Source: Nocardiopsis potens DSM 45234
Lineage (GTDB): Bacteria; Actinomycetota; Actinomycetes; Streptosporangiales; Streptosporangiaceae
Length of the DNA stretch: 64,000 nucleotides
Direction of reading: 5' to 3'
Assembly (NCBI RefSeq): GCF_000341105.1
Contig: NZ_ANBB01000046.1
Location: 62,001 to 126,000, forward strand
Below are positions 1 to 64,000 of this stretch, piece after piece. The position numbers and the translations under genes are program-made. The stretch's first letter is position 1. Each line of letters begins with the position of its first letter. The notes under the pieces were generated by a model. That model did not search any database. It was not told the origin of the DNA and saw only the letters and a list, made by a program, of their open reading frames with translations.

Positions 1-259
1 CGGGCAGGTGGGAGCGCCCGCCGTACTCGTGCACCCGGGTGCAGGCGCTCCACGGGGCGGGCAGGAGCTCGATGTCGGCCCCGTCGGCGCCGCGCCGCAT
101 CACGGTGGTGCGGCCGCCCTCGTCCGGGCGGGCCTCCTCCCACCAGACCTCGTCGCCGGCGACCGAGGGGAAACCCAGCCGTCGGACTCCTCGGGCGACG
201 TCGCTCGCTGCGATCGGCGATGGCCAGGCGCCGTAGGGGGCCGTGACGCGGTCGGTCAT
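1..259 (-). CDS. S9 family peptidase, N-terminal part
   Basis: The reverse strand from the ATG at 259 reads into the window edge with no stop, giving about 86 residues. The sequence starts MTDRVTAPYGAWPSP and continues with DVARG, LGFPSVAGDEVWWEEARP, a GGRTTVMRR strand and LLPAPW...TRVHEYGG. This is the characteristic N-terminal beta-propeller start of actinobacterial prolyl-oligopeptidase-like (dipeptidyl aminopeptidase/acylaminoacyl-peptidase) S9 proteins; the catalytic domain lies outside the window. The gene is divergent from miaB. No strong Shine-Dalgarno sequence precedes the start. The family call rests on recalled N-terminal similarity only, since no catalytic residue is visible. Confidence 0.72.
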   Translation of the reverse strand, partial: MTDRVTAPYGAWPSPIAASDVARGVRRLGFPSVAGDEVWWEEARPDEGGRTTVMRRGADGADIELLPAPWSACTRVHEYGGRSHLP

Positions 260-465
260 AACGGAGATCTCTGTGCTCGCGGGGGTGAAGACCTACAAGT
301 CGACCTTAGTGGTCGGGAGGGGTGCGCGCATCGCCGCCGGGCCGCCGCGGCCCCGCCCCCACCCTCTACCACCTGAGGCGACGCCCACGGAAACCCTTCG
401 CCGGGCGCGGCCGGGACCGGCCCGGATCCGGGCCGGCGCGGGGCCGAGCGGGTCGCGCGGGCCAC

Positions 466-471
466 TAGCCT
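466..471 (+). promoter_or_regulatory. -10 element of miaB, likely leaderless
   Basis: TAGCCT lies six bases before the GTG start of miaB. This places the expected transcription start at or next to the start codon. A GGAGAG touches the start codon and is too close to serve as a normal ribosome binding site. No clear -35 is visible. Confidence 0.5.
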
Positions 472-477
472 GGAGAG

Positions 478-1971
478 GTGAGCCAGAGTCGTACTTACGA
501 GGTGCGGACCTACGGCTGCCAGATGAACGTGCACGACTCCGAGCGCCTGTCCGGTCTGCTGGAGGATGCGGGGTACGAGCGCGCAGCCGAGAACAGCACC
601 GCAGATGTCATCGTCTTCAACACGTGCGCGGTCCGGGAGAACGCGGACAACCGCCTCTACGGCAACCTCGGGCACCTGCGCCCGGTGAAGGACGCCCGCC
701 CCGGCATGCAGATCGCCGTCGGCGGCTGCCTGGCGCAGAAGGACCGCGGCGAGATCGTCCGCCGCGCGCCCTGGGTGGACGTGGTCTTCGGCACGCACAA
801 CATCGGCTCGCTGCCGATCCTGCTGGAGCGCTCCCGGGTGCAGCGCGAGGCGCAGGTGGAGATCGAGGAGTCGCTGCAGGCGTTCCCCTCCACCCTGCCC
901 ACCCGCAGGGAGTCGGCCTACGCGGCCTGGGTGTCGGTCTCCGTCGGCTGCAACAACACCTGCACCTTCTGCATCGTGCCGTCGCTGCGCGGCAAGGAGA
1001 AGGACCGCCGCCCCGGCGACGTCCTCGCCGAGGTGCGCGCCCTGGTGGACGAGGGTGCCGTCGAGGTGACCCTGCTCGGCCAGAACGTCAACGCCTACGG
1101 CTCGGAGTTCGGCGACCGGCAGGCCTTCTCCAAGCTGCTGCGCGCCTGCGGCGGCATCGAGGGGCTGGAGCGGGTCCGGTTCACCTCCCCGCACCCCCGC
1201 GACTTCACCGACGACGTCATCGAGGCGATGGCCGAGACCCCCAACGTGATGCCGCAGCTGCACATGCCGCTGCAGTCCGGGTCCAGCCGGGTGCTCAAGG
1301 CGATGCGCCGCTCCTACCGGCGCGAGCGGTTCCAGGGCATCGTGGAGAAGGTCCGCGCGGCCATGCCCGAGGCGGCCATCACCACCGACATCATCGTCGG
1401 CTTCCCCGGTGAGACCGAAGAGGACTTCCAGGAGACCCTGGACGTGGTGGCCGAGTCCCGGTTCGCCTCCGCGTTCACCTTCCAGTACTCCAAGCGCCCC
1501 GGCACCCCGGCCGCGGAGATGGACGGGCAGCTGCCCAAGGAGGTCGTGCAGGAGCGCTACGAGCGCCTCATCGCCCTCCAGGAGCGGATCTCCGCGGAGG
1601 AGAACGCCAAGCTCGTCGGCACCGAGACCGAGCTGCTGGTCGCCGAGGGCGAGGGGCGCAAGGACGGCGAGCGCCGCCGGCTCTCCGGCCGCGCCCCGGA
1701 CAACCGGCTGGTCCACTTCGCGGTGGAGGAGGGCGCCGAGGAGCCCCGCCCCGGCGACATGGTCCGGGTCGGCATCACCTACGCCGCACCGCACCACCTG
1801 GTCGCCGACTCCGGCGTGCGCGGGCTGCGCCGCACCCGGGCCGGTGACGCCTGGGCCGCGCGCAACGGCGCCGCCGAGGAGCAGGGCAAGCCGGGGGTGA
1901 TGCTGGGCATGCCGTCGATCGGCGCCCCGGCCCCGGCGCCGGCCGCCGCGGGCGGTTGCTGCGACGCCTGA
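478..1971 (+). CDS. miaB: tRNA-2-methylthio-N6-dimethylallyladenosine synthase MiaB
   Basis: Radical-SAM methylthiotransferase that converts i6A37 to ms2i6A37 in tRNAs reading UNN codons; its substrate is made by MiaA, encoded 5 kb downstream. The 497-residue protein has the three N-terminal cluster cysteines (YGCQMN C14, NTCAVREN C50, GGCLAQ C84). It also has the radical-SAM motif [12 protein letters not shown] (C158, C162, C165) and a C-terminal TRAM region ending at about residue 455. A Pro/Ala-rich tail ending GGCCDA follows. The length is normal for the actinobacterial family. The start is a GTG with a TAGCCT hexamer six bases upstream, suggesting a leaderless message. The gene converges on the P450 gene across a strong hairpin. 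Confidence 0.97.
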
Positions 1972-1993
1972 CCGCCGCCCCGATCGGCGCCGC

Positions 1994-2030
1994 GGAGCCG
2001 CCGGACCCGGAGGACCGGGCCGGCGGCTCC
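1994..2030. terminator. bidirectional hairpin between miaB and P450
   Basis: An 11-bp perfect stem (GGAGCCGCCGG and its complement, with three further CCC/GGG pairs inside) lies between the convergent stops of miaB and the P450 gene. It has no T-tract, as is usual for actinobacterial terminators. Confidence 0.65.
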
Positions 2031-2036
2031 GCCCGT

Positions 2037-3329
2037 TCAGCCGGTCCGCACCGGCAGCTCGGCCAGCCGCCAGCTGAGCGGGAGCGGTTCGCGGCGCAGC
2101 TCGGACGGGGGCACCGCGAGCGAGAGGCCCGGGTAGCGGTCGAACAGCCGGGTGAACGCCACCTCGCCCTCCTGCCGGGCCAGGGCCGCGCCCAGGCAGT
2201 AGTGGGCGCCGTGCCCGAAGCCCATGTGCGACTCGCGCCGCCCGGCGGGCTCGCGGGACAGGTCCAGCCGGCGGGGGTCCGGGAACTCGGCGGGGTCGGA
2301 GTTGGCCGACCCGAGCAGCGCGATGTAGGCGTGCCCCCTGGTCAGCCGGAGCCCGTTGACCTCCATGTCCTCCGAGGCGTAGCGCAGCCGGGTGCCGTGG
2401 ATCGGGCCGCACCAGCGCATCAGCTCGTGCACCGCGCGCGGGCCGATGTCCGGCTCGGTGCGGAGCAGGTGCAGCTGGTCGGGGTGGGTGAGCAGGGCCA
2501 GGGTCCCGTTGCCGATCAGGTGCGCGGTGGTCTCGTGCCCGGCCAGGATCAGGGTGAGCACCAGCGAGACCAGCTCGTCGTCGGAGAGCCGCCCGCCGTC
2601 CTCGTCGTGCGCGCGGATCAGCGCGGTCATCAGGTCGTCGGCCGGGGTGGACCGGCGCTCGGCGATGAGCGCCTTGGACTGCTCGGCGATGCCGATCAGG
2701 GCGTCCGCGCGCAGCCCCTGGTCGTCCAGGCGGAACAGCTTCCTGCCCCAGTCGCGCCAGGCGCTCCGCTCCTCTTCGGGGACGCCGACCAGCTCGCAGA
2801 TGACGGTGATCGGCAGCGGGTAGGCGAAGTGCTCGATGAGGTCCACCGCGCCGTCCTCGGCGTGCCCGGGCAGCGCGTCCAGCAGGGCGTCGGTGATCTC
2901 CTCCACTCGGGGGCGCAGCGCGTTGACCCGCTTGACGGTGAAGGCCCGCGAGACGAGCTTGCGGATCCGGGTGTGGTCGGGGGCGTCCATGTCGAGGATG
3001 CTCGCGTCGACCAGGTAGCGGCTGTACTCCCGGGGCACCCCGCTCTCCTCCAGCAGCTGGAGGCGCATGTTCCCGGCGCCGCGCCGGCCGGACGGGAAGA
3101 GCGGGCTGGGGTCGTTGAGCATCCGCTTGTCGGCGAGGACCGCCCGGGCGTCCTGGTAGTGCGGGATCACCCAGGCGGTCCGGCCCTTGAAGGGGAACTC
3201 GACCGGGATGAGCCGCCCGCGGGCGCGCAGCTCCTCGTACCTGGCGTAGGGGTCGGTGTGGAAGCCGGGGTCGCCGAGGTCGACCGGGGCGCCGGCGGCA
3301 CTCGTGGTGTTCTCGGTGGGCGCGGACAT
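2037..3329 (-). CDS. cytochrome P450
   Basis: Class I bacterial P450 monooxygenase, cytosolic, needing a ferredoxin partner that is not encoded nearby. Numbered from MSAPTEN, the 430-residue protein has the I-helix oxygen-activation motif AGHETT (about 263-268). The K-helix ExxR is ELMR (302-305), and the heme loop FGHGAHYCLG carries the thiolate Cys near 378. I chose the ATG at 3329 because AGAGGA lies just upstream; an in-frame ATG at 3347 lacks this. The gene lies 56 bp downstream of a TetR gene on the same strand, so it is probably co-transcribed and controlled by it. The substrate cannot be told from sequence; actinobacterial CYP105/107-type enzymes oxidise many secondary metabolites and xenobiotics. 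Confidence 0.93.
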   Translation of the reverse strand: MSAPTENTTSAAGAPVDLGDPGFHTDPYARYEELRARGRLIPVEFPFKGRTAWVIPHYQDARAVLADKRMLNDPSPLFPSGRRGAGNMRLQLLEESGVPREYSRYLVDASILDMDAPDHTRIRKLVSRAFTVKRVNALRPRVEEITDALLDALPGHAEDGAVDLIEHFAYPLPITVICELVGVPEEERSAWRDWGRKLFRLDDQGLRADALIGIAEQSKALIAERRSTPADDLMTALIRAHDEDGGRLSDDELVSLVLTLILAGHETTAHLIGNGTLALLTHPDQLHLLRTEPDIGPRAVHELMRWCGPIHGTRLRYASEDMEVNGLRLTRGHAYIALLGSANSDPAEFPDPRRLDLSREPAGRRESHMGFGHGAHYCLGAALARQEGEVAFTRLFDRYPGLSLAVPPSELRREPLPLSWRLAELPVRTG

Positions 3330-3385
3330 GTCGCTTCCTCTCTGCATCGGGTGCCGGCCCCGCCGGGTCCGCGGCGGGGCCGGCC

Positions 3386-4135
3386 TCAGCTCGACTTCTG
3401 CCGGGCGATCTCCTCGACCAGCCGGTCCAGCAGGTTCTGGAACAGGCCGATGGCCGCGGGGGCGGCGGCCCGCAGCCGCTCCGGGTCGGGTTCGGGGCCG
3501 GCCTCGAACGCGTCGCGGACGGTCCGCCCCAGCAGCTCGGCGGGGGCCTCCCCGCCGGGCAGGTCGAACGGGGACAGCGCCCCGATGACCAGGAACCCGG
3601 CCACCGTCGCGGCGTAGCCGTACATCCGCTCCTCGGGGGTCCCCCCGGGGCGGAGCAGGCCGTGCTCGTCCAGGAGCCGGAAGTGCGCGCCCAAGGTCTC
3701 GAAGCGCAGCCGGGACAGCTCGGCGACCTCGGTCGCCGCGGTGCGGGCCAGCACGCCGAGGGTCTCGGTGTCGCCGGTGACCACGGTGCGCGCGACCGGG
3801 TCCCGGTCGACCATCCGGTAGGCGGCGGAGGCGATCCGGCCGGGCAGGATCGCCGCGGGGTCGGCGCGCATCTCCGCGATCTCGGCCCGGAGCATCCGCT
3901 CCTGGGAGCGCATCAGCACGCTGAGGAAGAGCGCCTCCTTGGTGGGGAAGTGCAGGTAGACGGTGCCCTTGCCGACACCGGCGCGCTCGGCGACCTCGCT
4001 GATCGAGACCCGCCGGTACCCCAGGGCGGTGAGCAGCTCCCCGGCGGCCTGCAGGATCCGGTCGGCCCGCTCCTCGCGCCTGTCCCCGGCGCCCCGCCGC
4101 TCCCCGGTGCGCTGTTCCGTTCCGCTGCCCGCCAT
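3386..4135 (-). CDS. TetR/AcrR family transcriptional regulator
   Basis: One-component repressor. The N-terminal helix-turn-helix is clear: RILQAAGELL, then ISEVAERAGVGKGTVYLHFPTKEALF, the canonical TetR recognition helix. A divergent ligand-binding C-terminal domain follows, with length about 249 residues. The ATG at 4135 has AGGAGA ten bases upstream. An in-frame ATG at 4162 is possible and would sit directly next to the operator-like palindrome at 4166-4191, so the start is uncertain by nine codons. It is the first gene of a two-gene unit with the P450, which it probably regulates along with itself. Helical content at the C-terminus gives no clue to the ligand. Confidence 0.92.
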   Translation of the reverse strand: MAGSGTEQRTGERRGAGDRREERADRILQAAGELLTALGYRRVSISEVAERAGVGKGTVYLHFPTKEALFLSVLMRSQERMLRAEIAEMRADPAAILPGRIASAAYRMVDRDPVARTVVTGDTETLGVLARTAATEVAELSRLRFETLGAHFRLLDEHGLLRPGGTPEERMYGYAATVAGFLVIGALSPFDLPGGEAPAELLGRTVRDAFEAGPEPDPERLRAAAPAAIGLFQNLLDRLVEEIARQKSS

Positions 4136-4165
4136 GCTCTCCGCTCTCCTGCGCGACGCCATTTC

Positions 4166-4191
4166 ATGACCGAATCGACCGATCCGGTCAT
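4166..4191. promoter_or_regulatory. candidate TetR operator
   Basis: A 26-bp dyad begins ATGACCG and ends CGGTCAT, with further symmetric matches inside (about 22 of 26 positions agree with the reverse complement). A further GGTC half site follows at 4194-4197. Its place immediately upstream of the TetR-P450 unit fits autoregulation. Function is inferred from position and symmetry. Confidence 0.7.
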
Positions 4192-4279
4192 ACGGTCACG
4201 ATAGCCCTCCGGCGGCCGCCCGTACAGGCCCGCGGAGGGAAGTCCTCCCTCACCGGCGGGGCGGGGCCGCGGGCGGCCG

Positions 4280-4285
4280 TAGGGT
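4280..4285 (+). promoter_or_regulatory. -10 element, likely leaderless gene
   Basis: TAGGGT ends eight bases before the ATG at 4294. No ribosome binding site of normal spacing is present. Confidence 0.45.
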
Positions 4286-4293
4286 GGTGAGCC

Positions 4294-4974
4294 ATGCTGA
4301 TCGCCGCCGCCGTCTGCCCGCACCCGCCGCTGCTGGTCCCCGAGGTCGCCCGGGGCGCCGCGGCCGAGCTGGACGGGGTGCGGAAGCTGTGCGGGGCGGC
4401 GCTCTCCGCCGTCGCCGAGGCCGGCGCCGACCTGGTCGCGGTGGTGGGGGCGGGCGAGCGGGAGCGGGCGCACGGACCGGACGCCGGCGGGGACCTGGCG
4501 CCGTTCGGCGCGGCGCTGCGGGTGGGGCCGGGGCCGGTCGAGCTGCCCCTGGCGCTGACCGTGGGCCGCTGGCTCGCCGAGCGCGCCGGGCTCCGCCCCG
4601 ACCGCTACCTGGAGGTCCCGGCGGACGCCGCCCCGGAGCGCTGCGCCGCGATCGGCGCGGAGCTGGCCGCCTCGGTGCCACGGCTGGCCCTGGTGGCGAT
4701 GGGGGACGGCAGCGCCCGCAGGCCCCCGGCCTCCCCGGGCCGCCCGGACGAGCGGGCCCCCGCCTTCGACGCCGAGGTCGCCGCCGCACTGGGCGGCGCG
4801 GACACCGGGGCGCTGGCCGCGATCGACCCGGCCCGGGCCGACGAGCTGATGGCGGCGGGCCGCCCGGCCTGGCAGGTGCTGGCCGGCGCGGCCGCCGGCG
4901 CCGGCCTCTCCGGCGAACTCCTCGCCCACGAGGCGCCTTACGGCGTCGGCTACTTCGTGGCCCGCTGGAGCTGA
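4294..4974 (+). CDS. class III extradiol dioxygenase B-like protein
   Basis: A 226-residue protein beginning MLIAAAVCPHPPLLVPEV. This start, with the CPHPP motif, is typical of an actinobacterial family annotated as class III extradiol ring-cleavage dioxygenase subunit B-like, related to LigB/MEMO folds. Genes of this family commonly lie between miaB and miaA in actinomycetes, as here. The histidine-rich iron site of true LigB enzymes is only partly visible: His10 near the N-terminus and an AHEAPYG motif near the C-terminus. Catalysis is therefore unproven. The message is probably leaderless. A repeat-rich stretch follows the stop. Confidence 0.8.
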   Translation: MLIAAAVCPHPPLLVPEVARGAAAELDGVRKLCGAALSAVAEAGADLVAVVGAGERERAHGPDAGGDLAPFGAALRVGPGPVELPLALTVGRWLAERAGLRPDRYLEVPADAAPERCAAIGAELAASVPRLALVAMGDGSARRPPASPGRPDERAPAFDAEVAAALGGADTGALAAIDPARADELMAAGRPAWQVLAGAAAGAGLSGELLAHEAPYGVGYFVARWS

Positions 4975-5020
4975 GCGCGGAGTCGTACGGCCTAGAGATC
5001 ATCGATGGGGGGTCACCCGC

Positions 5021-5117
5021 CTTGTCGAGCCCGGGGCCACTGCTCTTCCACCCCGGCCCCGCGCTCACCTTGTCGAGCCCAGGGCCGCTGCTCTTTCCCT
5101 CGGTCCCCGGCCCCGCG
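5021..5117 (+). repeat. imperfect direct repeat, two units
   Basis: Two units of about 45-50 bp each begin CTTGTCGAGCCC, contain GCTCTT near the middle and end GGCCCCGCGC. They start at 5021 and 5068, and small insertions separate the copies. No coding role is apparent. Confidence 0.75.
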
Positions 5118-5190
5118 CGGGATCGCCGGGGCGGTGGGCCGGGCAAAAGCAACAGGCCGGGGCTCAACACCGTCGTGGTACCGCTGCGAT

Positions 5191-5354
5191 GACGTCGAGC
5201 TCCGCGTCGTCATCTTTGCCCGGCCCACCGGAGGCGGTCTCGTTTCCCCGAGCGGGAAGGGGTCGGGAAAAGACGACGACGCGGAGCTCGACGAGGTGGG
5301 CGCGGGGTCGGGGCCGGGAAAGGCGACGACGCTGAGCTCGAGGAGGTGGGCGCG
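5191..5354. repeat. three copies of a ~35-bp repeat, one inverted
   Basis: Two direct units at 5265-5304 and 5316-5354 share GGGAAA, GACGACGC, GAGCTCGA and GAGGTGGGCGCG. A third copy at 5191-5221 is inverted (GAGCTCCGCGTCGTC ... TTTGCCC). The inverted pair could fold into a long imperfect stem. A related fragment lies at 48395-48436. Confidence 0.75.
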
Positions 5355-5392
5355 CCCGGGACGGGTAGGCATGTCCGGGCCGGTCAGTCGTG

Positions 5393-6145
5393 TCAGTCGC
5401 CGTTCGGGACCTCCATCGCGGCGAAGCGGGCGCCGAACGGGTCGGCGATCAGGCTCCAGCGGCCGTAGCCGGAGGCGCCGGCCGGGCGGAGCACCGCGCC
5501 GCCGTTCTCGACCGCGCGGTCCGCGGTCCGGTCGGCGTCCTGCACCACCAGGTAGCACAGCCAGGCGCCGCGGCCGGAGGCGGTGCGCTCGCCGGCGCCC
5601 GCGTAGACGCCGCACACCGGGGAGCCGCCGCTGTACAGCGTCACGTACTCCGCGTCGGCGATCCGCTCGGCCTCGTAGCCGAACAGCCGGACCAGGAAGT
5701 CCGCGGTGGCCGGCACGTCGGTGCTGGTCGCCTCGGCCCAGATCGGGGCGCCGGGGACGCCGAACGCCTCGGCGCCGCCCAGCGAGCCGCGCAGCCACAG
5801 CGCGAACTCGGTGCCGGCCGGGTCCCGCACCACGGCGCGGGTGCCCAGCCCGGCGACGTCCTCCGGGCCGGAGAGCACCCGGCCGCCCAGCCGGGCGGCG
5901 GCCTCCAGGGAGCGGTCCAGGTCCGGGGCGGCCAGGTGCGCGGTCCAGTAGGCCGGCCCGGACGGGTCCGCGGCGGCGCTCAGCCCGGCGACCCGGTCCC
6001 CGTCCAGCAGCGCGGTGGTGTAGGGGCCGGTGTCGAACTCCCAGCCGAGCAGCTCCCCGTAGAACCCGGCGGCGCGGCCGACGTCGGGGACCGTCAGGTC
6101 CAGCCAGGCGGGCGCCCCGGAGGGGTACTCCACGGAAGTCGTCAT
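5393..6145 (-). CDS. VOC family protein, two tandem glyoxalase-fold domains
   Basis: A 250-residue cytosolic protein made of two vicinal-oxygen-chelate modules. The first runs from about 11 to 120 (PAWLDLTVPDVGRAAGFYGELLGWEF ... VRDPAGTEFALW). The second runs from about 135 to 250 (PIWAEATSTDVPATADFLVRLFGYE ... IADPFGARFAAMEV). Each has the beta-alpha-beta-beta-beta layout with the late DPxGxxFA strand. Such proteins are often annotated glyoxalase/bleomycin resistance/hydroxylase; metal ligands vary and the reaction cannot be assigned. I chose the ATG at 6145 (MTTSVEYP), since the upstream in-frame start at 6178 has no support. It precedes nothing obvious in the same strand and may be monocistronic. 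Confidence 0.88.
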   Translation of the reverse strand: MTTSVEYPSGAPAWLDLTVPDVGRAAGFYGELLGWEFDTGPYTTALLDGDRVAGLSAAADPSGPAYWTAHLAAPDLDRSLEAAARLGGRVLSGPEDVAGLGTRAVVRDPAGTEFALWLRGSLGGAEAFGVPGAPIWAEATSTDVPATADFLVRLFGYEAERIADAEYVTLYSGGSPVCGVYAGAGERTASGRGAWLCYLVVQDADRTADRAVENGGAVLRPAGASGYGRWSLIADPFGARFAAMEVPNGD

Positions 6146-6203
6146 GGCGCGATTGTCCCTGAGCAGGGGGCGCACCACCCCGGAAAACCGGGTAAAGGGG
6201 ACG

Positions 6204-7199
6204 TCAAGCGTCCATCGGACTTCTCCGGGCGCTCTCCCCGATTCCGCCGGTCCCGGCCCCCGCCGCCCCGGCGACCAGCTCCAGGGCCCGTCCGAGCAGG
6301 TCCGGGTCGTCGTAGCGGAGCCAGCGCACCCGCGGGTCGCGGCGGAACCAGGACTCCTGGCGGCGGGCGAACCGGCGGGTGGCGCGGACGGTCTCCTCGC
6401 GGGCCTCCTCCTCGCCGCACTCGCCGGCCAGGAAGCGCAGCACCTGGGCGTAGCCGAGGGCCCGGGGGGCGGTGCGCCCCTCGGCCAGGCCGTGCCGGGA
6501 CAGCTCGCGGACCTCCTCGACCAGCCCGGCCTCCCACATCAGGTCGACCCGCCGGGCGATGCGCTCGTCCAGCTCGGGCCGGGGGACCTCCAGGCCGATC
6601 TGCACGGCCGGGTAGCGGGACTCGTGCCGGGGCAGGGTCGCGGTGAACGGGCGGCCGGTCAGCTCGATCACCTCCAGCGCGCGGACGATGCGCCGCCCGT
6701 TGCTCGGCAGGATCGCCTCCGCCGCGGCCGGGTCCGACTCGGCCAGCCGGGCGTGCAGGGCGGCCGGGCCGCGCTCGGCGAGCTCGCCCTCCAGCCGGGC
6801 GCGGACCGCCGGGTCGGTGCCGGGGAACTCCAGCTCGTCCAGGACCGCGCGGACGTACAGGCCCGACCCGCCCACCAGGACCGGAACGGTCCCGGCGGCG
6901 AGCATCCCGTCGACCAGGCCGCGGGCCATCCGCTGGTAGCGCGCCACGTCGGCCGGCTCGGTGACGTCCCAGACGTCCAGCAGGCGGTGCGGGACGCCGC
7001 GGCGCTCGTCCTCGGGCAGCTTGGCGGTGCCGATGTCCATGCCGCGGTACAGCTGCATGGAGTCGGTGTTGACGATCTCGGCCGGCCGCAGGCTCAGCGC
7101 GAGGCCGACGGCGAGGTCGGACTTGCCGGCCGCCGTCGGGCCGACCACCGAGACCACGACGCCTCTCCCCGGTTCCGGGTGTGTTCTACCGCTGCCCAT
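6204..7199 (-). CDS. miaA: tRNA dimethylallyltransferase MiaA
   Basis: Transfers the dimethylallyl group from DMAPP to A37 of tRNAs, making the substrate of MiaB. The 331-residue protein has the P-loop GPTAAGKS (about 20-27), the [17 protein letters not shown] substrate loop (44-60), and the GGSGLYVRA motif (109-117). Downstream are [16 protein letters not shown] (about 166-181) and the [14 protein letters not shown] basic segment. Length is normal. The ATG at 7199 has GGAGGG directly before it; as SD spacing is very short, translation may instead begin without a leader (CAGACT six bases upstream). The gene is divergent from dapF with less than 80 bp between the starts. Confidence 0.97.
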
Positions 7200-7263
7200 C
7201 CCTCCAGTCTGGCAGCGCCGGAGCAGTGCTCGCGGACGTGCCCCGGGTCCCGTTCGGGCGGCT

Positions 7264-7269
7264 TAGGAT
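7264..7269 (+). promoter_or_regulatory. -10 element of dapF, likely leaderless
   Basis: TAGGAT ends seven bases before the ATG at 7277, an ideal distance for transcription starting on the start codon. It decides between the ATG at 7277 and one at 7268 that overlaps this hexamer. Confidence 0.6.
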
Positions 7270-7276
7270 GAGCCGC

Positions 7277-8089
7277 ATGCGTTTCGCCAAAGGCCACGGA
7301 ACCGAGAACGATTTCGTGATTCTCCCGGACCCCGACGGTGCGCTGGACCTCAGCGCCGACCAGGTCGCGCGGCTGTGCGACCGGCGCGCCGGCATCGGCG
7401 GCGACGGGGTGCTGCGGGTCGTGCGGACCGGGGCCCTGGGGGAGCCGGTGACCGGGGGCGCCGCGGACGCCGAGTGGTTCATGGACTACCGCAACGCCGA
7501 CGGAAGCATCGCCGAGATGTGCGGCAACGGGGTGCGGGTGTTCGCCCGCTACCTGATCCATGCGGGCCTGGCCGGCGCGGGGCCGATCACCGTCGGCACC
7601 CGGGCCGGGGCGCGCCGGGTCGAGGTGGAGGCCGACGGCGACATCACCGTCGACATGGGCCTCCCCGAGGTGCTCGGCGAGGGCGCCGCCCGGCTGGCCG
7701 GCGGCGAGGAGGTGCGCGGGATGCGCATCTCGGTGGGCAACCCGCACCTGGCCTGCGTGCTGAACCGGCCGGTGGCCGGGTTCGACCTGAGCGCGGCGCC
7801 CGAGCTGGACCCGGCGGAGTTCCCCGAGGGCGGCAACGTCGAGGTGGTCGCCGAGACCGGCCCGGGCGCCCTGGACATGCGGGTCTACGAGCGCGGCTCC
7901 GGGGAGACCCGCTCCTGCGGCACCGGCATCGTCGCGGCGGCGGTCGCCGCCACCGGCGCCGCCGGGACCCCGGCCACCTGGAGGGTCCGGGTGCCCGGTG
8001 GCGAGTGCACGGTCTTCCTGGACGCCCGCGGCGCCCGGCTGCGCGGCCCGGCCGTGATCGTGGCCGAGGGCGAGGTCCAACCCGGGTGA
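7277..8089 (+). CDS. dapF: diaminopimelate epimerase DapF
   Basis: Cofactor-independent racemase that turns LL- into meso-diaminopimelate for lysine and peptidoglycan synthesis. The 270-residue protein starts MRFAKGHGTENDFVILPD. It has the two catalytic cysteine regions: ADGSIAEMCGNGVRVFARY (first Cys, about residue 80) and ERGSGETRSCGTGIVAAA (second Cys, about 215). These are the DapF signature boxes. The start at 7277 is preferred because the family starts at this methionine and TAGGAT sits seven bases upstream. Its stop overlaps the GTG start of the next gene by four bases (GTGA), so the downstream permease is translationally coupled. Confidence 0.97.
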   Translation: MRFAKGHGTENDFVILPDPDGALDLSADQVARLCDRRAGIGGDGVLRVVRTGALGEPVTGGAADAEWFMDYRNADGSIAEMCGNGVRVFARYLIHAGLAGAGPITVGTRAGARRVEVEADGDITVDMGLPEVLGEGAARLAGGEEVRGMRISVGNPHLACVLNRPVAGFDLSAAPELDPAEFPEGGNVEVVAETGPGALDMRVYERGSGETRSCGTGIVAAAVAATGAAGTPATWRVRVPGGECTVFLDARGARLRGPAVIVAEGEVQPG

Positions 8090-9054
8090 GCCCGGCGGCG
8101 GGGTACCTGCTGCGCCGGCTGCTCGGAGGGGTGTGCCTGCTGGCGGCCGCCTCCAGTTGCGCCTACCTGCTCTGCGCGGCGGTGCTCGACCCGCGCGGCA
8201 ACTACCAGGCGATGAGCCCGCCGCCCCCGCCGGAGGCGGTGTCGCGGATGCTCGCGGAGAACAACCTCGACCCCGAGGCGCCGCCGGCCGAGCGGTACCT
8301 GGTCTGGGCCTCCGGCGTCCTCACCGGCGACCTGGGGCGGACCTGGGACGGCCGCGACGTCTCGGAGGAGCTGCTGCTGCGGGCCGGGGCCAGCCTGCGG
8401 CTGCTGGCCGCCGGAGCGGTGGTAGGCGCGGTCGGCGGCGTGGCGGCCGGGGCCTGGGCGGGCTCCCGGGGCGGCCGGTGGGACACCGCCGCCGCGGCGG
8501 GGGCGGCGCTGCTCCTCGCCGTCCCGCCGGTCGTGGTGGCGCTGGTGCTGCAGACGCTCGCGATCGCGCTGAACCGGTCCGCGGGCGGCGTCCTGCTGCC
8601 CGCGGTGGGCGAGCCGGACGCCGGGGCGCCGCCGGGGGACGTGCTCGCCCATATGATCCTGCCCACGCTGGCCCTGGCCCTGCCGCTGGCCGCGGTGTTC
8701 AGCCGCTACCAGCGCGCGCTGATGGCGGACGAGGTCCGCTCCGACTACGTCCGCACCGCGCGGGCCAAGGGGCTGCGCCGGGGCCGGGCGCTGCGCGCCC
8801 ACGCGCTCCGCTCCTGCCTGGCCCCCACCGCCGCCTACTTCGCTTACACCACGGCGGCCCTGTTCACCGGGGCCGTTTTCGCGGAGAAGGTCTTCGGCAG
8901 GTACGGGGTGGGGGAGATGCTGATCGACGCGATCGAGGCCGGCGACACCAACGCCGCCGCGGCGGTCTGCGTCTTCGGTGCACTCTGCGTGACCGTCGCG
9001 GGGTTCGCCGCGGACGCGGTCCGGGTGGCGCTGGATCCTCGGGTCAGGGCCTGA
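8086..9054 (+). CDS. ABC transporter permease, DppB/OppB type
   Basis: A 322-residue inner-membrane protein starting VSPAAGYLLRRLLGGVCLLAAASSCAYLL. This is the usual first helix of dipeptide/oligopeptide permease B proteins. About six hydrophobic segments are visible. The ABC-permease EAA loop is DYVRTARAKGLRRGRALRAHALR (about 220-242), facing the ATPase. The GTG start overlaps the dapF stop. A peptide-binding lipoprotein gene follows 111 bp downstream, but no DppC-type permease and no ATPase genes are present, so the transporter is incomplete here. Substrate is unknown; family members carry di- and oligopeptides, nickel or sugars. Confidence 0.9.
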   Translation: MSPAAGYLLRRLLGGVCLLAAASSCAYLLCAAVLDPRGNYQAMSPPPPPEAVSRMLAENNLDPEAPPAERYLVWASGVLTGDLGRTWDGRDVSEELLLRAGASLRLLAAGAVVGAVGGVAAGAWAGSRGGRWDTAAAAGAALLLAVPPVVVALVLQTLAIALNRSAGGVLLPAVGEPDAGAPPGDVLAHMILPTLALALPLAAVFSRYQRALMADEVRSDYVRTARAKGLRRGRALRAHALRSCLAPTAAYFAYTTAALFTGAVFAEKVFGRYGVGEMLIDAIEAGDTNAAAAVCVFGALCVTVAGFAADAVRVALDPRVRA

Positions 9055-9165
9055 ACAGGGGAGAGCGGTCACCCCGGCCGGACGGGAGGAGTAGTATTCC
9101 CGGATTGTTCCAATAGTGGCTTTCGTTCCGGCGGCTGTCCGGTCACTGCCCGAGAGGGGGCCCAG

Positions 9166-10902
9166 GTGCGCGAGGGACGGGCTCGCGGAGGTCTCGCCGT
9201 GCTGTCCGCGGTTCTCCTGGCGGCCTCCGCCTGTACCGGCGGAACCCAGAACGAGCAGCGGACCGCGGCGTCGGCCGAGGCCGCCGACATCAACGCCGCC
9301 GACCGGGACGAGCTGGCCGACGGCGGCACGCTGGAGTGGGGCATCAACGAGTTCCCCGCCCAGTGGAACCCGCACCACGCCGACGGCAACCTGGCCACGG
9401 TGCACACGGTGATGGACGCCCTGCTGCCCACCCCGTTCGAGCCCGGCCCGGACGGGGACGCCCGCCCCGACCCCGACTACGTGCTCGGCGCCGACCTGCG
9501 GCGCGACGGCGGGGGCCAGGTGCTCACCCTGGAGCTCAACCCCGAGGCGCACTGGTCCGACGGCACCCCGATCACCTGGAAGGACTACCGGGCCACCGCC
9601 GAGGCGCTGGCCGGCGGGGCCGACGGGTACAAGGTCCGCGGCGAGGTCGGCTACGACCGGATCGCCTCGGTGGAGCGCGGTGCCGACCGGTTCGAGGCGG
9701 TCGTCTCCTTCGACGAGCCGTTCTCGGAGTACCCGTCGCTGTTCGACCCGCTGCTGCCGGCCCGCTACGCCGGCGACCCGGACTCCTTCGACACCGGGTA
9801 CCTGGAGGACGTCCCGCTGACCGCCGGCCCGTTCGCCTTCGCCGGGATGGACCGGAAGCGGCGGACCGTGACGCTGGAGCGTTCGGCCGACTGGTGGGGC
9901 GACCCGGCCAAGCTCGACGAGATCGTCTTCCGCACGATGGACGGCGAGGCGCTGACCACCTCCTTCCTGGAGGGCGGGGTGGACGCCTTCGAGCTGCCGG
10001 TCGACGCCGCCGCCTTCGAGCGGGCCTCCTCGGCCGACGGCGGCGAGGTCCGCACCGCCCTGGGGCCGGACTACCGGCACATCACCCTCAACGGGGAGAG
10101 CCCGGCCCTGTCCGACGTCCGGGTCCGGCACGCCCTCTTCCTCGGCATCGACCGCGAGGCCCTCACCGACGCCGCCCTGGAGGGCGTGGACTGGTCGGCC
10201 GAGCCGCTCGGCAACCACTTCCTGCTGGAGGGCCTGCCCGGCTACACCGACAACAGCGGCGAGTGGGGCGAGCGGGACACCGACCGCGCCGCCGAGCTGC
10301 TGGACGAGGCGGGCTGGAAGGCCGGCGACGGCGGGACGCGCACCAAGGACGGCGAGCCCCTGGCCCTGCGCTACCTGGTCCCCCGCGGCCACGCCCCGGC
10401 GCAGAGCGAGGCCGAGATGGTCCAGGCCATGCTGGAGGAGATCGGCGTCGCGGTGGAGATCGAACCGGTCGGCGGCGACGAGCTGTTCTCCCGCTACGTG
10501 CTGCCCGGCGACTACGACCTGGTCTCCTTCGTCAACACCGGCGGCGACTTCCCGGTCTCGGCCTCCCTCCCGCAGTGGGCCTCCCCGGCCGGCGGCGCCG
10601 AGGGCTCCGGCGGCGGTGAGGGCTCCGGCGGCGCCGGCGAGCCGGACTGGCGCTCCAACGTCGGCCGCATCTCCTCCCCGGAGATCGACGCCGCCATGGA
10701 GGAGGCCCTGGCCGCCCCGGACGCCGAGGCCGCCACCGCCGCCGTCAACGAGGCCGACCGCCTGCTCTGGGAGGCCGGCCACACCCTCCCCCTCTACCAG
10801 CGCCCCCAGCTGATGGCCGCCCGCACCGACCTCGCCAACATCGGCGCCCCCGGCTTCCGCCCCCTCGACTACGCCGACATCGGCTACCTGAAGAAGGGCT
10901 GA
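9166..10902 (+). CDS. peptide-type ABC transporter substrate-binding lipoprotein
   Basis: A 578-residue secreted lipoprotein of SBP family 5 (DppA/OppA). The signal peptide ends in the lipobox LAASAC with the lipidated Cys at about 23, then a Gly/Thr/Gln linker. Family features include WSDGTPITWKDY (about 127-138), ADWWGDP, VRHALFLGIDREAL (about 320) and ADRLLWEAGHTLPLYQRP near the C-terminus. A Gly/Ser-rich insertion lies near residues 480-495. The GTG start at 9166 has GAGAGGGGG at good spacing. It probably works with the adjacent permease; the missing second permease and ATPases must come from elsewhere or be lost. Confidence 0.93.
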   Translation: MREGRARGGLAVLSAVLLAASACTGGTQNEQRTAASAEAADINAADRDELADGGTLEWGINEFPAQWNPHHADGNLATVHTVMDALLPTPFEPGPDGDARPDPDYVLGADLRRDGGGQVLTLELNPEAHWSDGTPITWKDYRATAEALAGGADGYKVRGEVGYDRIASVERGADRFEAVVSFDEPFSEYPSLFDPLLPARYAGDPDSFDTGYLEDVPLTAGPFAFAGMDRKRRTVTLERSADWWGDPAKLDEIVFRTMDGEALTTSFLEGGVDAFELPVDAAAFERASSADGGEVRTALGPDYRHITLNGESPALSDVRVRHALFLGIDREALTDAALEGVDWSAEPLGNHFLLEGLPGYTDNSGEWGERDTDRAAELLDEAGWKAGDGGTRTKDGEPLALRYLVPRGHAPAQSEAEMVQAMLEEIGVAVEIEPVGGDELFSRYVLPGDYDLVSFVNTGGDFPVSASLPQWASPAGGAEGSGGGEGSGGAGEPDWRSNVGRISSPEIDAAMEEALAAPDAEAATAAVNEADRLLWEAGHTLPLYQRPQLMAARTDLANIGAPGFRPLDYADIGYLKKG

Positions 10903-11076
10903 CCCGCCCTTCCCTCCCCCTCCCAGACCCCTTCCCTGATCCCCTCCCCGAGGATCTCGGCGCCGCGGCCCTGCCAGAGCGCTCGTCGTCAAGCGGCCGT
11001 TGCGGCAAGTGGGCCGTTGCAGCGAGGAAACCGAGGAACTCGGGGGAGGGACGAGGAACGGGAGGCGCCCCTACCG
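10903..11076. other. intergenic, pyrimidine-rich tract
   Basis: Directly after the binding-protein stop is a run of about 50 mostly C/T bases, then a short direct repeat around GGCCGTTGC (near 10993-11016). No gene or clear terminator hairpin is seen. The region leads into repeat element A. Confidence 0.5.
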
Positions 11077-11540
11077 GGCGCGGCGCCTCACGTGGCCGGG
11101 GCCCAAGCGGGCAGCGACGGCGGCAGTAGGGGGACCGGCTGGTCGGTCGGGTGCGGCGCCCCGCGGAGCGAGGGTTCAGGCGGGCAGCGACGGCGGGGGC
11201 AGGGGCGGGGCGGGCGCCTCGCCCGGGCGCGGCGCCTCACGGAGCGAGGGTTCAGGCGGGCGGCGACGGCGGCAGTAGGGGGACCGGCTGGTCGGTCGGG
11301 CGCGGCGCCCCGCGGAGCGAGGGTTCAAGCGGGCGGCGACGGCGGCGGTAGGGGCGGGGCGGGCGCCTCGCCCGGGCGCGGCGCCTCGCGGAGCGAGGGT
11401 TCAGGCGGGCGGCGACGGCGGCAGTAGGGGGACCGGCCGGTCGGTCGGGTGCGGCGCCCCGCAGAGCGAAGGTCAAGACGGGCAGCGAGGGTGGGAGTCG
11501 GGCGGGGCGGCGCCGGTGAAGGGGGTGGGCCGCTCGCCCG
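11077..11540 (+). repeat. element A, left repeat array
   Basis: Six tandem units of about 73-76 bp, the last longer. Each begins GCGGCGCC, followed by a GGAGCGAGGGTTCA segment and GGCGACGGCGGCAGTAGGGG. Two unit types alternate. One ends with GACCGGCTGGTCGGTCGG (itself partly palindromic), the other with GGGCGGGCGCCTCGCCCGG, giving a higher-order period near 148 bp. The same family, inverted, forms the right array. No coding signal is found. Confidence 0.88.
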
Positions 11541-12060
11541 GACCCACCAGGGAGCCTTATCCCTGTATGCCTGGTTCGCGGCGGGGATCGGGCGCAGGCG
11601 GGGGCGCCTTGCGCACCGCGAGAGCACCCCGATTACATCTACCAGCGAGTAGTAAGCCCCCAGGTCCCCACCGCCCCCTCGCCGATCACCCAGAGTGGCC
11701 GAGGCGGGTCCTCTCTGCAGGGCAAAAGCGACATCTCGCCCCCACCCCTGCTCTTCCCGGGTTCCGGCCCCCTGCATGCCGGTCTTCCGGGCGCCTCGAA
11801 CCCCTCACCACCAGGCCGATCAAGGCGATTCGGGCCTCCCGGGGGCCGTTCCGGCCCGGGATGCGCGCCCGGGAATCACCGGAGTGCTCTCGCGGTGCGC
11901 AGGGCACCCCTCCCCGCCATCACCCTGCGTATTCGCCCAGTTCAGAGAGGGGTAGCGGTTTCAGAGGCGGCCGGCTCCGACGCCCGGGCGACGCGGGAAC
12001 GGCGAACCCGCCGCCCCGGCCCGCCCCGACCACTCCCTCCCTGCTCTGCCGCGCCCGACC
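11541..12060. repeat. element A, conserved core
   Basis: About 520 bp shared with 59721-60240. It contains a 41-base stretch (11623-11663) identical in both copies. Within it, 11633-11655 is a dyad of the form TTAC...GTAA with inner CT/AG pairs, like a dimer-binding operator. A perfect 17-bp inverted repeat (11611-11627 and 11884-11900, GTGCTCTCGCGGTGCGC on the + strand at the right arm) brackets 256 bp. Alignment with copy B over about 357 bp shows no gaps and about 46 substitutions spread over all codon positions, so a protein-coding role is unlikely. Confidence 0.85.
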
Positions 12061-12520
12061 GACCAGCCGGTCCCCACCCGCCGCCTGCTTGAACCCCGGC
12101 CCCGTGGGGCACTGCGCCGGACCGACCGCCTCCGCCCCGCCCCTGCCGCTGCCGTCGCCGCCAGCCTGAACCCCAGCCCCGCGGGGCGCCGCACCGGACC
12201 GACCGGCCGGTCCCCGCTGCTGCCCTCGCCGCCTGCTTGAACCCCCGCCCTGTGGGGCGCCGCGCCCGGCTGGGGCGCCCGACCCTGCCCCTACCGCTGC
12301 CGTCGCCGCTGGCCTGAACCCCGGCCCCGTGGGGCGCCGCGCCCGACCGACCGGCCGGTCCCCGCTGCCGCCGTCGCTGCCGGCTTTAACCCTCGCCCCG
12401 TGGGGTACCGCGCTCGGGCGCCCCCTCGCCCCGTCCCTGCCGGTGCCGTCGCCGCCCGTCTTGACCTTCGCTCCGCGGGGCGCCGCGCCCGACCGATCGG
12501 CTGGTCCTCTTCTGTCCTCT
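12045..12520 (-). repeat. element A, right repeat array (inverted)
   Basis: About six to seven units of the same ~65-76 bp family as the left array, read on the opposite strand. On the + strand each unit shows GCCGTCGCCGCC, then a TTGAACCCC or TTGACC segment. A GCCCCGTGGGGC short hairpin and CGACCGACCGGCCGGTCC follow. The array ends near 12520, shortly before the half palindrome at 12557. Confidence 0.85.
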
Positions 12521-12556
12521 GGTGGGCGGTGTTGCAACAGGAACTGGAGACCACCC

Positions 12557-12588
12557 GCTCTGATGGGGCCGCAACGTCAAGATCATCG
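12557..12588 (+). repeat. half copy of palindromic repeat
   Basis: GCTCTGA followed by CGCAACGTCAAGATCATCG matches one arm of the 62-bp palindrome at 55049-55110. The other arm is absent, so it cannot fold into the full hairpin. Confidence 0.75.
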
Positions 12589-12845
12589 AAAGGGGAGCGG
12601 TCGCGGGCGGCGGCAGGTCGGCGGTGCCGGGCGTTCTGCGGATGCGCTTCTCGAGTCTCCCTCGTGCGGGCGTCGTTACCATCACATGCCTAGAAATGGA
12701 CATTTACTTCCTTTCTGGTCATGGACGTTGCGCCCAGGAAGGACCCCGGCGACAGCAGCGCCCCCGGAACCGGGCCCTGTCGCAGTTCAGGCGCCTCCGG
12801 CGCCCTCTCCGCGCATCCCTACCGCGAAACGGATGGTCGTCCCCC

Positions 12846-13265
12846 GTGAGCACGCACTTCCCCCCGAGCCTGACCGCCGCCCGCATCCTGCTCTTCGCGT
12901 TCACCGGAGTCTCCCTCCTCAGCGGCGGGAACAACCTCTACTTCACGGGGTTCTCCTCCCTGGACGCGGTCGCGCCGACCCTCATCTTCATCCTGACCCC
13001 CGGAGTCGCGTCCTTCCTCCTCGCCTTCTTCCTCCCGCGCGGCGGCCCGGCCGTCTTCTGGCTGCTCATCGCCATGTGCGTGTTCTGGACCTTCTCGGCC
13101 CTCGGCAACATCGGCAAGGACCCCGCCTGGATCCTGCACATCTGCTGGCCGCTCCTGCTCGCCGTCTTCACCACCCGCAAGGCCTCCCGCACCTACCTCC
13201 TGCACCGCACCCGCGACGGCGAGCAGAAGGAGAGAGAAGATGCCTCCCCGAAGCAGGCCCACTGA
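12846..13265 (+). CDS. small integral membrane protein, unknown function
   Basis: Unrecognised 139-residue protein, VSTHFPPSLTAARILLFAF onward. It has four predicted membrane segments: LLFAFTGVSLLSG, TLIFILTPGVASFLLAFFL, VFWLLIAMCVFWTFSAL and AWILHICWPLLLAVF. A charged cytoplasmic tail (RTRDGEQKEREDASPKQ) follows. I chose the GTG at 12846 since it begins the protein-like part; the open frame extends upstream to 12624 but that part looks like random arginine-rich translation. No strong ribosome binding site is seen. An AT-rich patch at 12665-12725, rare in this DNA, may hold the promoter. It converges on glcF with 16 bp between stops. Confidence 0.68.
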   Translation: MSTHFPPSLTAARILLFAFTGVSLLSGGNNLYFTGFSSLDAVAPTLIFILTPGVASFLLAFFLPRGGPAVFWLLIAMCVFWTFSALGNIGKDPAWILHICWPLLLAVFTTRKASRTYLLHRTRDGEQKEREDASPKQAH

Positions 13266-13281
13266 CCGCGCACGGGCGCGA

Positions 13282-14589
13282 TCACCCCAGCAGCGCCTCC
13301 GGGCCCAGGTTGCGGAGGGAGGCGTCGAGGACCTGGGCGGTGTGGGCGACGGCGATCGGGCGGCCGGCTCGCTGCAGGGACGAGGCGATCTGCAGGGTGC
13401 AGCCGGGGTTGCCGGCGATGAGGAGGTCGGCGCCGGAGGCGGCGACGCCCGCGGCCTTGCGGTCGCCCAGATCGCGGGCGGGCTCCGGGTTGAGCAGGTT
13501 GTAGACGCCGGCGGAGCCGCAGCAGATCTCCGGTTCGGGCAGTTCGGCCAGGTCCAGGCCGGGGATCGCGCGGAGCAGCCCGCGGGGCTGGGCGGTGATG
13601 CCCTGGCCGTGCGAGAGGTGGCAGGCGTCGTGGTAGGCGGCGCGGACCGGAAGCGGGTGGCGCTCGGCGCGCGGGCCCAGGTCGGCGAGGAACTCCGACA
13701 GGTCGACGACCCGCTCGGAGAGGGCCTCGGCGCGGCGCACCAGGGCGGCCGGGGCGCCCGCCTCGCGGAGCAGGCGGCCGTAGTGCTTCATCGTGCCGCC
13801 GCAGCCGGCGGAGTTGACCACCACCGCCTCCACCCCCGCCCGGGCGAAGGTGCGCACCGTCGCCTCGGCCAGCAGGGCGGCCTCGCCGGCGCGGCCGGAG
13901 TGCGCGGACAGCGCGCCGCAGCAGCCCTGGGCGCGGGGGATGGCGACCTCGCAGCCCTCACTGGCCAGCACCCGGGCGGTGGCCGTGTTGACCTGGGGGA
14001 AGAAGGCGCCCTGCACGCACCCGGTGAGCATGCCCACCCGGGCGCGGAGCCCGCCCCGGGCCCGGACCAGCTCCGGCAGGGCGGGCACCTTGGCGCGGAT
14101 CGGCGGGGCCACCCGCTCCATGGTGGCCAGGGTGGGGGAGAGCCGGTCCAGCAACCCGGACCGGCGCAGCGGCCCGGACAGGCCGCTGGCCTGGTAGGCG
14201 CGGAGCGGCCCGCGGAGCAGGCGGAGCCGCCGGCGGTGCGGGAAGAGCGCGAAGACGGCCGAGCGGAGCAGCCGCTCGGCGAGCGGGCGCTCGTGCCGCT
14301 CCTCGACCCGGGCCCGGGTGGTCTCGATCAGCGCGTCGTAGGCCACCCCGGAGGGGCAGGCCGTCACGCACGCCAGGCAGCCCAGGCAGTTGTCGAAGTG
14401 GCCGACGGCCGCCTCGGTCAGCACGTCGTCCTGCTCGGCCTGGCCCATCAGGTGGATGCGGCCGCGCGGGGAGTCCATCTCCTCGCCCCACAGCACGTAG
14501 GTGGGGCAGGTGGGCAGGCAGAAACCGCAGTGCACGCAATCGCCGAGCAGCTCGGAGAAGCCGCGCTCCCGGTGCACGCTCTCGGTCAT
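13282..14589 (-). CDS. glcF: glycolate oxidase iron-sulfur subunit GlcF
   Basis: Electron-transfer subunit of membrane-associated glycolate dehydrogenase, passing electrons from the flavin subunits to the quinone pool. The 435-residue protein has two N-terminal [4Fe-4S] ferredoxin motifs, CVHCGFCLPTCP (about 18-29) and CLGCLACVTACP (about 68-79). Two CCG-type cysteine-rich domains follow (GCVQGAFFP...GCCGALSAHSG...NSAGCGG, then YHDACHLSHGQ...EICCGSAGVYN...GNPGCTLQI), as in heterodisulfide-reductase-like proteins. AGGAGGA precedes the ATG. It is last in the glcD-glcE-glcF series. Confidence 0.95.
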   Translation of the reverse strand: MTESVHRERGFSELLGDCVHCGFCLPTCPTYVLWGEEMDSPRGRIHLMGQAEQDDVLTEAAVGHFDNCLGCLACVTACPSGVAYDALIETTRARVEERHERPLAERLLRSAVFALFPHRRRLRLLRGPLRAYQASGLSGPLRRSGLLDRLSPTLATMERVAPPIRAKVPALPELVRARGGLRARVGMLTGCVQGAFFPQVNTATARVLASEGCEVAIPRAQGCCGALSAHSGRAGEAALLAEATVRTFARAGVEAVVVNSAGCGGTMKHYGRLLREAGAPAALVRRAEALSERVVDLSEFLADLGPRAERHPLPVRAAYHDACHLSHGQGITAQPRGLLRAIPGLDLAELPEPEICCGSAGVYNLLNPEPARDLGDRKAAGVAASGADLLIAGNPGCTLQIASSLQRAGRPIAVAHTAQVLDASLRNLGPEALLG

Positions 14590-14721
14590 GGGGCGTCCTC
14601 CTCGATAACCGGCGGCGGCGCCGGGGTCGTCGCTGGGTGGGCGGTCGGGTCCCGCCCCGCGGATCGGGCGGTGCGGGTCGGGCTCCCCGGCCCGGTGGCG
14701 CCGGGACCGGGGCGGCGGGGG

Positions 14722-16014
14722 TCAGATCCCGCCGGCGAAGCGGCCGGGGGAGAGCAGTCGGTGCGGGTCGAAGGCGTCCTTGACCGCCCGCATCAGCGGC
14801 AGGCCGGGGACCTCGCCCCACAGGTCGACCCCGTGCCGGTGCAGCGCTGGGGCGGCGTGCGGCACCGTCAGCGAGCCGTGCCCGCCGGTGGCCCGGACCA
14901 GGGCGGCGCGGACCGAGCCGACCAGCGCGGCCGCCGCCCCGGGGTCGGCCCCGGCCGGCACCGCGGCGAACAGCGCCCCCGATCCGGCGGAGCCGCGCAC
15001 CGGCACCGGCAGGCCGGCCTCCCGGGCGCCCGCCGCGAGCGCGTCCAGGGCCTCGGCGAGCCGGGCCGGCGGCAGCACCGCCTTCAGCAGGGTGTCCCCG
15101 GGGGAACCGGGCAGCGCGCCCCAGCCGGGCGGCACCGCGTCGCCGACGTTGTCGGCGCCCACCAGGTCGGCGGTGTGCTCGGCGCGCGCGTCGATCCCCT
15201 CCGCCGAGCCCTCCAGCAGCACGTGCAGCCGGAGCGGCCCGCCGACCGGAGCGTCCAGCTCCACGGCGGCCGGGACCACCGGCGAGGCGGCGACGGCGGC
15301 GGCGCGGGCGCGGATCCCGGCCGGGTCCGCGGCGGTCGCCGAGACCAGCCGCACCGCGGCGGGCAGCGGGCGCAGCCGGAAGGTCACCGAGGTGACGACG
15401 CCCAGCGTGCCCAGCGCGCCGGTGTGCAGCTTGGCCAGGTCGTAGCCGGCGACGTTCTTCACCACCCGGCCGCCGGAGCGGGCGGCCGTCCCGTCGGCGC
15501 GGACGAACTCCATGCCGATGATCAGGTCGCGGAGCCGGCCGTGCAGCAGCCGCCCGGGACCGGACAGCCCGGCGGCGACCGCGCCGCCCACCGTCGACCC
15601 CGGGACGACCTCCTCCACCGGCAGCCGCTGCCCGGCCCCGGCCAGCTCCGAGGCCAGCCGGGCCAGCGGGGCCCCCGCGCCGGCGGTGGCGATCAGGTCC
15701 CCGGCGGCGTGCTCGACGGCGTCCAGCGCGGAGGTGTCCAGCAGCACGTCGCAGCGGTCCGGCGGGGCGCCCCAGTCGATCTTGGTGCCGGCGCCGCGCG
15801 GTACCACCGCCAGCCCCAGCCGGGCCGCGGCGGCCATCGCGGCCGCGCACGCCCCGGCGTCCGGTGGTACCGCCACCCAGCGCGGCACGGTGCCGCCGAC
15901 CGCGTCGCCCCCGGTGCCCGCGCGGACCTCGCAGCCGCCGGCGCCGAGTTCGGCGGCGGCGTCACCTGCGGTCGCGGGTGCGGCCTCCGCCGCCGGTTCG
16001 CCTGCCGGTGCCAT
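14722..16014 (-). CDS. glcE: glycolate oxidase FAD-binding subunit GlcE
   Basis: Second flavoprotein subunit of glycolate dehydrogenase, about 430 residues. The FAD_binding_4 domain is visible in GLAVVPRGAGTKIDWG (about 68-83), the VVPGSTVGGAVAAGLSGPGRLLHGRLRD segment, and GGRVVKNVAGYDLAKLHTGALGTLG (about 180-204). The C-terminus has the FDPHRLLSPGRF box. I chose the ATG at 16014, seven bases after AGAGAGG, over the ATG at 16020 that abuts it. The gene is separated from upstream glcD by 529 bp, unusually long for this operon, and from glcF by 132 bp. Confidence 0.93.
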   Translation of the reverse strand: MAPAGEPAAEAAPATAGDAAAELGAGGCEVRAGTGGDAVGGTVPRWVAVPPDAGACAAAMAAAARLGLAVVPRGAGTKIDWGAPPDRCDVLLDTSALDAVEHAAGDLIATAGAGAPLARLASELAGAGQRLPVEEVVPGSTVGGAVAAGLSGPGRLLHGRLRDLIIGMEFVRADGTAARSGGRVVKNVAGYDLAKLHTGALGTLGVVTSVTFRLRPLPAAVRLVSATAADPAGIRARAAAVAASPVVPAAVELDAPVGGPLRLHVLLEGSAEGIDARAEHTADLVGADNVGDAVPPGWGALPGSPGDTLLKAVLPPARLAEALDALAAGAREAGLPVPVRGSAGSGALFAAVPAGADPGAAAALVGSVRAALVRATGGHGSLTVPHAAPALHRHGVDLWGEVPGLPLMRAVKDAFDPHRLLSPGRFAGGI

Positions 16015-16020
16015 CGGCAT

Positions 16021-16543
16021 CCCTCTCTTCTTCACGCCGTTCTTCACACTGTTCCGGCGCGCGTGCCGGACCGGCGCCCGGTCCGGGGGCGCCGCTCTTC
16101 TCCGCCCGCCCGGGCGCGGGGTGCGAGGGGAGGGCGGGGAAGCGCGGCTCCGGAGCCGCCTCCGCTCCGCGGCGGTGTCGGGGGCGGACGGGCCGGAACC
16201 GGTCCGGGAGGGGCCGCCCGGTCCCGCCGCGCCACCGCAGCGGGCTCCGCGGCGGTCCCTGCTCGGGGTCGGTGCCGGGGGATGCGCCCCGGGTCGGGGC
16301 CGGCCGGAGGCGGATGGGCACCGCCGCCTTCGCCCGGCCCGCTCGAAGGCGGAGCGCGCACCTCGGCGGAAGGGGCCGGGAGGCGGCGGTGCCCGGCGGA
16401 TCCGGTGCGGCCGGGCATGGGAGCGGGGACCCGGCGGCGGGCGGGCGCGGCGCCTCGGGGAGTCGGGGCCCGCCGGGGCGGTGCGGGGGCCGTCCAAGGC
16501 CCTGTCCGGGGCATCGCCTCTCCTCCCTCCTCTGCCGGGCCGG
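16021..16543. other. unexplained glcD-glcE gap
   Basis: About 520 bp of very GC-rich DNA between two genes that are normally close together. All frames open here are arginine/proline-rich and resemble no protein. On the glcE-sense strand, close to its start, GTGTGAAGAACG and GCGTGAAGAAGAG form a short direct repeat. No clear promoter or hairpin stands out. I see no gene. Confidence 0.5.
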
Positions 16544-18037
16544 TCAGAACAGCTCGGCCTTGCCCTCGGCGACCAGGGGGTGCGGGTGGGCGCCCTTGAC
16601 GACGCCCGGGCGCTCGCCGCACAGGCGCGGGGTGGGCAGCAGCTTCTCCGGGTTGGCGGTGCCGCCCGGGTCGAGGGCGGCGCGGAAGAGGTCCATGGTC
16701 TCCAGGTCGGCCGGGCCGAACATGCGGGGCATCTGGCAGGCCTTGTCCACACCCACGCCGTGCTCGCCGGTGATCGAGCCGCCGTGCCGAATGCACAGGT
16801 CCAGGATGGCACCGGAGACCTCGGCGGCGCGGTCGCCCGCGCCGGGCTCGGCGTCGTCGAAGAGGACCAGCGGGTGCAGGTTGCCGTCGCCGGCGTGGAA
16901 GACGTTGGCCACCCGGATCCCCGACTCCGCGGAGAGCCGGGCGATGTCGCCGAGCACCTCGCCCAGCGCGGTGCGCGGCACCACGCCGTCCTGCACGATG
17001 TAGGCCGGGCTGATCCGGCCGACCGCGGCGAACGCCGACTTGCGCCCCTTCCAGATCCGGGCCCGCTCGGCGGCGCCGCTGGCCTCGCGGATCTCGAACG
17101 CGCCGGAGCCGGTGCACAGCCGGCGGACCTCGGCGGCGCCGGCGTCCACGTCGGAGGCGGGGCCGTCCAGCTCGACGATGAGCACCGCGCCCGCGCCGGG
17201 CGGGTACTCGCAGGCCACCGCGGCCTCGGCGGCCTCGATCGCGAGCGCGTCCATCATCTCGATCGCGGCGGGCAGCACCCCGGCGGCGATGATCGAGGAG
17301 ACCGCGGCGCCGCCGGCGTCCACGGTGTCGAACGCGGCGAGCAGGGTGGTGGCCTTCTCCGGGGCGCGCAGCAGCCGCACGGTGGCCTCGGTGGCGATGC
17401 CGAGGGTGCCCTCGGAGCCGATGAAGGCGCCCATCAGGTCGTATCCGGGGGCCTCGGGCGCCTTGCCGCCCAGCCGGACCAGCTCGCCCCGGGGCGTGGC
17501 GATCTGCAGCCCGAGCACGTGGTTGACGGTGAACCCGTACTTCAGGCAGTGCGCGCCGCCGGAGTTCTCCGCGATGTTCCCGCCGACCGAGCAGACCTGC
17601 TGGCTGGACGGGTCGGGGGCGTAGTAGTAGCCGTGCGGGGCGGCGGCGCGGGTGATGTCGAGGTTGGCCACGCCCGGTTCGACGACGGCGCACTCGTTGC
17701 CGATGTCGATCTCGATGATGCGGCGCATCCGGGAGGTGACCACCAGGACGCCGTCGGCGCGGGGGAGGGCCCCGGCGGAGAGCCCGGTCCCCGCTCCCCG
17801 GGGGACGAAGGGCACCCCCTCCTCGGAGCAGAGCCGCAGCACGGCGGCGACCTGCTCGGCGGTGCTCGGCAGCACCACCGCGCCGGGGACCTCGGCGTGG
17901 TAGGTCAGCCCGTCGCTCTCGTAGGTGCGGCGGCGCGAGGCGTCGGTGAGGACCCCGTCCTCACCGCAGATCGCGCGCAGCCGCGGGACGAGCGACCGCA
18001 GCCGGTCCGGGTCGATCCGCGTCGGGGCGTCCGGCAT
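16544..18037 (-). CDS. glcD: glycolate oxidase subunit GlcD
   Basis: Catalytic FAD subunit oxidising glycolate (or D-lactate) to glyoxylate (or pyruvate). The 497-residue protein has the FAD_binding_4 motifs VPFVPRGAGTGLSAGALP (about 72-89), EPGVANLDI, CSVGGNIAENSGGAHCLKYG (about 145-164) and GSEGTLGIATEA. The FAD-oxidase C-terminal motifs NVFHAGDGNLHPLVLFD and GGSITGEHGVGVDKA are also present. The start at 18037 (MPDAPTRID) follows GGGGGAGGG. The product glyoxylate is the substrate of malate synthase encoded immediately upstream, so the cluster converts glycolate to malate. A strong hairpin upstream suggests it has its own promoter. Confidence 0.96.
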   Translation of the reverse strand: MPDAPTRIDPDRLRSLVPRLRAICGEDGVLTDASRRRTYESDGLTYHAEVPGAVVLPSTAEQVAAVLRLCSEEGVPFVPRGAGTGLSAGALPRADGVLVVTSRMRRIIEIDIGNECAVVEPGVANLDITRAAAPHGYYYAPDPSSQQVCSVGGNIAENSGGAHCLKYGFTVNHVLGLQIATPRGELVRLGGKAPEAPGYDLMGAFIGSEGTLGIATEATVRLLRAPEKATTLLAAFDTVDAGGAAVSSIIAAGVLPAAIEMMDALAIEAAEAAVACEYPPGAGAVLIVELDGPASDVDAGAAEVRRLCTGSGAFEIREASGAAERARIWKGRKSAFAAVGRISPAYIVQDGVVPRTALGEVLGDIARLSAESGIRVANVFHAGDGNLHPLVLFDDAEPGAGDRAAEVSGAILDLCIRHGGSITGEHGVGVDKACQMPRMFGPADLETMDLFRAALDPGGTANPEKLLPTPRLCGERPGVVKGAHPHPLVAEGKAELF

Positions 18038-18080
18038 CGGGACCCGCCCTCCCCCACATCCGTCGAGACGGCCGTGCCCT

Positions 18081-18112
18081 GGGCCGCGCGGGGGCACCGC
18101 CCCGCGCGGCCC
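18081..18112 (-). terminator. strong hairpin between aceB and glcD
   Basis: A perfect 13-bp stem (GGGCCGCGCGGGG and complement) with a six-base loop lies between aceB and glcD, so much aceB transcription probably stops here. Confidence 0.7.
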
Positions 18113-18129
18113 GGGCGTCGAGCCCGACG

Positions 18130-19734
18130 TTACGGCATCCGCTCGTAAGCGGGAAGGGTAAGGAAGTCGGCGTAGTCGTCGGCCAGCGCGACCTCCTTGA
18201 ACAGCTCCTCGGCCTGGGTGAAGAGGTCGGCGTCGAAGGCCTCGCCCTGCGCGGTGCGGATCGCCTCCAGCTCCTCGGCGATGAGCCGCTCGACCAGCTC
18301 GGCGGTGACCTTCGGGCCGTCGTCCAGGGTGACGCCGTTGTGCAGCCACTGCCAGATCTGCGAGCGGGAGATCTCCGCGGTGGCGGCGTCCTCCATCAGG
18401 TTGTGGATGGCCACCGCGCCGTTGCCGCCCATCCACGCGGCGAGGTACTGCAGCGCCACGTTGATGTTGCCGCGCAGGCCCGCCTCGGTGACGCCGCCCT
18501 CGGTGGCGTCCACCGCGAGCAGGTCGCCGGCCTTGACCGAGACGTCCTCGCGGAGCCGGTCGATCTGGTTCGGCTTCTCGCCCAGGACGCCGTCGAAGAC
18601 CTCCTTGGCCACCGGGACCAGGTCGGGGTGGGCGACCCAGGAGCCGTCGAAGCCGTCGCCGGACTCCCGGGACTTGTCGTCGCGGACCTTGGCCAGGGCG
18701 CGCTCGTTGACCTCGGGGTCGCGGCGGCTGGGGATGAACGCGGCCATGCCGCCGATGGCGAACGCGCCGCGCCGGTGGCAGGTGCTGACCAGCAGCTCGG
18801 TGTAGGCGCGCATGAACGGGGCGGTCATGGTGACCGCGTTGCGCTCCGGGAGGAGGAAGCGGCGGCCGCGGGTGCGGTGGTACTTGATCACGCTGAACAG
18901 GTAGTCCCAGCGGCCGGCGTTCAGGCCCGCGGAGTGCTCGCGCAGCTCGTAGAGGATCTCCTCCATCTCGAACGCGGCCGGGATGGTCTCGATGAGGACC
19001 GTGGCGCGGATGGTGCCGCGCGGGATGCCGAGCCGCTCCTGGGCGACGACGAAGATGTCGTTCCAGAGCCGGGCCTCCAGGTGGCTCTCCATCTTCGGCA
19101 GGTAGAAGTAGGGGCCCTTGCCCTTGTCCAGCTGCCGCTGGGCGCAGTGCAGGAAGTAGAGCGCGAAGTCGACGATGCCGCCGGAGGTGCGCTCGCCGTC
19201 GACCAGGATGTGCTTCTCGTCCAGGTGCCAGCCGCGCGGCCGGACGACGATGGTGGCCAGCTCCGCGTCGCCCTTCAGGGCGTAGGTCTTGCCCTGGGGG
19301 GAGGTGAAGTCGATCTCGCGGTCCAGCGCGTCGCGCAGGTTGAGCTGGCCGCCGATCATGTTCTCCCACAGCGGGGTGTTGGCGTCCTCGAAGTCGGCCA
19401 GCCAGACCTTCGCCCCGGAGTTGAGGGCGTTGATGGTCATCTTGCGGTCGGTGGGGCCGGTGATCTCGACACGCCGGTCGGTGATGCCGGGGGCGGGCGG
19501 CGCGACCTTCCAGGAGGTGTCCTCGCGGATGGCGCGGGTCTCGGGCAGGAAGTCCAGATCGGCGCCCTCGGCGACCTTCTGCTGGCGGACCTTGCGCGCG
19601 GCGAGCAGCTCCTGGCGGCGCGACTCGAAACGGCGGTGCAGGTCGGCGATGAGCGCGAGCGCGTCATCGGTGAGGATCTCGTCGTACCGGTCGTGCAGGG
19701 GGCCGGTGATCTCGACCCCGGTCGTGGCGCCCAT
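18130..19734 (-). CDS. aceB: malate synthase A
   Basis: Condenses glyoxylate and acetyl-CoA to malate. The 534-residue protein has isoform A features: [29 protein letters not shown] with the catalytic-region acidic residues, then [62 protein letters not shown] and the C-terminal [45 protein letters not shown] segment follow. I chose the ATG at 19734, with GGAAGG six bases upstream. A good promoter and an IclR-type operator lie just upstream. It is next to glcDEF, and both supply or use glyoxylate. Confidence 0.97.
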
Positions 19735-19762
19735 GAGAAACCTTCCACGAAGCGAAAGCTGG

Positions 19763-19777
19763 TTTTGGATTGCGGAA
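19763..19777. promoter_or_regulatory. candidate IclR/AllR-type operator before aceB
   Basis: On the aceB strand the site reads TTCCGCAATCCAAAA. It shares the TTCCG...A half with the sites before iclR (56041-56055) and the aldolase gene (56224-56238), but the second half is degenerate. It lies just downstream of the -10, where a bound protein would block initiation. Confidence 0.5.
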
Positions 19778-19781
19778 TATG

Positions 19782-19811
19782 ACGCTACTCTTCGGTTCGG
19801 GCGGTGGTCAA
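19782..19811 (-). promoter_or_regulatory. aceB promoter
   Basis: On the reverse strand TTGACC (19811-19806) and TAGCGT (19787-19782) are separated by 18 bases, close to the vegetative sigma consensus. The predicted transcription start falls within the adjacent operator-like site. Confidence 0.65.
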
Positions 19812-20046
19812 TGTTGTGCGCCACTCACACGGCGGAAAACCTTTGGATCCGGGTAAAGATATCGATTCTTTCCGGTGAAGGTCGCCGTGATCTTCGGTCA
19901 GCGGCAGAAACGATGTGTTCTGTCTGTGGTCGTAGCGGGACCGCCGCGGGGCGCGGTGTGAAAACCTGATGCCCGCCGATCGGCCCCGTGCGACGATCCT
20001 GGGAACATCGTGCGCGGACAGGGCGTTGCCCTGGCTGGAGGGATAT

Positions 20047-21468
20047 TTGCGTACTGCTCACGACCACGAGACCGACCGCGAAGACGAGACCGCCGGCGCG
20101 CCCGCGCAGGGCGAGCTCGAACTGGAGGAGCGCCACGCGCTGCGCCGTGTGGCGGGCCTGTCCACCGAGCTCGACGACGTCACCGAGGTGGAGTACCGCT
20201 CGCTGCGGCTGGAGCGCGTCGTCCTGATCGGGGTGTGGACCAGCGGCACCCAGGCCGACGCCGACAACTCGCTCGTCGAGCTCAAGCACCTCGCCGAGAC
20301 CGCCGGCGCGATGGTCCTGGAGGGCGTCACCCAGCGCCGCTCCAAGCCCGATCCGGCCACCTACATCGGCCGCGGCAAGGCCGAGGAGCTGCACGGCATC
20401 GTGGAGGCCACCGGCGCCGACACCGTCATCTGCGACGGCGAGCTGGCCCCCGGCCAGCTCCGGCAGCTGGAGGACGTGGTCAAGGTCAAGGTGATCGACC
20501 GCACCGCGCTCATCCTGGACATCTTCGCCCAGCACGCGCGGAGCAGCGAGGGCAAGGCCCAGGTCGAACTGGCCCAGCTCAGCTACCTGCTGCCGCGGCT
20601 GCGCGGCTGGGGCGGCTCGCTGTCCCGGCAGGCCGGCGGGCGCGCGGGCGGCAACGGCGGCGTGGGCCTGCGCGGCCCCGGTGAGACCAAGATCGAGACC
20701 GACCGGCGCCGGATCAACACCCGGATGGCCAAGCTGCGCCGCCAGCTCGCCCAGATGGTCACCGCCCGCGACGTCAAGCGCGACCGCCGCCGGGCCCGCG
20801 AGGTGCCCGCGGTGGCGATCGCCGGCTACACCAACGCGGGCAAGTCCAGCCTGCTCAACCGGCTCACCGGCGCCGGGGTGCTGGTGGAGGACGCGCTGTT
20901 CGCCACCCTGGACCCGGCCGTGCGCCAGGCCCGTACCCCCGACGGCCGCGGGTTCACCCTCAGCGACACCGTCGGATTCGTCCGGCACCTGCCGCACCAG
21001 CTGGTCGAGGCGTTCCGCTCCACCCTGGAGGAGGTCGCCGACTCCGACCTGATCCTGCACGTGGTGGACGCCTCCGACGCCGACCCGGAGCGCCAGCTCG
21101 CCGCGGTCCGCGAGGTCTTCGCCGAGATCGGCGCCGGCGACGTGCCGGAGCTGGTGGTGCTGAACAAGACCGACGCCGCCGACGAGCTCACCGTCAAGGC
21201 GCTGCGCACCCGCGAGCCCGGTGCGGTCGAGGTCTCCGCCCGCACCGGCGCGGGCATCGGCGAGCTGGTCGCCGCGGTCGCCGCGGCCCTGCCGGAGCTG
21301 GACCGCGAGGTCCGCGCGGTCGTCCCCTACCACCGGGGCGACCTGGTCTCCCGGGTGCACCAGGAGGGGCGCGTCGTCGCCGAGGAGCACACCGCGGACG
21401 GCACCTCGCTGCACGCCTGGGTGCCCGAGCGGCTGGCCGGCAAGCTCGCGGAGTACGCGGGCGTCTGA
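20047..21468 (+). CDS. hflX: ribosome-associated GTPase HflX
   Basis: Translational GTPase that binds 50S subunits and helps split stalled ribosomes. The N-terminal HflX domain (about 25-200) includes ELEERHALRRVAGLSTELDDVTEVEYRSLRLERVVLIGVW, the TYIGRGKAEEL loop and LRGPGETKIETDRR. The G domain follows, with P-loop GYTNAGKSS, switch DTVGFVRHLPHQLVEAFRSTLEE, NKTD and SARTG. I chose a TTG at 20047 because GGAGGG lies at good spacing and homologues start near here. An in-frame ATG at 19969 would add 26 residues without SD support. Length is then 473 residues, normal. Confidence 0.95.
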   Translation: MRTAHDHETDREDETAGAPAQGELELEERHALRRVAGLSTELDDVTEVEYRSLRLERVVLIGVWTSGTQADADNSLVELKHLAETAGAMVLEGVTQRRSKPDPATYIGRGKAEELHGIVEATGADTVICDGELAPGQLRQLEDVVKVKVIDRTALILDIFAQHARSSEGKAQVELAQLSYLLPRLRGWGGSLSRQAGGRAGGNGGVGLRGPGETKIETDRRRINTRMAKLRRQLAQMVTARDVKRDRRRAREVPAVAIAGYTNAGKSSLLNRLTGAGVLVEDALFATLDPAVRQARTPDGRGFTLSDTVGFVRHLPHQLVEAFRSTLEEVADSDLILHVVDASDADPERQLAAVREVFAEIGAGDVPELVVLNKTDAADELTVKALRTREPGAVEVSARTGAGIGELVAAVAAALPELDREVRAVVPYHRGDLVSRVHQEGRVVAEEHTADGTSLHAWVPERLAGKLAEYAGV

Positions 21469-22106
21469 CCCGGAGGCGAGCGGACCGGAGGCGGACGGGC
21501 CGCCGGAGGCGGCCGCGGGGCGGGCGCCGGGGAACGCACCCCGGCACCCGCCCCTTTCGCGTCCGCGCCGCCCCGGACGGGACCGCTCCGGCGGCGGAGG
21601 GCCCCTTTCCCATCGGGCCCGGCCAGGGCGGCAGGGCCCCGGCGCCCGGCGCGGCACGCCCGAGCAGGGCGCGGGACCGGACGGCCGCCGGCGGCTGCGG
21701 CGGGCGGAACCCCCTCCGGTCGCCGCGGCGGGGCCGGAGCGGCGCGCAGGGGCACGGCCGAAATGCGGCGATCCCGGCGAATCCTCCTGCGGCGGCTCCT
21801 CCGGCGGCGCGGCGCGGCGGCGGAACCCCGCGCGGGGCTCCGCCGTTGGGCCTATCGTGGGGGTGCCCCTTCGGGCCGGGCCCGGCGGGCGCCCGCCCAG
21901 CGGTGGCAGAGGTGTACACGCCCCGGCCGATGAACTAGGTTCTACGACCATCGGCGCGGCACGCCCGAGCCGCCGGCCTCCCCAGGCCGCACCGCCGCCC
22001 TCCCGGCCGGACCAGCTGAGATCGAGGTCGCTTATGCACGCCCTGCCGTCGAGCCCTTCCGAGCCGGCCGCGCACCCGCGGCCGTGACCCCGGCCGGGGC
22101 GAGACG
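21469..22106. other. hflX-hutI intergenic region
   Basis: A 638-bp region with no convincing gene. A hairpin at 21498-21514 (GGCCGCC, three-base loop, GGCGGCC) can end hflX transcription. Near 21930-21945 a relatively AT-rich patch with the dyad GAAC-TAG-GTTC and a TAGGTT hexamer is the best hutI promoter candidate. The rest is uniform GC-rich sequence. Confidence 0.5.
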
Positions 22107-23315
22107 ATGACCGTACGACTCCTCACCAATATCGGCCGCCTGTGGACCGGGACGGACCTGCTCAGCAACGCCGCGATGCTGCTGCGCGACGACCGGGTCG
22201 CCTGGGTCGGCGCCGCGGCCGACCTCCCGCAGAGCCTGCCCGGGGTGATCGACGACATCGTCGACGTCGACGAGGTGGACAACCTCGGCGGAGGCCTGGT
22301 GACCCCCGGTCTGGTCGACGCGCACAGCCACCCCGTCTACGCGGGCAACCGCTACGCCGAGGTGTCGATGCGCGCCGGCGGCGCCACCATGGCCGAGATC
22401 AGCGGGGCGGGCGGCGGGGTCGCCTCCACCGTCACCGTGACCCGCGGGACCGACCCGTGGACCCTGTGCAACGCGGTCCGGGAGCGGCTGCGGCGCTGGG
22501 TGCTCTCCGGGTGCACCACCGTGGAGACCAAGACCGGCTACCACCTCACCCGGGACGGCGAGCTGGCCGACGTGCGGCTGCTCCGCTCCCTGGAGGAGGA
22601 GCCGGGCATGCCCCGGCTGCACGTCACCTTCTTCGCCGCGCACGCCGTGCCGCCGGAGTACTTCGGCCGCCCGCACGACTACGTCGAGGCGGTCGCCTCC
22701 TGGCTGGGCGACGCCGCGCAGGCCGGAGCGGAGGGCGTCGACGTCTACTGCGACAACCACCAGTTCACCGCGGAGGACGCGCAGCGGCTGCTGGCCGCGG
22801 GCCGCACCGCGGGCCTCCGCACCCACGTGCACGCCTGCGCCAAACCCCGGCACGGCGCCGTCCGGATGGCCGCGGACATGCAGTGCGACTCGGTGGACCT
22901 GCTGCACGACACCGACGAGGACGACGTCCTCGCGCTGGCCAAGACCGGCACCCCGGTGGTCGCCTGCCCCACCACCTCGCTGCTGGAGCAGCGCCGGCCG
23001 CCGATCCGCGCCCTGCTCGACCACGGCGTCCCGGTCGCGCTGGGCACCGACCACAACCCGGGCCAGTCGGGCGCGACCTCGCTGCCGCTGGCCATCTCCC
23101 TGGCGGTGTCCATGTTCGGGATGAGCGTGCTGGAGGCGCTGCGCGCCGCCACCGCGGGCGGCGCGCTCGCCCTGGGCAGCACCGACGTCGGGATCCTCGC
23201 CCCGGGGCGCTACGCCGACATCGTCCAGTGGGACGCCGACCACGAGGGCGCCTTCGCCTGGTCCTACGGCCTGAACACCATCCGGGTGTGGCGCGGCGGC
23301 GAGACCATCCGCTGA
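22107..23315 (+). CDS. hutI: imidazolonepropionase-type amidohydrolase
   Basis: A 402-residue metal-dependent amidohydrolase. Imidazolonepropionase opens the ring of 4-imidazolone-5-propionate to N-formimino-glutamate in histidine breakdown. Visible are the metal-binding GLVDAHSHPVYAGNR (about 68-82) and SGCTTVETKTGYHLT. YCDNHQFTAEDAQRLLAAGRTAGLRTHVHACAK with further His ligands and VALGTDHNPGQSGATSLPLAISLAVSMFGM with the conserved Asp follow. The C-terminus has the usual GILAPGRYADIVQWD box. No other hut gene is adjacent, so histidine use is inferred from the family only. Start ATG 22107 has a weak GAGACG. Confidence 0.85.
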   Translation: MTVRLLTNIGRLWTGTDLLSNAAMLLRDDRVAWVGAAADLPQSLPGVIDDIVDVDEVDNLGGGLVTPGLVDAHSHPVYAGNRYAEVSMRAGGATMAEISGAGGGVASTVTVTRGTDPWTLCNAVRERLRRWVLSGCTTVETKTGYHLTRDGELADVRLLRSLEEEPGMPRLHVTFFAAHAVPPEYFGRPHDYVEAVASWLGDAAQAGAEGVDVYCDNHQFTAEDAQRLLAAGRTAGLRTHVHACAKPRHGAVRMAADMQCDSVDLLHDTDEDDVLALAKTGTPVVACPTTSLLEQRRPPIRALLDHGVPVALGTDHNPGQSGATSLPLAISLAVSMFGMSVLEALRAATAGGALALGSTDVGILAPGRYADIVQWDADHEGAFAWSYGLNTIRVWRGGETIR

Positions 23316-23357
23316 CATCCGCTGCCCCCGGCCGCCGAGGGGCCGGCCCGGGGCCGC

Positions 23358-24326
23358 TCAGCGCTTGGCGCGGTGGGTGGCGATCTCGATGACGGCCCGC
23401 TCCAGGGCGTAGGCCGGGTCGCGGCCGGCGCCCTTGATCAGCGCGTCGGTCTCGGCGATGATCCGCATGGCGTGCGCGACGCCCTGCGGGGTCCAGCCGC
23501 GCGCCTGCTGGCGGAGGGTCTTCAGCTTCCACGGCGGCACCTTGGCGCGCTTGGCCAGCTCGGCCTCGGGGACGCCGCGCGGCGGCTGGGCGGCGACCGC
23601 GAGCCCGCGCACCGCCCCGGCCAGCGCGCTGTTGATCAGCACCGGCGCGGTCCCCACCGCCAGCGACCAGCGCAGCTGCTCCAGCGCCTCGGGCAGCCGG
23701 CCCTCCACCGCGCGGTCGGCGACGGTGAAGCCGCTGGCCTCCGCCTTGCCGGAGTGGTACCGGGCGACCGCCGCGGCGTCCACCCGGCCCTCGGTGTCGG
23801 CGATCAGCTGGGTGCAGGCCGCCGCGATCTCCCGCAGGTCGTTGCCGACCGCGTCGAGCAGCCCCTGCGCGGCGTCCGCGGTGATCTGCCGCCCGGCGCG
23901 GGAGAACTCGTCCTTGATGAAGCGCAGCCGCTCGGCGGGCTTGGTCGGCTTGGCGCAGTCGACCCTGGCCGCGCCGGCCTTCTTCGCCGCCTCCAGCAGC
24001 GCCTTGCCCTTGGCGCCGCCGGCGTGCACCAGCACCAGGGAGACGTCGTCGGCCGGGTCCTTGAAGTAGCCGGAGACCTCCGCGGCGAGGTCCTTGACCA
24101 GGTCCTGGGAGGAACGCAGCACCACCACCCGGCGCTCGCCGAACAGCGACGGGGAGACCACCTCGGCGAGCCTGCCCGGGCTCACCTGCGACGGCACCAG
24201 GTCGTGCACGTCCACCTCCGGGTCCTCCGCCCGCACCTGCGCCACCAGCGCGGCGACGGCCCGGTCGACCAGGAGCTCCTCGTCGCCGACCACGAGGGTC
24301 AGCGGAGCGACAGGGGTGGAAGCCAT
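23358..24326 (-). CDS. holA: DNA polymerase III subunit delta HolA
   Basis: Clamp-loader delta subunit that opens the sliding clamp. The 322-residue protein begins with PLTLVVGDEELLVDRAVAALVAQVRAED, has the FGERRVVVLRSSQDL segment and an AAA-lid-like VGNDLREIAAACTQLIA. The PPWKLKTLRQQARGWTPQGVAHAMRIIAETDALIKG collar helices, highly conserved in actinobacterial HolA, follow. The gene lies downstream of comEC, the standard actinobacterial arrangement, with an alpha/beta hydrolase gene inserted between. CATGCT lies six bases before the start, so the gene may have its own leaderless promoter. Confidence 0.94.
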   Translation of the reverse strand: MASTPVAPLTLVVGDEELLVDRAVAALVAQVRAEDPEVDVHDLVPSQVSPGRLAEVVSPSLFGERRVVVLRSSQDLVKDLAAEVSGYFKDPADDVSLVLVHAGGAKGKALLEAAKKAGAARVDCAKPTKPAERLRFIKDEFSRAGRQITADAAQGLLDAVGNDLREIAAACTQLIADTEGRVDAAAVARYHSGKAEASGFTVADRAVEGRLPEALEQLRWSLAVGTAPVLINSALAGAVRGLAVAAQPPRGVPEAELAKRAKVPPWKLKTLRQQARGWTPQGVAHAMRIIAETDALIKGAGRDPAYALERAVIEIATHRAKR

Positions 24327-24383
24327 GAGAGCAGCATGCCATGGACCGAGGACCGGACGGTGCGGATCTGCGGGCGGCCCCGC

Positions 24384-25166
24384 TCACCATCCGATGCCGT
24401 CGAGGAAGCCGGCGAGGATCCGGTCGAACTCCTCCGGGCGGCACAGGTTGGAGGGGTCGAAGGAGTCCTCGACCACGGCGAGCCGGCCGTCCGGCACCGC
24501 CTCGGCGATCCGCCGCGACATCGGCACCAGCCAGGGGGAGTCGCCCGCGACGGCCAGCACCGGGCAGTCGAGGGCGGACAGCTCCGGCAGGTGGTCGACG
24601 CGGTTGAGGGCGTAGCGGATCTTGACGGTCTCCATCCGCCGCATCTCCGCCAGGCCGGCCTCCAGCCGCCGCAGGGCGTGCGGCCACCGCGCGTACTGGT
24701 GCCGGATCCCGGGGCGGAGCAGCCCGGGGAAGAGCCACAGCCAGCCGGTGGCGTAGAGCAGGGCGAGGTTGGCGGCCTCGGCGGGGGAGCGGGGCCGGGT
24801 GTCGGCGAAGGAGTCCACGGTGACCAGCCCGGCCACCCGGTCGGGGGCGTCGAGGGCGAAGCGCTGCGCCAGCACGCCGCCGTAGCTCACCCCGCAGACG
24901 ACGGCCCGCTCGACCCCGAGGCGGTCCAGCACCGGCCCGATGTCCGCGGCCTGCCGGGACAGCACGTTCCGCCACCCCCGCAGCGGGGAGGAGCCGCCCG
25001 CGCCGCACGGGTCGAGCGCTATGACGCGGTGGTCCGCGGAGAACCGCTCGACCTGCGCGGCCCAGACGGAGCGGTCCAACCCCAGCCCGGGAAGGAGCAG
25101 CAGAGCCGGGCCGGCACCGCGGTCCTCGAAGCCGATCACGGTGTCGCCGATCCGGACGTCGGGCAC
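24384..25166 (-). CDS. alpha/beta hydrolase
   Basis: A 260-residue alpha/beta-hydrolase-fold protein. It has the oxyanion-hole region LLLPGLGLDRSVW (about 24-36), the nucleophile elbow GVSYGG (about 91-96, Ser catalytic), and an acid candidate in VLAVAGDSPW (about 205). A catalytic His is not obvious near the C-terminus (expected around VVEDSFDPSNLCRPEEF), which is unusual. I chose the GTG at 25166, eight bases after AGGAGG. The substrate is unknown. It sits between comEC and holA on the same strand, with gaps of 121 and 57 bp. Confidence 0.87.
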   Translation of the reverse strand: MPDVRIGDTVIGFEDRGAGPALLLLPGLGLDRSVWAAQVERFSADHRVIALDPCGAGGSSPLRGWRNVLSRQAADIGPVLDRLGVERAVVCGVSYGGVLAQRFALDAPDRVAGLVTVDSFADTRPRSPAEAANLALLYATGWLWLFPGLLRPGIRHQYARWPHALRRLEAGLAEMRRMETVKIRYALNRVDHLPELSALDCPVLAVAGDSPWLVPMSRRIAEAVPDGRLAVVEDSFDPSNLCRPEEFDRILAGFLDGIGW

Positions 25167-25287
25167 GGGACGCACCTCCTGGAGGCGGCCGGGGCGGCCG
25201 CGGGAGCGGACGGGGTGCCTCCAGCACTATCAACCGCCGCTCCCCCGGGGCGTGGGCCCCCGCCGGAGGGCTCACCCGCGGGAGGGC

Positions 25288-27636
25288 TCACCCGGGGAGC
25301 GGGCCGCGGGCGGCGATGCGCGGGCCGTCCGGGCCGGGCAGGACCGCGACGTCGCCGTGCAGGTCGGTGCGGTAGTGGGCGGGGGTGAGCGATTCGAGCA
25401 CCCGGACCGTCTCCGGGGCCGGGTGGCCGTAGCGGTTGTCCGCGCCGACCGAGGTGACCGCGGCGCGCGGCCGGACCGCCCGGAGGAAGCCGTGCTCCTG
25501 GGTGCCCGCGCCGTGGTGCGGCGTCTTGAGCACGTCGACCCCGCGCACCAGCGGCTCGGACATCAGCGCGCGCTGGGCGCTCTCCTCCGCGTCCCCGGTG
25601 AGCAGCAGGGTCAGCGGCGCGGCCGCCCCGCCGTCCGGCGGCTCCCAGCGGGCGTGCAGCACGATGCTGCGCGCGTTGCCGTCCTCCGGGGCGGCGGCCC
25701 CCGGAGAGGGGCGGGGCCACAGCGCGCGCAGCGTCCACGCGCCGAGCGTCCAGGCGTCCCCGGAGGCGGCGGTGCCCGGACGGACGCCGGCGGCGGCCAG
25801 TGCCGCCGAGGCCGCCGGCGCGTCGAACCCCTCCGGCACCAGCGCGCCGCCGACCGGGCGCCCGGACAGCGCCCCGGAGGTCCCGCCGACGTGGTCGGCG
25901 TCGCCGTGGCTGAGCACGAGCAGCGGGATCCCGTCCACGCCCAGGTCGGACAGGCAGCGGTCGACCGGCTCCGGATCCTGGCCGGTGTCCACCACCGCGG
26001 CCCGCCCCGGCGCCGTGGAGAGCACGGCCGCGTCGCCCTGGCCGACGTCGCACAGGACCGCCGCCCAGCCGCGCGGCGGCCAGGCGGGCACCGCGCAGGT
26101 GGTGGCCGCGGCGGAGAGCACGACCGCCAGCAGCGCCGCCCTGGCCCGTCCGCGCAGCACCAGGGCGGCGGCGACCAGGGCGGCGAGCCCGGCGGCGCCG
26201 GCGGCGTCGCCCCGCCACGGCACCGCCGCGAAGGGGACCCCGGAGGCCGCCTCCGCGATCCGGGCGATCAGCAGCACGGCCGCACCGGGGACCCACGCCG
26301 CGGCGGCCGCCCCGACCGGCCAGAGCAGGGCGGCCGCGGCGGTGCCGAAGCCGCCGACCATCGCGACCGGGACGAGCGGCGCCGCGGCTGCGTTGGCCGG
26401 CACCGCCACCCAGCCCACCTCCGGCCGGAGCAGGACCAGGACCGGCAGGCAGGCCAGGTGCGAGGCGGCGGAGACGGCGAGCACGTCGGCCGCGGCGGCG
26501 GGCATCCGGGCGGCCAGCAGCCGGCTCCAGCCCGGGGCGAGGACCATGATGCCGCCGCTGGCCAGGACGGACAGCGCGAACCCGTAGGACACGGCGAGCG
26601 CCGGGTCGAACAGCACCAGGACCATGACCGCGGCGGACAGCGCGGCCAACCCGGTGCGGTCCCGGCCGAGCGCGGTGGCCAGCAGCGCGATCAGCCCCAT
26701 CAGCGCGGCCCGCAGCACACTGGGCCCGGGGCCTGCCACCAGCACCATGGCGCCGATGAGCCCCGCACCGGCCAGCGCGGTCGGCCACGGAGGGCAGCGC
26801 AGCCACCGCCCGGCGGCCAGCACCGCACCGGTGAGCAGCGCCAGGTGGGAGCCGGAGACGACCATGAGGTGCGTCATGCCGGCGGCGCGGAAGTGCTCGG
26901 CGGTCTCCTCCGGGACGGCGGAGGCGTCGCCGGCCACGAACGCGGGCAGCAGCGCGTCGGCCGGGGCGGGGAGCCCGGCGGACGCGTCGCGCAGCCGGTC
27001 CCGGAACCCGCCGGCCCAGGCCTGGGCGGCCACCGGAGGGGCGGTGGAGGCCGGAGGACCGCGCACCGGGACCAGCCCGTGCACGGTCCCCGGCCCGGCC
27101 GGCAGCACCGGACCGCGCACCCGGACCCGCTCGCTCGGCAGCACCGCGCGCCACTCCTCGCCCGCGACGAGCAGCACCACGGGCACCCGGATCGCCACCC
27201 GCTCCGCCCCCTCGCCGGGGACGGCCCACACGGTGTGCGCCGGGACGGTGAACCCGGGGCCGCCGCCGAACGACGGCCCGTCCCGGGGGCGCGGAACCTC
27301 GGCGACCTCCACCTCGGCGGTCAGCTCCCCGCCGGTGCGCGCCAGCGCGGCGACGGGGGACGACTCCACCGCAGCCAGCCGCCCTCCGCAGGCCAGCGCG
27401 GACGTCGCGGAGCAGAGCGCCGCGGCCGCGACCGCCGCCGCCCACCCCGCCCGCCGCACCGCGGGGACCAGTGCGAGCAGGGCGCACCCGAGCAGGACCC
27501 CGGCCGCGCACAGCGCCGCCCGGGCGCTCCCACCGCCGAGCAGCGCGGCGGTCGCCCACACCCCGAGCGCCGGGCCGACCAGCCGGACATCGGCCACCCG
27601 CTCCCGGGTCGGGGCATCGGTCCCGAACAGGTTCAT
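25288..27636 (-). CDS. comEC: ComEC/Rec2 family DNA-uptake channel protein
   Basis: A 782-residue polytopic membrane protein related to the channel that brings single-stranded DNA across the membrane in transformation. The competence domain (about 215-480) has AGMTHLMVVSGSHLALLTG and many hydrophobic helices. The C-terminal metallo-beta-lactamase-like domain (about 520-780) has LCDVGQGDAAVL, VVDTG, the HxDxDH-type LSHGDADHVGG, LLLTGDAEE and LKTPHHGAGTQ. GAGAGGAG precedes the ATG. It follows comEA by 63 bp. Actinomycetes keep comEA-comEC widely, though natural transformation is rarely shown. Confidence 0.95.
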   Translation of the reverse strand: MNLFGTDAPTRERVADVRLVGPALGVWATAALLGGGSARAALCAAGVLLGCALLALVPAVRRAGWAAAVAAAALCSATSALACGGRLAAVESSPVAALARTGGELTAEVEVAEVPRPRDGPSFGGGPGFTVPAHTVWAVPGEGAERVAIRVPVVLLVAGEEWRAVLPSERVRVRGPVLPAGPGTVHGLVPVRGPPASTAPPVAAQAWAGGFRDRLRDASAGLPAPADALLPAFVAGDASAVPEETAEHFRAAGMTHLMVVSGSHLALLTGAVLAAGRWLRCPPWPTALAGAGLIGAMVLVAGPGPSVLRAALMGLIALLATALGRDRTGLAALSAAVMVLVLFDPALAVSYGFALSVLASGGIMVLAPGWSRLLAARMPAAAADVLAVSAASHLACLPVLVLLRPEVGWVAVPANAAAAPLVPVAMVGGFGTAAAALLWPVGAAAAAWVPGAAVLLIARIAEAASGVPFAAVPWRGDAAGAAGLAALVAAALVLRGRARAALLAVVLSAAATTCAVPAWPPRGWAAVLCDVGQGDAAVLSTAPGRAAVVDTGQDPEPVDRCLSDLGVDGIPLLVLSHGDADHVGGTSGALSGRPVGGALVPEGFDAPAASAALAAAGVRPGTAASGDAWTLGAWTLRALWPRPSPGAAAPEDGNARSIVLHARWEPPDGGAAAPLTLLLTGDAEESAQRALMSEPLVRGVDVLKTPHHGAGTQEHGFLRAVRPRAAVTSVGADNRYGHPAPETVRVLESLTPAHYRTDLHGDVAVLPGPDGPRIAARGPLPG

Positions 27637-27699
27637 CGGACTCCTCTCGGACGGTTCCCTTCGAGGGGCGGGCCGGGGCGCCGCGGGCAGGACGGGCGA

Positions 27700-29094
27700 T
27701 CAGGGCGGGGCGGGAGCGGCGCCGCCGACCTGGACCAGGGGTTCGAGTTCGGCGAAGCGCTTCTCGCCGATGCCGCTGACGTCGTGGAGCTGGTCGACGG
27801 AGGCGAAACCGCCGTTCTGGGTGCGGAAGGCGATGATGCGCTCGGCGAGCACCGGGCCGACGCCGGGGAGCTCCTGGAGCCGCTCCGAGGTCGCGGTGTT
27901 CAGATCGACCGGACCGCCGGGGGTGCCGGGCGCTCCGGGGGCGCCCGTCGGGGGCGGCTCCGGGAGGTGCTCCTCGCCGACCAGGATCTGCTCGCCGTCG
28001 GCGACCGGGCGGGCCAGGTTCAGCGCCCCGGGATCGGCGTCCGGGGCGAGGCCGCCCGCGGCGTCGATCGCGTCGGTGACCCGGGAACCGGCGGGGAGGG
28101 TGATCACCCCCGGCTTCCGCACGTCCCCGCCGACGTGCACGGTCACCTTGCCGTTCGCGGCCGGGGGAGCGGGGCCGCCGGCCGGGGCGGAAGGCCCGCC
28201 CGGCGGCGGGGCGGTCTGCGCCGAGGACGCTGCGGCCGGGGCGGCCTGGGATGCGGGGAGGGCTTCGGCGTCGGGGCGGGCGCGCAGCGCGAACCAGGCG
28301 GTGCCGGCCACGGCCAGCGCGCACAGCACGGCGAGGGCGACCAGGCCGTGCCGGCCCAGCCGGGGACGCTCCCCCTCCGCCCGCCCGGGGAGGCGGCCGA
28401 GGACCTCCTCCAGCAGGGAGCCCCGGGACGGGGCCTCGGCGTACCCGCGCGGGAGGGAAAGATCGCCTTCGGCGGACTCCGGACCGCCGTCCCGTGGCGC
28501 GGCGGAACCGCGGGTACCGCCCGGTGGCGCGGCGGGCCCGCGGGAGCCGTTCGGGGGCGAGGCGGCTTCGCGGGTGTCGTTCGGAGGTACGGCGGGTTCG
28601 CGGGTACCGCCCGGGCGCGCGGCCGGTTCGCGGGTGCCGCCCGGGGGCGAGGCGGGTCTGCGGGTGTTCTTCGGTGGTGCGGCGGGCCCGGGGGTGTCGT
28701 TCGGTGGCGCGGTGGGTCTGCGGGCGGCGGCCGTATCCGGGAAGGCCCGGGCCGCCCGGGCGGAGCGTTCCGTTCGGGCGGGGCGTCCGTCGCGGGAGGA
28801 CCGGTCCGGGGCGTCCAGTGGTGCTCGGGGCCGGGGGAGCGGATCGGCGGGGAGGCCGCCGGGGACCGGGGCGGCGCGGGCGGGGACCGCGTAGGGCGGT
28901 GCCGGGATGGCGGGGGTGTCCGGGGCGGCGGCCTCGTTGGGCGGGGACGCGGCCTCCTCCCTATCGGGAGGGCCGGACGGCGGCCGGGGTGCGGCGGCCC
29001 GCAGCCGGCGCAGGGCGGCGCCGGCGGGGCCGTCGCCTTGGGCGGGGGCGTGCTCGGATCGGGGGCGGCGGAGGCGGTCGGTGAAGAGCGGCAT
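27700..29094 (-). CDS. comEA: ComEA-like DNA-binding protein with repeat-rich N-terminus
   Basis: Membrane-anchored DNA receptor of the competence type. Residues 1-235 are a long Pro/Ala/Arg-rich presumably cytoplasmic region holding seven exact-length ten-residue repeats at 131-200 (PxxTRxxAxP). A transmembrane helix lies at about 242-263 (GLVALAVLCALAVAGTAWFAL). An SLBB domain (VTVHVGGDVRKPGVITLPAG, about 320-375) and a C-terminal helix-hairpin-helix pair follow (VDLNTATSERLQELPGVGPVLAERIIAFR ... LHDVSGIGEKRFAEL). At 464 residues it is longer than typical actinobacterial ComEA because of the N-terminal region. TAGCGT lies seven bases before the ATG, so the message is probably leaderless. 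Confidence 0.94.
   Translation of the reverse strand: MPLFTDRLRRPRSEHAPAQGDGPAGAALRRLRAAAPRPPSGPPDREEAASPPNEAAAPDTPAIPAPPYAVPARAAPVPGGLPADPLPRPRAPLDAPDRSSRDGRPARTERSARAARAFPDTAAARRPTAPPNDTPGPAAPPKNTRRPASPPGGTREPAARPGGTREPAVPPNDTREAASPPNGSRGPAAPPGGTRGSAAPRDGGPESAEGDLSLPRGYAEAPSRGSLLEEVLGRLPGRAEGERPRLGRHGLVALAVLCALAVAGTAWFALRARPDAEALPASQAAPAAASSAQTAPPPGGPSAPAGGPAPPAANGKVTVHVGGDVRKPGVITLPAGSRVTDAIDAAGGLAPDADPGALNLARPVADGEQILVGEEHLPEPPPTGAPGAPGTPGGPVDLNTATSERLQELPGVGPVLAERIIAFRTQNGGFASVDQLHDVSGIGEKRFAELEPLVQVGGAAPAPP
28495..28704 (-). repeat. 30-bp minisatellite inside comEA
   Basis: Seven consecutive 30-bp units encode ten-residue repeats such as PNDTREAASP and PGGTREPAVP. The unit length is exact while the sequence varies, so copy number can change without a frameshift. 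Confidence 0.88.
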
Positions 29095-29101
29095 GTCGGC
29101 A

Positions 29102-29107
29102 ACGCTA
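29102..29107 (-). promoter_or_regulatory. -10 element of comEA, likely leaderless
   Basis: On the reverse strand TAGCGT ends seven bases before the ATG at 29094, and no ribosome binding site is present. Confidence 0.5.
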
Positions 29108-29145
29108 GGGACTCCGCGCCCCGGTGGCGGAGCGGATTCTCCGGC

Positions 29146-29214
29146 TGTGGACAGAGCCCTGTGGACAACGGCTCCTGTGGACAGAGGCCTGTGGGCGACG
29201 GCCTCTGTGGGCAG
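29146..29214 (+). repeat. cluster of DnaA-box-like sites
   Basis: Five nonamers occur at 29146, 29160, 29176, 29190 and 29206: TGTGGACAG, TGTGGACAA, TGTGGACAG, TGTGGGCGA and TGTGGGCAG. The second is the exact complement of TTGTCCACA, the preferred actinobacterial DnaA box. Spacings alternate 14 and 16 bp, a 30-bp repeat. Decayed copies continue to about 29250. The cluster lies between comEA and the phosphotransferase gene, not near dnaA. Confidence 0.6.
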
Positions 29215-29346
29215 AGCCCTGCGGCGGCGGCCCCTGCGGGCGGCGGCTCCGGGGCCGCTCGGCCATGGAGCCGTGCCGCTCCGCTCCGGACCGGACCCGC
29301 CCGGCCGTGGAGCCCTACCGGAGCGGGAGGGCGGGCCCGGTGGCCG

Positions 29347-30354
29347 TCACGTCCGGTCCGGGGGCGGGGGGAGGGCGTCTCCGGTCAGGCGGCGCAGCCA
29401 GGCGGCGGTCTGCCGGAGGTGGGCGTCGCGGACCTCGTCGCGGAGTTCGGGGAAGACGCGGGTCCAGGCCAGCGCCCTGGAGATCGCGCCCAGCCGCAGC
29501 GCGCGGCGGACCGCGGTGCGCAGCTCCGCGGGCGGCGCGGCGCCGCTCCACGGCTCGAGGTAGGCGTCGCGGAGCCGGCGCATCACCCGCACCCCGGGGG
29601 AGAGCTCCGCGGCGATGAAGTCGAAGGGGACGAGCAGGCTGGTGAAGGGGTGCGCGACCGAGGCGTCCCCCCAGTCGATGAACCGGTAGCCGCCCGCGTG
29701 CCGGAACACGTTGCCCATGCTCAGGTCGGAGTGGTCGACCGAGGCGGGGACCCCGGAGTCGGCCAGGGCGCCGGTGAACCGGTCCAGGCCGGCGCGGAAC
29801 GCGGCGACCGCCGGAAGGTCCTCGCCGAGCTCGGCGGCGACGCCCGGATCGGCGAGGAGCCCGTCCAGCCGGTGGCCGAGCGCGGGCGGGCGCAGGTCCG
29901 GGACGCCCAGCACGAGCATGTCGCGGACCCGCCCGGTCAGCCCCCGCTGCAGCTCGGCGTAGCCGCGCAGCACCGACTCCCAGACCGCGAAGTCGCGCAG
30001 GGAGCGCATCCGGCCGACCATCGGGGCCCCGCCGTCGGGCAGCAGGGACCAGCCGCGCTTGGCGTCCACGGCGATGGGGGCGGGCACCCTGCCGGGGACC
30101 CAGGCGTGCAGCGCGCCCAGCAGCGCCGCCTCGAAGGCGGATTCGGGCGGGTCGGCCTTGAACCAGACGGGCCCGTGCGAGGTGGCGAACCGGGCCGTCG
30201 TCGACCAGGGCCGGACCCGGACCCGGGGCGGGGCGGGCAGCGGCTCGATGCCGCGCTCGGCCAGCCGCCCCTCGATCCACGCGGACAGCTCGCCCCGGGC
30301 GCCGGGCTCCTCCCACAGGGCCAGGCGCAGCCGGGTGTAGTCGACTCCGTCCAC
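29347..30354 (-). CDS. aminoglycoside phosphotransferase-family protein
   Basis: A 335-residue protein with the APH/choline-kinase fold. It has a VWFKADPPESAFEAALLGAL segment for the N-lobe lysine (about 66-85) and the catalytic loop SVDHSDLSMGNVF (Brenner-type HxDxxxxN; here HSDLSMGN, about 207-214). The metal-binding FIDWGDASVAHP (about 225-236) follows. Such proteins phosphorylate small molecules; resistance cannot be inferred. A TAGCGT hexamer lies seven bases before the GTG at 30354, favouring a leaderless start there over the GTG at 30363. The rpsT gene lies upstream on the same strand with its own terminator in between. Confidence 0.86.
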   Translation of the reverse strand: MDGVDYTRLRLALWEEPGARGELSAWIEGRLAERGIEPLPAPPRVRVRPWSTTARFATSHGPVWFKADPPESAFEAALLGALHAWVPGRVPAPIAVDAKRGWSLLPDGGAPMVGRMRSLRDFAVWESVLRGYAELQRGLTGRVRDMLVLGVPDLRPPALGHRLDGLLADPGVAAELGEDLPAVAAFRAGLDRFTGALADSGVPASVDHSDLSMGNVFRHAGGYRFIDWGDASVAHPFTSLLVPFDFIAAELSPGVRVMRRLRDAYLEPWSGAAPPAELRTAVRRALRLGAISRALAWTRVFPELRDEVRDAHLRQTAAWLRRLTGDALPPPPDRT

Positions 30355-30361
30355 CCTTCCC

Positions 30362-30367
30362 ACGCTA
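30362..30367 (-). promoter_or_regulatory. -10 element of phosphotransferase gene
   Basis: TAGCGT on the reverse strand, seven bases before the GTG at 30354; suggests a leaderless message. Confidence 0.5.
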
Positions 30368-30445
30368 GATCAGCACCGGCCCGGAGTCCTGGGCCGCAGG
30401 CGGTGGCGCGGGCGGAACTCCGGCGGAGCGGGTCCGGAACGGCGA

Positions 30446-30480
30446 CGGGCGGGCCGCACCGGAGAGGTGCGGCCCGCCCG
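30446..30480 (-). terminator. rpsT terminator
   Basis: A perfect 15-bp stem (CGGGCGGGCCGCACC and complement) with a GGAGA loop lies 18 bp after the rpsT stop. It lacks a T-tract. Confidence 0.8.
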
Positions 30481-30497
30481 CGGCGGTGCGTGCGAGG

Positions 30498-30767
30498 TCA
30501 GGCGCTCTTGGCCTGCTCCAGGCGCTTGGCGATGGCGCTCTTGCGGTTCGCGGCCTGGTTCTTGTGGATGACGCCCTTGCTGGCGGCCTTGTCCAGCTGG
30601 CGGGCGGCGGCGCGCTGCAGCTCGGTGGCCTGCTCCACGTTCCCGGCCTCGGCGGCCTCGCGGAACTTGCGGACGGCGGTCTTCAGGGACGACTTGACCG
30701 CGCGGTTCCGGATCCGGGCCTTCTCGTTCTGCCGGATGCGCTTCTTCTGCTGCTTGATGTTGGCCAT
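30498..30767 (-). CDS. rpsT: 30S ribosomal protein S20
   Basis: Small basic ribosomal protein binding 16S rRNA. The 89 residues begin [21 protein letters not shown], followed by [17 protein letters not shown] and the conserved [20 protein letters not shown] helix. Length and composition match actinobacterial S20. It is transcribed opposite to lepA, as commonly found near lepA in this phylum. GGAG lies 11 bases upstream. The leader of roughly 160 bp up to a CATAAT-type -10 near 30932-30937 is long enough for control in the 5' region, but no known motif was recognised there. Confidence 0.98.
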
Positions 30768-30976
30768 GCGAAAACGTGCTCCAGTAACTTTCGATCAGTG
30801 AGGCGACACACGCGGCCCCGTCCGCGGGCAGCCGATCCGCGGGAGGCCGGGCGAGGACCGGCACCGAGTTTGTGAGTCCGAAGGGCTCGATCGAACGTGG
30901 ACCGTCCGAGACACGGACTTCCATTATGCAACGGCCGCGGGGGTGTTCCGGACCATCGGGGCTCCGGTGCCGCACC

Positions 30977-32002
30977 CTATCCGGCGGGTTCCACCCACCC
31001 CTCCAGGTAGGCCCGCCACTGCGCGTCACCGGCGGTGTCCAGCGGGTAGAGCGCGATGCCGACGTCCTCACGGCGGTCCGCCCTGGTCAGGCCGATGCGC
31101 ACGGCCTGCACCGCGGTCTCGGTGCTCTCCCCGCCGGAGGGCTCGCCCCACTCCTCGGACGCGTCGGGGCCGTAGCCGGGCACGCCGAAGCGGAGCGCCG
31201 TCCCGGCCGTCTCCTCGCGCTGCTCCAGCGCCGCCACCGCCTCCTCGACCTGGCGCACCATGTACCCGCCGTACATCGAGGAGAGCGGCATCCCGGAGCC
31301 GTGCCCGGGGACCACCACGATGTCGGCCCGCTCGGCGATCCGCCGCAGGTAGCCCTTGGACCAGTAGCGCTCGCCCCGGTCGATCGCGAAGTAGGGCACC
31401 CGCAGGCCGGGGACCAGCTCCACCGGCAGCGCCTGCACCGACAGCACCGCGTCCCCGCCGATCTCCTCGCGCACCGCCTCCAGCAGCCGCGGCATCGACG
31501 GGTCGTTCACCGACACCGGGCTGACGTCCAGGTGGACCCCGTCGAAGCCGGCCCCGGCCACCTCGCCGGCGGCCGCGGCGATCCGGCCCCGGGCCTCCTC
31601 GTCGAACCGGTCCTCGACCAGGGAGGAGCCGTCGGCCCGGTGCCGGAGCAGGCCCAGCACCGCGGTGTCCGGCAGCTCCTCCTCCGCCCAGGCGAGGAAG
31701 TCCCGGGCCGCGGCGGAGCCGTACGCGCCCTCCACCGAGCCGTCCGCGCCGATCTCCCCGGCCGGCACGTACACCTCGCCGATCCCGCCCCGGGCGATCC
31801 GATCGCGCAGCTCCGCGCGGTCCTTCGCGCTCTTGTCCCCGGTGAGCCAGGCGGCGCTCAGCCAGGCCCCGTTCTCGCCGCCGGAGGCCGCCCAGGCCGC
31901 GGGCTCGCCGGAGAACCGCATGCCGAGCAGCGCGCCCGCGGCCACCATGACGACCAGTACCGCCGCGCATGCGGCGAGCACGCGCTTCAGCAGCCACTTC
32001 AC
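30977..32002 (-). CDS. membrane-anchored TIM-barrel-like protein, unknown function
   Basis: A 341-residue protein with an N-terminal transmembrane anchor (VKWLLKRVLAACAAVLVVMVAAGALLG) and an extracytoplasmic domain. Alternating strand/helix pieces include GGIGEVYVPAGEIG, DTAVLGLLRHR, GFDGVHLDVSPVSVND, DAVLSVQAL and DIVVVPGHGSG. This resembles GH18/GH26-like barrels, where the DGVHLDVSP strand would hold the active site. The full chitinase DxxDxDxE motif is absent. I do not recognise the family. The GTG at 32002 follows GGGAG at normal spacing. The gene lies between rpsT and lepA and is divergent from lepA. Confidence 0.75.
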   Translation of the reverse strand: MKWLLKRVLAACAAVLVVMVAAGALLGMRFSGEPAAWAASGGENGAWLSAAWLTGDKSAKDRAELRDRIARGGIGEVYVPAGEIGADGSVEGAYGSAAARDFLAWAEEELPDTAVLGLLRHRADGSSLVEDRFDEEARGRIAAAAGEVAGAGFDGVHLDVSPVSVNDPSMPRLLEAVREEIGGDAVLSVQALPVELVPGLRVPYFAIDRGERYWSKGYLRRIAERADIVVVPGHGSGMPLSSMYGGYMVRQVEEAVAALEQREETAGTALRFGVPGYGPDASEEWGEPSGGESTETAVQAVRIGLTRADRREDVGIALYPLDTAGDAQWRAYLEGWVEPAG

Positions 32003-32203
32003 CGGTGTCTCCCGCCCTTCGGCCGTGCCATAGCCTGATAGCCGACGCCCGCCCGCCGGATACCGCCGGCCGCCCGCCCGGGCGCCCGGTCCCGGGGGAC
32101 ATGGGATCATGAAGGACAGTGCCCGCGCATCAGTGCACGGTGCCGCTCTGCGGCGGCCGGGAGCACGGGCGGGGGCGGAAGCCGACGACGTGAACGGAGC
32201 ACG

Positions 32204-34045
32204 GTGGCACAGCCGAAGCGGACCGATCCCGCGCTGATCCGCAACTTCTGCATCATCGCGCACATCGACCATGGCAAGTCGACGCTGGCCGACCGCATGC
32301 TCCAGTTGTCCGGCATCGTCGAGGACCGGCAGATGCGCGCCCAGTACCTCGACCGGATGGACATCGAGCGCGAGCGGGGCATCACCATCAAGTCCCAGGC
32401 GGTGCGCCTGCCGTTCACCGCCCTGGACGACACCGAGTACGTGCTCAACCTGATCGACACCCCCGGGCACGTCGACTTCAGTTACGAGGTGTCCCGGTCG
32501 CTCGCCGCCTGCGAGGGCGCGATCCTGCTGGTCGACGCGGCGCAGGGGATCGAGGCCCAGACGCTGGCCAACCTGTACATGGCGCTCGACAACGACCTCG
32601 CCATCATCCCGGTGCTGAACAAGATCGACCTGCCCGCGGCCCAGCCGGAGAAGTACGCCGAGGAGCTGGCCGGCATCATCGGCTGCGAGCCGGGCGACGT
32701 GCTCAAGGTCAGCGCCAAGACCGGCGAGGGCGTCGAAGAGCTGATGAACGAGCTGGTCCGGCAGGTCCCGGCGCCGGTCGGCGACGCCGACGCGCCGGCC
32801 CGGGCGATGATCTTCGACTCGGTCTACGACACCTACCGCGGCGTGGTCACCTACGTCCGGGTGGTCGACGGCCACCTGGGCACCCGCGAGCGGATCGAGA
32901 TGATGTCCACCGGCGCCACCCACGAGTCGCTGGAGGTCGGGGTCATCTCCCCGGAGCCGACCAAGGTGGGCGGCCTGGGTGTGGGCGAGGTGGGCTACCT
33001 GATCACCGGGGTGAAGGACGTCCGGCAGTCCCGGGTCGGCGACACCGTGACCTCGGCCTCGGGCGGCGCCACCGAGATGCTCTCCGGCTACCAGGACCCC
33101 AAGCCGATGGTGTTCTCCGGGCTCTACCCGATCGAGGGCACCGACTACCCGGTCCTCCGCGACGCCCTGGAGAAGCTGCAGCTCAACGACGCCGCGCTGG
33201 TCTTCGAGCCGGAGACCTCGGCGGCGCTGGGCTTCGGCTTCCGGTGCGGCTTCCTCGGCCTGCTCCACCTGGAGATCACCCGGGCCCGGCTGGAGCGCGA
33301 GTTCGACCTGGCGCTCATCTCCACCGCCCCCAACGTGGTCTACCAGGTGGTCATGGAGGACGGCACCGAGCACGTGGTGACCAACCCCAGCGAGTTCCCC
33401 GAGGGCAAGATCGACCGGGTCTTCGAGCCGGTGGTCAAGGCCACGCTGCTCTCCCCGGCGGACTTCGTCGGCCCGATCATGGAGCTGTGCCAGGCCCGGC
33501 GGGGCAACCTGCTCGGCATGGACTACCTCTCCGAGGACCGGGTGGAGATGCGCTACACCCTGCCGCTGGCCGAGATCGTCTTCGACTTCTTCGACCAGCT
33601 CAAGTCGCGCACCAAGGGGTACGCCTCGCTGGACTACGAGCCCACCGGCGACCAGGTCTCCGACCTGGTCAAGGTCGACATCCTGCTGCAGGGCGAGCCG
33701 GTCGACGCGTTCTCCGCGATCGTGCACAAGGACAACGCCTACTCCTACGGCGTGGAGATGACCAAGAAGCTGCGCGAGCTCATCCCGCGGCAGCAGTTCG
33801 AGGTGCCGGTGCAGGCGGCCATCGGCTCCCGGGTGATCGCCCGGGAGAACATCCGCGCCATCCGCAAGGACGTGCTCTCCAAGTGCTACGGCGGCGACAT
33901 CAGCCGCAAGCGCAAGCTGCTGGAGAAGCAGAAGGAGGGCAAGAAGCGGATGAAGATGGTCGGCCGGGTGGAGGTCCCGCAGGAGGCGTTCATCTCGGCG
34001 CTGTCCACCGGCGGGGACGCCAAGGAGGACGCGAAGAAGAAGTAG
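32204..34045 (+). CDS. lepA: elongation factor 4 LepA
   Basis: Translational GTPase that back-translocates or remodels ribosomes, active under stress and in 30S biogenesis. The 613-residue protein has the P-loop [15 protein letters not shown] (about 18-32), switch [31 protein letters not shown] and NKIDLPAA. The LepA-specific C-terminal domain has [58 protein letters not shown] and QEAFISAL. The GTG start has GGAGCAC upstream. A hairpin shared with the convergent lacI-type gene follows the stop. Confidence 0.98.
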
Positions 34046-34051
34046 CCGGGC

Positions 34052-34070
34052 GGGCGGCCCCGGGCCGCCC
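34052..34070. terminator. bidirectional hairpin lepA / LacI gene
   Basis: An 8-bp perfect stem GGGCGGCC with a three-base loop lies between the convergent stops of lepA and the LacI-family gene. Confidence 0.65.
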
Positions 34071-34082
34071 CCGGCGGGGTTC

Positions 34083-35123
34083 TCAGACGGCCGTTCCGGC
34101 CGGGTCCGCGGTGCGCGCGGACGCGGGCGGGGCGGCCGTCGACGCGCGCACCACCAGCTCCGGGTCGAACAGGTACTCGTCGTGCGAGACCTCGTGGCCG
34201 TTGATGGCGTCGGTGAGCGCGCGCACCGAGGCGTGCGCCATGGCCTTGACCGGCTGGCGGACGGTGGTCAGCGGCGGGTCGGTGAACGCGATGAGCGCCG
34301 AGTCGTCGAAGCCGACCGCGGAGAAGTCGCCGGGCACGGCGAGCCCGCGCTGCCGGGCGGCGCGGATCGCGCCCAGCGCCATCAGGTCGGAGCCGCACAC
34401 CATGGCGGTGGCGCCGGCGCGCAGCAGCCGGACCGCGGCGGCGTAGCCGCCCTCGACGCCGTACTGGGAGAGGGCGATCAGGCCCTCGGGGTCCAGCCCG
34501 TGCCGCTCCATCGCGGCCAGGTAGCCGGCCCTGCGGCGCTGCACCGGGACGAACCGCTCCGGGCCGCTGGCGAAGCCGATCCTGGTGTGCCCGAGCGCGG
34601 CCAGGTGGTCCACGGCCAGCCGCGCGGCGACCCGCTCGTCGCAGGAGACGAAGGCCGCGCCGATGCCCTCGGCGTAGCCGTTCACCAGCACGATGGGCAG
34701 CCCGCGGGAGACCAGCCGGCGGTACCGGTCGTGGTCGGCGGTGGTGTCGGCGTGCAGGCCGGAGACGAAGACGATGCCGGCGACGTTGCGCTCCAGGAGC
34801 ATCTCCACGTACTCGTCCTCGGTGTTGCCGCCGGGGGACTGGGTGCCCAGGACCGGCGTGTAGCCGTGCTGGCCCAGCGCCTTCTCCGCCTCCTGGGCGA
34901 ACATCGGGAACACCGGGTTGTCCAGCTCCGGGACGACCATGCCGACCAGGCCCGCCGAGCGCTTGCGCAGCCGCGCGGGCCGCTCGTAGCCCAGGACGTC
35001 CAGCGCGGTGAGGACGGCCCGGCGGGTCTCGGCTCCGACCCCGGGCTTGTCGTTGAGGACGCGGGACACCGTGGCCTCGCTGACGCCGGCGTGCCGGGCG
35101 ATGTCCGTGAGTCGTGGAGCCAT
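34083..35123 (-). CDS. LacI family regulator, MalR-like
   Basis: A 346-residue repressor. The N-terminal helix-turn-helix is TDIARHAGVSEATVSRVLNDKPGV, with hinge helix region RPARLRKRSAGLVGMVVPELDNPVF. The periplasmic-binding-like sensor domain has the usual GIVFVSGLHAD, GLPIVLVNGY, VAARLAVDHLAALGHTRIGFASGP and DFSAVGFDDSALIAFTDPPLTTVRQP. The ATG at 35123 begins the helix-turn-helix at the normal position, and TAGAGT seven bases upstream suggests a leaderless message. It is divergent from the glucosidase gene, which together with malEFG it probably represses. Matching sites lie at 35174-35190 and 36982-36998. Confidence 0.95.
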   Translation of the reverse strand: MAPRLTDIARHAGVSEATVSRVLNDKPGVGAETRRAVLTALDVLGYERPARLRKRSAGLVGMVVPELDNPVFPMFAQEAEKALGQHGYTPVLGTQSPGGNTEDEYVEMLLERNVAGIVFVSGLHADTTADHDRYRRLVSRGLPIVLVNGYAEGIGAAFVSCDERVAARLAVDHLAALGHTRIGFASGPERFVPVQRRRAGYLAAMERHGLDPEGLIALSQYGVEGGYAAAVRLLRAGATAMVCGSDLMALGAIRAARQRGLAVPGDFSAVGFDDSALIAFTDPPLTTVRQPVKAMAHASVRALTDAINGHEVSHDEYLFDPELVVRASTAAPPASARTADPAGTAV

Positions 35124-35130
35124 GGGCAGC

Positions 35131-35136
35131 ACTCTA
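35131..35136 (-). promoter_or_regulatory. -10 element of LacI-family gene
   Basis: TAGAGT on the reverse strand ends seven bases before the ATG at 35123; no ribosome binding site is present. Confidence 0.55.
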
Positions 35137-35173
35137 ATGCAGAAGCCCCTTCGCCCGAACGCAAGAGATCGGT

Positions 35174-35190
35174 AAGCTTGCGCAAGATCT
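35174..35190. promoter_or_regulatory. candidate MalR-type operator 1
   Basis: A perfect palindrome CTTGCGCAAG at 35177-35186 lies in the divergent gap between the LacI gene and the glucosidase gene. On the reverse strand it reads ATCTTGCGCAAGCTT, matching ATCTTGCGGAAACTT before malE. Palindromes of this kind are typical of LacI-family sites. Confidence 0.75.
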
Positions 35191-35226
35191 TTCACGAGTT
35201 CGGCCGAACCATGGAGGTACCCCCGC

Positions 35227-36843
35227 ATGCCCGAGCGCAAGTGGTGGCAGGACGCCGTCATCTACCAGGTCTACGTGCGCAGCTTCGCCGACTCCGACGG
35301 GGACGGCGACGGCGACCTCGCCGGTGCGGCGGACCGCCTCGGCGAGCTGGCCGCACTGGGGGTGGACGCGGTCTGGCTCACCCCCTTCTACGTGTCGCCG
35401 ATGGCCGACGGCGGGTACGACGTGGCCGACTACCGCGACGTCGACCCGCGGTTCGGCACGCTGAAGGACTTCGACGCCCTGCTGGAGAAGGCGCACCGGC
35501 TCGGCCTCAAGGTGATCATCGACGTGGTCCCCAACCACACCTCCTCCGCGCACCGCTGGTTCGCCGAGGCGGTGGCCGCCGGACCGGGGTCGCCGGAGCG
35601 GTCCCGCTACCTGTTCCGACCGGGCCGGGGCCCCGGGGGAGCGGAGCCGCCGAACAACTGGCGGTCGATCTTCGGCGGCCCGGCCTGGACCCGGCTGGAG
35701 CGGCCGGACGGCACCCCCGAGGAGTGGTACCTGCACCTGTTCGCCCCCGAGCAGCCGGACCTGGACTGGACCTGCGAGGAGGTGCGCGAGGAGTTCGACT
35801 CGGTGCTCCGGTTCTGGCTGGACCGCGGGGTGGACGGGTTCCGGATCGACGTCGCGCACGGCATGGCCAAGGACCCGGCCCTGCCCGACATCGCCGAGGA
35901 CGCCAGCCCCGACCTGCTGGACGGGAGCACCCGGCTGCCCTACTTCGACCAGGACGGCGTGCACGGGATCCACCGCAGGTGGCGCAGGCTGATCGAGGCC
36001 TACGGCGGGGACCGGGCGCTGGTCGCCGAGGCGTGGGTGGAGGACGCCGAGCGGGTCGCCCGCTACCTGCGCCCGGACGAGCTGCACCAGGCGTTCAACT
36101 TCGAGTACCTCTCGGCCGGCTGGGACCCGGAGGCGCTGTCCCGGGTGATCGACGGCTCGCTGGCGGCCAACACCGCGGTCGGCGCCCCCACCACCTGGGT
36201 GCTCTCCAACCACGACGTGGTCCGGCACCGGACCCGCTTCGGCGGGCCGGACGGCGGGCTGCGCCGGGCGCGGGCGGCGGCCCTGCTCACCCTCGGCCTG
36301 CCCGGCTCGGCCTACCTCTACCAGGGCGAGGAGCTGGGCCTGCCGGAGGTCGCCGACCTGCCGGAGGAGGCGCTGCAGGACCCGACCTGGGAGCGGTCCG
36401 GGCGCACCGAGCGCGGCCGGGACGGGTGCAGGGTGCCGCTGCCCTGGGAGGGCGGCCGGGAGCCGTACGGGTTCGGCCCGGAGGGCTCGCGGCCGTGGCT
36501 GCCGGTGCCCGAGGCCTGGGCCGGCCTGGGCCGCGCGGCGCAGCGGGAGGACCCCGGCTCGGTCCTCGCGCTCTACACCGAGGCGCTGCGGATCCGCCGC
36601 GAGGTGGTGGGGAGGGCGCCGGGCATGGACGGGCTGGAGTGGCAGGACGCCCCGGAGGGCGTGCTCAGGTTCCGCCGCGGCGCCGGGTTCGGCTGCGCGG
36701 TGAACCTCTCGGCGGAGGAGGTCGAGCTGCCCGGGGTGGAGCGGACCCTGCTGGCCAGCGGTGAGCCGGAGGAGCGCGACGGCGCGGTGCTGCTGCCGCC
36801 GGACACGGCGCTCTGGTTCGTCCCGGAGGCGGCGGAGCGGTAG
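35227..36843 (+). CDS. GH13 alpha-glucosidase / oligo-1,6-glucosidase
   Basis: Cytosolic GH13 enzyme cleaving alpha-glucosidic bonds of imported malto-oligosaccharides. The 538-residue protein starts WWQDAVIYQVYVRSFADSDGDG and has the GH13 boxes: IDVVPNH (about 98-104), GVDGFRIDVAHG with the Asp nucleophile (about 200-211), VAEAWV with the general acid Glu, and WVLSNHDVVRH with the transition-state Asp. The C-terminal beta-sandwich follows. Length is normal for GH13 glucosidases, and no signal peptide is seen. It lies between its probable repressor and malEFG. The upstream CTTGCGCAAG palindrome would control it. Confidence 0.93.
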   Translation: MPERKWWQDAVIYQVYVRSFADSDGDGDGDLAGAADRLGELAALGVDAVWLTPFYVSPMADGGYDVADYRDVDPRFGTLKDFDALLEKAHRLGLKVIIDVVPNHTSSAHRWFAEAVAAGPGSPERSRYLFRPGRGPGGAEPPNNWRSIFGGPAWTRLERPDGTPEEWYLHLFAPEQPDLDWTCEEVREEFDSVLRFWLDRGVDGFRIDVAHGMAKDPALPDIAEDASPDLLDGSTRLPYFDQDGVHGIHRRWRRLIEAYGGDRALVAEAWVEDAERVARYLRPDELHQAFNFEYLSAGWDPEALSRVIDGSLAANTAVGAPTTWVLSNHDVVRHRTRFGGPDGGLRRARAAALLTLGLPGSAYLYQGEELGLPEVADLPEEALQDPTWERSGRTERGRDGCRVPLPWEGGREPYGFGPEGSRPWLPVPEAWAGLGRAAQREDPGSVLALYTEALRIRREVVGRAPGMDGLEWQDAPEGVLRFRRGAGFGCAVNLSAEEVELPGVERTLLASGEPEERDGAVLLPPDTALWFVPEAAER

Positions 36844-36862
36844 CGGCCGGGAGGGCGCCGGT

Positions 36863-36886
36863 GCGGGGGTGCGGGGGCACCCCCGC
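36863..36886 (+). terminator. glucosidase gene terminator
   Basis: A perfect 10-bp stem GCGGGGGTGC with a GGGG loop, followed by TTCCGTGTGT, lies 20 bp after the stop. It separates the glucosidase gene from malEFG. Confidence 0.75.
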
Positions 36887-36981
36887 TTCCGTGTGTCCGG
36901 GGTGCTTCGGGGCGCCGCGCCGGTGCCGGGTTGCGGTGCCGTTTCCGGATCGTGACGTCATCGCTCTGCAAGTTCTTTCAA

Positions 36982-37004
36982 ATCTTGCGGAAACTTGCTA
37001 GCGT
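36982..37004 (+). promoter_or_regulatory. malE promoter with MalR-type operator 2
   Basis: ATCTTGCGGAAACTTGC (36982-36998) matches operator 1 and runs directly into a TAGCGT -10 (36999-37004), so a bound repressor would cover the promoter spacer. Further CTTGC/GCAAG half sites occur from 36967. A weak TTTCAA (36976-36981) is at the -35 position. The region is AT-richer than its surroundings. Confidence 0.7.
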
Positions 37005-37027
37005 CACTTCACTGCAAAAAGCGACGA

Positions 37028-37055
37028 CCGTGCGATTTCGGGGGGATTCGCACGG
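37028..37055 (+). other. stem-loop in malE leader
   Basis: An 8-bp perfect stem (CCGTGCGA and TCGCACGG) with a 12-base loop lies in the untranslated leader, followed by CCCTTGACAAGGG, a second small hairpin that overlaps the ribosome binding site at 37060-37075. Either could affect message stability or translation. Confidence 0.5.
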
Positions 37056-37079
37056 CGGTGCCCTTGACAAGGGAGAACC

Positions 37080-38348
37080 ATGAGACTGCGTACCCCCGGC
37101 ACGACCCCCTCCCCGCTCTCCCGGCGGGCCGGCGCCCCGGCCGGTGCGGCGGCCCTGCTGCTGGCGGCCGCCGCCTGCGGCGGAGGCGGAGGCGGCGAGA
37201 CCGCCGCCCAGGGGAGCCTGACCATCTGGTCCGACCCGGAGCGCGCCGAGGTCCTGGAACCCTTCGCCATGGAGTTCGGCGAGGCCAACGGGGTGGAGGT
37301 GAAGGTCGAGGCGCTGCCCGCCGACGACCTGCAGGGCGACTTCGTCACCGCGCACGAGGCCGGATCCGGCCCCGACATCGTGGTCGGCGCGCACGACTGG
37401 ATCGGCAACCTGGTGCAGAACGGCGCGATCGAACCGGTGCGGCTGCCCGAGGGCGCCGAGGCCGACTACGACCCGGCCGCCATCGACGCGGTCACCTACC
37501 AGGGCCAGGTCTACGGCGTGCCGTACGCGATGGAGTCGCTGCTGCTGCTCCGCAACACCGAGCTGGCCCCGGACGCCCCCGCCACCATGGAGGAGCTGGT
37601 GGAGACCGGCAAGGCGGCGAAGGAGGACGGGAAGGCGAAGGAGGCGCTGGCCCTCCAGGTCGGCCAGACCGGCGACCCGTTCCACCTGCAGCCGCTGTAC
37701 ACCTCGGCCGGCGGGTACCTGTTCGGCACCGACGGCGACGGCGACCCCGACCCCTCCGACCTGGGCGTGGGCACCGACGCCTCGGTCGAGGCGATGGAGC
37801 GGATCGCCGAGCTCGGCGAGGAGGGCGAGGGGGTGCTGAAGCGCTCCATCGACGCGGACAACGCCCCCTCCCTGTTCGAGGGCGGCGACGTCCCCTACTA
37901 CGTCACCGGCCCGTGGGCGCTGGCCGGCGCCAAGGACGCCGGGATCGACTACGCCGTCTCCCCGGTGCCCGGCTTCGAGGGCGCCGAGGAGGCCGCGCCC
38001 TTCCTCGGCGTGCAGGCCTTCTTCGTCGCCGCCGGGAGCGGCAACAAGGTGCTCGCCGAAGAGTTCGCGGTGAACGGCGTCGGCGCCCCGGAGCTGGCCT
38101 CGGCGCTGTACGAGGCCGACCCGCGGCCCCCGGCGCTGATCGAGGTCTCCGAGACCTACCAGGAGTCCGACCCCGACCTGGCGGCGATGCGCGAGGCGCT
38201 GGAGAGCGCCGTCCCGATGCCGGTCATCCCGGAGATGAGCGCGATCTGGGACCCGTTCGGCAAGGCCCAGGCCGCGGTCATCGGCGGCGAGGACCCCGCC
38301 TCGGCGGTGGCCGCCGCGGAGAAGGCCGTCTCCGAGCAGATCGGCTGA
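37080..38348 (+). CDS. malE: maltose/maltodextrin-type ABC substrate-binding lipoprotein
   Basis: A 422-residue secreted lipoprotein of SBP family 1. The signal peptide ends LLLAAAACGGG with the lipidated Cys near residue 36. The mature protein has LTIWSDPERAEVLEPFAMEFGEANGVEVKVE and GSGPDIVVGAHDWIGNLVQNGAIEPV. It continues with VYGVPYAMESLLLLRNTEL, GDPFHLQPLYTSAGGYLFG, YYVTGPWALAGAKDAGIDYAVSPVPGF and FFVAAGSGNKVLAEEF. These follow MalE and cyclodextrin-binding proteins closely. GGGAGAA precedes the ATG. It is the first gene of malE-malF-malG, with three bases to malF. Confidence 0.93.
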   Translation: MRLRTPGTTPSPLSRRAGAPAGAAALLLAAAACGGGGGGETAAQGSLTIWSDPERAEVLEPFAMEFGEANGVEVKVEALPADDLQGDFVTAHEAGSGPDIVVGAHDWIGNLVQNGAIEPVRLPEGAEADYDPAAIDAVTYQGQVYGVPYAMESLLLLRNTELAPDAPATMEELVETGKAAKEDGKAKEALALQVGQTGDPFHLQPLYTSAGGYLFGTDGDGDPDPSDLGVGTDASVEAMERIAELGEEGEGVLKRSIDADNAPSLFEGGDVPYYVTGPWALAGAKDAGIDYAVSPVPGFEGAEEAAPFLGVQAFFVAAGSGNKVLAEEFAVNGVGAPELASALYEADPRPPALIEVSETYQESDPDLAAMREALESAVPMPVIPEMSAIWDPFGKAQAAVIGGEDPASAVAAAEKAVSEQIG

Positions 38349-38351
38349 CCG

Positions 38352-39935
38352 GTGGCGACCGAGAAGACGCCCCCGCCGCTGCCCGGCGGGGGCCTGGCAC
38401 CGCGCGGCCCGCTCGCCGGCCACCTGGCCAAGGCCGCGATGCTGGCGCTCTCCGCCGGCATCGCCGCCTGGGCCGCCTGGCCGCTGTACGAGGCCCGGAA
38501 CTGGATCGGGCTGGGCCTGGTCGCCGCCGTCACCGGCCTCGTCTGGTGGGTCTACCTGTCCGAGCGCCGGGTGCCCGCCAAGTACCTGCTGCCGGGCCTG
38601 CTGCTGCTGACCGCCTTCCAGGTGGTCCCGGTGGTGTACACCGTGGCCACCTCGGCGACCAACCACGGCGACGGCCACCGCGGCACCAAGGAGGAGGCGA
38701 TCGCGCGGATCGAGGCCTCCTCGGTGACCCGGACCGCCGACGGCCGCGAGTTCGCCCTCACCATCGCGGCCGAGGGCGATTCCCCCTCCGGCGAGCTGGT
38801 CTTCCTGCTGGCCGGCGAGGACGGCGAGGTCTACGCCGGCGACGCCGAGGGCCTGACCCCGCTGCCCGGCGCGCGCACCGGACCGACCGGCCGGGTGCTG
38901 GACGCGGACGGCTACACCCCGCTGACCGCCGCCCAGGCCAACGGGCGCGGCGCGGAGGTCTCCGGACTCGCGGTGCCGACCGGCGACGGCGCGGGCATCC
39001 GCGCCCAGGGCCTCTCCGCCGCCTATGAGGGGCGCGCGGCCCGGGTCTACGACGACGGCTGCGACTGCATCACCGACTCGGAGACCGGGACCGTCTACAC
39101 CGCCGACGACGAGCGCGGGGTGTTCGCCGCCGACGGCGGCGAACGGCTCTCCCAGGGGTGGCGGGTCGGCGTCGGCGCGGACAACTACGCCCGGATCGCC
39201 GCCGACCCCGGCATCGCCTCGGCGTTCCTCTCCATCCTCGGCTGGAACACCGCGTTCGCCGCCGGCACCACGCTGGGCGTCTTCGTGCTCGGCCTGGCGG
39301 TCGCGCTGGCCCTGCACACCCCGGACCGGCTGCGCGGGCGCACCCTGTACCGGCTGCTGCTGGTACTGCCCTACGCGATGCCGGCGTTCGCCATGATGCT
39401 GCTCTGGCGGGACATGTTCAACGCCGACTTCGGGCTGGTCAACCGGGTGCTCGGCACCGACACCGACTGGCTGGGCGGCACCGGGACCGCCCGCGCGGTC
39501 GCGCTCACCGTCAACATCTGGCTGGGCTTCCCCTACATGTTCCTGATCTGCACCGGGGCGCTGCAGGCCATCCCGCGCGAGCTGGTGCAGGCGGCGCGGC
39601 TCGACGGCGCCGGCGCCCGGCAGGCGTTCCGCCACGTCACCCTGCCGCTGCTGATGGTGGCGGTGGCGCCGGTGCTCATCGCGACGTTCGCGTTCAACTT
39701 CAACAACTTCAACGCGATCTGGCTGACCACCGAGGGCGGGCCGTTCCCGCCGGACAGCCCGACGGCGGGCTCCACCGACCTGCTGATCACCTACACCTAC
39801 CGGCTGGCCTTCGGCGGGCAGGGCGCCGAGTACGGCTACGCCGCGGCGGTATCGGTGCTCATCTTCCTCATCGTCACCCTGATCTCCTACGCCGGCCTGC
39901 GCAAGAGCGCCTCCCTGGAAGAGGTGAACCGCTGA
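38352..39935 (+). CDS. malF: maltose-type ABC permease MalF
   Basis: A 527-residue inner-membrane permease. Three hydrophobic segments in the first 100 residues precede a large extracytoplasmic loop (about 105-275, including TATSATNHGDG and DDGCDCITDSETGTVYTADDERGVF). This is the MalF P2-type domain that contacts the binding protein. The permease core has LLLVLPYAMPAFAMMLLWRDMFN and the EAA loop IPRELVQAARLDGAGARQAFRHVTLPLL (about 405-432) that binds the ATPase. The start is a GTG. Its stop overlaps malG by one base. The loop has a C-D-C pair that may be a disulfide candidate. Confidence 0.94.
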   Translation: MATEKTPPPLPGGGLAPRGPLAGHLAKAAMLALSAGIAAWAAWPLYEARNWIGLGLVAAVTGLVWWVYLSERRVPAKYLLPGLLLLTAFQVVPVVYTVATSATNHGDGHRGTKEEAIARIEASSVTRTADGREFALTIAAEGDSPSGELVFLLAGEDGEVYAGDAEGLTPLPGARTGPTGRVLDADGYTPLTAAQANGRGAEVSGLAVPTGDGAGIRAQGLSAAYEGRAARVYDDGCDCITDSETGTVYTADDERGVFAADGGERLSQGWRVGVGADNYARIAADPGIASAFLSILGWNTAFAAGTTLGVFVLGLAVALALHTPDRLRGRTLYRLLLVLPYAMPAFAMMLLWRDMFNADFGLVNRVLGTDTDWLGGTGTARAVALTVNIWLGFPYMFLICTGALQAIPRELVQAARLDGAGARQAFRHVTLPLLMVAVAPVLIATFAFNFNNFNAIWLTTEGGPFPPDSPTAGSTDLLITYTYRLAFGGQGAEYGYAAAVSVLIFLIVTLISYAGLRKSASLEEVNR

Positions 39936-40810
39936 TGGCGGCCACCGCCCGACCCGCCCGCCGGCCCGCCCGGCGCACCCTGGACCGGCTCTGGCGGCAC
40001 GCGCTGCTCCTCGCGGTGACCGCGTTCGCGCTCTTCCCGATCGTGTTCGTGGTCTCCGCGGCGCTCGACCCGCTGGGCACGCTGAGCGGCTCGCAACCGC
40101 TGCCGGTCCGGGTCGGCCCGGACAACTTCGAGCGACTGCTCACCGAGACCGCCTACCCGCGCTGGTACCTCAACTCGCTGCTGCTGGCGGTCTGCAACGC
40201 GGCGGCAACGGTGCTGCTCTCCGCGCTGGCGGCCTACGCGTTCAGCAGGTTCCGCTTCACCGGCCGCCGGGTGGGCCTCTACGGGCTGCTGGTCATCCAG
40301 ATGTTCCCGCAGTTCCTCGCGATCGTCGCGATCTACCTGATGTTCTCCGCCGTCACCGAGCTGCGCCCGGAGATCGGCTTCGACACCCACTGGGGGCTGC
40401 TCCTGGTCTACCTGGGCGGCGCGCTGAGCATCAACACCTGGCTGATGAAGGGCTTCTTCGACACCGTCCCGGCCGAACTGGACGAGGCGGCCCGGGTGGA
40501 CGGCGCCTCGCACGCCCAGCTGTTCTTCCGGATCCTGCTGCCGCTGGTGGCGCCGGTGCTGGCCATCGTGGGGCTGCTCGTCTTCATCTCCACCGTCAAC
40601 GAGTTCGTCATGGCCAGCGTCTTCCTCCGGGACGGCGACTCCAAGACCGTCGCGCTCGGCCTGTACGCCATGGTCGCCGACCGGCGCGACGCCGACTTCG
40701 GGATGTTCGCCGCCGGCACGCTGCTGCTGGCCCTCCCGGTCCTGGCGGTCTTCTGGTACCTCCAGCGGCACATCGCCGAGGGGCTGACCTCGGGCGCGGT
40801 CAAGGGGTGA
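39935..40810 (+). CDS. malG: maltose-type ABC permease MalG
   Basis: A 291-residue permease partner of MalF. It starts [44 protein letters not shown]. It has the NSLLLAVCNAAATVLLSALAAYAFSRFRF segment, IQMFPQFLAIVAIYLMF and the EAA loop VPAELDEAARVDGASHAQLFFRILLPL (about 178-204). The ATG overlaps the malF stop (TGATG), implying coupled translation. No malK-type ATPase follows; many actinomycetes use one shared ATPase (MsiK) for several sugar importers, so the ATPase is expected elsewhere. A hairpin ends the operon. Confidence 0.95.
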   Translation: MAATARPARRPARRTLDRLWRHALLLAVTAFALFPIVFVVSAALDPLGTLSGSQPLPVRVGPDNFERLLTETAYPRWYLNSLLLAVCNAAATVLLSALAAYAFSRFRFTGRRVGLYGLLVIQMFPQFLAIVAIYLMFSAVTELRPEIGFDTHWGLLLVYLGGALSINTWLMKGFFDTVPAELDEAARVDGASHAQLFFRILLPLVAPVLAIVGLLVFISTVNEFVMASVFLRDGDSKTVALGLYAMVADRRDADFGMFAAGTLLLALPVLAVFWYLQRHIAEGLTSGAVKG

Positions 40811-40815
40811 GCCCC

Positions 40816-40840
40816 CGCGCCGGTCCCGGGCACCGGCGCG
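40816..40840 (+). terminator. malEFG terminator
   Basis: A perfect 9-bp stem CGCGCCGGT with a seven-base loop lies five bases after the malG stop. Confidence 0.65.
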
Positions 40841-40859
40841 GATGGCGGAGACTGGAGGC

Positions 40860-42092
40860 ATGCCTTCTGTAGTGCTCGACGGCGAGCCGGTCCCGGCCGA
40901 CGGCGCCCTGCCCGCATCCGCCCTCGACGGGTTCGGGGACCGCCCGTTCGGGGTCTACGTGCACGTGCCGTTCTGCGTGACCCGGTGCGGCTACTGCGAC
41001 TTCAACACCTACACCGCCGAGGAGCTGGTCTCCCGGGACGGCTCGGCCACCGCGACCCGGGAGGGCTACGCGGCCCTCGCCGAGCAGGAGGTGCGGTTCG
41101 CCCGCCGGGCGCTGGGGCCGGCCGACGCGCCGGTGCGCACCGTGTTCGTCGGCGGCGGCACCCCCACCCTGCTGCCCCCCGAGGACCTGGGCCGGGTGCT
41201 GCGCGCGATCGGCGAGGAGTTCGGCCTGGCGCCCGGCGCCGAGGTGACCACCGAGGCCAACCCGGAGACGGTGGACGCGGGCTACCTGGCGCGGCTGCGC
41301 GAGGCCGGCTTCACCCGGGTCTCCTTCGGCATGCAGAGCGCCCGGGAGCACGTGCTGAAGGTGCTGGAGCGCACGCACACCCCCGGTCGGCCGCAGAAGT
41401 GCGCGCAGTGGGCGCGCGAGGCCGGGTTCGAGCACGTCAACCTGGACCTCATCTACGGGGCGCCGGGAGAGACCGACGACGACTGGCGGGCCTCGCTGGA
41501 GGCGGCGCTGGAGGCCGGCCCGGACCACGTCTCGGCGTACTCGCTGATCGTGGAGGAGGGCACCCGGCTGGCCGCCCGGGTCCGCCGCGGCGAGCTGACC
41601 CCCTGCGACGACGACGTGCTGGCCGACCGGTACCTGATCGCCGACGAGATGCTGGAGAAGGCCGGGCTGCACGCCTACGAGGTCTCCAACTGGGCGCGCG
41701 ACACCGCGGCGCGCAGCGAGCACAACCGGCTGTACTGGACCGGCGGGGACTGGTGGGGGGTCGGCCCCGGCGCGCACAGCCACGTCGGCGGGACCCGATG
41801 GTGGAACGTCAAGCACCCGGCCGCCTACGCGGCCCGGCTGGCCGCGGGGGCCTCGCCCGGGCACGCCCGGGAGGTGCTCGGCGCCGAGGACCGGCGGTTC
41901 GAGCGGATCCTGCTGGAGCTGCGGATCGCCGAGGGCTGCCCGCTGGAGCTGCTGGACGGGCCCGGGCGGGCCGCCGCCGAGCGGGCGGTGGCCGAGGGGC
42001 TGCTGGACGCCGCCGCACACGCCGGCGGCCGCGCCGTACTGACCCGGCGCGGCCGCCTGCTGGCCGATGCGGTGGTCCGCGACCTCACCTGA
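40860..42092 (+). CDS. hemW: radical-SAM heme chaperone HemW
   Basis: Radical-SAM protein, formerly called coproporphyrinogen oxidase-like, that binds heme and delivers it to membrane proteins. The 410-residue protein has FGVYVHVPFCVTRCGYCDFNTY with the Cx3Cx2C cluster motif (about 32-45) and VFVGGGTPTLLPPEDLGRVL. It also has TEANPETVDAGYLARLREAGFTRVSFGMQS, the NLDLIYGAPGETDDDW segment and HNRLYWTGGDWWGVGPGAHSHVG. The extra upstream Cys found in true oxygen-independent coproporphyrinogen oxidases is absent. The ATG at 40860 has GGAGG one base away, so start recognition may be leaderless or atypical. The gene is in its usual place near lepA and hrcA. Confidence 0.95.
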   Translation: MPSVVLDGEPVPADGALPASALDGFGDRPFGVYVHVPFCVTRCGYCDFNTYTAEELVSRDGSATATREGYAALAEQEVRFARRALGPADAPVRTVFVGGGTPTLLPPEDLGRVLRAIGEEFGLAPGAEVTTEANPETVDAGYLARLREAGFTRVSFGMQSAREHVLKVLERTHTPGRPQKCAQWAREAGFEHVNLDLIYGAPGETDDDWRASLEAALEAGPDHVSAYSLIVEEGTRLAARVRRGELTPCDDDVLADRYLIADEMLEKAGLHAYEVSNWARDTAARSEHNRLYWTGGDWWGVGPGAHSHVGGTRWWNVKHPAAYAARLAAGASPGHAREVLGAEDRRFERILLELRIAEGCPLELLDGPGRAAAERAVAEGLLDAAAHAGGRAVLTRRGRLLADAVVRDLT

Positions 42093-42101
42093 GCCGGGAC
42101 C

Positions 42102-42133
42102 GGCGGCCCCGCGGCGGCCCGGGCGGGGCCGCC
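42102..42133. terminator. bidirectional hairpin hemW / DUF4870
   Basis: A perfect 10-bp stem GGCGGCCCCG and complement lies between the convergent stops of hemW and the first DUF4870 gene. Confidence 0.65.
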
Positions 42134-42146
42134 GCAGGGCGGCGCG

Positions 42147-42743
42147 TCACTTCGCGATCGGGATGCCCATCGGGTACTTGTACCACTCGCCCTGCTTGGC
42201 GGCGTTGTTCGCCTTGATGCCCAGCATGATCGCGACGACCAGGGTGATGATCCAGGTGAGGAAGCCGATCAGGACGATCATCAGCAGCCCGTTGACGAAC
42301 TGCAGGATCCCCATCAGCAGGTGGAAGTTGGCGGCCTGCCCGATGTGGTGCTTGGCGAACGGCGAGGCGTCGCCCTTCACGAAGTACATGATGATCGGGA
42401 TCAGCGGGATGATCGCGCCGCCGATGTGGCACAGCGCCACCGTGCCCTGCTCGTCGGAGGACATCTGGCCGGCCCCCTGGCCGTAGCCGCCGCCCTGCTG
42501 CTGGTACTGCTGGTATCCGCCCTGCTGCTGGTAGGGCTGGGGCAGCTGGCCGCCCTGCTGCGGGTAGCCCTGCTGGGGCTGCTGGGGGTAGCCGGGCTGG
42601 CCCTGCTGCGGGTACCCCTGCTGGGGGTAGCCCTGCTGGGGCTGCTGCGGGTAGCCGGGCTGGCCGCCGGAGGGGGCGCCGTAACCGGGCTGGCCGCCGG
42701 TGGGCTGCTGGCCGTAGGGGCCGGGCTGGGGCGGGTAGGACAT
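42147..42743 (-). CDS. DUF4870 membrane protein with Gln/Gly/Tyr/Pro-rich N-terminus
   Basis: A 198-residue protein in two parts. Residues 1-95 are low-complexity GYPQQ-type repeats ([20 protein letters not shown] onward) with no charged residues. Residues 100-198 form a Tic20/DUF4870 membrane domain: [84 protein letters not shown] precedes the ATG. A paralogue lies 64 bp upstream on the same strand. The function of the family is not established; the disordered region is presumably cytoplasmic. Confidence 0.88.
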
Positions 42744-42807
42744 GGTTCGCTTCTCCTCGGAGCAACGGGTCGGTCGGGGAAGAGGGGGATGCGCGCGCCT
42801 TCTCGGG

Positions 42808-43524
42808 TCACTTCACCAGGCGCAGGGACACCGGATAGCGGTATCGACCCCCCTTGTTGGCACGGACGGCGGCGAGGACGCCGAACACGATCGACAGGGC
42901 CCAGACCAGAGCGATCAGCACGGATCCGATCCAGGAGACCTGCGGCGCCATCAGGGCCAGCACGATGTAGACGATCCACGAGAGCGCGTACGGGATCAAG
43001 AGGGTGATCTGGAAATTCAGCGCCTCGGCCGCGTGCTCCCGGGTGAACGGGGAGCGGTCCTTCCGGCCGGAGAAGACGGCGAGCGGCGGCACCCAGCCCA
43101 GGCAGGCCACCAGGGCCCCGGACAGGTGGGCGACCATCGCCCACACCGGGTCCTCCGCGGACGGCGCCGGGCCGCCGGGGACCGGACCGCCGGGGGCGGC
43201 GCCCGGGGGCGGCAGCGGCGCGCCCTGCGGGGGAGCGCCGTAGGGCGCACCGGGCGGCGGGGCGTACCTCGGCGCCGCGCCCTGGGGGAGCGGGGCGCCC
43301 TGCGGGTGCGGCGGCCGCTGCGGCCCCGAGCCCGGCGGGACACCGGGGGCCGGGTGGCCCGCGGTGTGCTGCGGACCGGGCTGCTGCGGACCGGGCTGCG
43401 GGGCCGGAGGCGGCGCGTACCCCGGCCGGCCGCCGGCGCCCGGTCCAGGAGCGCCGCCCTGGGCGGGCCCGGGCCCCTGCGGGGGCTGCTGGGGCTGTGG
43501 TTGGTTGGGCGGGGTCTCGCTCAT
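42808..43524 (-). CDS. DUF4870 membrane protein with Pro/Gly-rich N-terminus
   Basis: A 238-residue paralogue of the next gene. Residues 1-128 are Pro/Gly/Ala/Gln-rich with [20 protein letters not shown]-type repeats. The C-terminal DUF4870 domain has [61 protein letters not shown] and [36 protein letters not shown]. The two domains align along their whole length, including the SPF(A/T)xxH motif and the final YxYP. They probably arose by tandem duplication and are co-transcribed. Confidence 0.87.
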
Positions 43525-43615
43525 CTCGTCCCTTGGCTTGCCGTTTCCATCGGCGGCGGCCGTGCCGGTTCCCGCGGCCGCCGCGGTCCGTCCGCGCGGT
43601 TGCGCCGTCCCGCCC

Positions 43616-44455
43616 CTAGTCTTCCACCACGTGGGGCGCGGTCACGAAGTCGATCAGTTCTTCGACGCGCCCGAGCAGTTCTGGTTCCAGGTCGGTGAAG
43701 GATCGCACGGATCCCAGGATCCGCCGCCACGCCTCCCCGGGCTCCTCGGTGCTCCCCAGGGCGCGCAGCACCCCCTCTTTCCAGGGGACGCCCCGCGGCA
43801 CCTCGGGCCAGGCCCGGATGCCGAGCGCGGACGGCTTCACAGCCTGCCATACGTCGACGAACGGGTGACCGGTCACCAGGACGTGGGGGGAGGAGACCCG
43901 CTCGGCGATCCGGCTCTCCTTGGAACCGGGGACGAGGTGGTCGACCAGGACGCCCAGCCGGCGCTCCGGGCCCGGGCCGAACCCGGCGACGATCTCCGGC
44001 AGGCGGTCGACGCCCTCCAGGAACTCCACGGCCACGCCCTCCACCCGCAGGTCGTGGCCCCAGATCTTCTCCACCAGCTCGGCGTCGTGCGCGCCCTCGA
44101 CGTAGATCCGGCTCTCCCGCGCGACCCGGGCCCGCGCCCCGCGGACCGCGATCGAGCCGGAGGCGCTGCGCAGCGGGCCGGACGGGGCGGCGGCCGCGGG
44201 CCGGACCGCGGTCACCGGCGCGCCGTCCAGCAGGAACGCCGCCGGGGCCAGGTCGAAGACGCGGGTGGCGCCGTGCCGGTCCTCCAGGGTGACGGTGGAC
44301 TTGTCCCAGCCGGTGACGGCGCCGCAGAACCCCTCGTCGGCGGTCTCCAGCACCAGCCCGGCCTCCAGCGGTACCTCGGCGACGGCGCCCTTGCGGGGCC
44401 GCCGCGGGTCGCCGGCGAGCACGTCGCCGCGGTATCTGTCGGTTCTCTTGGGCAC
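43616..44455 (-). CDS. DUF3097 family protein
   Basis: A 279-residue soluble protein of a family found widely in actinobacteria near hemW and hrcA. Recognisable pieces are YRGDVLAGDPRRPRKGAVAEVPLEAGLVLE, FCGAVTGWDKSTVTLEDRHGATRVFDL, RIYVEGAHDAELVEKIWGHDLRVEGVAVEFLEGVDRLPE and LGVLVDHLVPGSKESRIA. VLVTGHPFVDVWQAVKPSALGI and FTDLEPELLGRVEELIDFVTAP follow. The VEGAHDAELVEKIWG and LVDHLVPGSKE segments resemble a TOPRIM-like fold, which is inference. The biochemical role is unknown. TACAAT lies exactly seven bases before the GTG start, suggesting a leaderless message. Confidence 0.9.
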   Translation of the reverse strand: MPKRTDRYRGDVLAGDPRRPRKGAVAEVPLEAGLVLETADEGFCGAVTGWDKSTVTLEDRHGATRVFDLAPAAFLLDGAPVTAVRPAAAAPSGPLRSASGSIAVRGARARVARESRIYVEGAHDAELVEKIWGHDLRVEGVAVEFLEGVDRLPEIVAGFGPGPERRLGVLVDHLVPGSKESRIAERVSSPHVLVTGHPFVDVWQAVKPSALGIRAWPEVPRGVPWKEGVLRALGSTEEPGEAWRRILGSVRSFTDLEPELLGRVEELIDFVTAPHVVED

Positions 44456-44462
44456 GCGCCGG

Positions 44463-44468
44463 ATTGTA
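44463..44468 (-). promoter_or_regulatory. -10 element of DUF3097 gene
   Basis: TACAAT on the reverse strand, seven bases before the GTG at 44455; a strong match for a leaderless promoter. Confidence 0.6.
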
Positions 44469-44500
44469 GTGCCGGGGGCGGCCGCGGAGCCCGAACCGGG

Positions 44501-45130
44501 TCAGTACGGCGGGTACCCGCGCTCGGCGAGCAGCCGCCGCCGGTGCCGGGAGCGCCCGCTGTAGGCGGTGACGATGAGGACCAGGCCGATCACCAGGCCG
44601 GCGATCGGGAACAGGAACATCGACCCCAGGCCGCCCAGCACGCCCAGCCCGGTCCCGGCGGCGTCGCCGCCCGGGGTGACCGCGTAGATCGTGGCCCCGT
44701 CCGTGCAGCCCAGGGTGTACTCGCCTGCCTCGGCCGGGGTGAAGGAGCCGGCGACCTCCCAGTACTGCCCGCCGTTCTGGACGCTGTGGCTCACCGCAGA
44801 GGGGCCGATCGGCACGTCGGCACCGGTCGGGTCGGTCACCGAGCAGCTGCTCGCGGCGTCGGCGCCGGGGGCGTCGGCGTAGACCGACCAGGAGGAGCCG
44901 GCCTCCTCCGCGCCGACCTCGAAGGAGGTCATGTCGTTCGGCTCGATCCGGCCGGCGAAGTCCGGCACCTGGGCTGCGACGACGATTCCGGTGATCAGCC
45001 CGACCAGTCCGGCGATGAAGCCGAGGGCGATGGCGGCGCCGCCGATCCAGTACCGGGCGCGGCCGGGGCGGAGCTCGGAGGGGTCGATCCGGGGCGGGGG
45101 CGGAGGGCCTCCCGCGGGGTGCTGGGCCAT
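44501..45130 (-). CDS. membrane protein, unknown function
   Basis: Unrecognised 209-residue protein with Pro-rich N-terminus (MAQHPAGGPPPPPRIDP) and a first membrane helix WIGGAAIALGFIAGLVGLITGIVVAAQV (about 29-56). An extracytoplasmic domain of about 110 residues has two Cys (SSCSVTDPTGADVPIG and YTLGCTDG, a likely disulfide). A second helix MFLFPIAGLVIGLVLIVTAYSG and a basic C-terminus follow. The domain with FTPAEAGEYTLGC resembles a small beta-sandwich. CATGAT six bases before the ATG and TTGTAC 18 bases further up suggest a leaderless promoter. It is divergent from hrcA. Confidence 0.8.
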   Translation of the reverse strand: MAQHPAGGPPPPPRIDPSELRPGRARYWIGGAAIALGFIAGLVGLITGIVVAAQVPDFAGRIEPNDMTSFEVGAEEAGSSWSVYADAPGADAASSCSVTDPTGADVPIGPSAVSHSVQNGGQYWEVAGSFTPAEAGEYTLGCTDGATIYAVTPGGDAAGTGLGVLGGLGSMFLFPIAGLVIGLVLIVTAYSGRSRHRRRLLAERGYPPY

Positions 45131-45224
45131 GCCCGGATCATGCCTCCGCGTCCCGGTGAGGTACAACACCCGGAGTGCGGATCGGCCTGTACCGGCCGTC
45201 CACCGGCAACGCCCGGCCAGGAGC

Positions 45225-45258
45225 TTGACAAGGGCCGCTTTGCCAAGCGGCATAGAAT
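45225..45258 (+). promoter_or_regulatory. hrcA promoter
   Basis: TTGACA (45225-45230) and TAGAAT (45253-45258) are strong individual matches but lie 22 bases apart, longer than optimal. The -10 abuts the CIRCE-like operator. Confidence 0.45.
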
Positions 45259-45284
45259 TAGCACTTAAGACCACGGAGTGCCAG
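45258..45284. promoter_or_regulatory. degenerate CIRCE operator
   Basis: TTAGCACTT, nine bases, then GAGTGCCAG. The consensus is TTAGCACTC-N9-GAGTGCTAA, so the left arm matches 8 of 9 and the right arm 7 of 9 with exact spacing. Its place between the -10 and the ribosome binding site of hrcA fits autoregulation by HrcA. Confidence 0.85.
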
Positions 45285-45295
45285 GAGGTGAGTGC

Positions 45296-46309
45296 GTGCT
45301 GAACGACCGGAAGCTCGCGGTCCTGCGCGCCATCGTCGAGGACTTCGTCTCCACTGACGAGCCCGTCGGATCGAGGGCGCTGGCCGAGAGGCACTCACTG
45401 GGGGTATCCCCGGCCACCATCCGCAACGACATGGTCGCGCTGGAGGAGGAGGGGTACATCGCCCAGCCGCACACCAGCGCCGGCCGGATCCCCACGGACA
45501 AGGGCTACCGCCTCTTCGTGGACAGGCTGTCCACGGTCAAGCCGCTGTCCCCGGCCGAGCGCAGGGCGATCGAGACCTTCCTCGGCGGGGCCGTCGACCT
45601 GGACGAGATCGTCGCCCGCACGGTGCGGCTGCTCGCGCAGCTCACCCGGCAGGTGGCGATCGTGCAGTACCCCTCGCTCACCAGGTCGTCGGTGCAGCAC
45701 GTGGAACTGGTGCCGCTCGGCCCGCAGCGGGTGATGATGGTCCTCATCACCAACACCGGCAGGGTCGAGCAGCGGGTCATCGACGGGCTCGACCGGGTCT
45801 CCGAGGGCTCCGTCGAGCACCTGCGGCGCTCGCTCAACCAGGCCCTGGCCGGCAAGTGGCTGAACGAGGTCCCCGACGCGGTGGCCGACCTGCCCGAGAC
45901 CCTCGAACCGGAGGACCGCCCGCTCGCGGCGTCGGTGCTGTCGGTGCTGCTGGAGAGCCTGGTCGAGCGGCACGAGGAGAAGGTGGTGATGAGCGGCACC
46001 GCCAATCTCGCGGGCATGGGATTCTCCGCTAGCCTGCGGGACGTACTCGAAGCGCTGGAAGAAAACGTGGTCCTCATCCGTTTGCTGGGGGAGGCGGGCG
46101 ATCCCTCCATGCTCACGGTACGCATCGGCGCGGAGAACTCCCATGAGAGCCTGAGAAGCACTTCGATCGTGTCCGCCGGCTACGGAGTGGGCGACCAGAC
46201 GCTGGCCAAGCTCGGCGTCGTGGGACCGACACGAATGGACTATCCGGGAACGATGGGAGCGGTACGCGCGGTGGCTCGGTACGTCGGCTCGATACTAGCG
46301 GGGCAGTAG
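45296..46309 (+). CDS. hrcA: heat-inducible transcription repressor HrcA
   Basis: Repressor of heat-shock genes through CIRCE, needing GroEL for activity. The 337-residue protein has the N-terminal winged helix [76 protein letters not shown] by similarity (read from 45296). The GAF-like inserted core and C-terminal [43 protein letters not shown] follow, all typical. AGGAGG lies seven bases before the GTG at 45296. dnaJ follows after three bases, the common actinobacterial hrcA-dnaJ2 operon. Confidence 0.97.
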
Positions 46310-46312
46310 TAA

Positions 46313-47455
46313 GTGGCTAGAGACTATTACGAGATCCTCGGCGTACGCCGGGACGCGTCCAAGGACGAGATCAAGAAGGCGTACCGCAGACTCGCCCGGG
46401 AGCTGCACCCGGACGTGAACCCGGACCCCGAGACCCAGGAGCGGTTCAAGGAGGTGACCCAGGCCTACGAGGTCCTCTCCGACGACGAGAAGCGCCGCAT
46501 GTTCGACCTGGGCGCCGACCCGTTCGCCCCCGGTGGCGGAGGCTTCGGTCCGGGCGGCTTCGGCGCGGCGGGCTCCCCCTTCGACGACATCATGAACGCC
46601 TTCTTCGGCGGCCAGGCCCGGGCGCGGCGCAGCCCGCGGGAGCGGATGCGGCGCGGCCGCAGCATCAAGATCCGCATCGAGCTGGACCTGGCCGAGGCCG
46701 CGTTCGGCGTGGCCAAGGACATCGCCTTCCCCACGGCGGTGCTCTGCAACACCTGCCAGGGCGAGGGGACCGCCGCCGGCACCTCCCGCACCAGCTGCGG
46801 CATGTGCCACGGGCACGGCGAGATCATCCAGGAGCAGGAGTCCTTCCTCGGGCGGGTCCGCACCTCCCGGCCGTGCCCGCAGTGCAGCGGGATGGGCACG
46901 GTCATCACCGACCCCTGCGCCGACTGCGCCGGCGAGGGCCGGATCCGCGAGCGGGTCACCCGCAACGTGGAGATCCCGGCCGGCGTCGAGGACGGCACCC
47001 AGATCCAGCTGGCCGGCGAGGGCGAGATCGGCCCCAACGGCGGCCCGCGGGGCGACATCTTCCTGGAGATCGTCCAGCGCCCGCACCCGGTCTTCGAGCG
47101 CCGCGGCGACGACCTGCACTGCACCATCACGGTGCCGATGACCGCCGCCGCGCTGGGCGCCTCGTTCACCTTCGAGACGCTGGACGGCACCGAGGAGATC
47201 GACCTCCGGCCGGGCACCGGCTCCGGGCACGTCATCACGCTGGCCGGCAAGGGCGTCAAGCACCTCAACGGCGGCGGCCGCGGCGACCTGATGATCCAGG
47301 TGGACGTGGAGACCCCGTCCCGCCTGGACGAGGAGCAGGAGGCACTGCTGCGCAAGTTCGCCGAGCTGCGCGGCGAGGACAAGCCCCCGGGCAAGTTCAG
47401 CCCGGGCCACGGCGGCCTGTTCTCCCGGCTGCGGGACGCCTTCGGCGCCCGCTGA
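46313..47455 (+). CDS. dnaJ: molecular chaperone DnaJ
   Basis: Hsp40 co-chaperone that delivers clients to DnaK. The 380-residue protein has the J domain with the HPD tripeptide ([34 protein letters not shown], about 4-37) and a Gly/Phe-rich linker (about 72-95). The zinc-finger region has four CxxCxGxG-type repeats ([32 protein letters not shown], about 145-205), and C-terminal substrate-binding domains follow. This is the DnaJ2 type linked to hrcA rather than the dnaK-operon copy. The start is a GTG. A hairpin follows the stop. Confidence 0.97.
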
Positions 47456-47472
47456 CCCGGCGCCGGAACCCA

Positions 47473-47506
47473 GGGGATCCCCCGGCCCGAGGCCGGGCGG
47501 GTCCCC
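47473..47506 (+). terminator. dnaJ terminator
   Basis: A long GC-rich imperfect stem (GGGGA...CCGGCC / GGCCGG...TCCCC, three-base loop) lies 17 bp after the dnaJ stop. Confidence 0.6.
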
Positions 47507-47591
47507 TCGGCGTCTCCGGCGCTCCTTCTCCATCCCCCTTCCCACTCTGCTCCCGGCTCCGCCCGGGACCGGCACGGAGGTTCCCGACACG

Positions 47592-48338
47592 ATGACGGCA
47601 CCGGTCTTCCTCGCCGAGGAGGGCGCGCTCGACGGCGCGCGGGCGGTACTGCGCGGCCCGGAGGGGCGGCACGCGGCCACGGTCCGGCGGATCTCCGTCG
47701 GTGAGACCGTGCACCTGGTGGACGGGGCCGGCACCCGGGCCCGGTGCACGGTCGCCGAGGTCGGCAAGGACACCGTGGTCTGCGAGGTGCTGGAGCGGGG
47801 GACCGACCCCGAGCCGGCGCCGCGCATCACCGTGGTGCAGGCGCTGCCCAAGGGCGACCGGGGCGAGCTCGCGGTGGAGGTGATGACCGAGGCCGGGGTG
47901 GACCGGATCGTGCCCTGGCCGGCGGAGCGCTGCGTGACCCGGTGGAAGCCGGAGCGGGCGGAGAAGGCCCTGGCCAAGTGGCGCGCCGCGGCCCGGGAGG
48001 CGGCCAAGCAGTCCCGCCGCAGCCGGGTCCCGGAGGTCACCGCGCCGGCCGGCACCGCCCGGGTGGCCGAACTGCTCGGCGGCGCCGCGCTCGGCGCGGT
48101 ACTGCACGAGGAGGCCGCCGAGCGCCTCTCCGCGCTGCCGCTCCCGGACGCGCTGTCCGCCCCCGGGGGCGAGGCCGTGCTGGTCGTCGGCCCCGAGGGG
48201 GGCGTCTCCCCGGACGAGCTGTCCGCCTTCGACGCGGCGGGCGCGGTGCGCGTGCTGCTCGGCCCCACGGTGCTCCGCACCTCCACCGCGGGCGTCGCCG
48301 CCCTCTCGGTCCTCCAGTCCCGCTGCGGCCGCTGGTGA
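47592..48338 (+). CDS. rsmE: 16S rRNA (uracil-1498-N3)-methyltransferase RsmE
   Basis: SPOUT-fold methyltransferase making m3U1498 in 16S rRNA from SAM. The 248-residue protein has the N-terminal PUA-like part (LRGPEGRHAATVRRISVGETVHLVDGAG), then ITVVQALPKGDRGELAVEVMTEAGVDRIVPWPAERCVTRW. AAREAAKQSRRSRVPEV and the trefoil-knot SAM site AVLVVGPEGGVSPDEL with VLLGPTVLRTSTAGVAAL follow. GGAGG lies 12 bases before the ATG, a little long. It lies after dnaJ as in other actinobacteria. Confidence 0.96.
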   Translation: MTAPVFLAEEGALDGARAVLRGPEGRHAATVRRISVGETVHLVDGAGTRARCTVAEVGKDTVVCEVLERGTDPEPAPRITVVQALPKGDRGELAVEVMTEAGVDRIVPWPAERCVTRWKPERAEKALAKWRAAAREAAKQSRRSRVPEVTAPAGTARVAELLGGAALGAVLHEEAAERLSALPLPDALSAPGGEAVLVVGPEGGVSPDELSAFDAAGAVRVLLGPTVLRTSTAGVAALSVLQSRCGRW

Positions 48339-48394
48339 CCCTGGTGACCCTCGCGGGGCGCTCGATGGCCCTGCCTGGCGCTCCCCGCCCGCCC

Positions 48395-48436
48395 GGGGCT
48401 CAACGTCGCCGTGACAAGCTCGACGAGGTAGCGCTG
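48395..48436. repeat. dispersed repeat fragment
   Basis: GGGGCTCAAC, then GCTCGACGAGGTA and GCGCTGTAG. These pieces recur near 5158-5187 and in the GAGCTCGACGAGGT units at 5285-5296. It lies after rsmE. GGTGACCCT also occurs twice in tandem just before it (48334-48352). Confidence 0.5.
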
Positions 48437-48481
48437 TAGCGGAGGCAACGCTGCACCGCAGGCGAGTCCCGGGTGCCGGGG

Positions 48482-49231
48482 CTACTCCACCGGGACGTCC
48501 GGCGGGGTGCCGGGGTCGGGCTTGCCGCCCGGGTCGGGGGAGGGCGAGCCGCCGCCCCCGCCGTCGCCGGGTTCGGGGTCCTCGCCGCCGCCTCCGCCGC
48601 CGTCGTCACCGCCGGGGTCGGGGTTCTCGCCGGGGTGGCCGTCGCCCTCGCCGTCGGTGCCGCCGGAGCCCTCCTCCGGGTCGCACTCCGGGGCCTGCGG
48701 GGCGGCCGGGTCCTGCTCGGTGCCGTCCCGGGAGGACGCCGACGGGGACGGGTCGGCGGAGTCGTCCGGCTCGGGCGTCACACAGGCGATCGAGGCGCCG
48801 CCGGACTCCTCCTCGGCGGGGTCCTCGGCGCCGCCGGGGCGGTCCTCCTCCCCGCGGCCGGACGGGTCCTCGGCGCCGGGCGACTCGCGGTCGGACTCCG
48901 GCCGGGTGTCGTCGTTCGCCTCGCGCTCGGAGACGGCCAGGTCGCGGGGGCCCTCCTGGTCCTGCTCGGCCCGGCTGTCGAAGGAGGCGGGCAGCAGCTG
49001 GTCGCGGAACTGAGGGGTGCCCATCAGCACGGTCCCGGCGATCGCCGCGGCGGCGCCGACCGCGAGCGCGGGGCGGAGCCAGGGGAGGCCGAGCCAGCCG
49101 GTGCGTCGGCGCCGCTCGGTCCGCTCGCGGATCGCCGCGAGGGCTTCGGGGGAGGGCTCGACGGAGCCGGCCTCGGCGCGCAGTGCGGCGCGGAGGCGCT
49201 CTTCGATCCCCTCGTCGAACGGGTCGGTCAT
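48482..49231 (-). CDS. putative anti-sigma factor with acidic Gly/Pro-rich tail
   Basis: A 249-residue single-pass membrane protein. The N-terminal cytoplasmic 45 residues (MTDPFDEGIEERLRAALRAEA...) precede a helix at about 52-70 (LRPALAVGAAAAIAGTVLM). About 175 extracytoplasmic residues follow, very rich in Asp, Glu, Gly, Pro and Ser, with two Cys (IACVTPEP, PECDPEEG). The start overlaps the stop of the upstream sigma factor by four bases (ATGA), the usual coupling of sigma and anti-sigma genes. No zinc-binding HxxxCxxC motif is present, so it is not a ZAS-type anti-sigma. Role inferred from position. Confidence 0.72.
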   Translation of the reverse strand: MTDPFDEGIEERLRAALRAEAGSVEPSPEALAAIRERTERRRRTGWLGLPWLRPALAVGAAAAIAGTVLMGTPQFRDQLLPASFDSRAEQDQEGPRDLAVSEREANDDTRPESDRESPGAEDPSGRGEEDRPGGAEDPAEEESGGASIACVTPEPDDSADPSPSASSRDGTEQDPAAPQAPECDPEEGSGGTDGEGDGHPGENPDPGGDDGGGGGGEDPEPGDGGGGGSPSPDPGGKPDPGTPPDVPVE

Positions 49232-49815
49232 GTCGTCTGCTCCAGAACCGAGCGGAGAGCCGCGATGCCGCGGGCGGTATGGCTCTTGACGGCGCCCCGG
49301 CTGATCCCCATCGCGTTCGCGATCTGGGCCTCGGACAGGTCACCGTAGTATCGCAGCACGATGGCCTCGCGCTGCCGGGTGGGCAGCTTGCGGAGCGCCT
49401 CGATCACGGCGGCGCGCTCCAGCTCCCCCATGGCCCCGTGCTCGGCGCTCGGGGCGTCCGGCAGGGCCTTGGGGGCGTGCTTCTCCACGACGGCCCGGTG
49501 CCGCAGCACCGAGCGGGCCCGGTTGACCACCGACTGGCGCAGGTAGGACAGCGCCTTGTTGGGGTCCCGCAGCCTGCGCCAGGCGCCGTGCATCGCCACG
49601 AACGCGTCCTGCACCACCTCTTCGGCGGTGGCGTGGTCGCGCACGAGGAGCGCGGCCAGCCGGACGAGCGGCCGGTAGTGCTCGCTGTAGAGCTGCGTCA
49701 CGGCCTGGTCGGCGTTCCACTCGATCGTCGTCGGCGCCGCGGTCCTTCCCGCGACCATGGTCTCCGTCACGTCGGTTTGACGCGCGCCCTTGTCGCCGGG
49801 TTTACGAAAGGGCAT
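49228..49815 (-). CDS. SigE-family RNA polymerase sigma factor (ECF)
   Basis: A 195-residue extracytoplasmic-function sigma factor. Region 2 is QAVTQLYSEHYRPLVRLAALLVRDHATAEEVVQDAFVAMHGAWRRLRDPNKALSYLRQSVVNRARSVLRH (about 37-106). Region 4 is LRKLPTRQREAIVLRYYGDLSEAQIANAMGISRGAVKSHTARGIAALRSVL (about 142-192). It matches the actinobacterial SigE-family subgroup that is usually followed by a membrane protein gene. I chose the ATG at 49815 (MPFRKPGDKG); upstream sequence in the same frame looks random. The stop overlaps the next gene, its probable anti-sigma. Confidence 0.92.
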   Translation of the reverse strand: MPFRKPGDKGARQTDVTETMVAGRTAAPTTIEWNADQAVTQLYSEHYRPLVRLAALLVRDHATAEEVVQDAFVAMHGAWRRLRDPNKALSYLRQSVVNRARSVLRHRAVVEKHAPKALPDAPSAEHGAMGELERAAVIEALRKLPTRQREAIVLRYYGDLSEAQIANAMGISRGAVKSHTARGIAALRSVLEQTT

Positions 49816-50196
49816 ACCTGTTCTTCTCGTTGAGTCGTGTGGTAGGGCACATTCTCCGCACCGCCGTGCTGCACTCCCCGCCGAGCGGGTGCGGAGAAAC
49901 CGGAAGACACGGGCGATATCACGTGGAGCACACGATAGCCCGATACCGCGGTCACCGCCGGACGATCCAGGAATAAGGCTTCCCCGGCGGCGTGTTCCCC
50001 GAAACCCGCCCGTCCGGCACCGGCCGCCCGGCCAGGGTCCACCGTAGAAGAGCCGGCGCCCGGGAGCGACCCGAACGGCCGATGTCGCCCGGCCCGGGAT
50101 ATCGGGAGGCCCGCGGGGCCGGTGCTGCGGCATGATGGGGGGCGGCAGGGCCGGCCCGCGGCCGGCGGACGGCGTACGCAGAGGGAGAGGACGCAG
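49816..50196. other. divergent sigma / HIT intergenic region
   Basis: A 381-bp gap between divergent genes. The half nearest the sigma gene (49820-49960) is AT-richer and contains TATCGT and CACGTG elements that may be part of the sigma promoter. The half next to the HIT gene is GC-rich with CATGAT at 50131-50136 as a weak -10. No gene is seen. Confidence 0.45.
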
Positions 50197-50550
50197 GTGG
50201 CGCAGAGGGACCCCGATTGCCTGTTCTGCAAGATCGTGGCGGGCGAGGTGCCCGCCGAGATCGTCCGCGAGGGCGAGCGGACCATCGCCTTCCGCGACAT
50301 CAACCCGCAGGCGCCCACGCACGTCCTGGTGATCCCGCGCGACCACGTCCCGAACGTGGGCACCGCGGCCCGAGCGGGCGCCGGGCTGGTCGACGCGATC
50401 GCGGCGGAGGCGGCCGAGGTGGCCGCGGCGGAAGGGATCGGCGACGCCTACCGGATGGTGTTCAACACCGGTTCGGGGGCCGGGCAGACCGTCTTCCACG
50501 TGCACGCCCACGTGCTGGGCGGGCGCGGGATGGAGTGGCCTCCGGGGTAG
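50197..50550 (+). CDS. HIT family nucleotide-binding protein
   Basis: A 117-residue histidine-triad protein of the Hint type, which hydrolyses AMP-linked phosphoramidates. It has CLFCKIVAGEVPAEIVREGERTIAFRDINPQAPTHVLVIPRDHVPN and the triad QTVFHVHAHVLGG (HxHxH, about 97-109), where the central His is the nucleophile. The zinc-binding CxxC (CLFC, about 9-12) is present. The GTG at 50197 has GAGAGGA at good spacing. It precedes phoH, as is common in actinobacteria. Confidence 0.94.
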   Translation: MAQRDPDCLFCKIVAGEVPAEIVREGERTIAFRDINPQAPTHVLVIPRDHVPNVGTAARAGAGLVDAIAAEAAEVAAAEGIGDAYRMVFNTGSGAGQTVFHVHAHVLGGRGMEWPPG

Positions 50551-50637
50551 CCCGGGACCGCCCGGGCGCGTGCCCGCGCCCGGGCCCGCGGAGGTCCCGT
50601 TGGGATAAAGTGGGGGAGCCGCTTCGGGCGAATCCCC

Positions 50638-51696
<1,059 letters not shown>

Positions 51697-51715
51697 GGAT
51701 GGGCGCACGAGAGCA

Positions 51716-52204
51716 ATGAGCATCGACGTCGCGAACGAGTCCGGCGTCCCGGTCGACGAGTCGGCCCTGTCCGAACTGGCCAGGTACGTCCTGGACGCGC
51801 TGCGGATACACCCGCTCGCCGAGCTGTCCGTCGTCCTGGTGGACGAGGAGCCCATGGCGGAGCTGCACATGCGCTGGATGGACCTGCCCGGTCCCACCGA
51901 CGTCATGTCCTTCCCCATGGACGAGCTGCGACCGGGCGGACCGGACCGGCCCTCCGAACCGGGCACCCTGGGCGATGTGATCATCTGCCCGCAGGTGGCC
52001 GCGCGCCAGGCCGAGCAGGGCGGCCACGGCGTCCAGGACGAGCTGGACCTGCTGTGCACGCACGGCATCCTGCACCTGCTCGGCTATGACCACGCCGAGC
52101 CCGAGGAGCGCACCGAGATGTTCGGGCTCCAGACCGAGCTGCTGATGGGGTGGCGGCCGAGCGCGGCCGCCGCCTCGCGGACGGCCGAGACGCGAGAAGG
52201 CTGA
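51716..52204 (+). CDS. ybeY: endoribonuclease YbeY
   Basis: Zinc-dependent endoribonuclease needed for 16S rRNA 3' maturation and ribosome quality control. The 162-residue protein has [34 protein letters not shown] and [18 protein letters not shown]. The metal motif [11 protein letters not shown] (about 121-131) carries all three histidines. The C-terminal tail of about 15 residues is Ala/Arg-rich. The CBS-domain membrane protein gene begins two bases after its stop, so the two are translationally linked. Confidence 0.96.
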
Positions 52205-52206
52205 CC

Positions 52207-53568
52207 GTGGACCCGACGCACCATAGCGCCCTGGCCGCCGGGGCGGCCCTGTTCCCGTCGCCGACCGCCGCGGTCGCCGGCCTCCTGGCCGCGGTCGTGC
52301 TCGGCCTGCTCTCCGCCTTCCTGGTGGCCGCGGAGATCGCGGTCACCCGGGTCGCCGCGGGCGGCACCGGGGGGGCCGGAGGCAAGGACCCGTCCCGGCT
52401 GCAGGCCGTCGCGGCCGACCCGGGCAGGTTCCTCAACCTCGTCCTGATGCTCCGGGTGGCCTTCGAGGTGGCGGCGGTGGTCGCCGCCGCCGCGGGCTTC
52501 GCGGGCCTGCTCGGCGCCGGCTGGCCGGCGCTGCTGGCCACCCTCGTGGTGGTGATCCCGGTGGACTACGTGCTGATGGGCGTCACCCCGCGGATCCTGG
52601 GCCGGCAGTTCTCGGTCCCGGTCGCGGGCACGGCCGTGGCGCTGCTGGCCCCGGTCGCGGTGGTCCTCGGCCCGGTGGCCCAGGGCCTGGTCCGGCTGGG
52701 GCGCGGCCTCACCCCGCGGAACAAGGGCGAGCGCAGCGGCCCGTTCAGCAGCGAGGAGGAGCTGCGCCGCCTGGTCGACCTGGCCGAGCGCGGCCACGTG
52801 ATCGACGCCGAGGAGCGGGAGATGATCCACTCGGTGTTCAAGCTGGACGACACCGTCGTCCGCGAGGTCATGGTGCCGCGCACCGACATCGTCTTCATCG
52901 GCGGGGACGAGGGCCTGGACGACTGCCTGTCGCTCGCGCTGCGCAGCGGCTTCTCCCGGATCCCGGTGACCGGCGAGGACGAGGACGACGTGATCGGCAT
53001 CGTCTACCTGAAGGACGCCGCCGCGCTCATGCAGGAGCGGTGGGCCCGCGGGGAGGACGAGCGGGGCCCGGTGCCCACCGCGCGCGAGGTGATGCGCCCG
53101 GCCAGCTACGTGCCGGACTCCAAGCCGATCGACGAGCTCCTCCGGGACATGCAGCGGCAGCGGATCCACGTCTCGGTGGTCATCGACGAGTACGGCGGCA
53201 CCGCCGGGCTGGTCACCATCGAGGACATCGTGGAGGAGATCGTCGGCGAGATCACCGACGAGTACGACGACGAGATCCCGCCGATCGAGCGGCTCGGCGA
53301 GGACCGGGCGCGGGTCACCGCGCGGCTGCCCCTGGGCGAGCTGGCCGAGCTCTTCGGCACCGAGGTGGACGCCCCGGAGGTGGACACCGTCGGCGGGCTG
53401 CTCGCCTACGCGCTGGGCCGGGTGCCGATCACCGGTTCCAAGGCGGACTACGCTGGTCTCAGGCTCACCGCGGAGAACCCCGCGGGCCGGCGCAACCGGA
53501 CCGCGACGATCCTGGTGGAGCGGATCGGCGAGGACGGCGGTGCCGGGCCGGGCGTTCCGCGGGACTGA
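52207..53568 (+). CDS. hemolysin C / CorC-type CNNM-CBS membrane protein
   Basis: A 453-residue inner-membrane protein of the HlyC/CorC family, linked to magnesium or cobalt transport. The N-terminal DUF21/CNNM domain (about 20-190) has four hydrophobic segments. A tandem CBS pair follows (VREVMVPRTDIVFIGGDEGLDDCLSLALRSGFSRIPVTGED ... AREVMRPASYVPDSKPIDELLRDMQRQRIHVSVVIDEYGGTAGLVTIEDIVEEIVGEI). The CorC_HlyC C-terminal domain runs from about 365 to 435. The start is a GTG two bases after ybeY. It belongs to the phoH-ybeY-corC-era run conserved in bacteria. Confidence 0.93.
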   Translation: MDPTHHSALAAGAALFPSPTAAVAGLLAAVVLGLLSAFLVAAEIAVTRVAAGGTGGAGGKDPSRLQAVAADPGRFLNLVLMLRVAFEVAAVVAAAAGFAGLLGAGWPALLATLVVVIPVDYVLMGVTPRILGRQFSVPVAGTAVALLAPVAVVLGPVAQGLVRLGRGLTPRNKGERSGPFSSEEELRRLVDLAERGHVIDAEEREMIHSVFKLDDTVVREVMVPRTDIVFIGGDEGLDDCLSLALRSGFSRIPVTGEDEDDVIGIVYLKDAAALMQERWARGEDERGPVPTAREVMRPASYVPDSKPIDELLRDMQRQRIHVSVVIDEYGGTAGLVTIEDIVEEIVGEITDEYDDEIPPIERLGEDRARVTARLPLGELAELFGTEVDAPEVDTVGGLLAYALGRVPITGSKADYAGLRLTAENPAGRRNRTATILVERIGEDGGAGPGVPRD

Positions 53569-53628
53569 GCCCCCGCCTGCGCCGGCGCGGCGCGCCCGGC
53601 CGTGCCGACACCTCTGCGAAGGAGACCA

Positions 53629-53979
53629 GTGACCGACGATCAGCGCCCGGAACTCGGGGCCGAGGACGAGAAGCTCATCACCCTGGCGCGCGCCTCGCGC
53701 GCCCGCACCGGCGCGGCCGAGGGCGCCGCCGTGCGCGACGAGACCGGCCGCACCTACACCGCGGCCACGGTCGCCCTGCCCAGCCTCAGGCTGACCGCGC
53801 TGCAGGCGGCGGCCGCCGCCGCGGTCTCCAGCGAGGCCGCCGCCCTGGAGGCGGCGGTGGTCGTCGGCGCCGGAGGCGAGCTGAGCGCGGACGACCTCGC
53901 CGTCGCCGCGGACCTGAAGACCCCGCTGGTGGTGCTGGCGGCCCCGGACGGGACCCCCACCGCCGTCACCCGCTCCTGA
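53629..53979 (+). CDS. cytidine deaminase-like protein lacking zinc ligands
   Basis: A 116-residue protein at the place where actinobacteria often carry a gene annotated as cytidine deaminase, between corC and era. The pattern KLITLARASRARTGAAEGAAVRDETGRTYTAATVALPSLRLTALQAAAAAAVSS follows the CDA fold (helix, strand pair, helix). The protein contains no His and no Cys at all. The (H/C)xE and PCxxC zinc site of active cytidine deaminases is therefore missing and catalysis by that mechanism is excluded. GGAG lies five bases before the GTG at 53629. Confidence 0.83.
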   Translation: MTDDQRPELGAEDEKLITLARASRARTGAAEGAAVRDETGRTYTAATVALPSLRLTALQAAAAAAVSSEAAALEAAVVVGAGGELSADDLAVAADLKTPLVVLAAPDGTPTAVTRS

Positions 53980-54070
53980 CGCGGACGGGGCGGGCCGCGC
54001 ACCGGAGGACACCGGAGCGCCGCCGCACCGTCCGCGCGGCCCGCCCGCACCGCATGAACGTGAGACATCC

Positions 54071-55039
54071 ATGGACGAGCTCGACCTCGAAAGACTCCGC
54101 ACCCCGCTGCCGCCGCTCTCCTACCCGGAGGGCTTCCGCAGCGGCTTCGCGTGCTTCGTCGGCCGCCCCAACGTGGGCAAGTCGACGCTGATGAACGCGC
54201 TGGTGGGGCAGAAGGTCGCCATCACCAGCAACCGCCCGCAGACCACCCGGCGCACCGTGCGCGGCATCGTGCACCGTCCGGACTCCCAGCTGATCATCGT
54301 GGACACCCCGGGCCTGCACAAGCCGCGCACCCTGCTGGGCGAGCGGCTGGACAGCCTGGTCCGCTCCACCCTGGTGGAGGTGGACGTGATCGGCTTCTGC
54401 GTGCCGGCCGACGAGCCGATCGGCCGCGGCGACACCTACATCGCCCGGGAGCTGGCCGCGCAGCGGGAGACCCCGGTGGTCGCGCTGGTCACCAAGACCG
54501 ACAAGGCCACCCGCGAGCAGGTCGCCGAGCAGCTGCTGGCCGTCCAGGAGCTGGGCGGGTGGACCGACATCGTGCCGGTCTCCGCGGAGAGCGGGGAGAA
54601 CCTGGACCGGGCCGCCGACGTGCTCTGCGGCCACCTGCCGGAGGGGCCGCCGCTCTACCCGGACGGCGACCTCACCGACGAGCCGGACGAGATGCTCGTC
54701 GCCGAGCTGGTCCGGGAGGCCGCCCTGGAGGGCGTCCGGGACGAGCTGCCGCACTCGATCGCGGTGATGGTGGACGAGATGGGCCCGCGCGAGGGCGCCC
54801 GGCAGGGCCGGGAGCTCACCGACATCTACGCCTCGCTCTACGTGGAGCGCCCCAGCCAGAAGGCGATCGTCATCGGCTCCAAGGGCGAGCGGCTGCGCCG
54901 GGTGGGCACCGCGGCCCGCAAGCAGATCGAGGCGCTGCTGGGCACCCGGGTCTACCTCGACCTGCGGGTGCGGGTGGCCAAGGACTGGCAGCGCGACCCC
55001 AAGCAGCTCCGCCGGCTCGGCTTCGACCAGCAGACCTGA
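54071..55039 (+). CDS. era: GTPase Era
   Basis: Ribosome-assembly GTPase binding the 3' end of 16S rRNA. The 322-residue protein has P-loop GRPNVGKST (about 31-39), switch I region RPQTTRRTVRGI, switch II VDTPGLHKPR, TKTD and SAESG. The C-terminal KH domain follows (VERPSQKAIVIGSKGERLRRVGTAARKQIEALLGTRVYLDLRVRVAKDWQRD, about 258-309). An actinobacterial N-terminal extension of about 22 residues is present. It closes the phoH-ybeY-corC-CDA-era run; a large palindrome follows the stop by nine bases. Confidence 0.97.
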   Translation: MDELDLERLRTPLPPLSYPEGFRSGFACFVGRPNVGKSTLMNALVGQKVAITSNRPQTTRRTVRGIVHRPDSQLIIVDTPGLHKPRTLLGERLDSLVRSTLVEVDVIGFCVPADEPIGRGDTYIARELAAQRETPVVALVTKTDKATREQVAEQLLAVQELGGWTDIVPVSAESGENLDRAADVLCGHLPEGPPLYPDGDLTDEPDEMLVAELVREAALEGVRDELPHSIAVMVDEMGPREGARQGRELTDIYASLYVERPSQKAIVIGSKGERLRRVGTAARKQIEALLGTRVYLDLRVRVAKDWQRDPKQLRRLGFDQQT

Positions 55040-55048
55040 CCCCAGGGC

Positions 55049-55110
55049 GATGATCTTGACGTTGCGGGGGTAACAGAGCGCTCTGACACCCCCGCAACGT
55101 CAAGATCATC
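55049..55110. repeat. 62-bp near-perfect palindrome, era / iclR terminator
   Basis: Each 31-base arm starts GATGATCTTGACG, continues with TTGCGGGGGT and ends at the centre with CAGAGC. The two arms differ at two of 31 pairs. It lies between the convergent era and IclR genes and could act as a bidirectional terminator. A single arm recurs at 12557-12588, so this is a dispersed repeat rather than an ordinary terminator. Confidence 0.85.
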
Positions 55111-55170
55111 GGGGGCGGGACCGGTGCGGTCCCCCTCCCGCGCCGGGGCGGTGCGGGAGGGGAGCGGCGG

Positions 55171-56031
55171 CTAGCTCTGGTGGTTCAGGTCGCCGGCCAG
55201 GGCGAGGGCGGCGCGCTGCACGATCGGCGCGGCCTTGTCCACGAACTCCCAGCTGACCCGGGCCTCCGGGCCGGAGATGGAGACGGCCATCATGGCGGGG
55301 CCGCCGAGCACCGGGACGGCCAGGCAGCGGACCCCGATCTCCTGCTCGCCGTCGTCGATGGCGTAGCCCCGCTCCCGGATGCGCACCATCTCCTCGGCGA
55401 ACGCCTCCGGGGTGCTGATGGTGCGGTCGGTGGCGGCGGGCATGCCGGTCCGGCCGACGGTGGCCAGCGCCTCCTCCTCGGGCAGCTGGGCCAGGAGCGC
55501 CTTGCCCACGCCCGCGGAGTGCGGCAGCACCCTCCGGCCCACCTCGGTGAACATCCGCATCGCGTGCGGCGAGGGGACCTGGGCGACGTAGACCACCTTG
55601 TCCCCGTCGAGCATCGCCAGGTTGGCGGTCTCGCCGAGCTCGTCCACCAGCTGCGCCAGGTGCGGCCGGGCCCAGGTGCCGAGCATCCGCGACGCGCTCT
55701 CGCCCAGTCCGATCAGCCGCGGCCCCAGCGCGTACCGGCGCGAGGGGAGCTGGCGCACGTACCCGTTGTCCACCAGGGTGCGGATGATGCGGTGGATGGT
55801 GGGGAGCGGCAGCCCGGAGGAGTCGGCGAGCTGGCTCAGCGAGATCTCCCCGCCCGCGTCGGCCATGATCTCCAACAGGGCGAACGCGCGGTCGAGCGAC
55901 TGCACCCCGCCAGCTCTCGCCCGGGGGACGTCGCCAGAGGGGGCGCCCTCGATCGAGGTCTGTGACGTTGCCAAAGGTCTCCAGCTCCCATCGCCTGGCC
56001 GCCGCGGTCGTGCGGTGGCCGTCAGGATCAT
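55171..56031 (-). CDS. allR: IclR family regulator, AllR-like
   Basis: A repressor of up to 286 residues. It has the winged helix GVQSLDRAFALLEIMADAGGEISLSQLADSSGLPLPTIHRIIRTLVDNGYVRQLPSRRYALGPRL. The IclR effector domain has TANLAMLDGDKVVYVAQVPSPHAMRMF, VLPHSAGVGKALLAQLPEEE and GYAIDDGEQEIGVRCLAVPVLGGPAMMAVSISGP. It matches the allantoin/glyoxylate regulators of streptomycetes, and the adjacent aldolase and allantoinase genes support this. The start is uncertain: ATG 56031 lies ten bases after the operator-like site, while a TTG at 55974 has GGAG. The symbol is by analogy. Confidence 0.88.
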   Translation of the reverse strand: MILTATARPRRPGDGSWRPLATSQTSIEGAPSGDVPRARAGGVQSLDRAFALLEIMADAGGEISLSQLADSSGLPLPTIHRIIRTLVDNGYVRQLPSRRYALGPRLIGLGESASRMLGTWARPHLAQLVDELGETANLAMLDGDKVVYVAQVPSPHAMRMFTEVGRRVLPHSAGVGKALLAQLPEEEALATVGRTGMPAATDRTISTPEAFAEEMVRIRERGYAIDDGEQEIGVRCLAVPVLGGPAMMAVSISGPEARVSWEFVDKAAPIVQRAALALAGDLNHQS

Positions 56032-56040
56032 CCGGTCTCA

Positions 56041-56055
56041 TTCTGCGATACGGAA
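56041..56055. promoter_or_regulatory. candidate AllR operator before iclR gene
   Basis: On the iclR strand TTCCGTATCGCAGAA, a TTC-N9-GAA dyad agreeing at 12 of 15 positions with the site before the aldolase gene. It sits ten bases before the ATG at 56031, over the likely -10, consistent with autorepression. Confidence 0.68.
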
Positions 56056-56223
56056 GTAGAGGGACGCCAATGGCGGCGCCCCGCAGCCGCATCCCGGTCC
56101 CCGCCCGCGCGCCCTCCGGGCGTGAACCGGTGCCCCGCCGCAGGTCCTCGGCGGCGTTCTGCTCCTCATCGGTGCTCGGGTCCGCGGGCCCGGCACGGGA
56201 AGCCCGCACCGAACCCCTTGTTC

Positions 56224-56258
56224 TTCCGAATTGTAGAAGTTAGTGTCCGCTATATAAA
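56224..56258 (+). promoter_or_regulatory. aldolase-allB promoter with AllR-type operator
   Basis: TTCCGAATTGTAGAA (56224-56238) overlaps a TTGTAG -35 (56231-56236). Sixteen bases downstream is TATAAA (56253-56258) in a strikingly AT-rich patch. A bound IclR protein would cover the -35. The site matches those before iclR and, more weakly, aceB. Confidence 0.7.
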
Positions 56259-56323
56259 AGATCTAGCGGGTGGCGTTTTCCTCTTCGCGCCACCCGGCGA
56301 CAGCCACGGAAGGGAAGTACCAA

Positions 56324-57622
56324 GTGGGAGAGCAGGAGGCCGCGCAGAGCGGGCGGCGGTTGGCCGGAATCGGCCTCGGCGAGCTCGCCGACGCACTCGA
56401 CGCGCGGCTCGCGGACGCCGACGCGCGGCTCATCGCGCAGTACCCCGGGGACTCCGGCCGGCGCCAGCCGGTGCACACCGTCTACGTCCCGGCCGACCAG
56501 GTGCGCGCCGGGCTCTGCGCCGAGTGGGGAGAGCAGGCGCTGGCCTCCCTGGACGAGTTCGCGCCCGACGCCGAGACGCTGGCCGCGGCGGCCGGCATGG
56601 ACCCGGGCGCGGTGGCCGACGCGCTCCCCCGGGTGCGCGCCAAGCTCGCCGGGGAGCCGATCGAGGACCTCCGCGTCGACCTGGAGGACGGCTACGGGGC
56701 CCGCTCCGACGAGGAGGAGGACGCCCACGTCGCCTCCGCCGTCGCCGCGCTCGCCGCCGACCTGGACGCCGGCCAGGCCCCGCCCTACTTCGGGGTGCGG
56801 ATGAAGGGCATGGAGTCCGCCGGGCGCCGCCGCGGCCTGCGCAGCCTCGCCCTGTTCATCGGCGGGCTGCTGGACGCCGCCGGCCGCCTCCCCGAGGGCT
56901 TCGTGTTCACCCTGCCCAAGATCACCTCGGTCGACCAGGTGGAGGCCATGGTCTGGGCGTCCGAGCAGCTGGAGAAGCGGTTCGGGCTGCCCGCCGGCCG
57001 GCTCGGCTTCGAGCTGCAGATCGAGACCCCGCAGTCGGTGCTCACCCCGGACGGCGCCGCCGCGGTCGCGCGGATGGTGCACGCCGGCGAGGGCCGGGTG
57101 ACCGCCCTGCACTACGGCACCTACGACTACAGCGCCGCGGTGGGCGTCACCGCCGCCTTCCAGAGCATGGCGCACCCGGCCGCCGACCACGCCAAGGCGG
57201 TCATGCAGCTCGCCGCGGCCGGCACCGGGGTGTGGCTCTCCGACGGCTCCACCAACGTGGTGCCGGTGGGCGGCCGCGAGCAGGTGCACGCCGCCTGGGC
57301 GCTCCACGCGGGCCTGGTCCGCCGTTCCCTGGAGCGCGCCTACTACCAGGGCTGGGACCTCCACCCGCACCAGCTGCCCACCCGCTACCTGGCCACCTAC
57401 GCCTTCTACCGGGAGGCGTTCGAGCCCGCGGCCGCGCGGCTCAAGGCCTACCTGGGCGCGGCCGGCGGCGGCGTGCTGGACGAGCCGGCCACCGCGCAGG
57501 CGCTCGCCTCCGCCCTGGTGCGCGGCTGCAACTGCGGCGCCCTGGAGGAGGCCGAGGTCGAGGCGGCCACCGGGGTCGGCTCCGAGGTGCTGCGCGGTTT
57601 CGCCGACCGCAGGGTCGGCTGA
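56324..57622 (+). CDS. CitE/HpcH-HpaI aldolase-like protein (DUF6986 type)
   Basis: A 432-residue protein related to citrate-lyase-beta/HpcH aldolases and malyl-CoA lyases. Visible are EDLRVDLEDGYGARSDEEEDAHV with acidic metal-binding residues (about 106-128), YFGVRMKGMESAGRRRGLRSLALF, and FVFTLPKITSVDQVEAM. GFELQIETPQSVLTPDG with the catalytic-type Glu (about 225-241) and TALHYGTYDYSAAVGV follow. The GTG at 56324 follows GGAAGGGAA at proper distance; an ATG at 56270 is possible. It is probably co-transcribed with allB (53 bp). Its substrate is unproven; a role with glyoxylate-derived compounds is suggested by context only. Confidence 0.83.
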   Translation: MGEQEAAQSGRRLAGIGLGELADALDARLADADARLIAQYPGDSGRRQPVHTVYVPADQVRAGLCAEWGEQALASLDEFAPDAETLAAAAGMDPGAVADALPRVRAKLAGEPIEDLRVDLEDGYGARSDEEEDAHVASAVAALAADLDAGQAPPYFGVRMKGMESAGRRRGLRSLALFIGGLLDAAGRLPEGFVFTLPKITSVDQVEAMVWASEQLEKRFGLPAGRLGFELQIETPQSVLTPDGAAAVARMVHAGEGRVTALHYGTYDYSAAVGVTAAFQSMAHPAADHAKAVMQLAAAGTGVWLSDGSTNVVPVGGREQVHAAWALHAGLVRRSLERAYYQGWDLHPHQLPTRYLATYAFYREAFEPAAARLKAYLGAAGGGVLDEPATAQALASALVRGCNCGALEEAEVEAATGVGSEVLRGFADRRVG

Positions 57623-57675
57623 ACCGCCCGGCGGAGCGGATCGGAACCGGTAACACCAGCGGGAACGGGAGAACC

Positions 57676-59028
57676 ATGCCTGAACACGACTACGAGCTCG
57701 TCGTCCGCGCACGCCGGGCCATCACCCCCGAGGGCGAGCGCCCGGTGGCGATCGGGGTCCGCGGCGGGCGGATCGCCGAGATCGCCGGCGCCGACGCGCC
57801 GCTGGACGGTGCGCGCACCGTCCAGACCGCCGAGGACGAGGTGCTGCTGCCCGGCCTGGTCGACAGCCACGTGCACGTCAACGAGCCCGGCCGGACCGAC
57901 TGGGAGGGCTTCGCCAGCGCCACCCGGGCGGCCGCCGCCGGCGGCGTCACCACCATCGTCGACATGCCGCTGAACAGCATCCCGCCGACCACCACGGCCG
58001 AGGGGCTGCGGGTGAAGCGGGAGGCCGCCGAGGGCCAGGTCGCGGTGGACGTCGGCTTCTGGGGCGGCGCGGTGCCGGAGAACAGCGCCCCGGGGGAGAC
58101 CGGGGAGCTGACCGCCCTGTACGGGCAGGGCGTCTACGGCTTCAAGTCGTTCCTCTCGCCGTCCGGTGTGGACGAGTTCGGCCACCTCACCCCGGAGCTG
58201 TACCGCTCCGCCGCGGCGGCCATCGGGGAGCTGGGCGGCACCATCATCGTGCACGCCGAGGACCCGGGGCTGCTGGAGTCGGCGCCCGCCGCTTCCGGCC
58301 CGGAGTACGCCTCCTTCCTCGCCTCCCGCCCGGACGAGGCCGAGCACGAGGCGATCCGCCTGGTCATCGAGACCGCCCGGCAGACCGGGACCCGCTCGCA
58401 CATCCTGCACCTGTCCACCGCCACGGCCCTGCCGATGATCGAGAAGGCCAGGGCGGACGGCGTCCCGCTGACCGTGGAGACCTGCCCGCACTACCTGACC
58501 ATCGCCGCGGAGGAGGTGCCCGCGGGCGCCACCCAGTTCAAGTGCTGCCCGCCGATCCGCGGCGCGGCCAACCGCGACGCGCTGTGGCGGGCGCTGGCCG
58601 ACGGGGTGATCGACTGCGTGGTCAGCGACCACTCGCCGAGCACCGTGGACCTGAAGGACCTGGACACCGGCGACTTCGGCACCGCCTGGGGCGGCGTCTC
58701 CGGCCTCCAGGTGGGCTTCTCCGCGGTGTGGAGCGAGGCGAGCGCGCGCGGCCACTCGCTGGCCGACGTGGTGCGCTGGATGGCCTCCGGCCCGGTCCGG
58801 GTGGCCGGCCTCACCGGCAAGGGCGCGCTGGCGGTCGGCAACGACGCGGACTTCGCCGTGGTCGCCCCCGAGGCGCGCACCCGCATCGACGCCCGGACGC
58901 TGCAGCACAAGAACCCGCTGAGCGCCTACGACGGCCGGGAGCTCACCGGCGTCGTCCGCGCGACCTACCTGCGCGGTGAGCGGATCGACCCGGCCGCCCC
59001 CAAGGGCCGGCTGCTCCAGCGGTCCTGA
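57676..59028 (+). CDS. allB: allantoinase AllB
   Basis: Metal-dependent cyclic amidohydrolase opening allantoin to allantoate in purine breakdown. The 450-residue protein has LPGLVDSHVHVNEPGRTDWEGFASATRAAAAGGVTTIVDMPLNSIPPTTT (first two His ligands at about 66 and 68). YGFKSFLSPSGVDEFGH carries the Lys expected to be carbamylated, IIVHAEDPGL and HILHLSTATALPMI hold further His, and CVVSDHSPSTVDLK holds the Asp. FKCCPPIR and HKNPLSAYDGRELTG also match allantoinases over hydantoinases and dihydroorotases. No allantoicase gene follows in the window. A hairpin ends the transcript. Confidence 0.94.
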   Translation: MPEHDYELVVRARRAITPEGERPVAIGVRGGRIAEIAGADAPLDGARTVQTAEDEVLLPGLVDSHVHVNEPGRTDWEGFASATRAAAAGGVTTIVDMPLNSIPPTTTAEGLRVKREAAEGQVAVDVGFWGGAVPENSAPGETGELTALYGQGVYGFKSFLSPSGVDEFGHLTPELYRSAAAAIGELGGTIIVHAEDPGLLESAPAASGPEYASFLASRPDEAEHEAIRLVIETARQTGTRSHILHLSTATALPMIEKARADGVPLTVETCPHYLTIAAEEVPAGATQFKCCPPIRGAANRDALWRALADGVIDCVVSDHSPSTVDLKDLDTGDFGTAWGGVSGLQVGFSAVWSEASARGHSLADVVRWMASGPVRVAGLTGKGALAVGNDADFAVVAPEARTRIDARTLQHKNPLSAYDGRELTGVVRATYLRGERIDPAAPKGRLLQRS

Positions 59029-59039
59029 CCGACCCGGGA

Positions 59040-59068
59040 CCGGGGAAGGCCGCCGCACCCTTCCCCGG
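59040..59068 (+). terminator. allB terminator
   Basis: A perfect 10-bp stem CCGGGGAAGG with a nine-base loop lies 11 bp after the allB stop. Confidence 0.75.
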
Positions 59069-59080
59069 CCCCGTTCCCCC

Positions 59081-59198
59081 CTTCCGGCCCGGCCCCCCGC
59101 AGCGGGGGACCGGGCCTCCGTCGTGCCCGGTCCGACCTCCCTTCCGGCCCGGCCCCGCAGCGGGGGACCGGGCCTCCGCCGTGCCCGGTCCGACCTCC
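59081..59198 (+). repeat. tandem duplication, two ~59-bp units
   Basis: Units at 59081-59140 and 59141-59198 both begin CTTCCGGCCCGGCCCC and end GCCCGGTCCGACCTCC. They differ by a two-base C run and one C/T change, so the duplication is recent. It directly adjoins the left array of element B. Confidence 0.9.
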
Positions 59199-59199
59199 G

Positions 59200-59720
59200 G
59201 CCGGGCGCGGCGTCTCGCGGGGCGGGGGTCCAAGCGGGCGGCGAGGGCGGGAGGGGGACCGGCTGCTCGGGCGCGGCGTCTCGCGGAGCGAAGGTCAAGA
59301 CGGGCGGCGACGGCAGTGGTAGGGGCGGGGCCGGGCGTCCTAGCCGGGCGCGGCGCCTCACGGGGCGGGGGTTCAAACCGGCGGCGAGGGCGGGAGGGGG
59401 GACCGGCCGGTCGGTCGGGTACAGCCCCCCACGGGGCGAAGGTCAAAACGGGCAGCGACGGCGAAGGTAGGGCTGGGGCGGTGGCGGTCGCCCGGGCGCG
59501 GCGCTCCACGTAGCGGGGGTTCAAACCGGCGGCGAAGGCGGCGGTGGGGACCGGCTGGTCGGTCGGGCGCGGCGCCTCGCGGAGCGGAGGTACAAGCCGG
59601 CGGCGACGGCAGCGGTAGGGGAGGGGTGCAGGCGTCGCCCGGGCGCGCACCCCATGGGGCCGGGGTTCAAGCAGGCGGCGAAGGCGGGAGCGGAGTGGGC
59701 GCCGCGTTCACCGGCCCGGC
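59200..59720 (+). repeat. element B, left repeat array
   Basis: About seven tandem units of the same family as in element A, each starting GCGCGGCG and containing GGTTCAAACCGG or GGTCAAGACGGG and a GGCGACGGC segment. Endings GACCGGCTGGTCGGTCGG and GTCGCCCGG alternate. The unit sequences differ from each other more than in element A. Confidence 0.87.
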
Positions 59721-60240
59721 CCGCACCCAGCAGGGCGGCCTTATCCCCTATGCCCGGTTTGCGGCGGGGATCGGGCGGGGGCGGGAGTCCCCTGCGCACC
59801 CCCGCAGCACCCCGATTACATCTACCAGCGAGTAGTAAGCCCCCAGACCCCCATCGCCCCCTCGCCGATCACCCAGAGTGGCCAAGGCGGGCCCTCTCTG
59901 CAGGGCAAATCCGACATCTCACCCCCGCGCCATCCCTCCCCGGGTTCCGGCCCCCTGCCTTGCGGCCTTGCGGGCGGCTCGAACCCCCGAACACCGGCCC
60001 GGTCAGGGCGATTCGGGGCTTCCGGGGGCCGATCCGGGCCGGGATGCGCGCCCGGGAATCACCGGGGTGCTCTCGCGGTGCGCAGGGCGCACCACCCCGC
60101 CATCACCCTACGTATTCGCTCAGGTCAGAGAGGTGCAGCGGTTTCAGGGGCGGCCGGCCCCGGCGCCCGGGCGACACGGAAACGGCGAACCTGCCGCCCC
60201 CTACCCTCCCCGGCCGCCCCTCCCTGCTCTGCCGCACCCG
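59721..60240. repeat. element B, conserved core
   Basis: About 520 bp matching 11541-12060. The 41-base identical block is at 59806-59846, with the TTAC...GTAA dyad at 59816-59838. The right arm of the internal inverted repeat (GTGCTCTCGCGGTGCGC) is kept exactly, at about 60069-60085. The left arm (about 59795-59811) has several changes. No reading frame shows coding constraint relative to copy A. Confidence 0.85.
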
Positions 60241-60845
60241 ACCGACCGGCCGGCCGGTGCCCCTCCCCTCCCCGCCGTCGCCGCCGGTCTGAAGCTTCGC
60301 CCCGTGGGGCGCCGCGCTTGACCGACTGGCCGGTTCCCCTCCCTGCTCTCGCCGCCTGCTTGTACCCCCGCCCCGTGGGACGCCGCGCCCGGGTGACCAC
60401 CTGCGCCCCGGCCCTACCTTCGCCGTCGCTGCCCGCTTGTACCCCCGCCCCGTGGGGCGCCGCACCAGACCGACTGGCCGGCACGCCCTCCCGCCCTCGC
60501 CGCTGGTCTGAATCCCTGCCCCGCGAGACGCCGCGCCCGGGCGACCGCCTCCGCCCCGCCCCTTCCTTGGCCGTCGCCGCCTGCTTGGACCTTCGCTCTG
60601 CGGGGCGCCGCACCGGACCGACCGGCCGGTCCCCACCGCCGCCTTCGCCGCCTGCTTGAGCCCCCGCCCCGTGGGGCGCCGCGCCCGGCTGGGGCGCCTG
60701 GCCCTGTTCCTGCCGCTGCCGTCGCCGCCTGCTTGAACCGCCACCCCGTGGGGCGCCACGCCCGAGCGACTGGCTGGTACCCCCCTTCCTGCCCTCGCCG
60801 CCTGATCGGAGCTCGGCCCTGTGGGGTGCCGCGTTCGGGCGTGGG
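60235..60845 (-). repeat. element B, right repeat array (inverted)
   Basis: About eight to nine units in inverted orientation relative to the left array. On the + strand each shows CGCCGCCTGCTTG or similar, a CGCCCCGTGGGGCG short hairpin, and GACCGACTGGCCGG or a GGGGCGCCTGGCC variant. It is longer than the right array of element A. Confidence 0.85.
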
Positions 60846-60883
60846 CGCGGGTGCGGGAACCCTGCCCCGGCCGTTGCGGACGG

Positions 60884-60918
60884 GGAACGGCCCCGGGCGC
60901 GGTGCCCGGGGCCGTTCC
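60884..60918 (-). terminator. NCS2 permease 1 terminator
   Basis: A perfect 15-bp stem GGAACGGCCCCGGGC with a five-base loop lies 23 bp after the stop of the reverse-strand permease gene. Confidence 0.8.
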
Positions 60919-60941
60919 TGGGGGGTGGGGAGCGGAGGAGG

Positions 60942-62546
60942 TCAGTCGCTCTTGGCGCTGAGCTCTCCCTCTTCGCCGGCCGGCTCACCGCCGTCGGCGC
61001 CGGCGTTCCCGCCGGCTTCTCCATGCCCGGAGGGGTGCTTCCCGTCGGCCTCTCCGCCGCCGGAAGGGCGCTTTCCGTCGCTGCTGCCGGAGCGGTAGGC
61101 GGCGTCGGCGGCCTCGGTGTACTTGGCCTCGCCGGGGCCGGCGGTCTTCAGTTCGTCCCGGTCGATCTCGGCGGAGGGCTGCGGGGCCTTGCCGCGGCCG
61201 ATCACGTTGAAGCAGATGTTCAGCGTGATCGCCACGATCGCGGCGCCCACGATGCCCGAGTGCAGCACGGTGGCGATCGGGCCGGGGAAGCCCTCGTAGA
61301 AGTCCGGCACCGCCATCGGCAGGATGCCGAACCCGAGCGAGGTCGCCACCAGGATCAGGTTGAGGTTGTTGTCGAAGTCGACCTTGCCCAGGGTGCGGAT
61401 GCCGCTGGCCGCGACGGTGCCGAAGAGCACCAGGCCCGCGCCGCCCAGAACCGGCATCGGGATCGCCGCCACCACCCGGCCGAGCACCGGGAACAGCCCG
61501 AGGACGATCAGGATGCCGGCGCCGCTGGCCACCACGAAGCGGCTCTTGATCTTGGTGAGCGCCAGCAGGCCGATGTTCTGCGCGAACGAGCTGCCCGGGG
61601 TGGTGTTGAAGATCGGGCCGATGATGGAGGCGCTGACGTCGGCGCGCAGGCCCGCCGAGATGCGCTTGGCGTCCACCTTGGAGCCGGTGATCTCGGCGAC
61701 CGCGATGATGTGCGAGGCGCCTTCGGTCAGCACCACCAGCATGATCACGCACATGGTCAGGATGGCCGCGAGCTCGAACTCCGGCATGCCGAAGTGCAGC
61801 GGCGAGCCCAGCGCGAAGAACGCGCCGTCGGAGACCGCGCTGAAGTCGGTCTTGCCGAGCGGCAGCGCGATCAGGGTGCCGGCGATCAGGCCGAGCAGGA
61901 TCGCCACCCGGCCGAGCAGCCCCGGCAGCACCCGGGAGAAGAGCAGCACCAGGGCGAGCGTCGCCGCGGCGAGCCCGATGTCGCTCAGCGACGGGTGGCC
62001 GGAGGGGTTGTTGTTGACGATCCACCCGGCCGCCACCGGCATCAGCGACAGGCCGATGACGGTGATGATGCTGCCGGTGACCGCGGGCGGGAAGAAGCGT
62101 ACGAGCTGCCCGAAGAACGGCGTCAGGCAGAGGGCGAACAGGCCGCCCACCAGGGAGGCGCCGAAGACCACCGGGAGCCCCTGGTCGGTGGCGATGGTGG
62201 TCATCGCGCCGACCGGGACGAAGGAGGCGGCCACCACGATCGGCAGCTGGGCGCCGGTGCGCCACGGGCCGAGCGTCTGCAGCAGGGTGGCGATGCCGGC
62301 GACCAGCAGCGCGCCGCTGACCAGGATCCCCTGGTCGGCAGGGCTGAGGCCGGCCGCGCCGCCGATCACCAGGGCCGGTGCGACGGCACCTGCGTACATG
62401 GTCAGGATGTGCTGCAGGCCGTAGAGGCCGAGCAGCTTCGCGGGGAGGCGTTCGTCTTCAGGGCGTGGGGGGATGGCGGTGTCCCCATCATGGGCGGCGG
62501 CGTTCGTCGTGGCCGGGGTGCCGTCTTTCGACTTTCCGAGTTGCAT
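60942..62546 (-). CDS. NCS2 family nucleobase:cation symporter
   Basis: A 534-residue membrane transporter of the xanthine/uracil (NCS2) family with about 12-14 hydrophobic segments. Typical pieces are LLGLYGLQHILTMYAGAVAPALVIGGAAGLS, VTGSIITVIGLSLMPVA and FNTTPGSSFAQNIGLLALTKIKSRFVVASGA. PVLGGAGLVLFGTVAASGIRTL and FYEGFPGPIATVLHSGIVGA also match; the FxQN motif is the substrate-site region. The last 75 residues are a Gly/Glu/Asp-rich cytoplasmic tail with HPSG/RPSG repeats, unusual for the family. The start is ATG 62546. With allantoinase nearby, urate, xanthine or allantoin-related purines are likely substrates (inference). Confidence 0.93.
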   Translation of the reverse strand: MQLGKSKDGTPATTNAAAHDGDTAIPPRPEDERLPAKLLGLYGLQHILTMYAGAVAPALVIGGAAGLSPADQGILVSGALLVAGIATLLQTLGPWRTGAQLPIVVAASFVPVGAMTTIATDQGLPVVFGASLVGGLFALCLTPFFGQLVRFFPPAVTGSIITVIGLSLMPVAAGWIVNNNPSGHPSLSDIGLAAATLALVLLFSRVLPGLLGRVAILLGLIAGTLIALPLGKTDFSAVSDGAFFALGSPLHFGMPEFELAAILTMCVIMLVVLTEGASHIIAVAEITGSKVDAKRISAGLRADVSASIIGPIFNTTPGSSFAQNIGLLALTKIKSRFVVASGAGILIVLGLFPVLGRVVAAIPMPVLGGAGLVLFGTVAASGIRTLGKVDFDNNLNLILVATSLGFGILPMAVPDFYEGFPGPIATVLHSGIVGAAIVAITLNICFNVIGRGKAPQPSAEIDRDELKTAGPGEAKYTEAADAAYRSGSSDGKRPSGGGEADGKHPSGHGEAGGNAGADGGEPAGEEGELSAKSD

Positions 62547-62742
62547 GGCCAGTGTCAGCCCCTTGGGGTCTTGGTGCGACCGTCCCGAGGTGCGGGGCAC
62601 TCCACCCTGGGGGACACCGTCCCGGGGTGCGGTCGAACCGGTTATTGGGTCGGGAGCGGTCCCGTCGCGCCCTTCAGGGGCCGCTCCTGTCCTGCTCCGG
62701 CCGCAGCGCGGGCGGCCGGTCGCGCGGACTCACCGTCCGCGC

Positions 62743-62769
62743 CCCCTCCCCGGGGCCGCCGGGGAGGGG
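62743..62769 (-). terminator. terminator of upstream NCS2 paralogue
   Basis: A perfect 11-bp stem CCCCTCCCCGG with a five-base loop lies 28 bp beyond the stop of the partial permease gene, so the two permeases are probably separate transcription units. Confidence 0.75.
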
Positions 62770-62797
62770 AGGTTCCTATGTCCGGACCGGGGAGGTG

Positions 62798-64000
62798 TCA
62801 GGCCTCCGGTTCCGGGTGCGCTCCGGCGGGGTGCCGGACCGCCTCTTCTTCTCCCGCATCCGTGTTCCGTCCGCGGCGCCCCGCGTTGAACAGGATGTTA
62901 AGGACGATGGCGACCAGCGAGGCGCCCACGATGCCGGAGTGCAGCACGGTGGCGGCCCAGCCGGGGAGGCCCTCGTAGAAGTGCGGGAACAGCAGCGGGA
63001 TCAGGCCCGCGCCCAGGGAGGCGCCGACCAGCACCAGGTTGAGCTGGTCGGTCAGGTCGTCCTCGGCGATCGTCTTGATGCCGCTGGCCGCGACGGTGCC
63101 GAAGAGCACCAGGCCCGCGCCGCCCAGCACCGGCATCGGCACCGCGGCGACGAGCCGGCCCAGCACCGGGAAGAGCCCCAGCAGGACCAGCAGCCCGCCG
63201 GCCCAGGCCACCACGAACCGGCTGCGCACCCGGGTCATCGCCACCAGGCCGATGTTCTGTGCGAAGGAGGAGACCGGGAAGGTGTTGAGCAGCGGCGCCA
63301 GGGTGCTGGCCAGTGCGCTCGCGCGCAGCCCCTCGGAGATCCGCCGCCGGTCCACCCGGGCGCCGACGACCGCGCCGACGCCCATGATGTTGGCGGTGCC
63401 CTCGGTCAGCACCACGAGCATCACGATGCACATGGTCAGGATGGCCGCGGGCTGGAACTCGGGGAGCCCGAAGTGGAACGGCTCGGGCAGGGCGAACAGC
63501 GGGCCCGGCGCGACCTCGGAGAAGTCGGCCCGACCGGTGAGCGCGGCCACCGCGGTCCCGGTGACCAGGCCGATCAGGATGGAGAACCGGCCGATCACGC
63601 CGGGGATCCGGTTCAGCAGCAGCACCAGGGCCAGCGTGCCCAGGCCCAGCAGCAGGTCGCCGGAGGCGGGCACGCCGCCGGGCGCGTCGCCCACGATCCA
63701 GCCCAGCGCCACCGGGAAGAGCGAGAGCCCGATGACGGTGACGATGGTCCCGGTGACGATCGGCGGGAAGAACCGGGCCAGGGAGCCGAAGAACGGGGAG
63801 ATGGCGAGGCCGAACAGGCCGGCCGCGAGCGAGGCCCCGAAGACCGCGGGCAGTCCGCCCTCGGCGGCGATCGACTCCATCGCGCCGACCGGCACGAAGG
63901 TCGCGCCGACCACGATGGGCAGCTGGGAGCCGAGCCCCAGCCAGCGCACGCCGAGCGTCTGGAGCAGGGTGGCGATGCCGGCGAGCAGCGTGGTCGCGGC
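62798..64000 (-). CDS. NCS2 family nucleobase:cation symporter, second copy, 5' part cut
   Basis: The reading frame enters from the window edge (AATTLLAGIATLLQTLG, then VRWLGLGSQLPIVVGATFVPVGAM) and ends at 62798, giving at least 400 residues. It is clearly paralogous to the previous gene: VTGTIVTVIGLSLFPVALGW, LLNTFPVSSFAQNIGLVAMTRVRSRFVVAWAGG, PVLGGAGLVLFGTVAASGIKTI and FYEGLPGWAATVLHSGIVGASL. Its C-terminus is short (RRGRNTDAGEEEAVRHPAGAHPEPEA), unlike the long tail of its neighbour. The N-terminus and promoter lie outside the window. Confidence 0.93.
   Translation of the reverse strand, partial: AATTLLAGIATLLQTLGVRWLGLGSQLPIVVGATFVPVGAMESIAAEGGLPAVFGASLAAGLFGLAISPFFGSLARFFPPIVTGTIVTVIGLSLFPVALGWIVGDAPGGVPASGDLLLGLGTLALVLLLNRIPGVIGRFSILIGLVTGTAVAALTGRADFSEVAPGPLFALPEPFHFGLPEFQPAAILTMCIVMLVVLTEGTANIMGVGAVVGARVDRRRISEGLRASALASTLAPLLNTFPVSSFAQNIGLVAMTRVRSRFVVAWAGGLLVLLGLFPVLGRLVAAVPMPVLGGAGLVLFGTVAASGIKTIAEDDLTDQLNLVLVGASLGAGLIPLLFPHFYEGLPGWAATVLHSGIVGASLVAIVLNILFNAGRRGRNTDAGEEEAVRHPAGAHPEPEA

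What the first reader, a model, noticed from the sequence alone, without database searches (positions are those of the whole stretch)
11077..12520. Composite non-coding element: conserved core flanked by inverted repeat arrays
A core of about 520 bp is flanked by six units of a ~73-76 bp repeat on the left and by the same repeat family inverted on the right. Two unit types alternate. The pattern is symmetric at three scales: unit hairpins, opposed arrays, and a perfect 17-bp inverted repeat within the core. I know of no described actinobacterial element with this plan. Possible roles are a binding platform for a nucleoid or partition protein, a bidirectional transcription barrier, or a source of structured RNA.
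Basis: partly seen in the sequence, partly recalled or inferred. Interest (0 to 1): 0.78.

Follow-up and report, generated by a model that had tools for sequence, protein, structure and literature searches.

The report
Foldback-like interspersed repeat, ~120 copies
The feature is one of at least 123 copies of a 1-2 kb non-coding repeat built like a folded-back palindrome; it has jumped between genes in this actinomycete and its nearest relative, and its copies stay alike within each genome even at sites older than the species split, a plan familiar from animal 'foldback' transposons rather than from bacteria.

Summary
In detail: an array of six ~73/76-bp units, a core with an 18-bp perfect inverted repeat, and the same array inverted. 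The element is longer than described (about 10949-12588): each end carries a unique module (X or Y) and half of a ~62-bp palindrome that also occurs alone many times in the genome.

It is one of 123 core copies in this 6.9-Mb draft genome, with at least 52 in one congener (G002) and none in four others. Every complete copy has inward-facing arrays of 2-11 units. All 12 tested copies with intact ends are missing from the G002 orthologous site, so the unit has moved. At least 14 G002 copies share their intergenic site with a G000 copy, yet those pairs are no more alike than random cross-genome pairs, and old and young G000 copies are equally near the G000 consensus. That is concerted evolution.

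Best reading: a non-autonomous foldback-type mobile repeat, moved by an unidentified enzyme, whose core and arrays are afterwards homogenised or selected. Spacing in G002 is random, there is no replication-strand bias, and unit hairpins are not beyond chance. A host function (DNA platform, RNA) remains open. No mobilising gene, expression data or target-site duplication was found.

The parts
10949..12588 (+). whole composite element, copy 1
   Evidence: X/Y end modules found by nhmmer and ~62-bp palindrome halves at both ends
10950..10981 (+). left outer end: diverged half of the 62-bp palindrome family (GATGATCTTGACGTTGCGG...)
   Evidence: row 'window' (24 of 32 positions match the right half)
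10982..11074 (+). end module X (CTYGTCGTCAAG..GGCCGTTGCA[GA]CGAGGAAC..CTCGGGGGAGGG)
   Evidence: X hit 56 bits
11075..11479 (+). left array, six units of alternating 73 and 76 bp, pointing at the core
11480..12000 (+). core; best conserved from about 11550 to 11990
   Evidence: 73 G000 copies aligned; 123 copies counted by 26-mer
11601..11631 (+). left arm of inner stem (18-bp perfect part 11610-11627)
   Evidence: covariation
11631..11656 (+). near-invariant block GATTACATCTACCAGCGAGTAGTAAG
   Evidence: 123 matches with at most 3 mismatches, reversed control 0
11880..11910 (+). right arm of inner stem (18-bp perfect part 11884-11901)
12056..12507 (-). right array, same unit family inverted, six units
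12508..12555 (-). end module Y (GGTGGTYTCCAG..GTTGCAACACCGC..CACCAGAGGACAG)
   Evidence: Y hit 89 bits
12556..12587 (-). right outer end: half of the 62-bp palindrome (GATGATCTTGACGTTGCGGCC, 0 mismatches)
   Evidence: G000:C46:74567-74587
59202..60833 (+). copy 2 of the element in the window (7 + 8 units, core 59719-60183); outer ends not recognisable; same intergenic site occupied in G002 (L116)
55049..55110 (.). solo 62-bp palindrome carrying the same ends as the composite
   Evidence: DNA fold z -12.9

Best explanation
It is a copy of a non-autonomous, foldback-type interspersed element. Shown: the plan is [palindrome half - X or Y - unit array > - core with its own inner stem - < unit array - Y or X - palindrome half]. 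Shown: it has over 100 copies, sits between genes, and many copies lie where the sister species has no element. Inferred: an enzyme acting in trans recognises the outer ends, which are shared with solo ~62-bp hairpins, and moved whole units into intergenic DNA. Shown: at sites occupied in both species the core follows the genome it sits in, not the site. Inferred: after insertion, recombination between copies (gene conversion) and/or selection keeps core and arrays alike, while the outer ends decay.
For: Copy number 123. Identical inward-facing plan in all complete copies of two species. End modules X/Y plus palindrome halves on about 28 of ~80 G000 copies. 12 of 12 tested G000 copies with intact ends have a G002 orthologous site without core or units, with alignable gene flanks mostly 85-96% identical; two of these sites are also empty in the four other congeners (one only partly covered in G004). 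The same outer end occurs as solo palindromes: 251 half-matches in G000, 140 in G002, 1-3 loose ones in the others. Concerted evolution: at least 14 shared sites with ortholog identity 0.61-0.82 and rank among cross-genome pairs near random, G000 paralogs 0.82 on average; all 78 full G000 cores in one clade with two G002 cores inside; old versus young copies 0.879 versus 0.877 identity to consensus, P 0.59. Strong avoidance of divergent (promoter) intergenic regions: 50 convergent, 55 tandem, 5 divergent versus background 128/565/181.
Against: No transposase or other enzyme with matching ends was found; no Y1/RAYT transposase in G000 or G002; inward-facing palindrome pairs 3-4 kb apart in G002 enclose ordinary genes. 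No target-site duplication at solo palindromes, and none seen by eye at composite ends. The empty-site test used copies chosen for intact ends. Old copies that keep core and arrays could mean host function rather than passive homogenisation.
Confidence: 0.6

Rival explanations
1. Host-serving DNA platform: arrays and core bind a nucleoid-associated, partition or structural-maintenance protein at many dispersed sites, and selection keeps the copies alike.
For: Very uneven column conservation in the core (135 of 517 columns nearly invariant, 82 with over 30% variants). Core and arrays persist at sites older than the G000/G002 split while intergenic DNA between the species is mostly unalignable. 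Inner stem kept by paired changes.
Against: Absent from four of five congeners. Unit number varies from 2 to 11. Spacing in near-complete G002 is random (P 0.11; 4 pairs under 10 kb against 3.5 expected). No leading/lagging bias (20 vs 16 by hand, terminus assumed opposite dnaA).
Confidence: 0.2
2. Structured non-coding RNA gene family: the core is transcribed and folds through its inner stem.
For: Inner stem 84.1% paired; 70 cells with changes on both sides against 36 +/- 5 in shuffles, 0 of 500 reach it; slid controls far lower. Conserved CTAC-CAGCGA-GTAG hairpin block.
Against: No Rfam match. G.U counts in the stem do not clearly favour a strand (71 vs 54 in G000, 28 vs 21 in G002), so a DNA-level inverted repeat explains it as well. 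No expression data.
Confidence: 0.12
3. Bidirectional transcription barrier between convergent genes.
For: Ten-fold excess of convergent over divergent neighbours (50 vs 5; Fisher odds ratio 14, P 2e-12).
Against: Half of the copies lie between tandem genes with no strand preference (31 same, 24 opposite); avoidance of promoters by an inserting element gives the same bias; where terminator-like hairpins of the neighbours were seen (L108) they lie outside the element.
Confidence: 0.08

Closest known systems
Foldback transposons (Drosophila FB, Galileo, Tetris)
   Same: Long inverted ends made of an outer domain, a tandem-repeat domain of variable unit number and an inner domain around a non-coding middle; Tetris also shares its extreme ends with a small MITE (PMC4079207), as this element shares its ends with the solo 62-bp palindromes.
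   Different: Bacterial; smaller units (73-76 bp vs ~220 bp in Tetris); outer modules X and Y differ from each other; no target-site duplication found; no transposase linked. Resemblance in plan, not shown homology.
Pneumococcal BOX elements
   Same: Bacterial, intergenic, high copy, modular with a variable tandem array of an internal module; thought to be non-autonomous and mobile (PMC3049150).
   Different: BOX has one array between boxA and boxC and is much smaller; here two opposed arrays flank a ~450-bp conserved core and the unit reaches 1.8 kb.
Bacterial MITEs
   Same: Non-coding, terminal inverted repeats, intergenic, no transposase of their own.
   Different: Larger than usual, internal opposed arrays, no target-site duplication detected, no parent IS identified.
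REP/BIME palindromes with RAYT transposases
   Same: Solo 62-bp palindromes are REP-like interspersed extragenic hairpins.
   Different: No Y1/RAYT transposase in G000 or G002; longer than the 20-40-bp REPs of PMC3733652 (abstract).

Membership tests
Foldback transposon | long inverted terminal regions containing tandem subrepeats around a middle domain | tested here: met
   inward-facing arrays of 2-11 units on both sides of the core in all complete copies
Foldback transposon | transposition with target-site duplication | tested here: inconclusive
   G002-empty sites support insertion; no TSD excess at solo palindromes; intergenic junctions not alignable
Foldback transposon | belongs to a known transposase superfamily | tested here: inconclusive
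   no autonomous relative found; inward palindrome pairs in G002 enclose normal genes
MITE | no protein-coding capacity | tested here: met
   core deletion lengths not in threes (77 of 1 nt, 28 of 3 nt); unit periods 73/76 bp
MITE | terminal inverted repeats | tested here: met
   palindrome halves at both ends
MITE | target-site duplication | tested here: inconclusive
   none detected, and by eye
MITE | ends shared with an IS in the same genome | tested here: inconclusive
   only part of the end matches could be listed and inspected
REP/BIME with RAYT | RAYT (Y1) transposase in the genome | tested here: not met
   PF01797: none in G000 and G002
BOX element | boxA-boxB(n)-boxC order with one central array | tested here: not met
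   two opposed arrays flank a core; BOX plan from PMC3049150
Known structured RNA (Rfam) | match to a family model | tested here: not met
   none at gathering threshold in the window; one sub-threshold chance-level hit

The most novel reading that the evidence does not exclude
A bacterial foldback transposon family that has been domesticated: after inserting with its hairpin ends it serves, through its inward arrays and structured core, as over a hundred dispersed protein-binding platforms (or RNA sources), held alike in sequence by gene conversion across the chromosome.
Probability: 0.2. Interest if true: 0.85.

Novelty: new variant of a known kind. Interest (0 to 1): 0.62.

Why it matters
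It would be a bacterial counterpart of foldback elements, making up roughly 2% of a genome (123 copies of about 1.3 kb, an estimate), and a natural test case for concerted evolution of dispersed repeats in bacteria: the same intergenic sites are filled in two species but the sequences follow the genome, not the site. It also points to an unidentified enzyme acting on TGATCTTG...CAAGATCA hairpins, which recur in 22 of 68 sampled genera of the family.

Tried and rejected
Regular spacing: G000 contigs looked too even (P 0.00025), but assembly breaks at the elements bias this; near-complete G002 is random, so rejected. Replication-strand bias: G002 20 leading / 16 lagging by hand, rejected. Protein coding: frames not kept. 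Known RNA: none. Plasmid, phage or viral origin: no match. RAYT/REP: no Y1 transposase in G000 or G002. Autonomous partner between inward palindrome halves in G002 (L171, L172): the sequences hold lepA, a kinase gene and other ordinary genes. The ISL3-type transposase in L111 interrupts one copy and is not a parent. Unit hairpins: not better than shuffles. Core in other genera: only scattered single 16-mer matches in 201 family genomes, 0 and 1 (chance, in a Rhodospirillaceae MAG) in genome contigs. Single palindrome halves in G046 as composites: all 15 checked are solo hairpins.

Full report
WHAT IS THERE. The window is part of contig C46 of a 6.9-Mb, 133-contig draft genome (G000). The core has an 18-bp perfect inverted repeat (11610-11627/11884-11901). 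Beyond the arrays lie two different end modules, X on the left and Y on the right, and outside each a half of a ~62-bp palindrome (GATGATCTTGACGTTGCGG...), so the whole unit runs from about 10949 to 12588. The palindrome also occurs alone, for example at window 55049-55110, where it folds with z -12.9.

COPIES. The 26-mer GATTACATCTACCAGCGAGTAGTAAG from the core has 60 + 63 matches (up to 3 mismatches) in G000, none for the reversed control. G002, a near-complete relative (contigs of 6.03 and 1.34 Mb), has at least 52 copies (counted together); G001, G003, G004 and G005 have none. In 201 genomes of the family only G000 and G002 carry more than a stray match to a 16-mer of the core. Scanning 101 loci with a unit profile, every complete copy of both species has the same plan, (unit>)n core (<unit)m, with 2-11 units per side and lengths of about 0.9-1.8 kb. 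About 28 of ~80 G000 copies examined keep a recognisable X or Y end; where both are present they are usually one of each (X-Y 8, Y-X 4, Y-Y 2, both species counted).

CONTEXT. Median distance is 125 bp to a gene end and 228 bp to a gene start. In tandem pairs the core has no preferred strand (31/24). The element thus sits between transcription units and avoids promoters.

MOBILITY. For 12 G000 copies with intact ends I located the orthologous place in G002: none has core or units, and no palindrome lies at the junctions read, while the flanking genes align, mostly at 85-96% identity. Window copy 1 is the weakest of these (only its right flank aligned, 72%). Two sites (L108, L033) are also empty in the four other congeners (G004 covers only one flank of L108). 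The twelve were chosen because their ends were intact, so they represent young copies. No target duplication was found: solo palindromes show no excess of flanking direct repeats, and the flanks of composite copies show none by eye; the intergenic junctions between species are otherwise unalignable, so the exact target cannot be read.

CONCERTED EVOLUTION. At least 14 of 42 G002 copies share their intergenic site with a G000 copy, judged by orthologous flanking proteins in the same order (doubtful pairs such as L090/L140 and L050/L122 were left out by inspection). Window copy 2 is one of them (L116). Yet the two cores at a shared site are 61-82% identical, no better than other cross-genome pairs, while G000 cores average 82% among themselves. 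In a tree all 78 full G000 cores form one group with only two G002 cores inside. G000 copies at shared (old) sites and at G002-empty (young) sites are equally close to the G000 consensus: 0.879 and 0.877, P 0.59. Neutral decay after insertion cannot give this; either recombination between copies or selection homogenises them. Independent insertion at the same 14 sites is a weaker alternative, because most other intergenic sites are free. The outer ends are not kept in the same way: of the 14 shared-site copies only two (L069, L052) keep a recognisable end. This contrast is suggestive, not tested formally.

STRUCTURE. The inner stem is supported by paired changes: 84.1% of cells paired against 79.8 +/- 0.6 in shuffles, 70 cells with changes on both sides against 36 +/- 5 (0 of 500), and slid controls far lower. 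Shuffles ignore relatedness, so the slid controls carry more weight. G.U counts do not favour either strand clearly, so this does not tell an RNA stem from a DNA inverted repeat. Unit hairpins are not better than shuffles. The core is non-coding: deletions are mostly not multiples of three. Column conservation is very uneven (135 of 517 columns nearly invariant, 82 with more than 30% variants).

NEGATIVE TESTS. Even spacing in G000 is explained by assembly breaks at the repeats and is absent in G002 (P 0.11). G002 copies split 20 leading / 16 lagging if the terminus lies opposite dnaA (count by hand). There is no Y1 (RAYT) transposase in G000 or G002, no Rfam match, no plasmid, phage or viral match.

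WHAT IT WORKS LIKE, AND MEMBERSHIP. The plan matches foldback transposons point by point; Tetris of Drosophila virilis has outer, tandem-repeat and inner domains around a non-coding middle and shares its extreme ends with a MITE (PMC4079207). Among bacteria the closest in spirit is BOX, with a variable internal array and probable past mobility (PMC3049150), but its order is different. Because no enzyme and no target duplication could be tied to it, I call it foldback-like and do not file it as a member of any named family. Nine literature searches turned up no bacterial element of this plan in the held library; most subscription papers are not held.

VERDICT. Likely a non-autonomous foldback-type mobile repeat whose core and arrays are homogenised within each genome. 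Shown: architecture, copy number, empty sites, concerted evolution. Inferred: the enzyme in trans, the conversion mechanism, and whether the host now uses the copies.

Noticed in passing
G046 (283 half-hairpin matches), G148, G088, G092, G014 and others; window 55049-55110: A class of ~60-bp palindromes with shared ends TGATCTTG...CAAGATCA but genome-specific, covarying stems occurs in 34 of 151 family genomes (22 of 68 genera), up to 123 exact copies in one genome, reversed control 0. The composite's outer ends belong to this class.
   Followed up: partly
L111 (G002:C2:720000-732000), 6130-7509: An ISL3-type transposase gene and a DinB-like gene interrupt one copy of the element between core and right array.
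   Followed up: partly
L116 10541-11020 (orthologous to window 55040-55170): Where G000 has a GATGATCTTGACG palindrome, G002 has a different hairpin with related ends (CGTTGATCTTGGAGGTATCGACC...GGTCGATACCTCCAAGATCAACG), as if one hairpin replaced another at the same site.
   Followed up: no
L088, just left of the array (about 5450-5500): Two outer ends lie head to head, CTTGGTGTTGTTGCCGTCTCGCCCC/GGGGCGAGACGGCAACAACACCAAG, directly beside a copy.
   Followed up: no
G000 contig ends (C14, C27, C48, C71, C79, C98, C99): Many contigs of the draft genome end inside these elements, so short-read assembly breaks at them and tests of spacing on the draft are biased.
   Followed up: yes
G002 cores L111 and L112: These two G002 cores fall inside the G000 clade, which may mean transfer between the species or an ancestral lineage kept in G002.
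   Followed up: no
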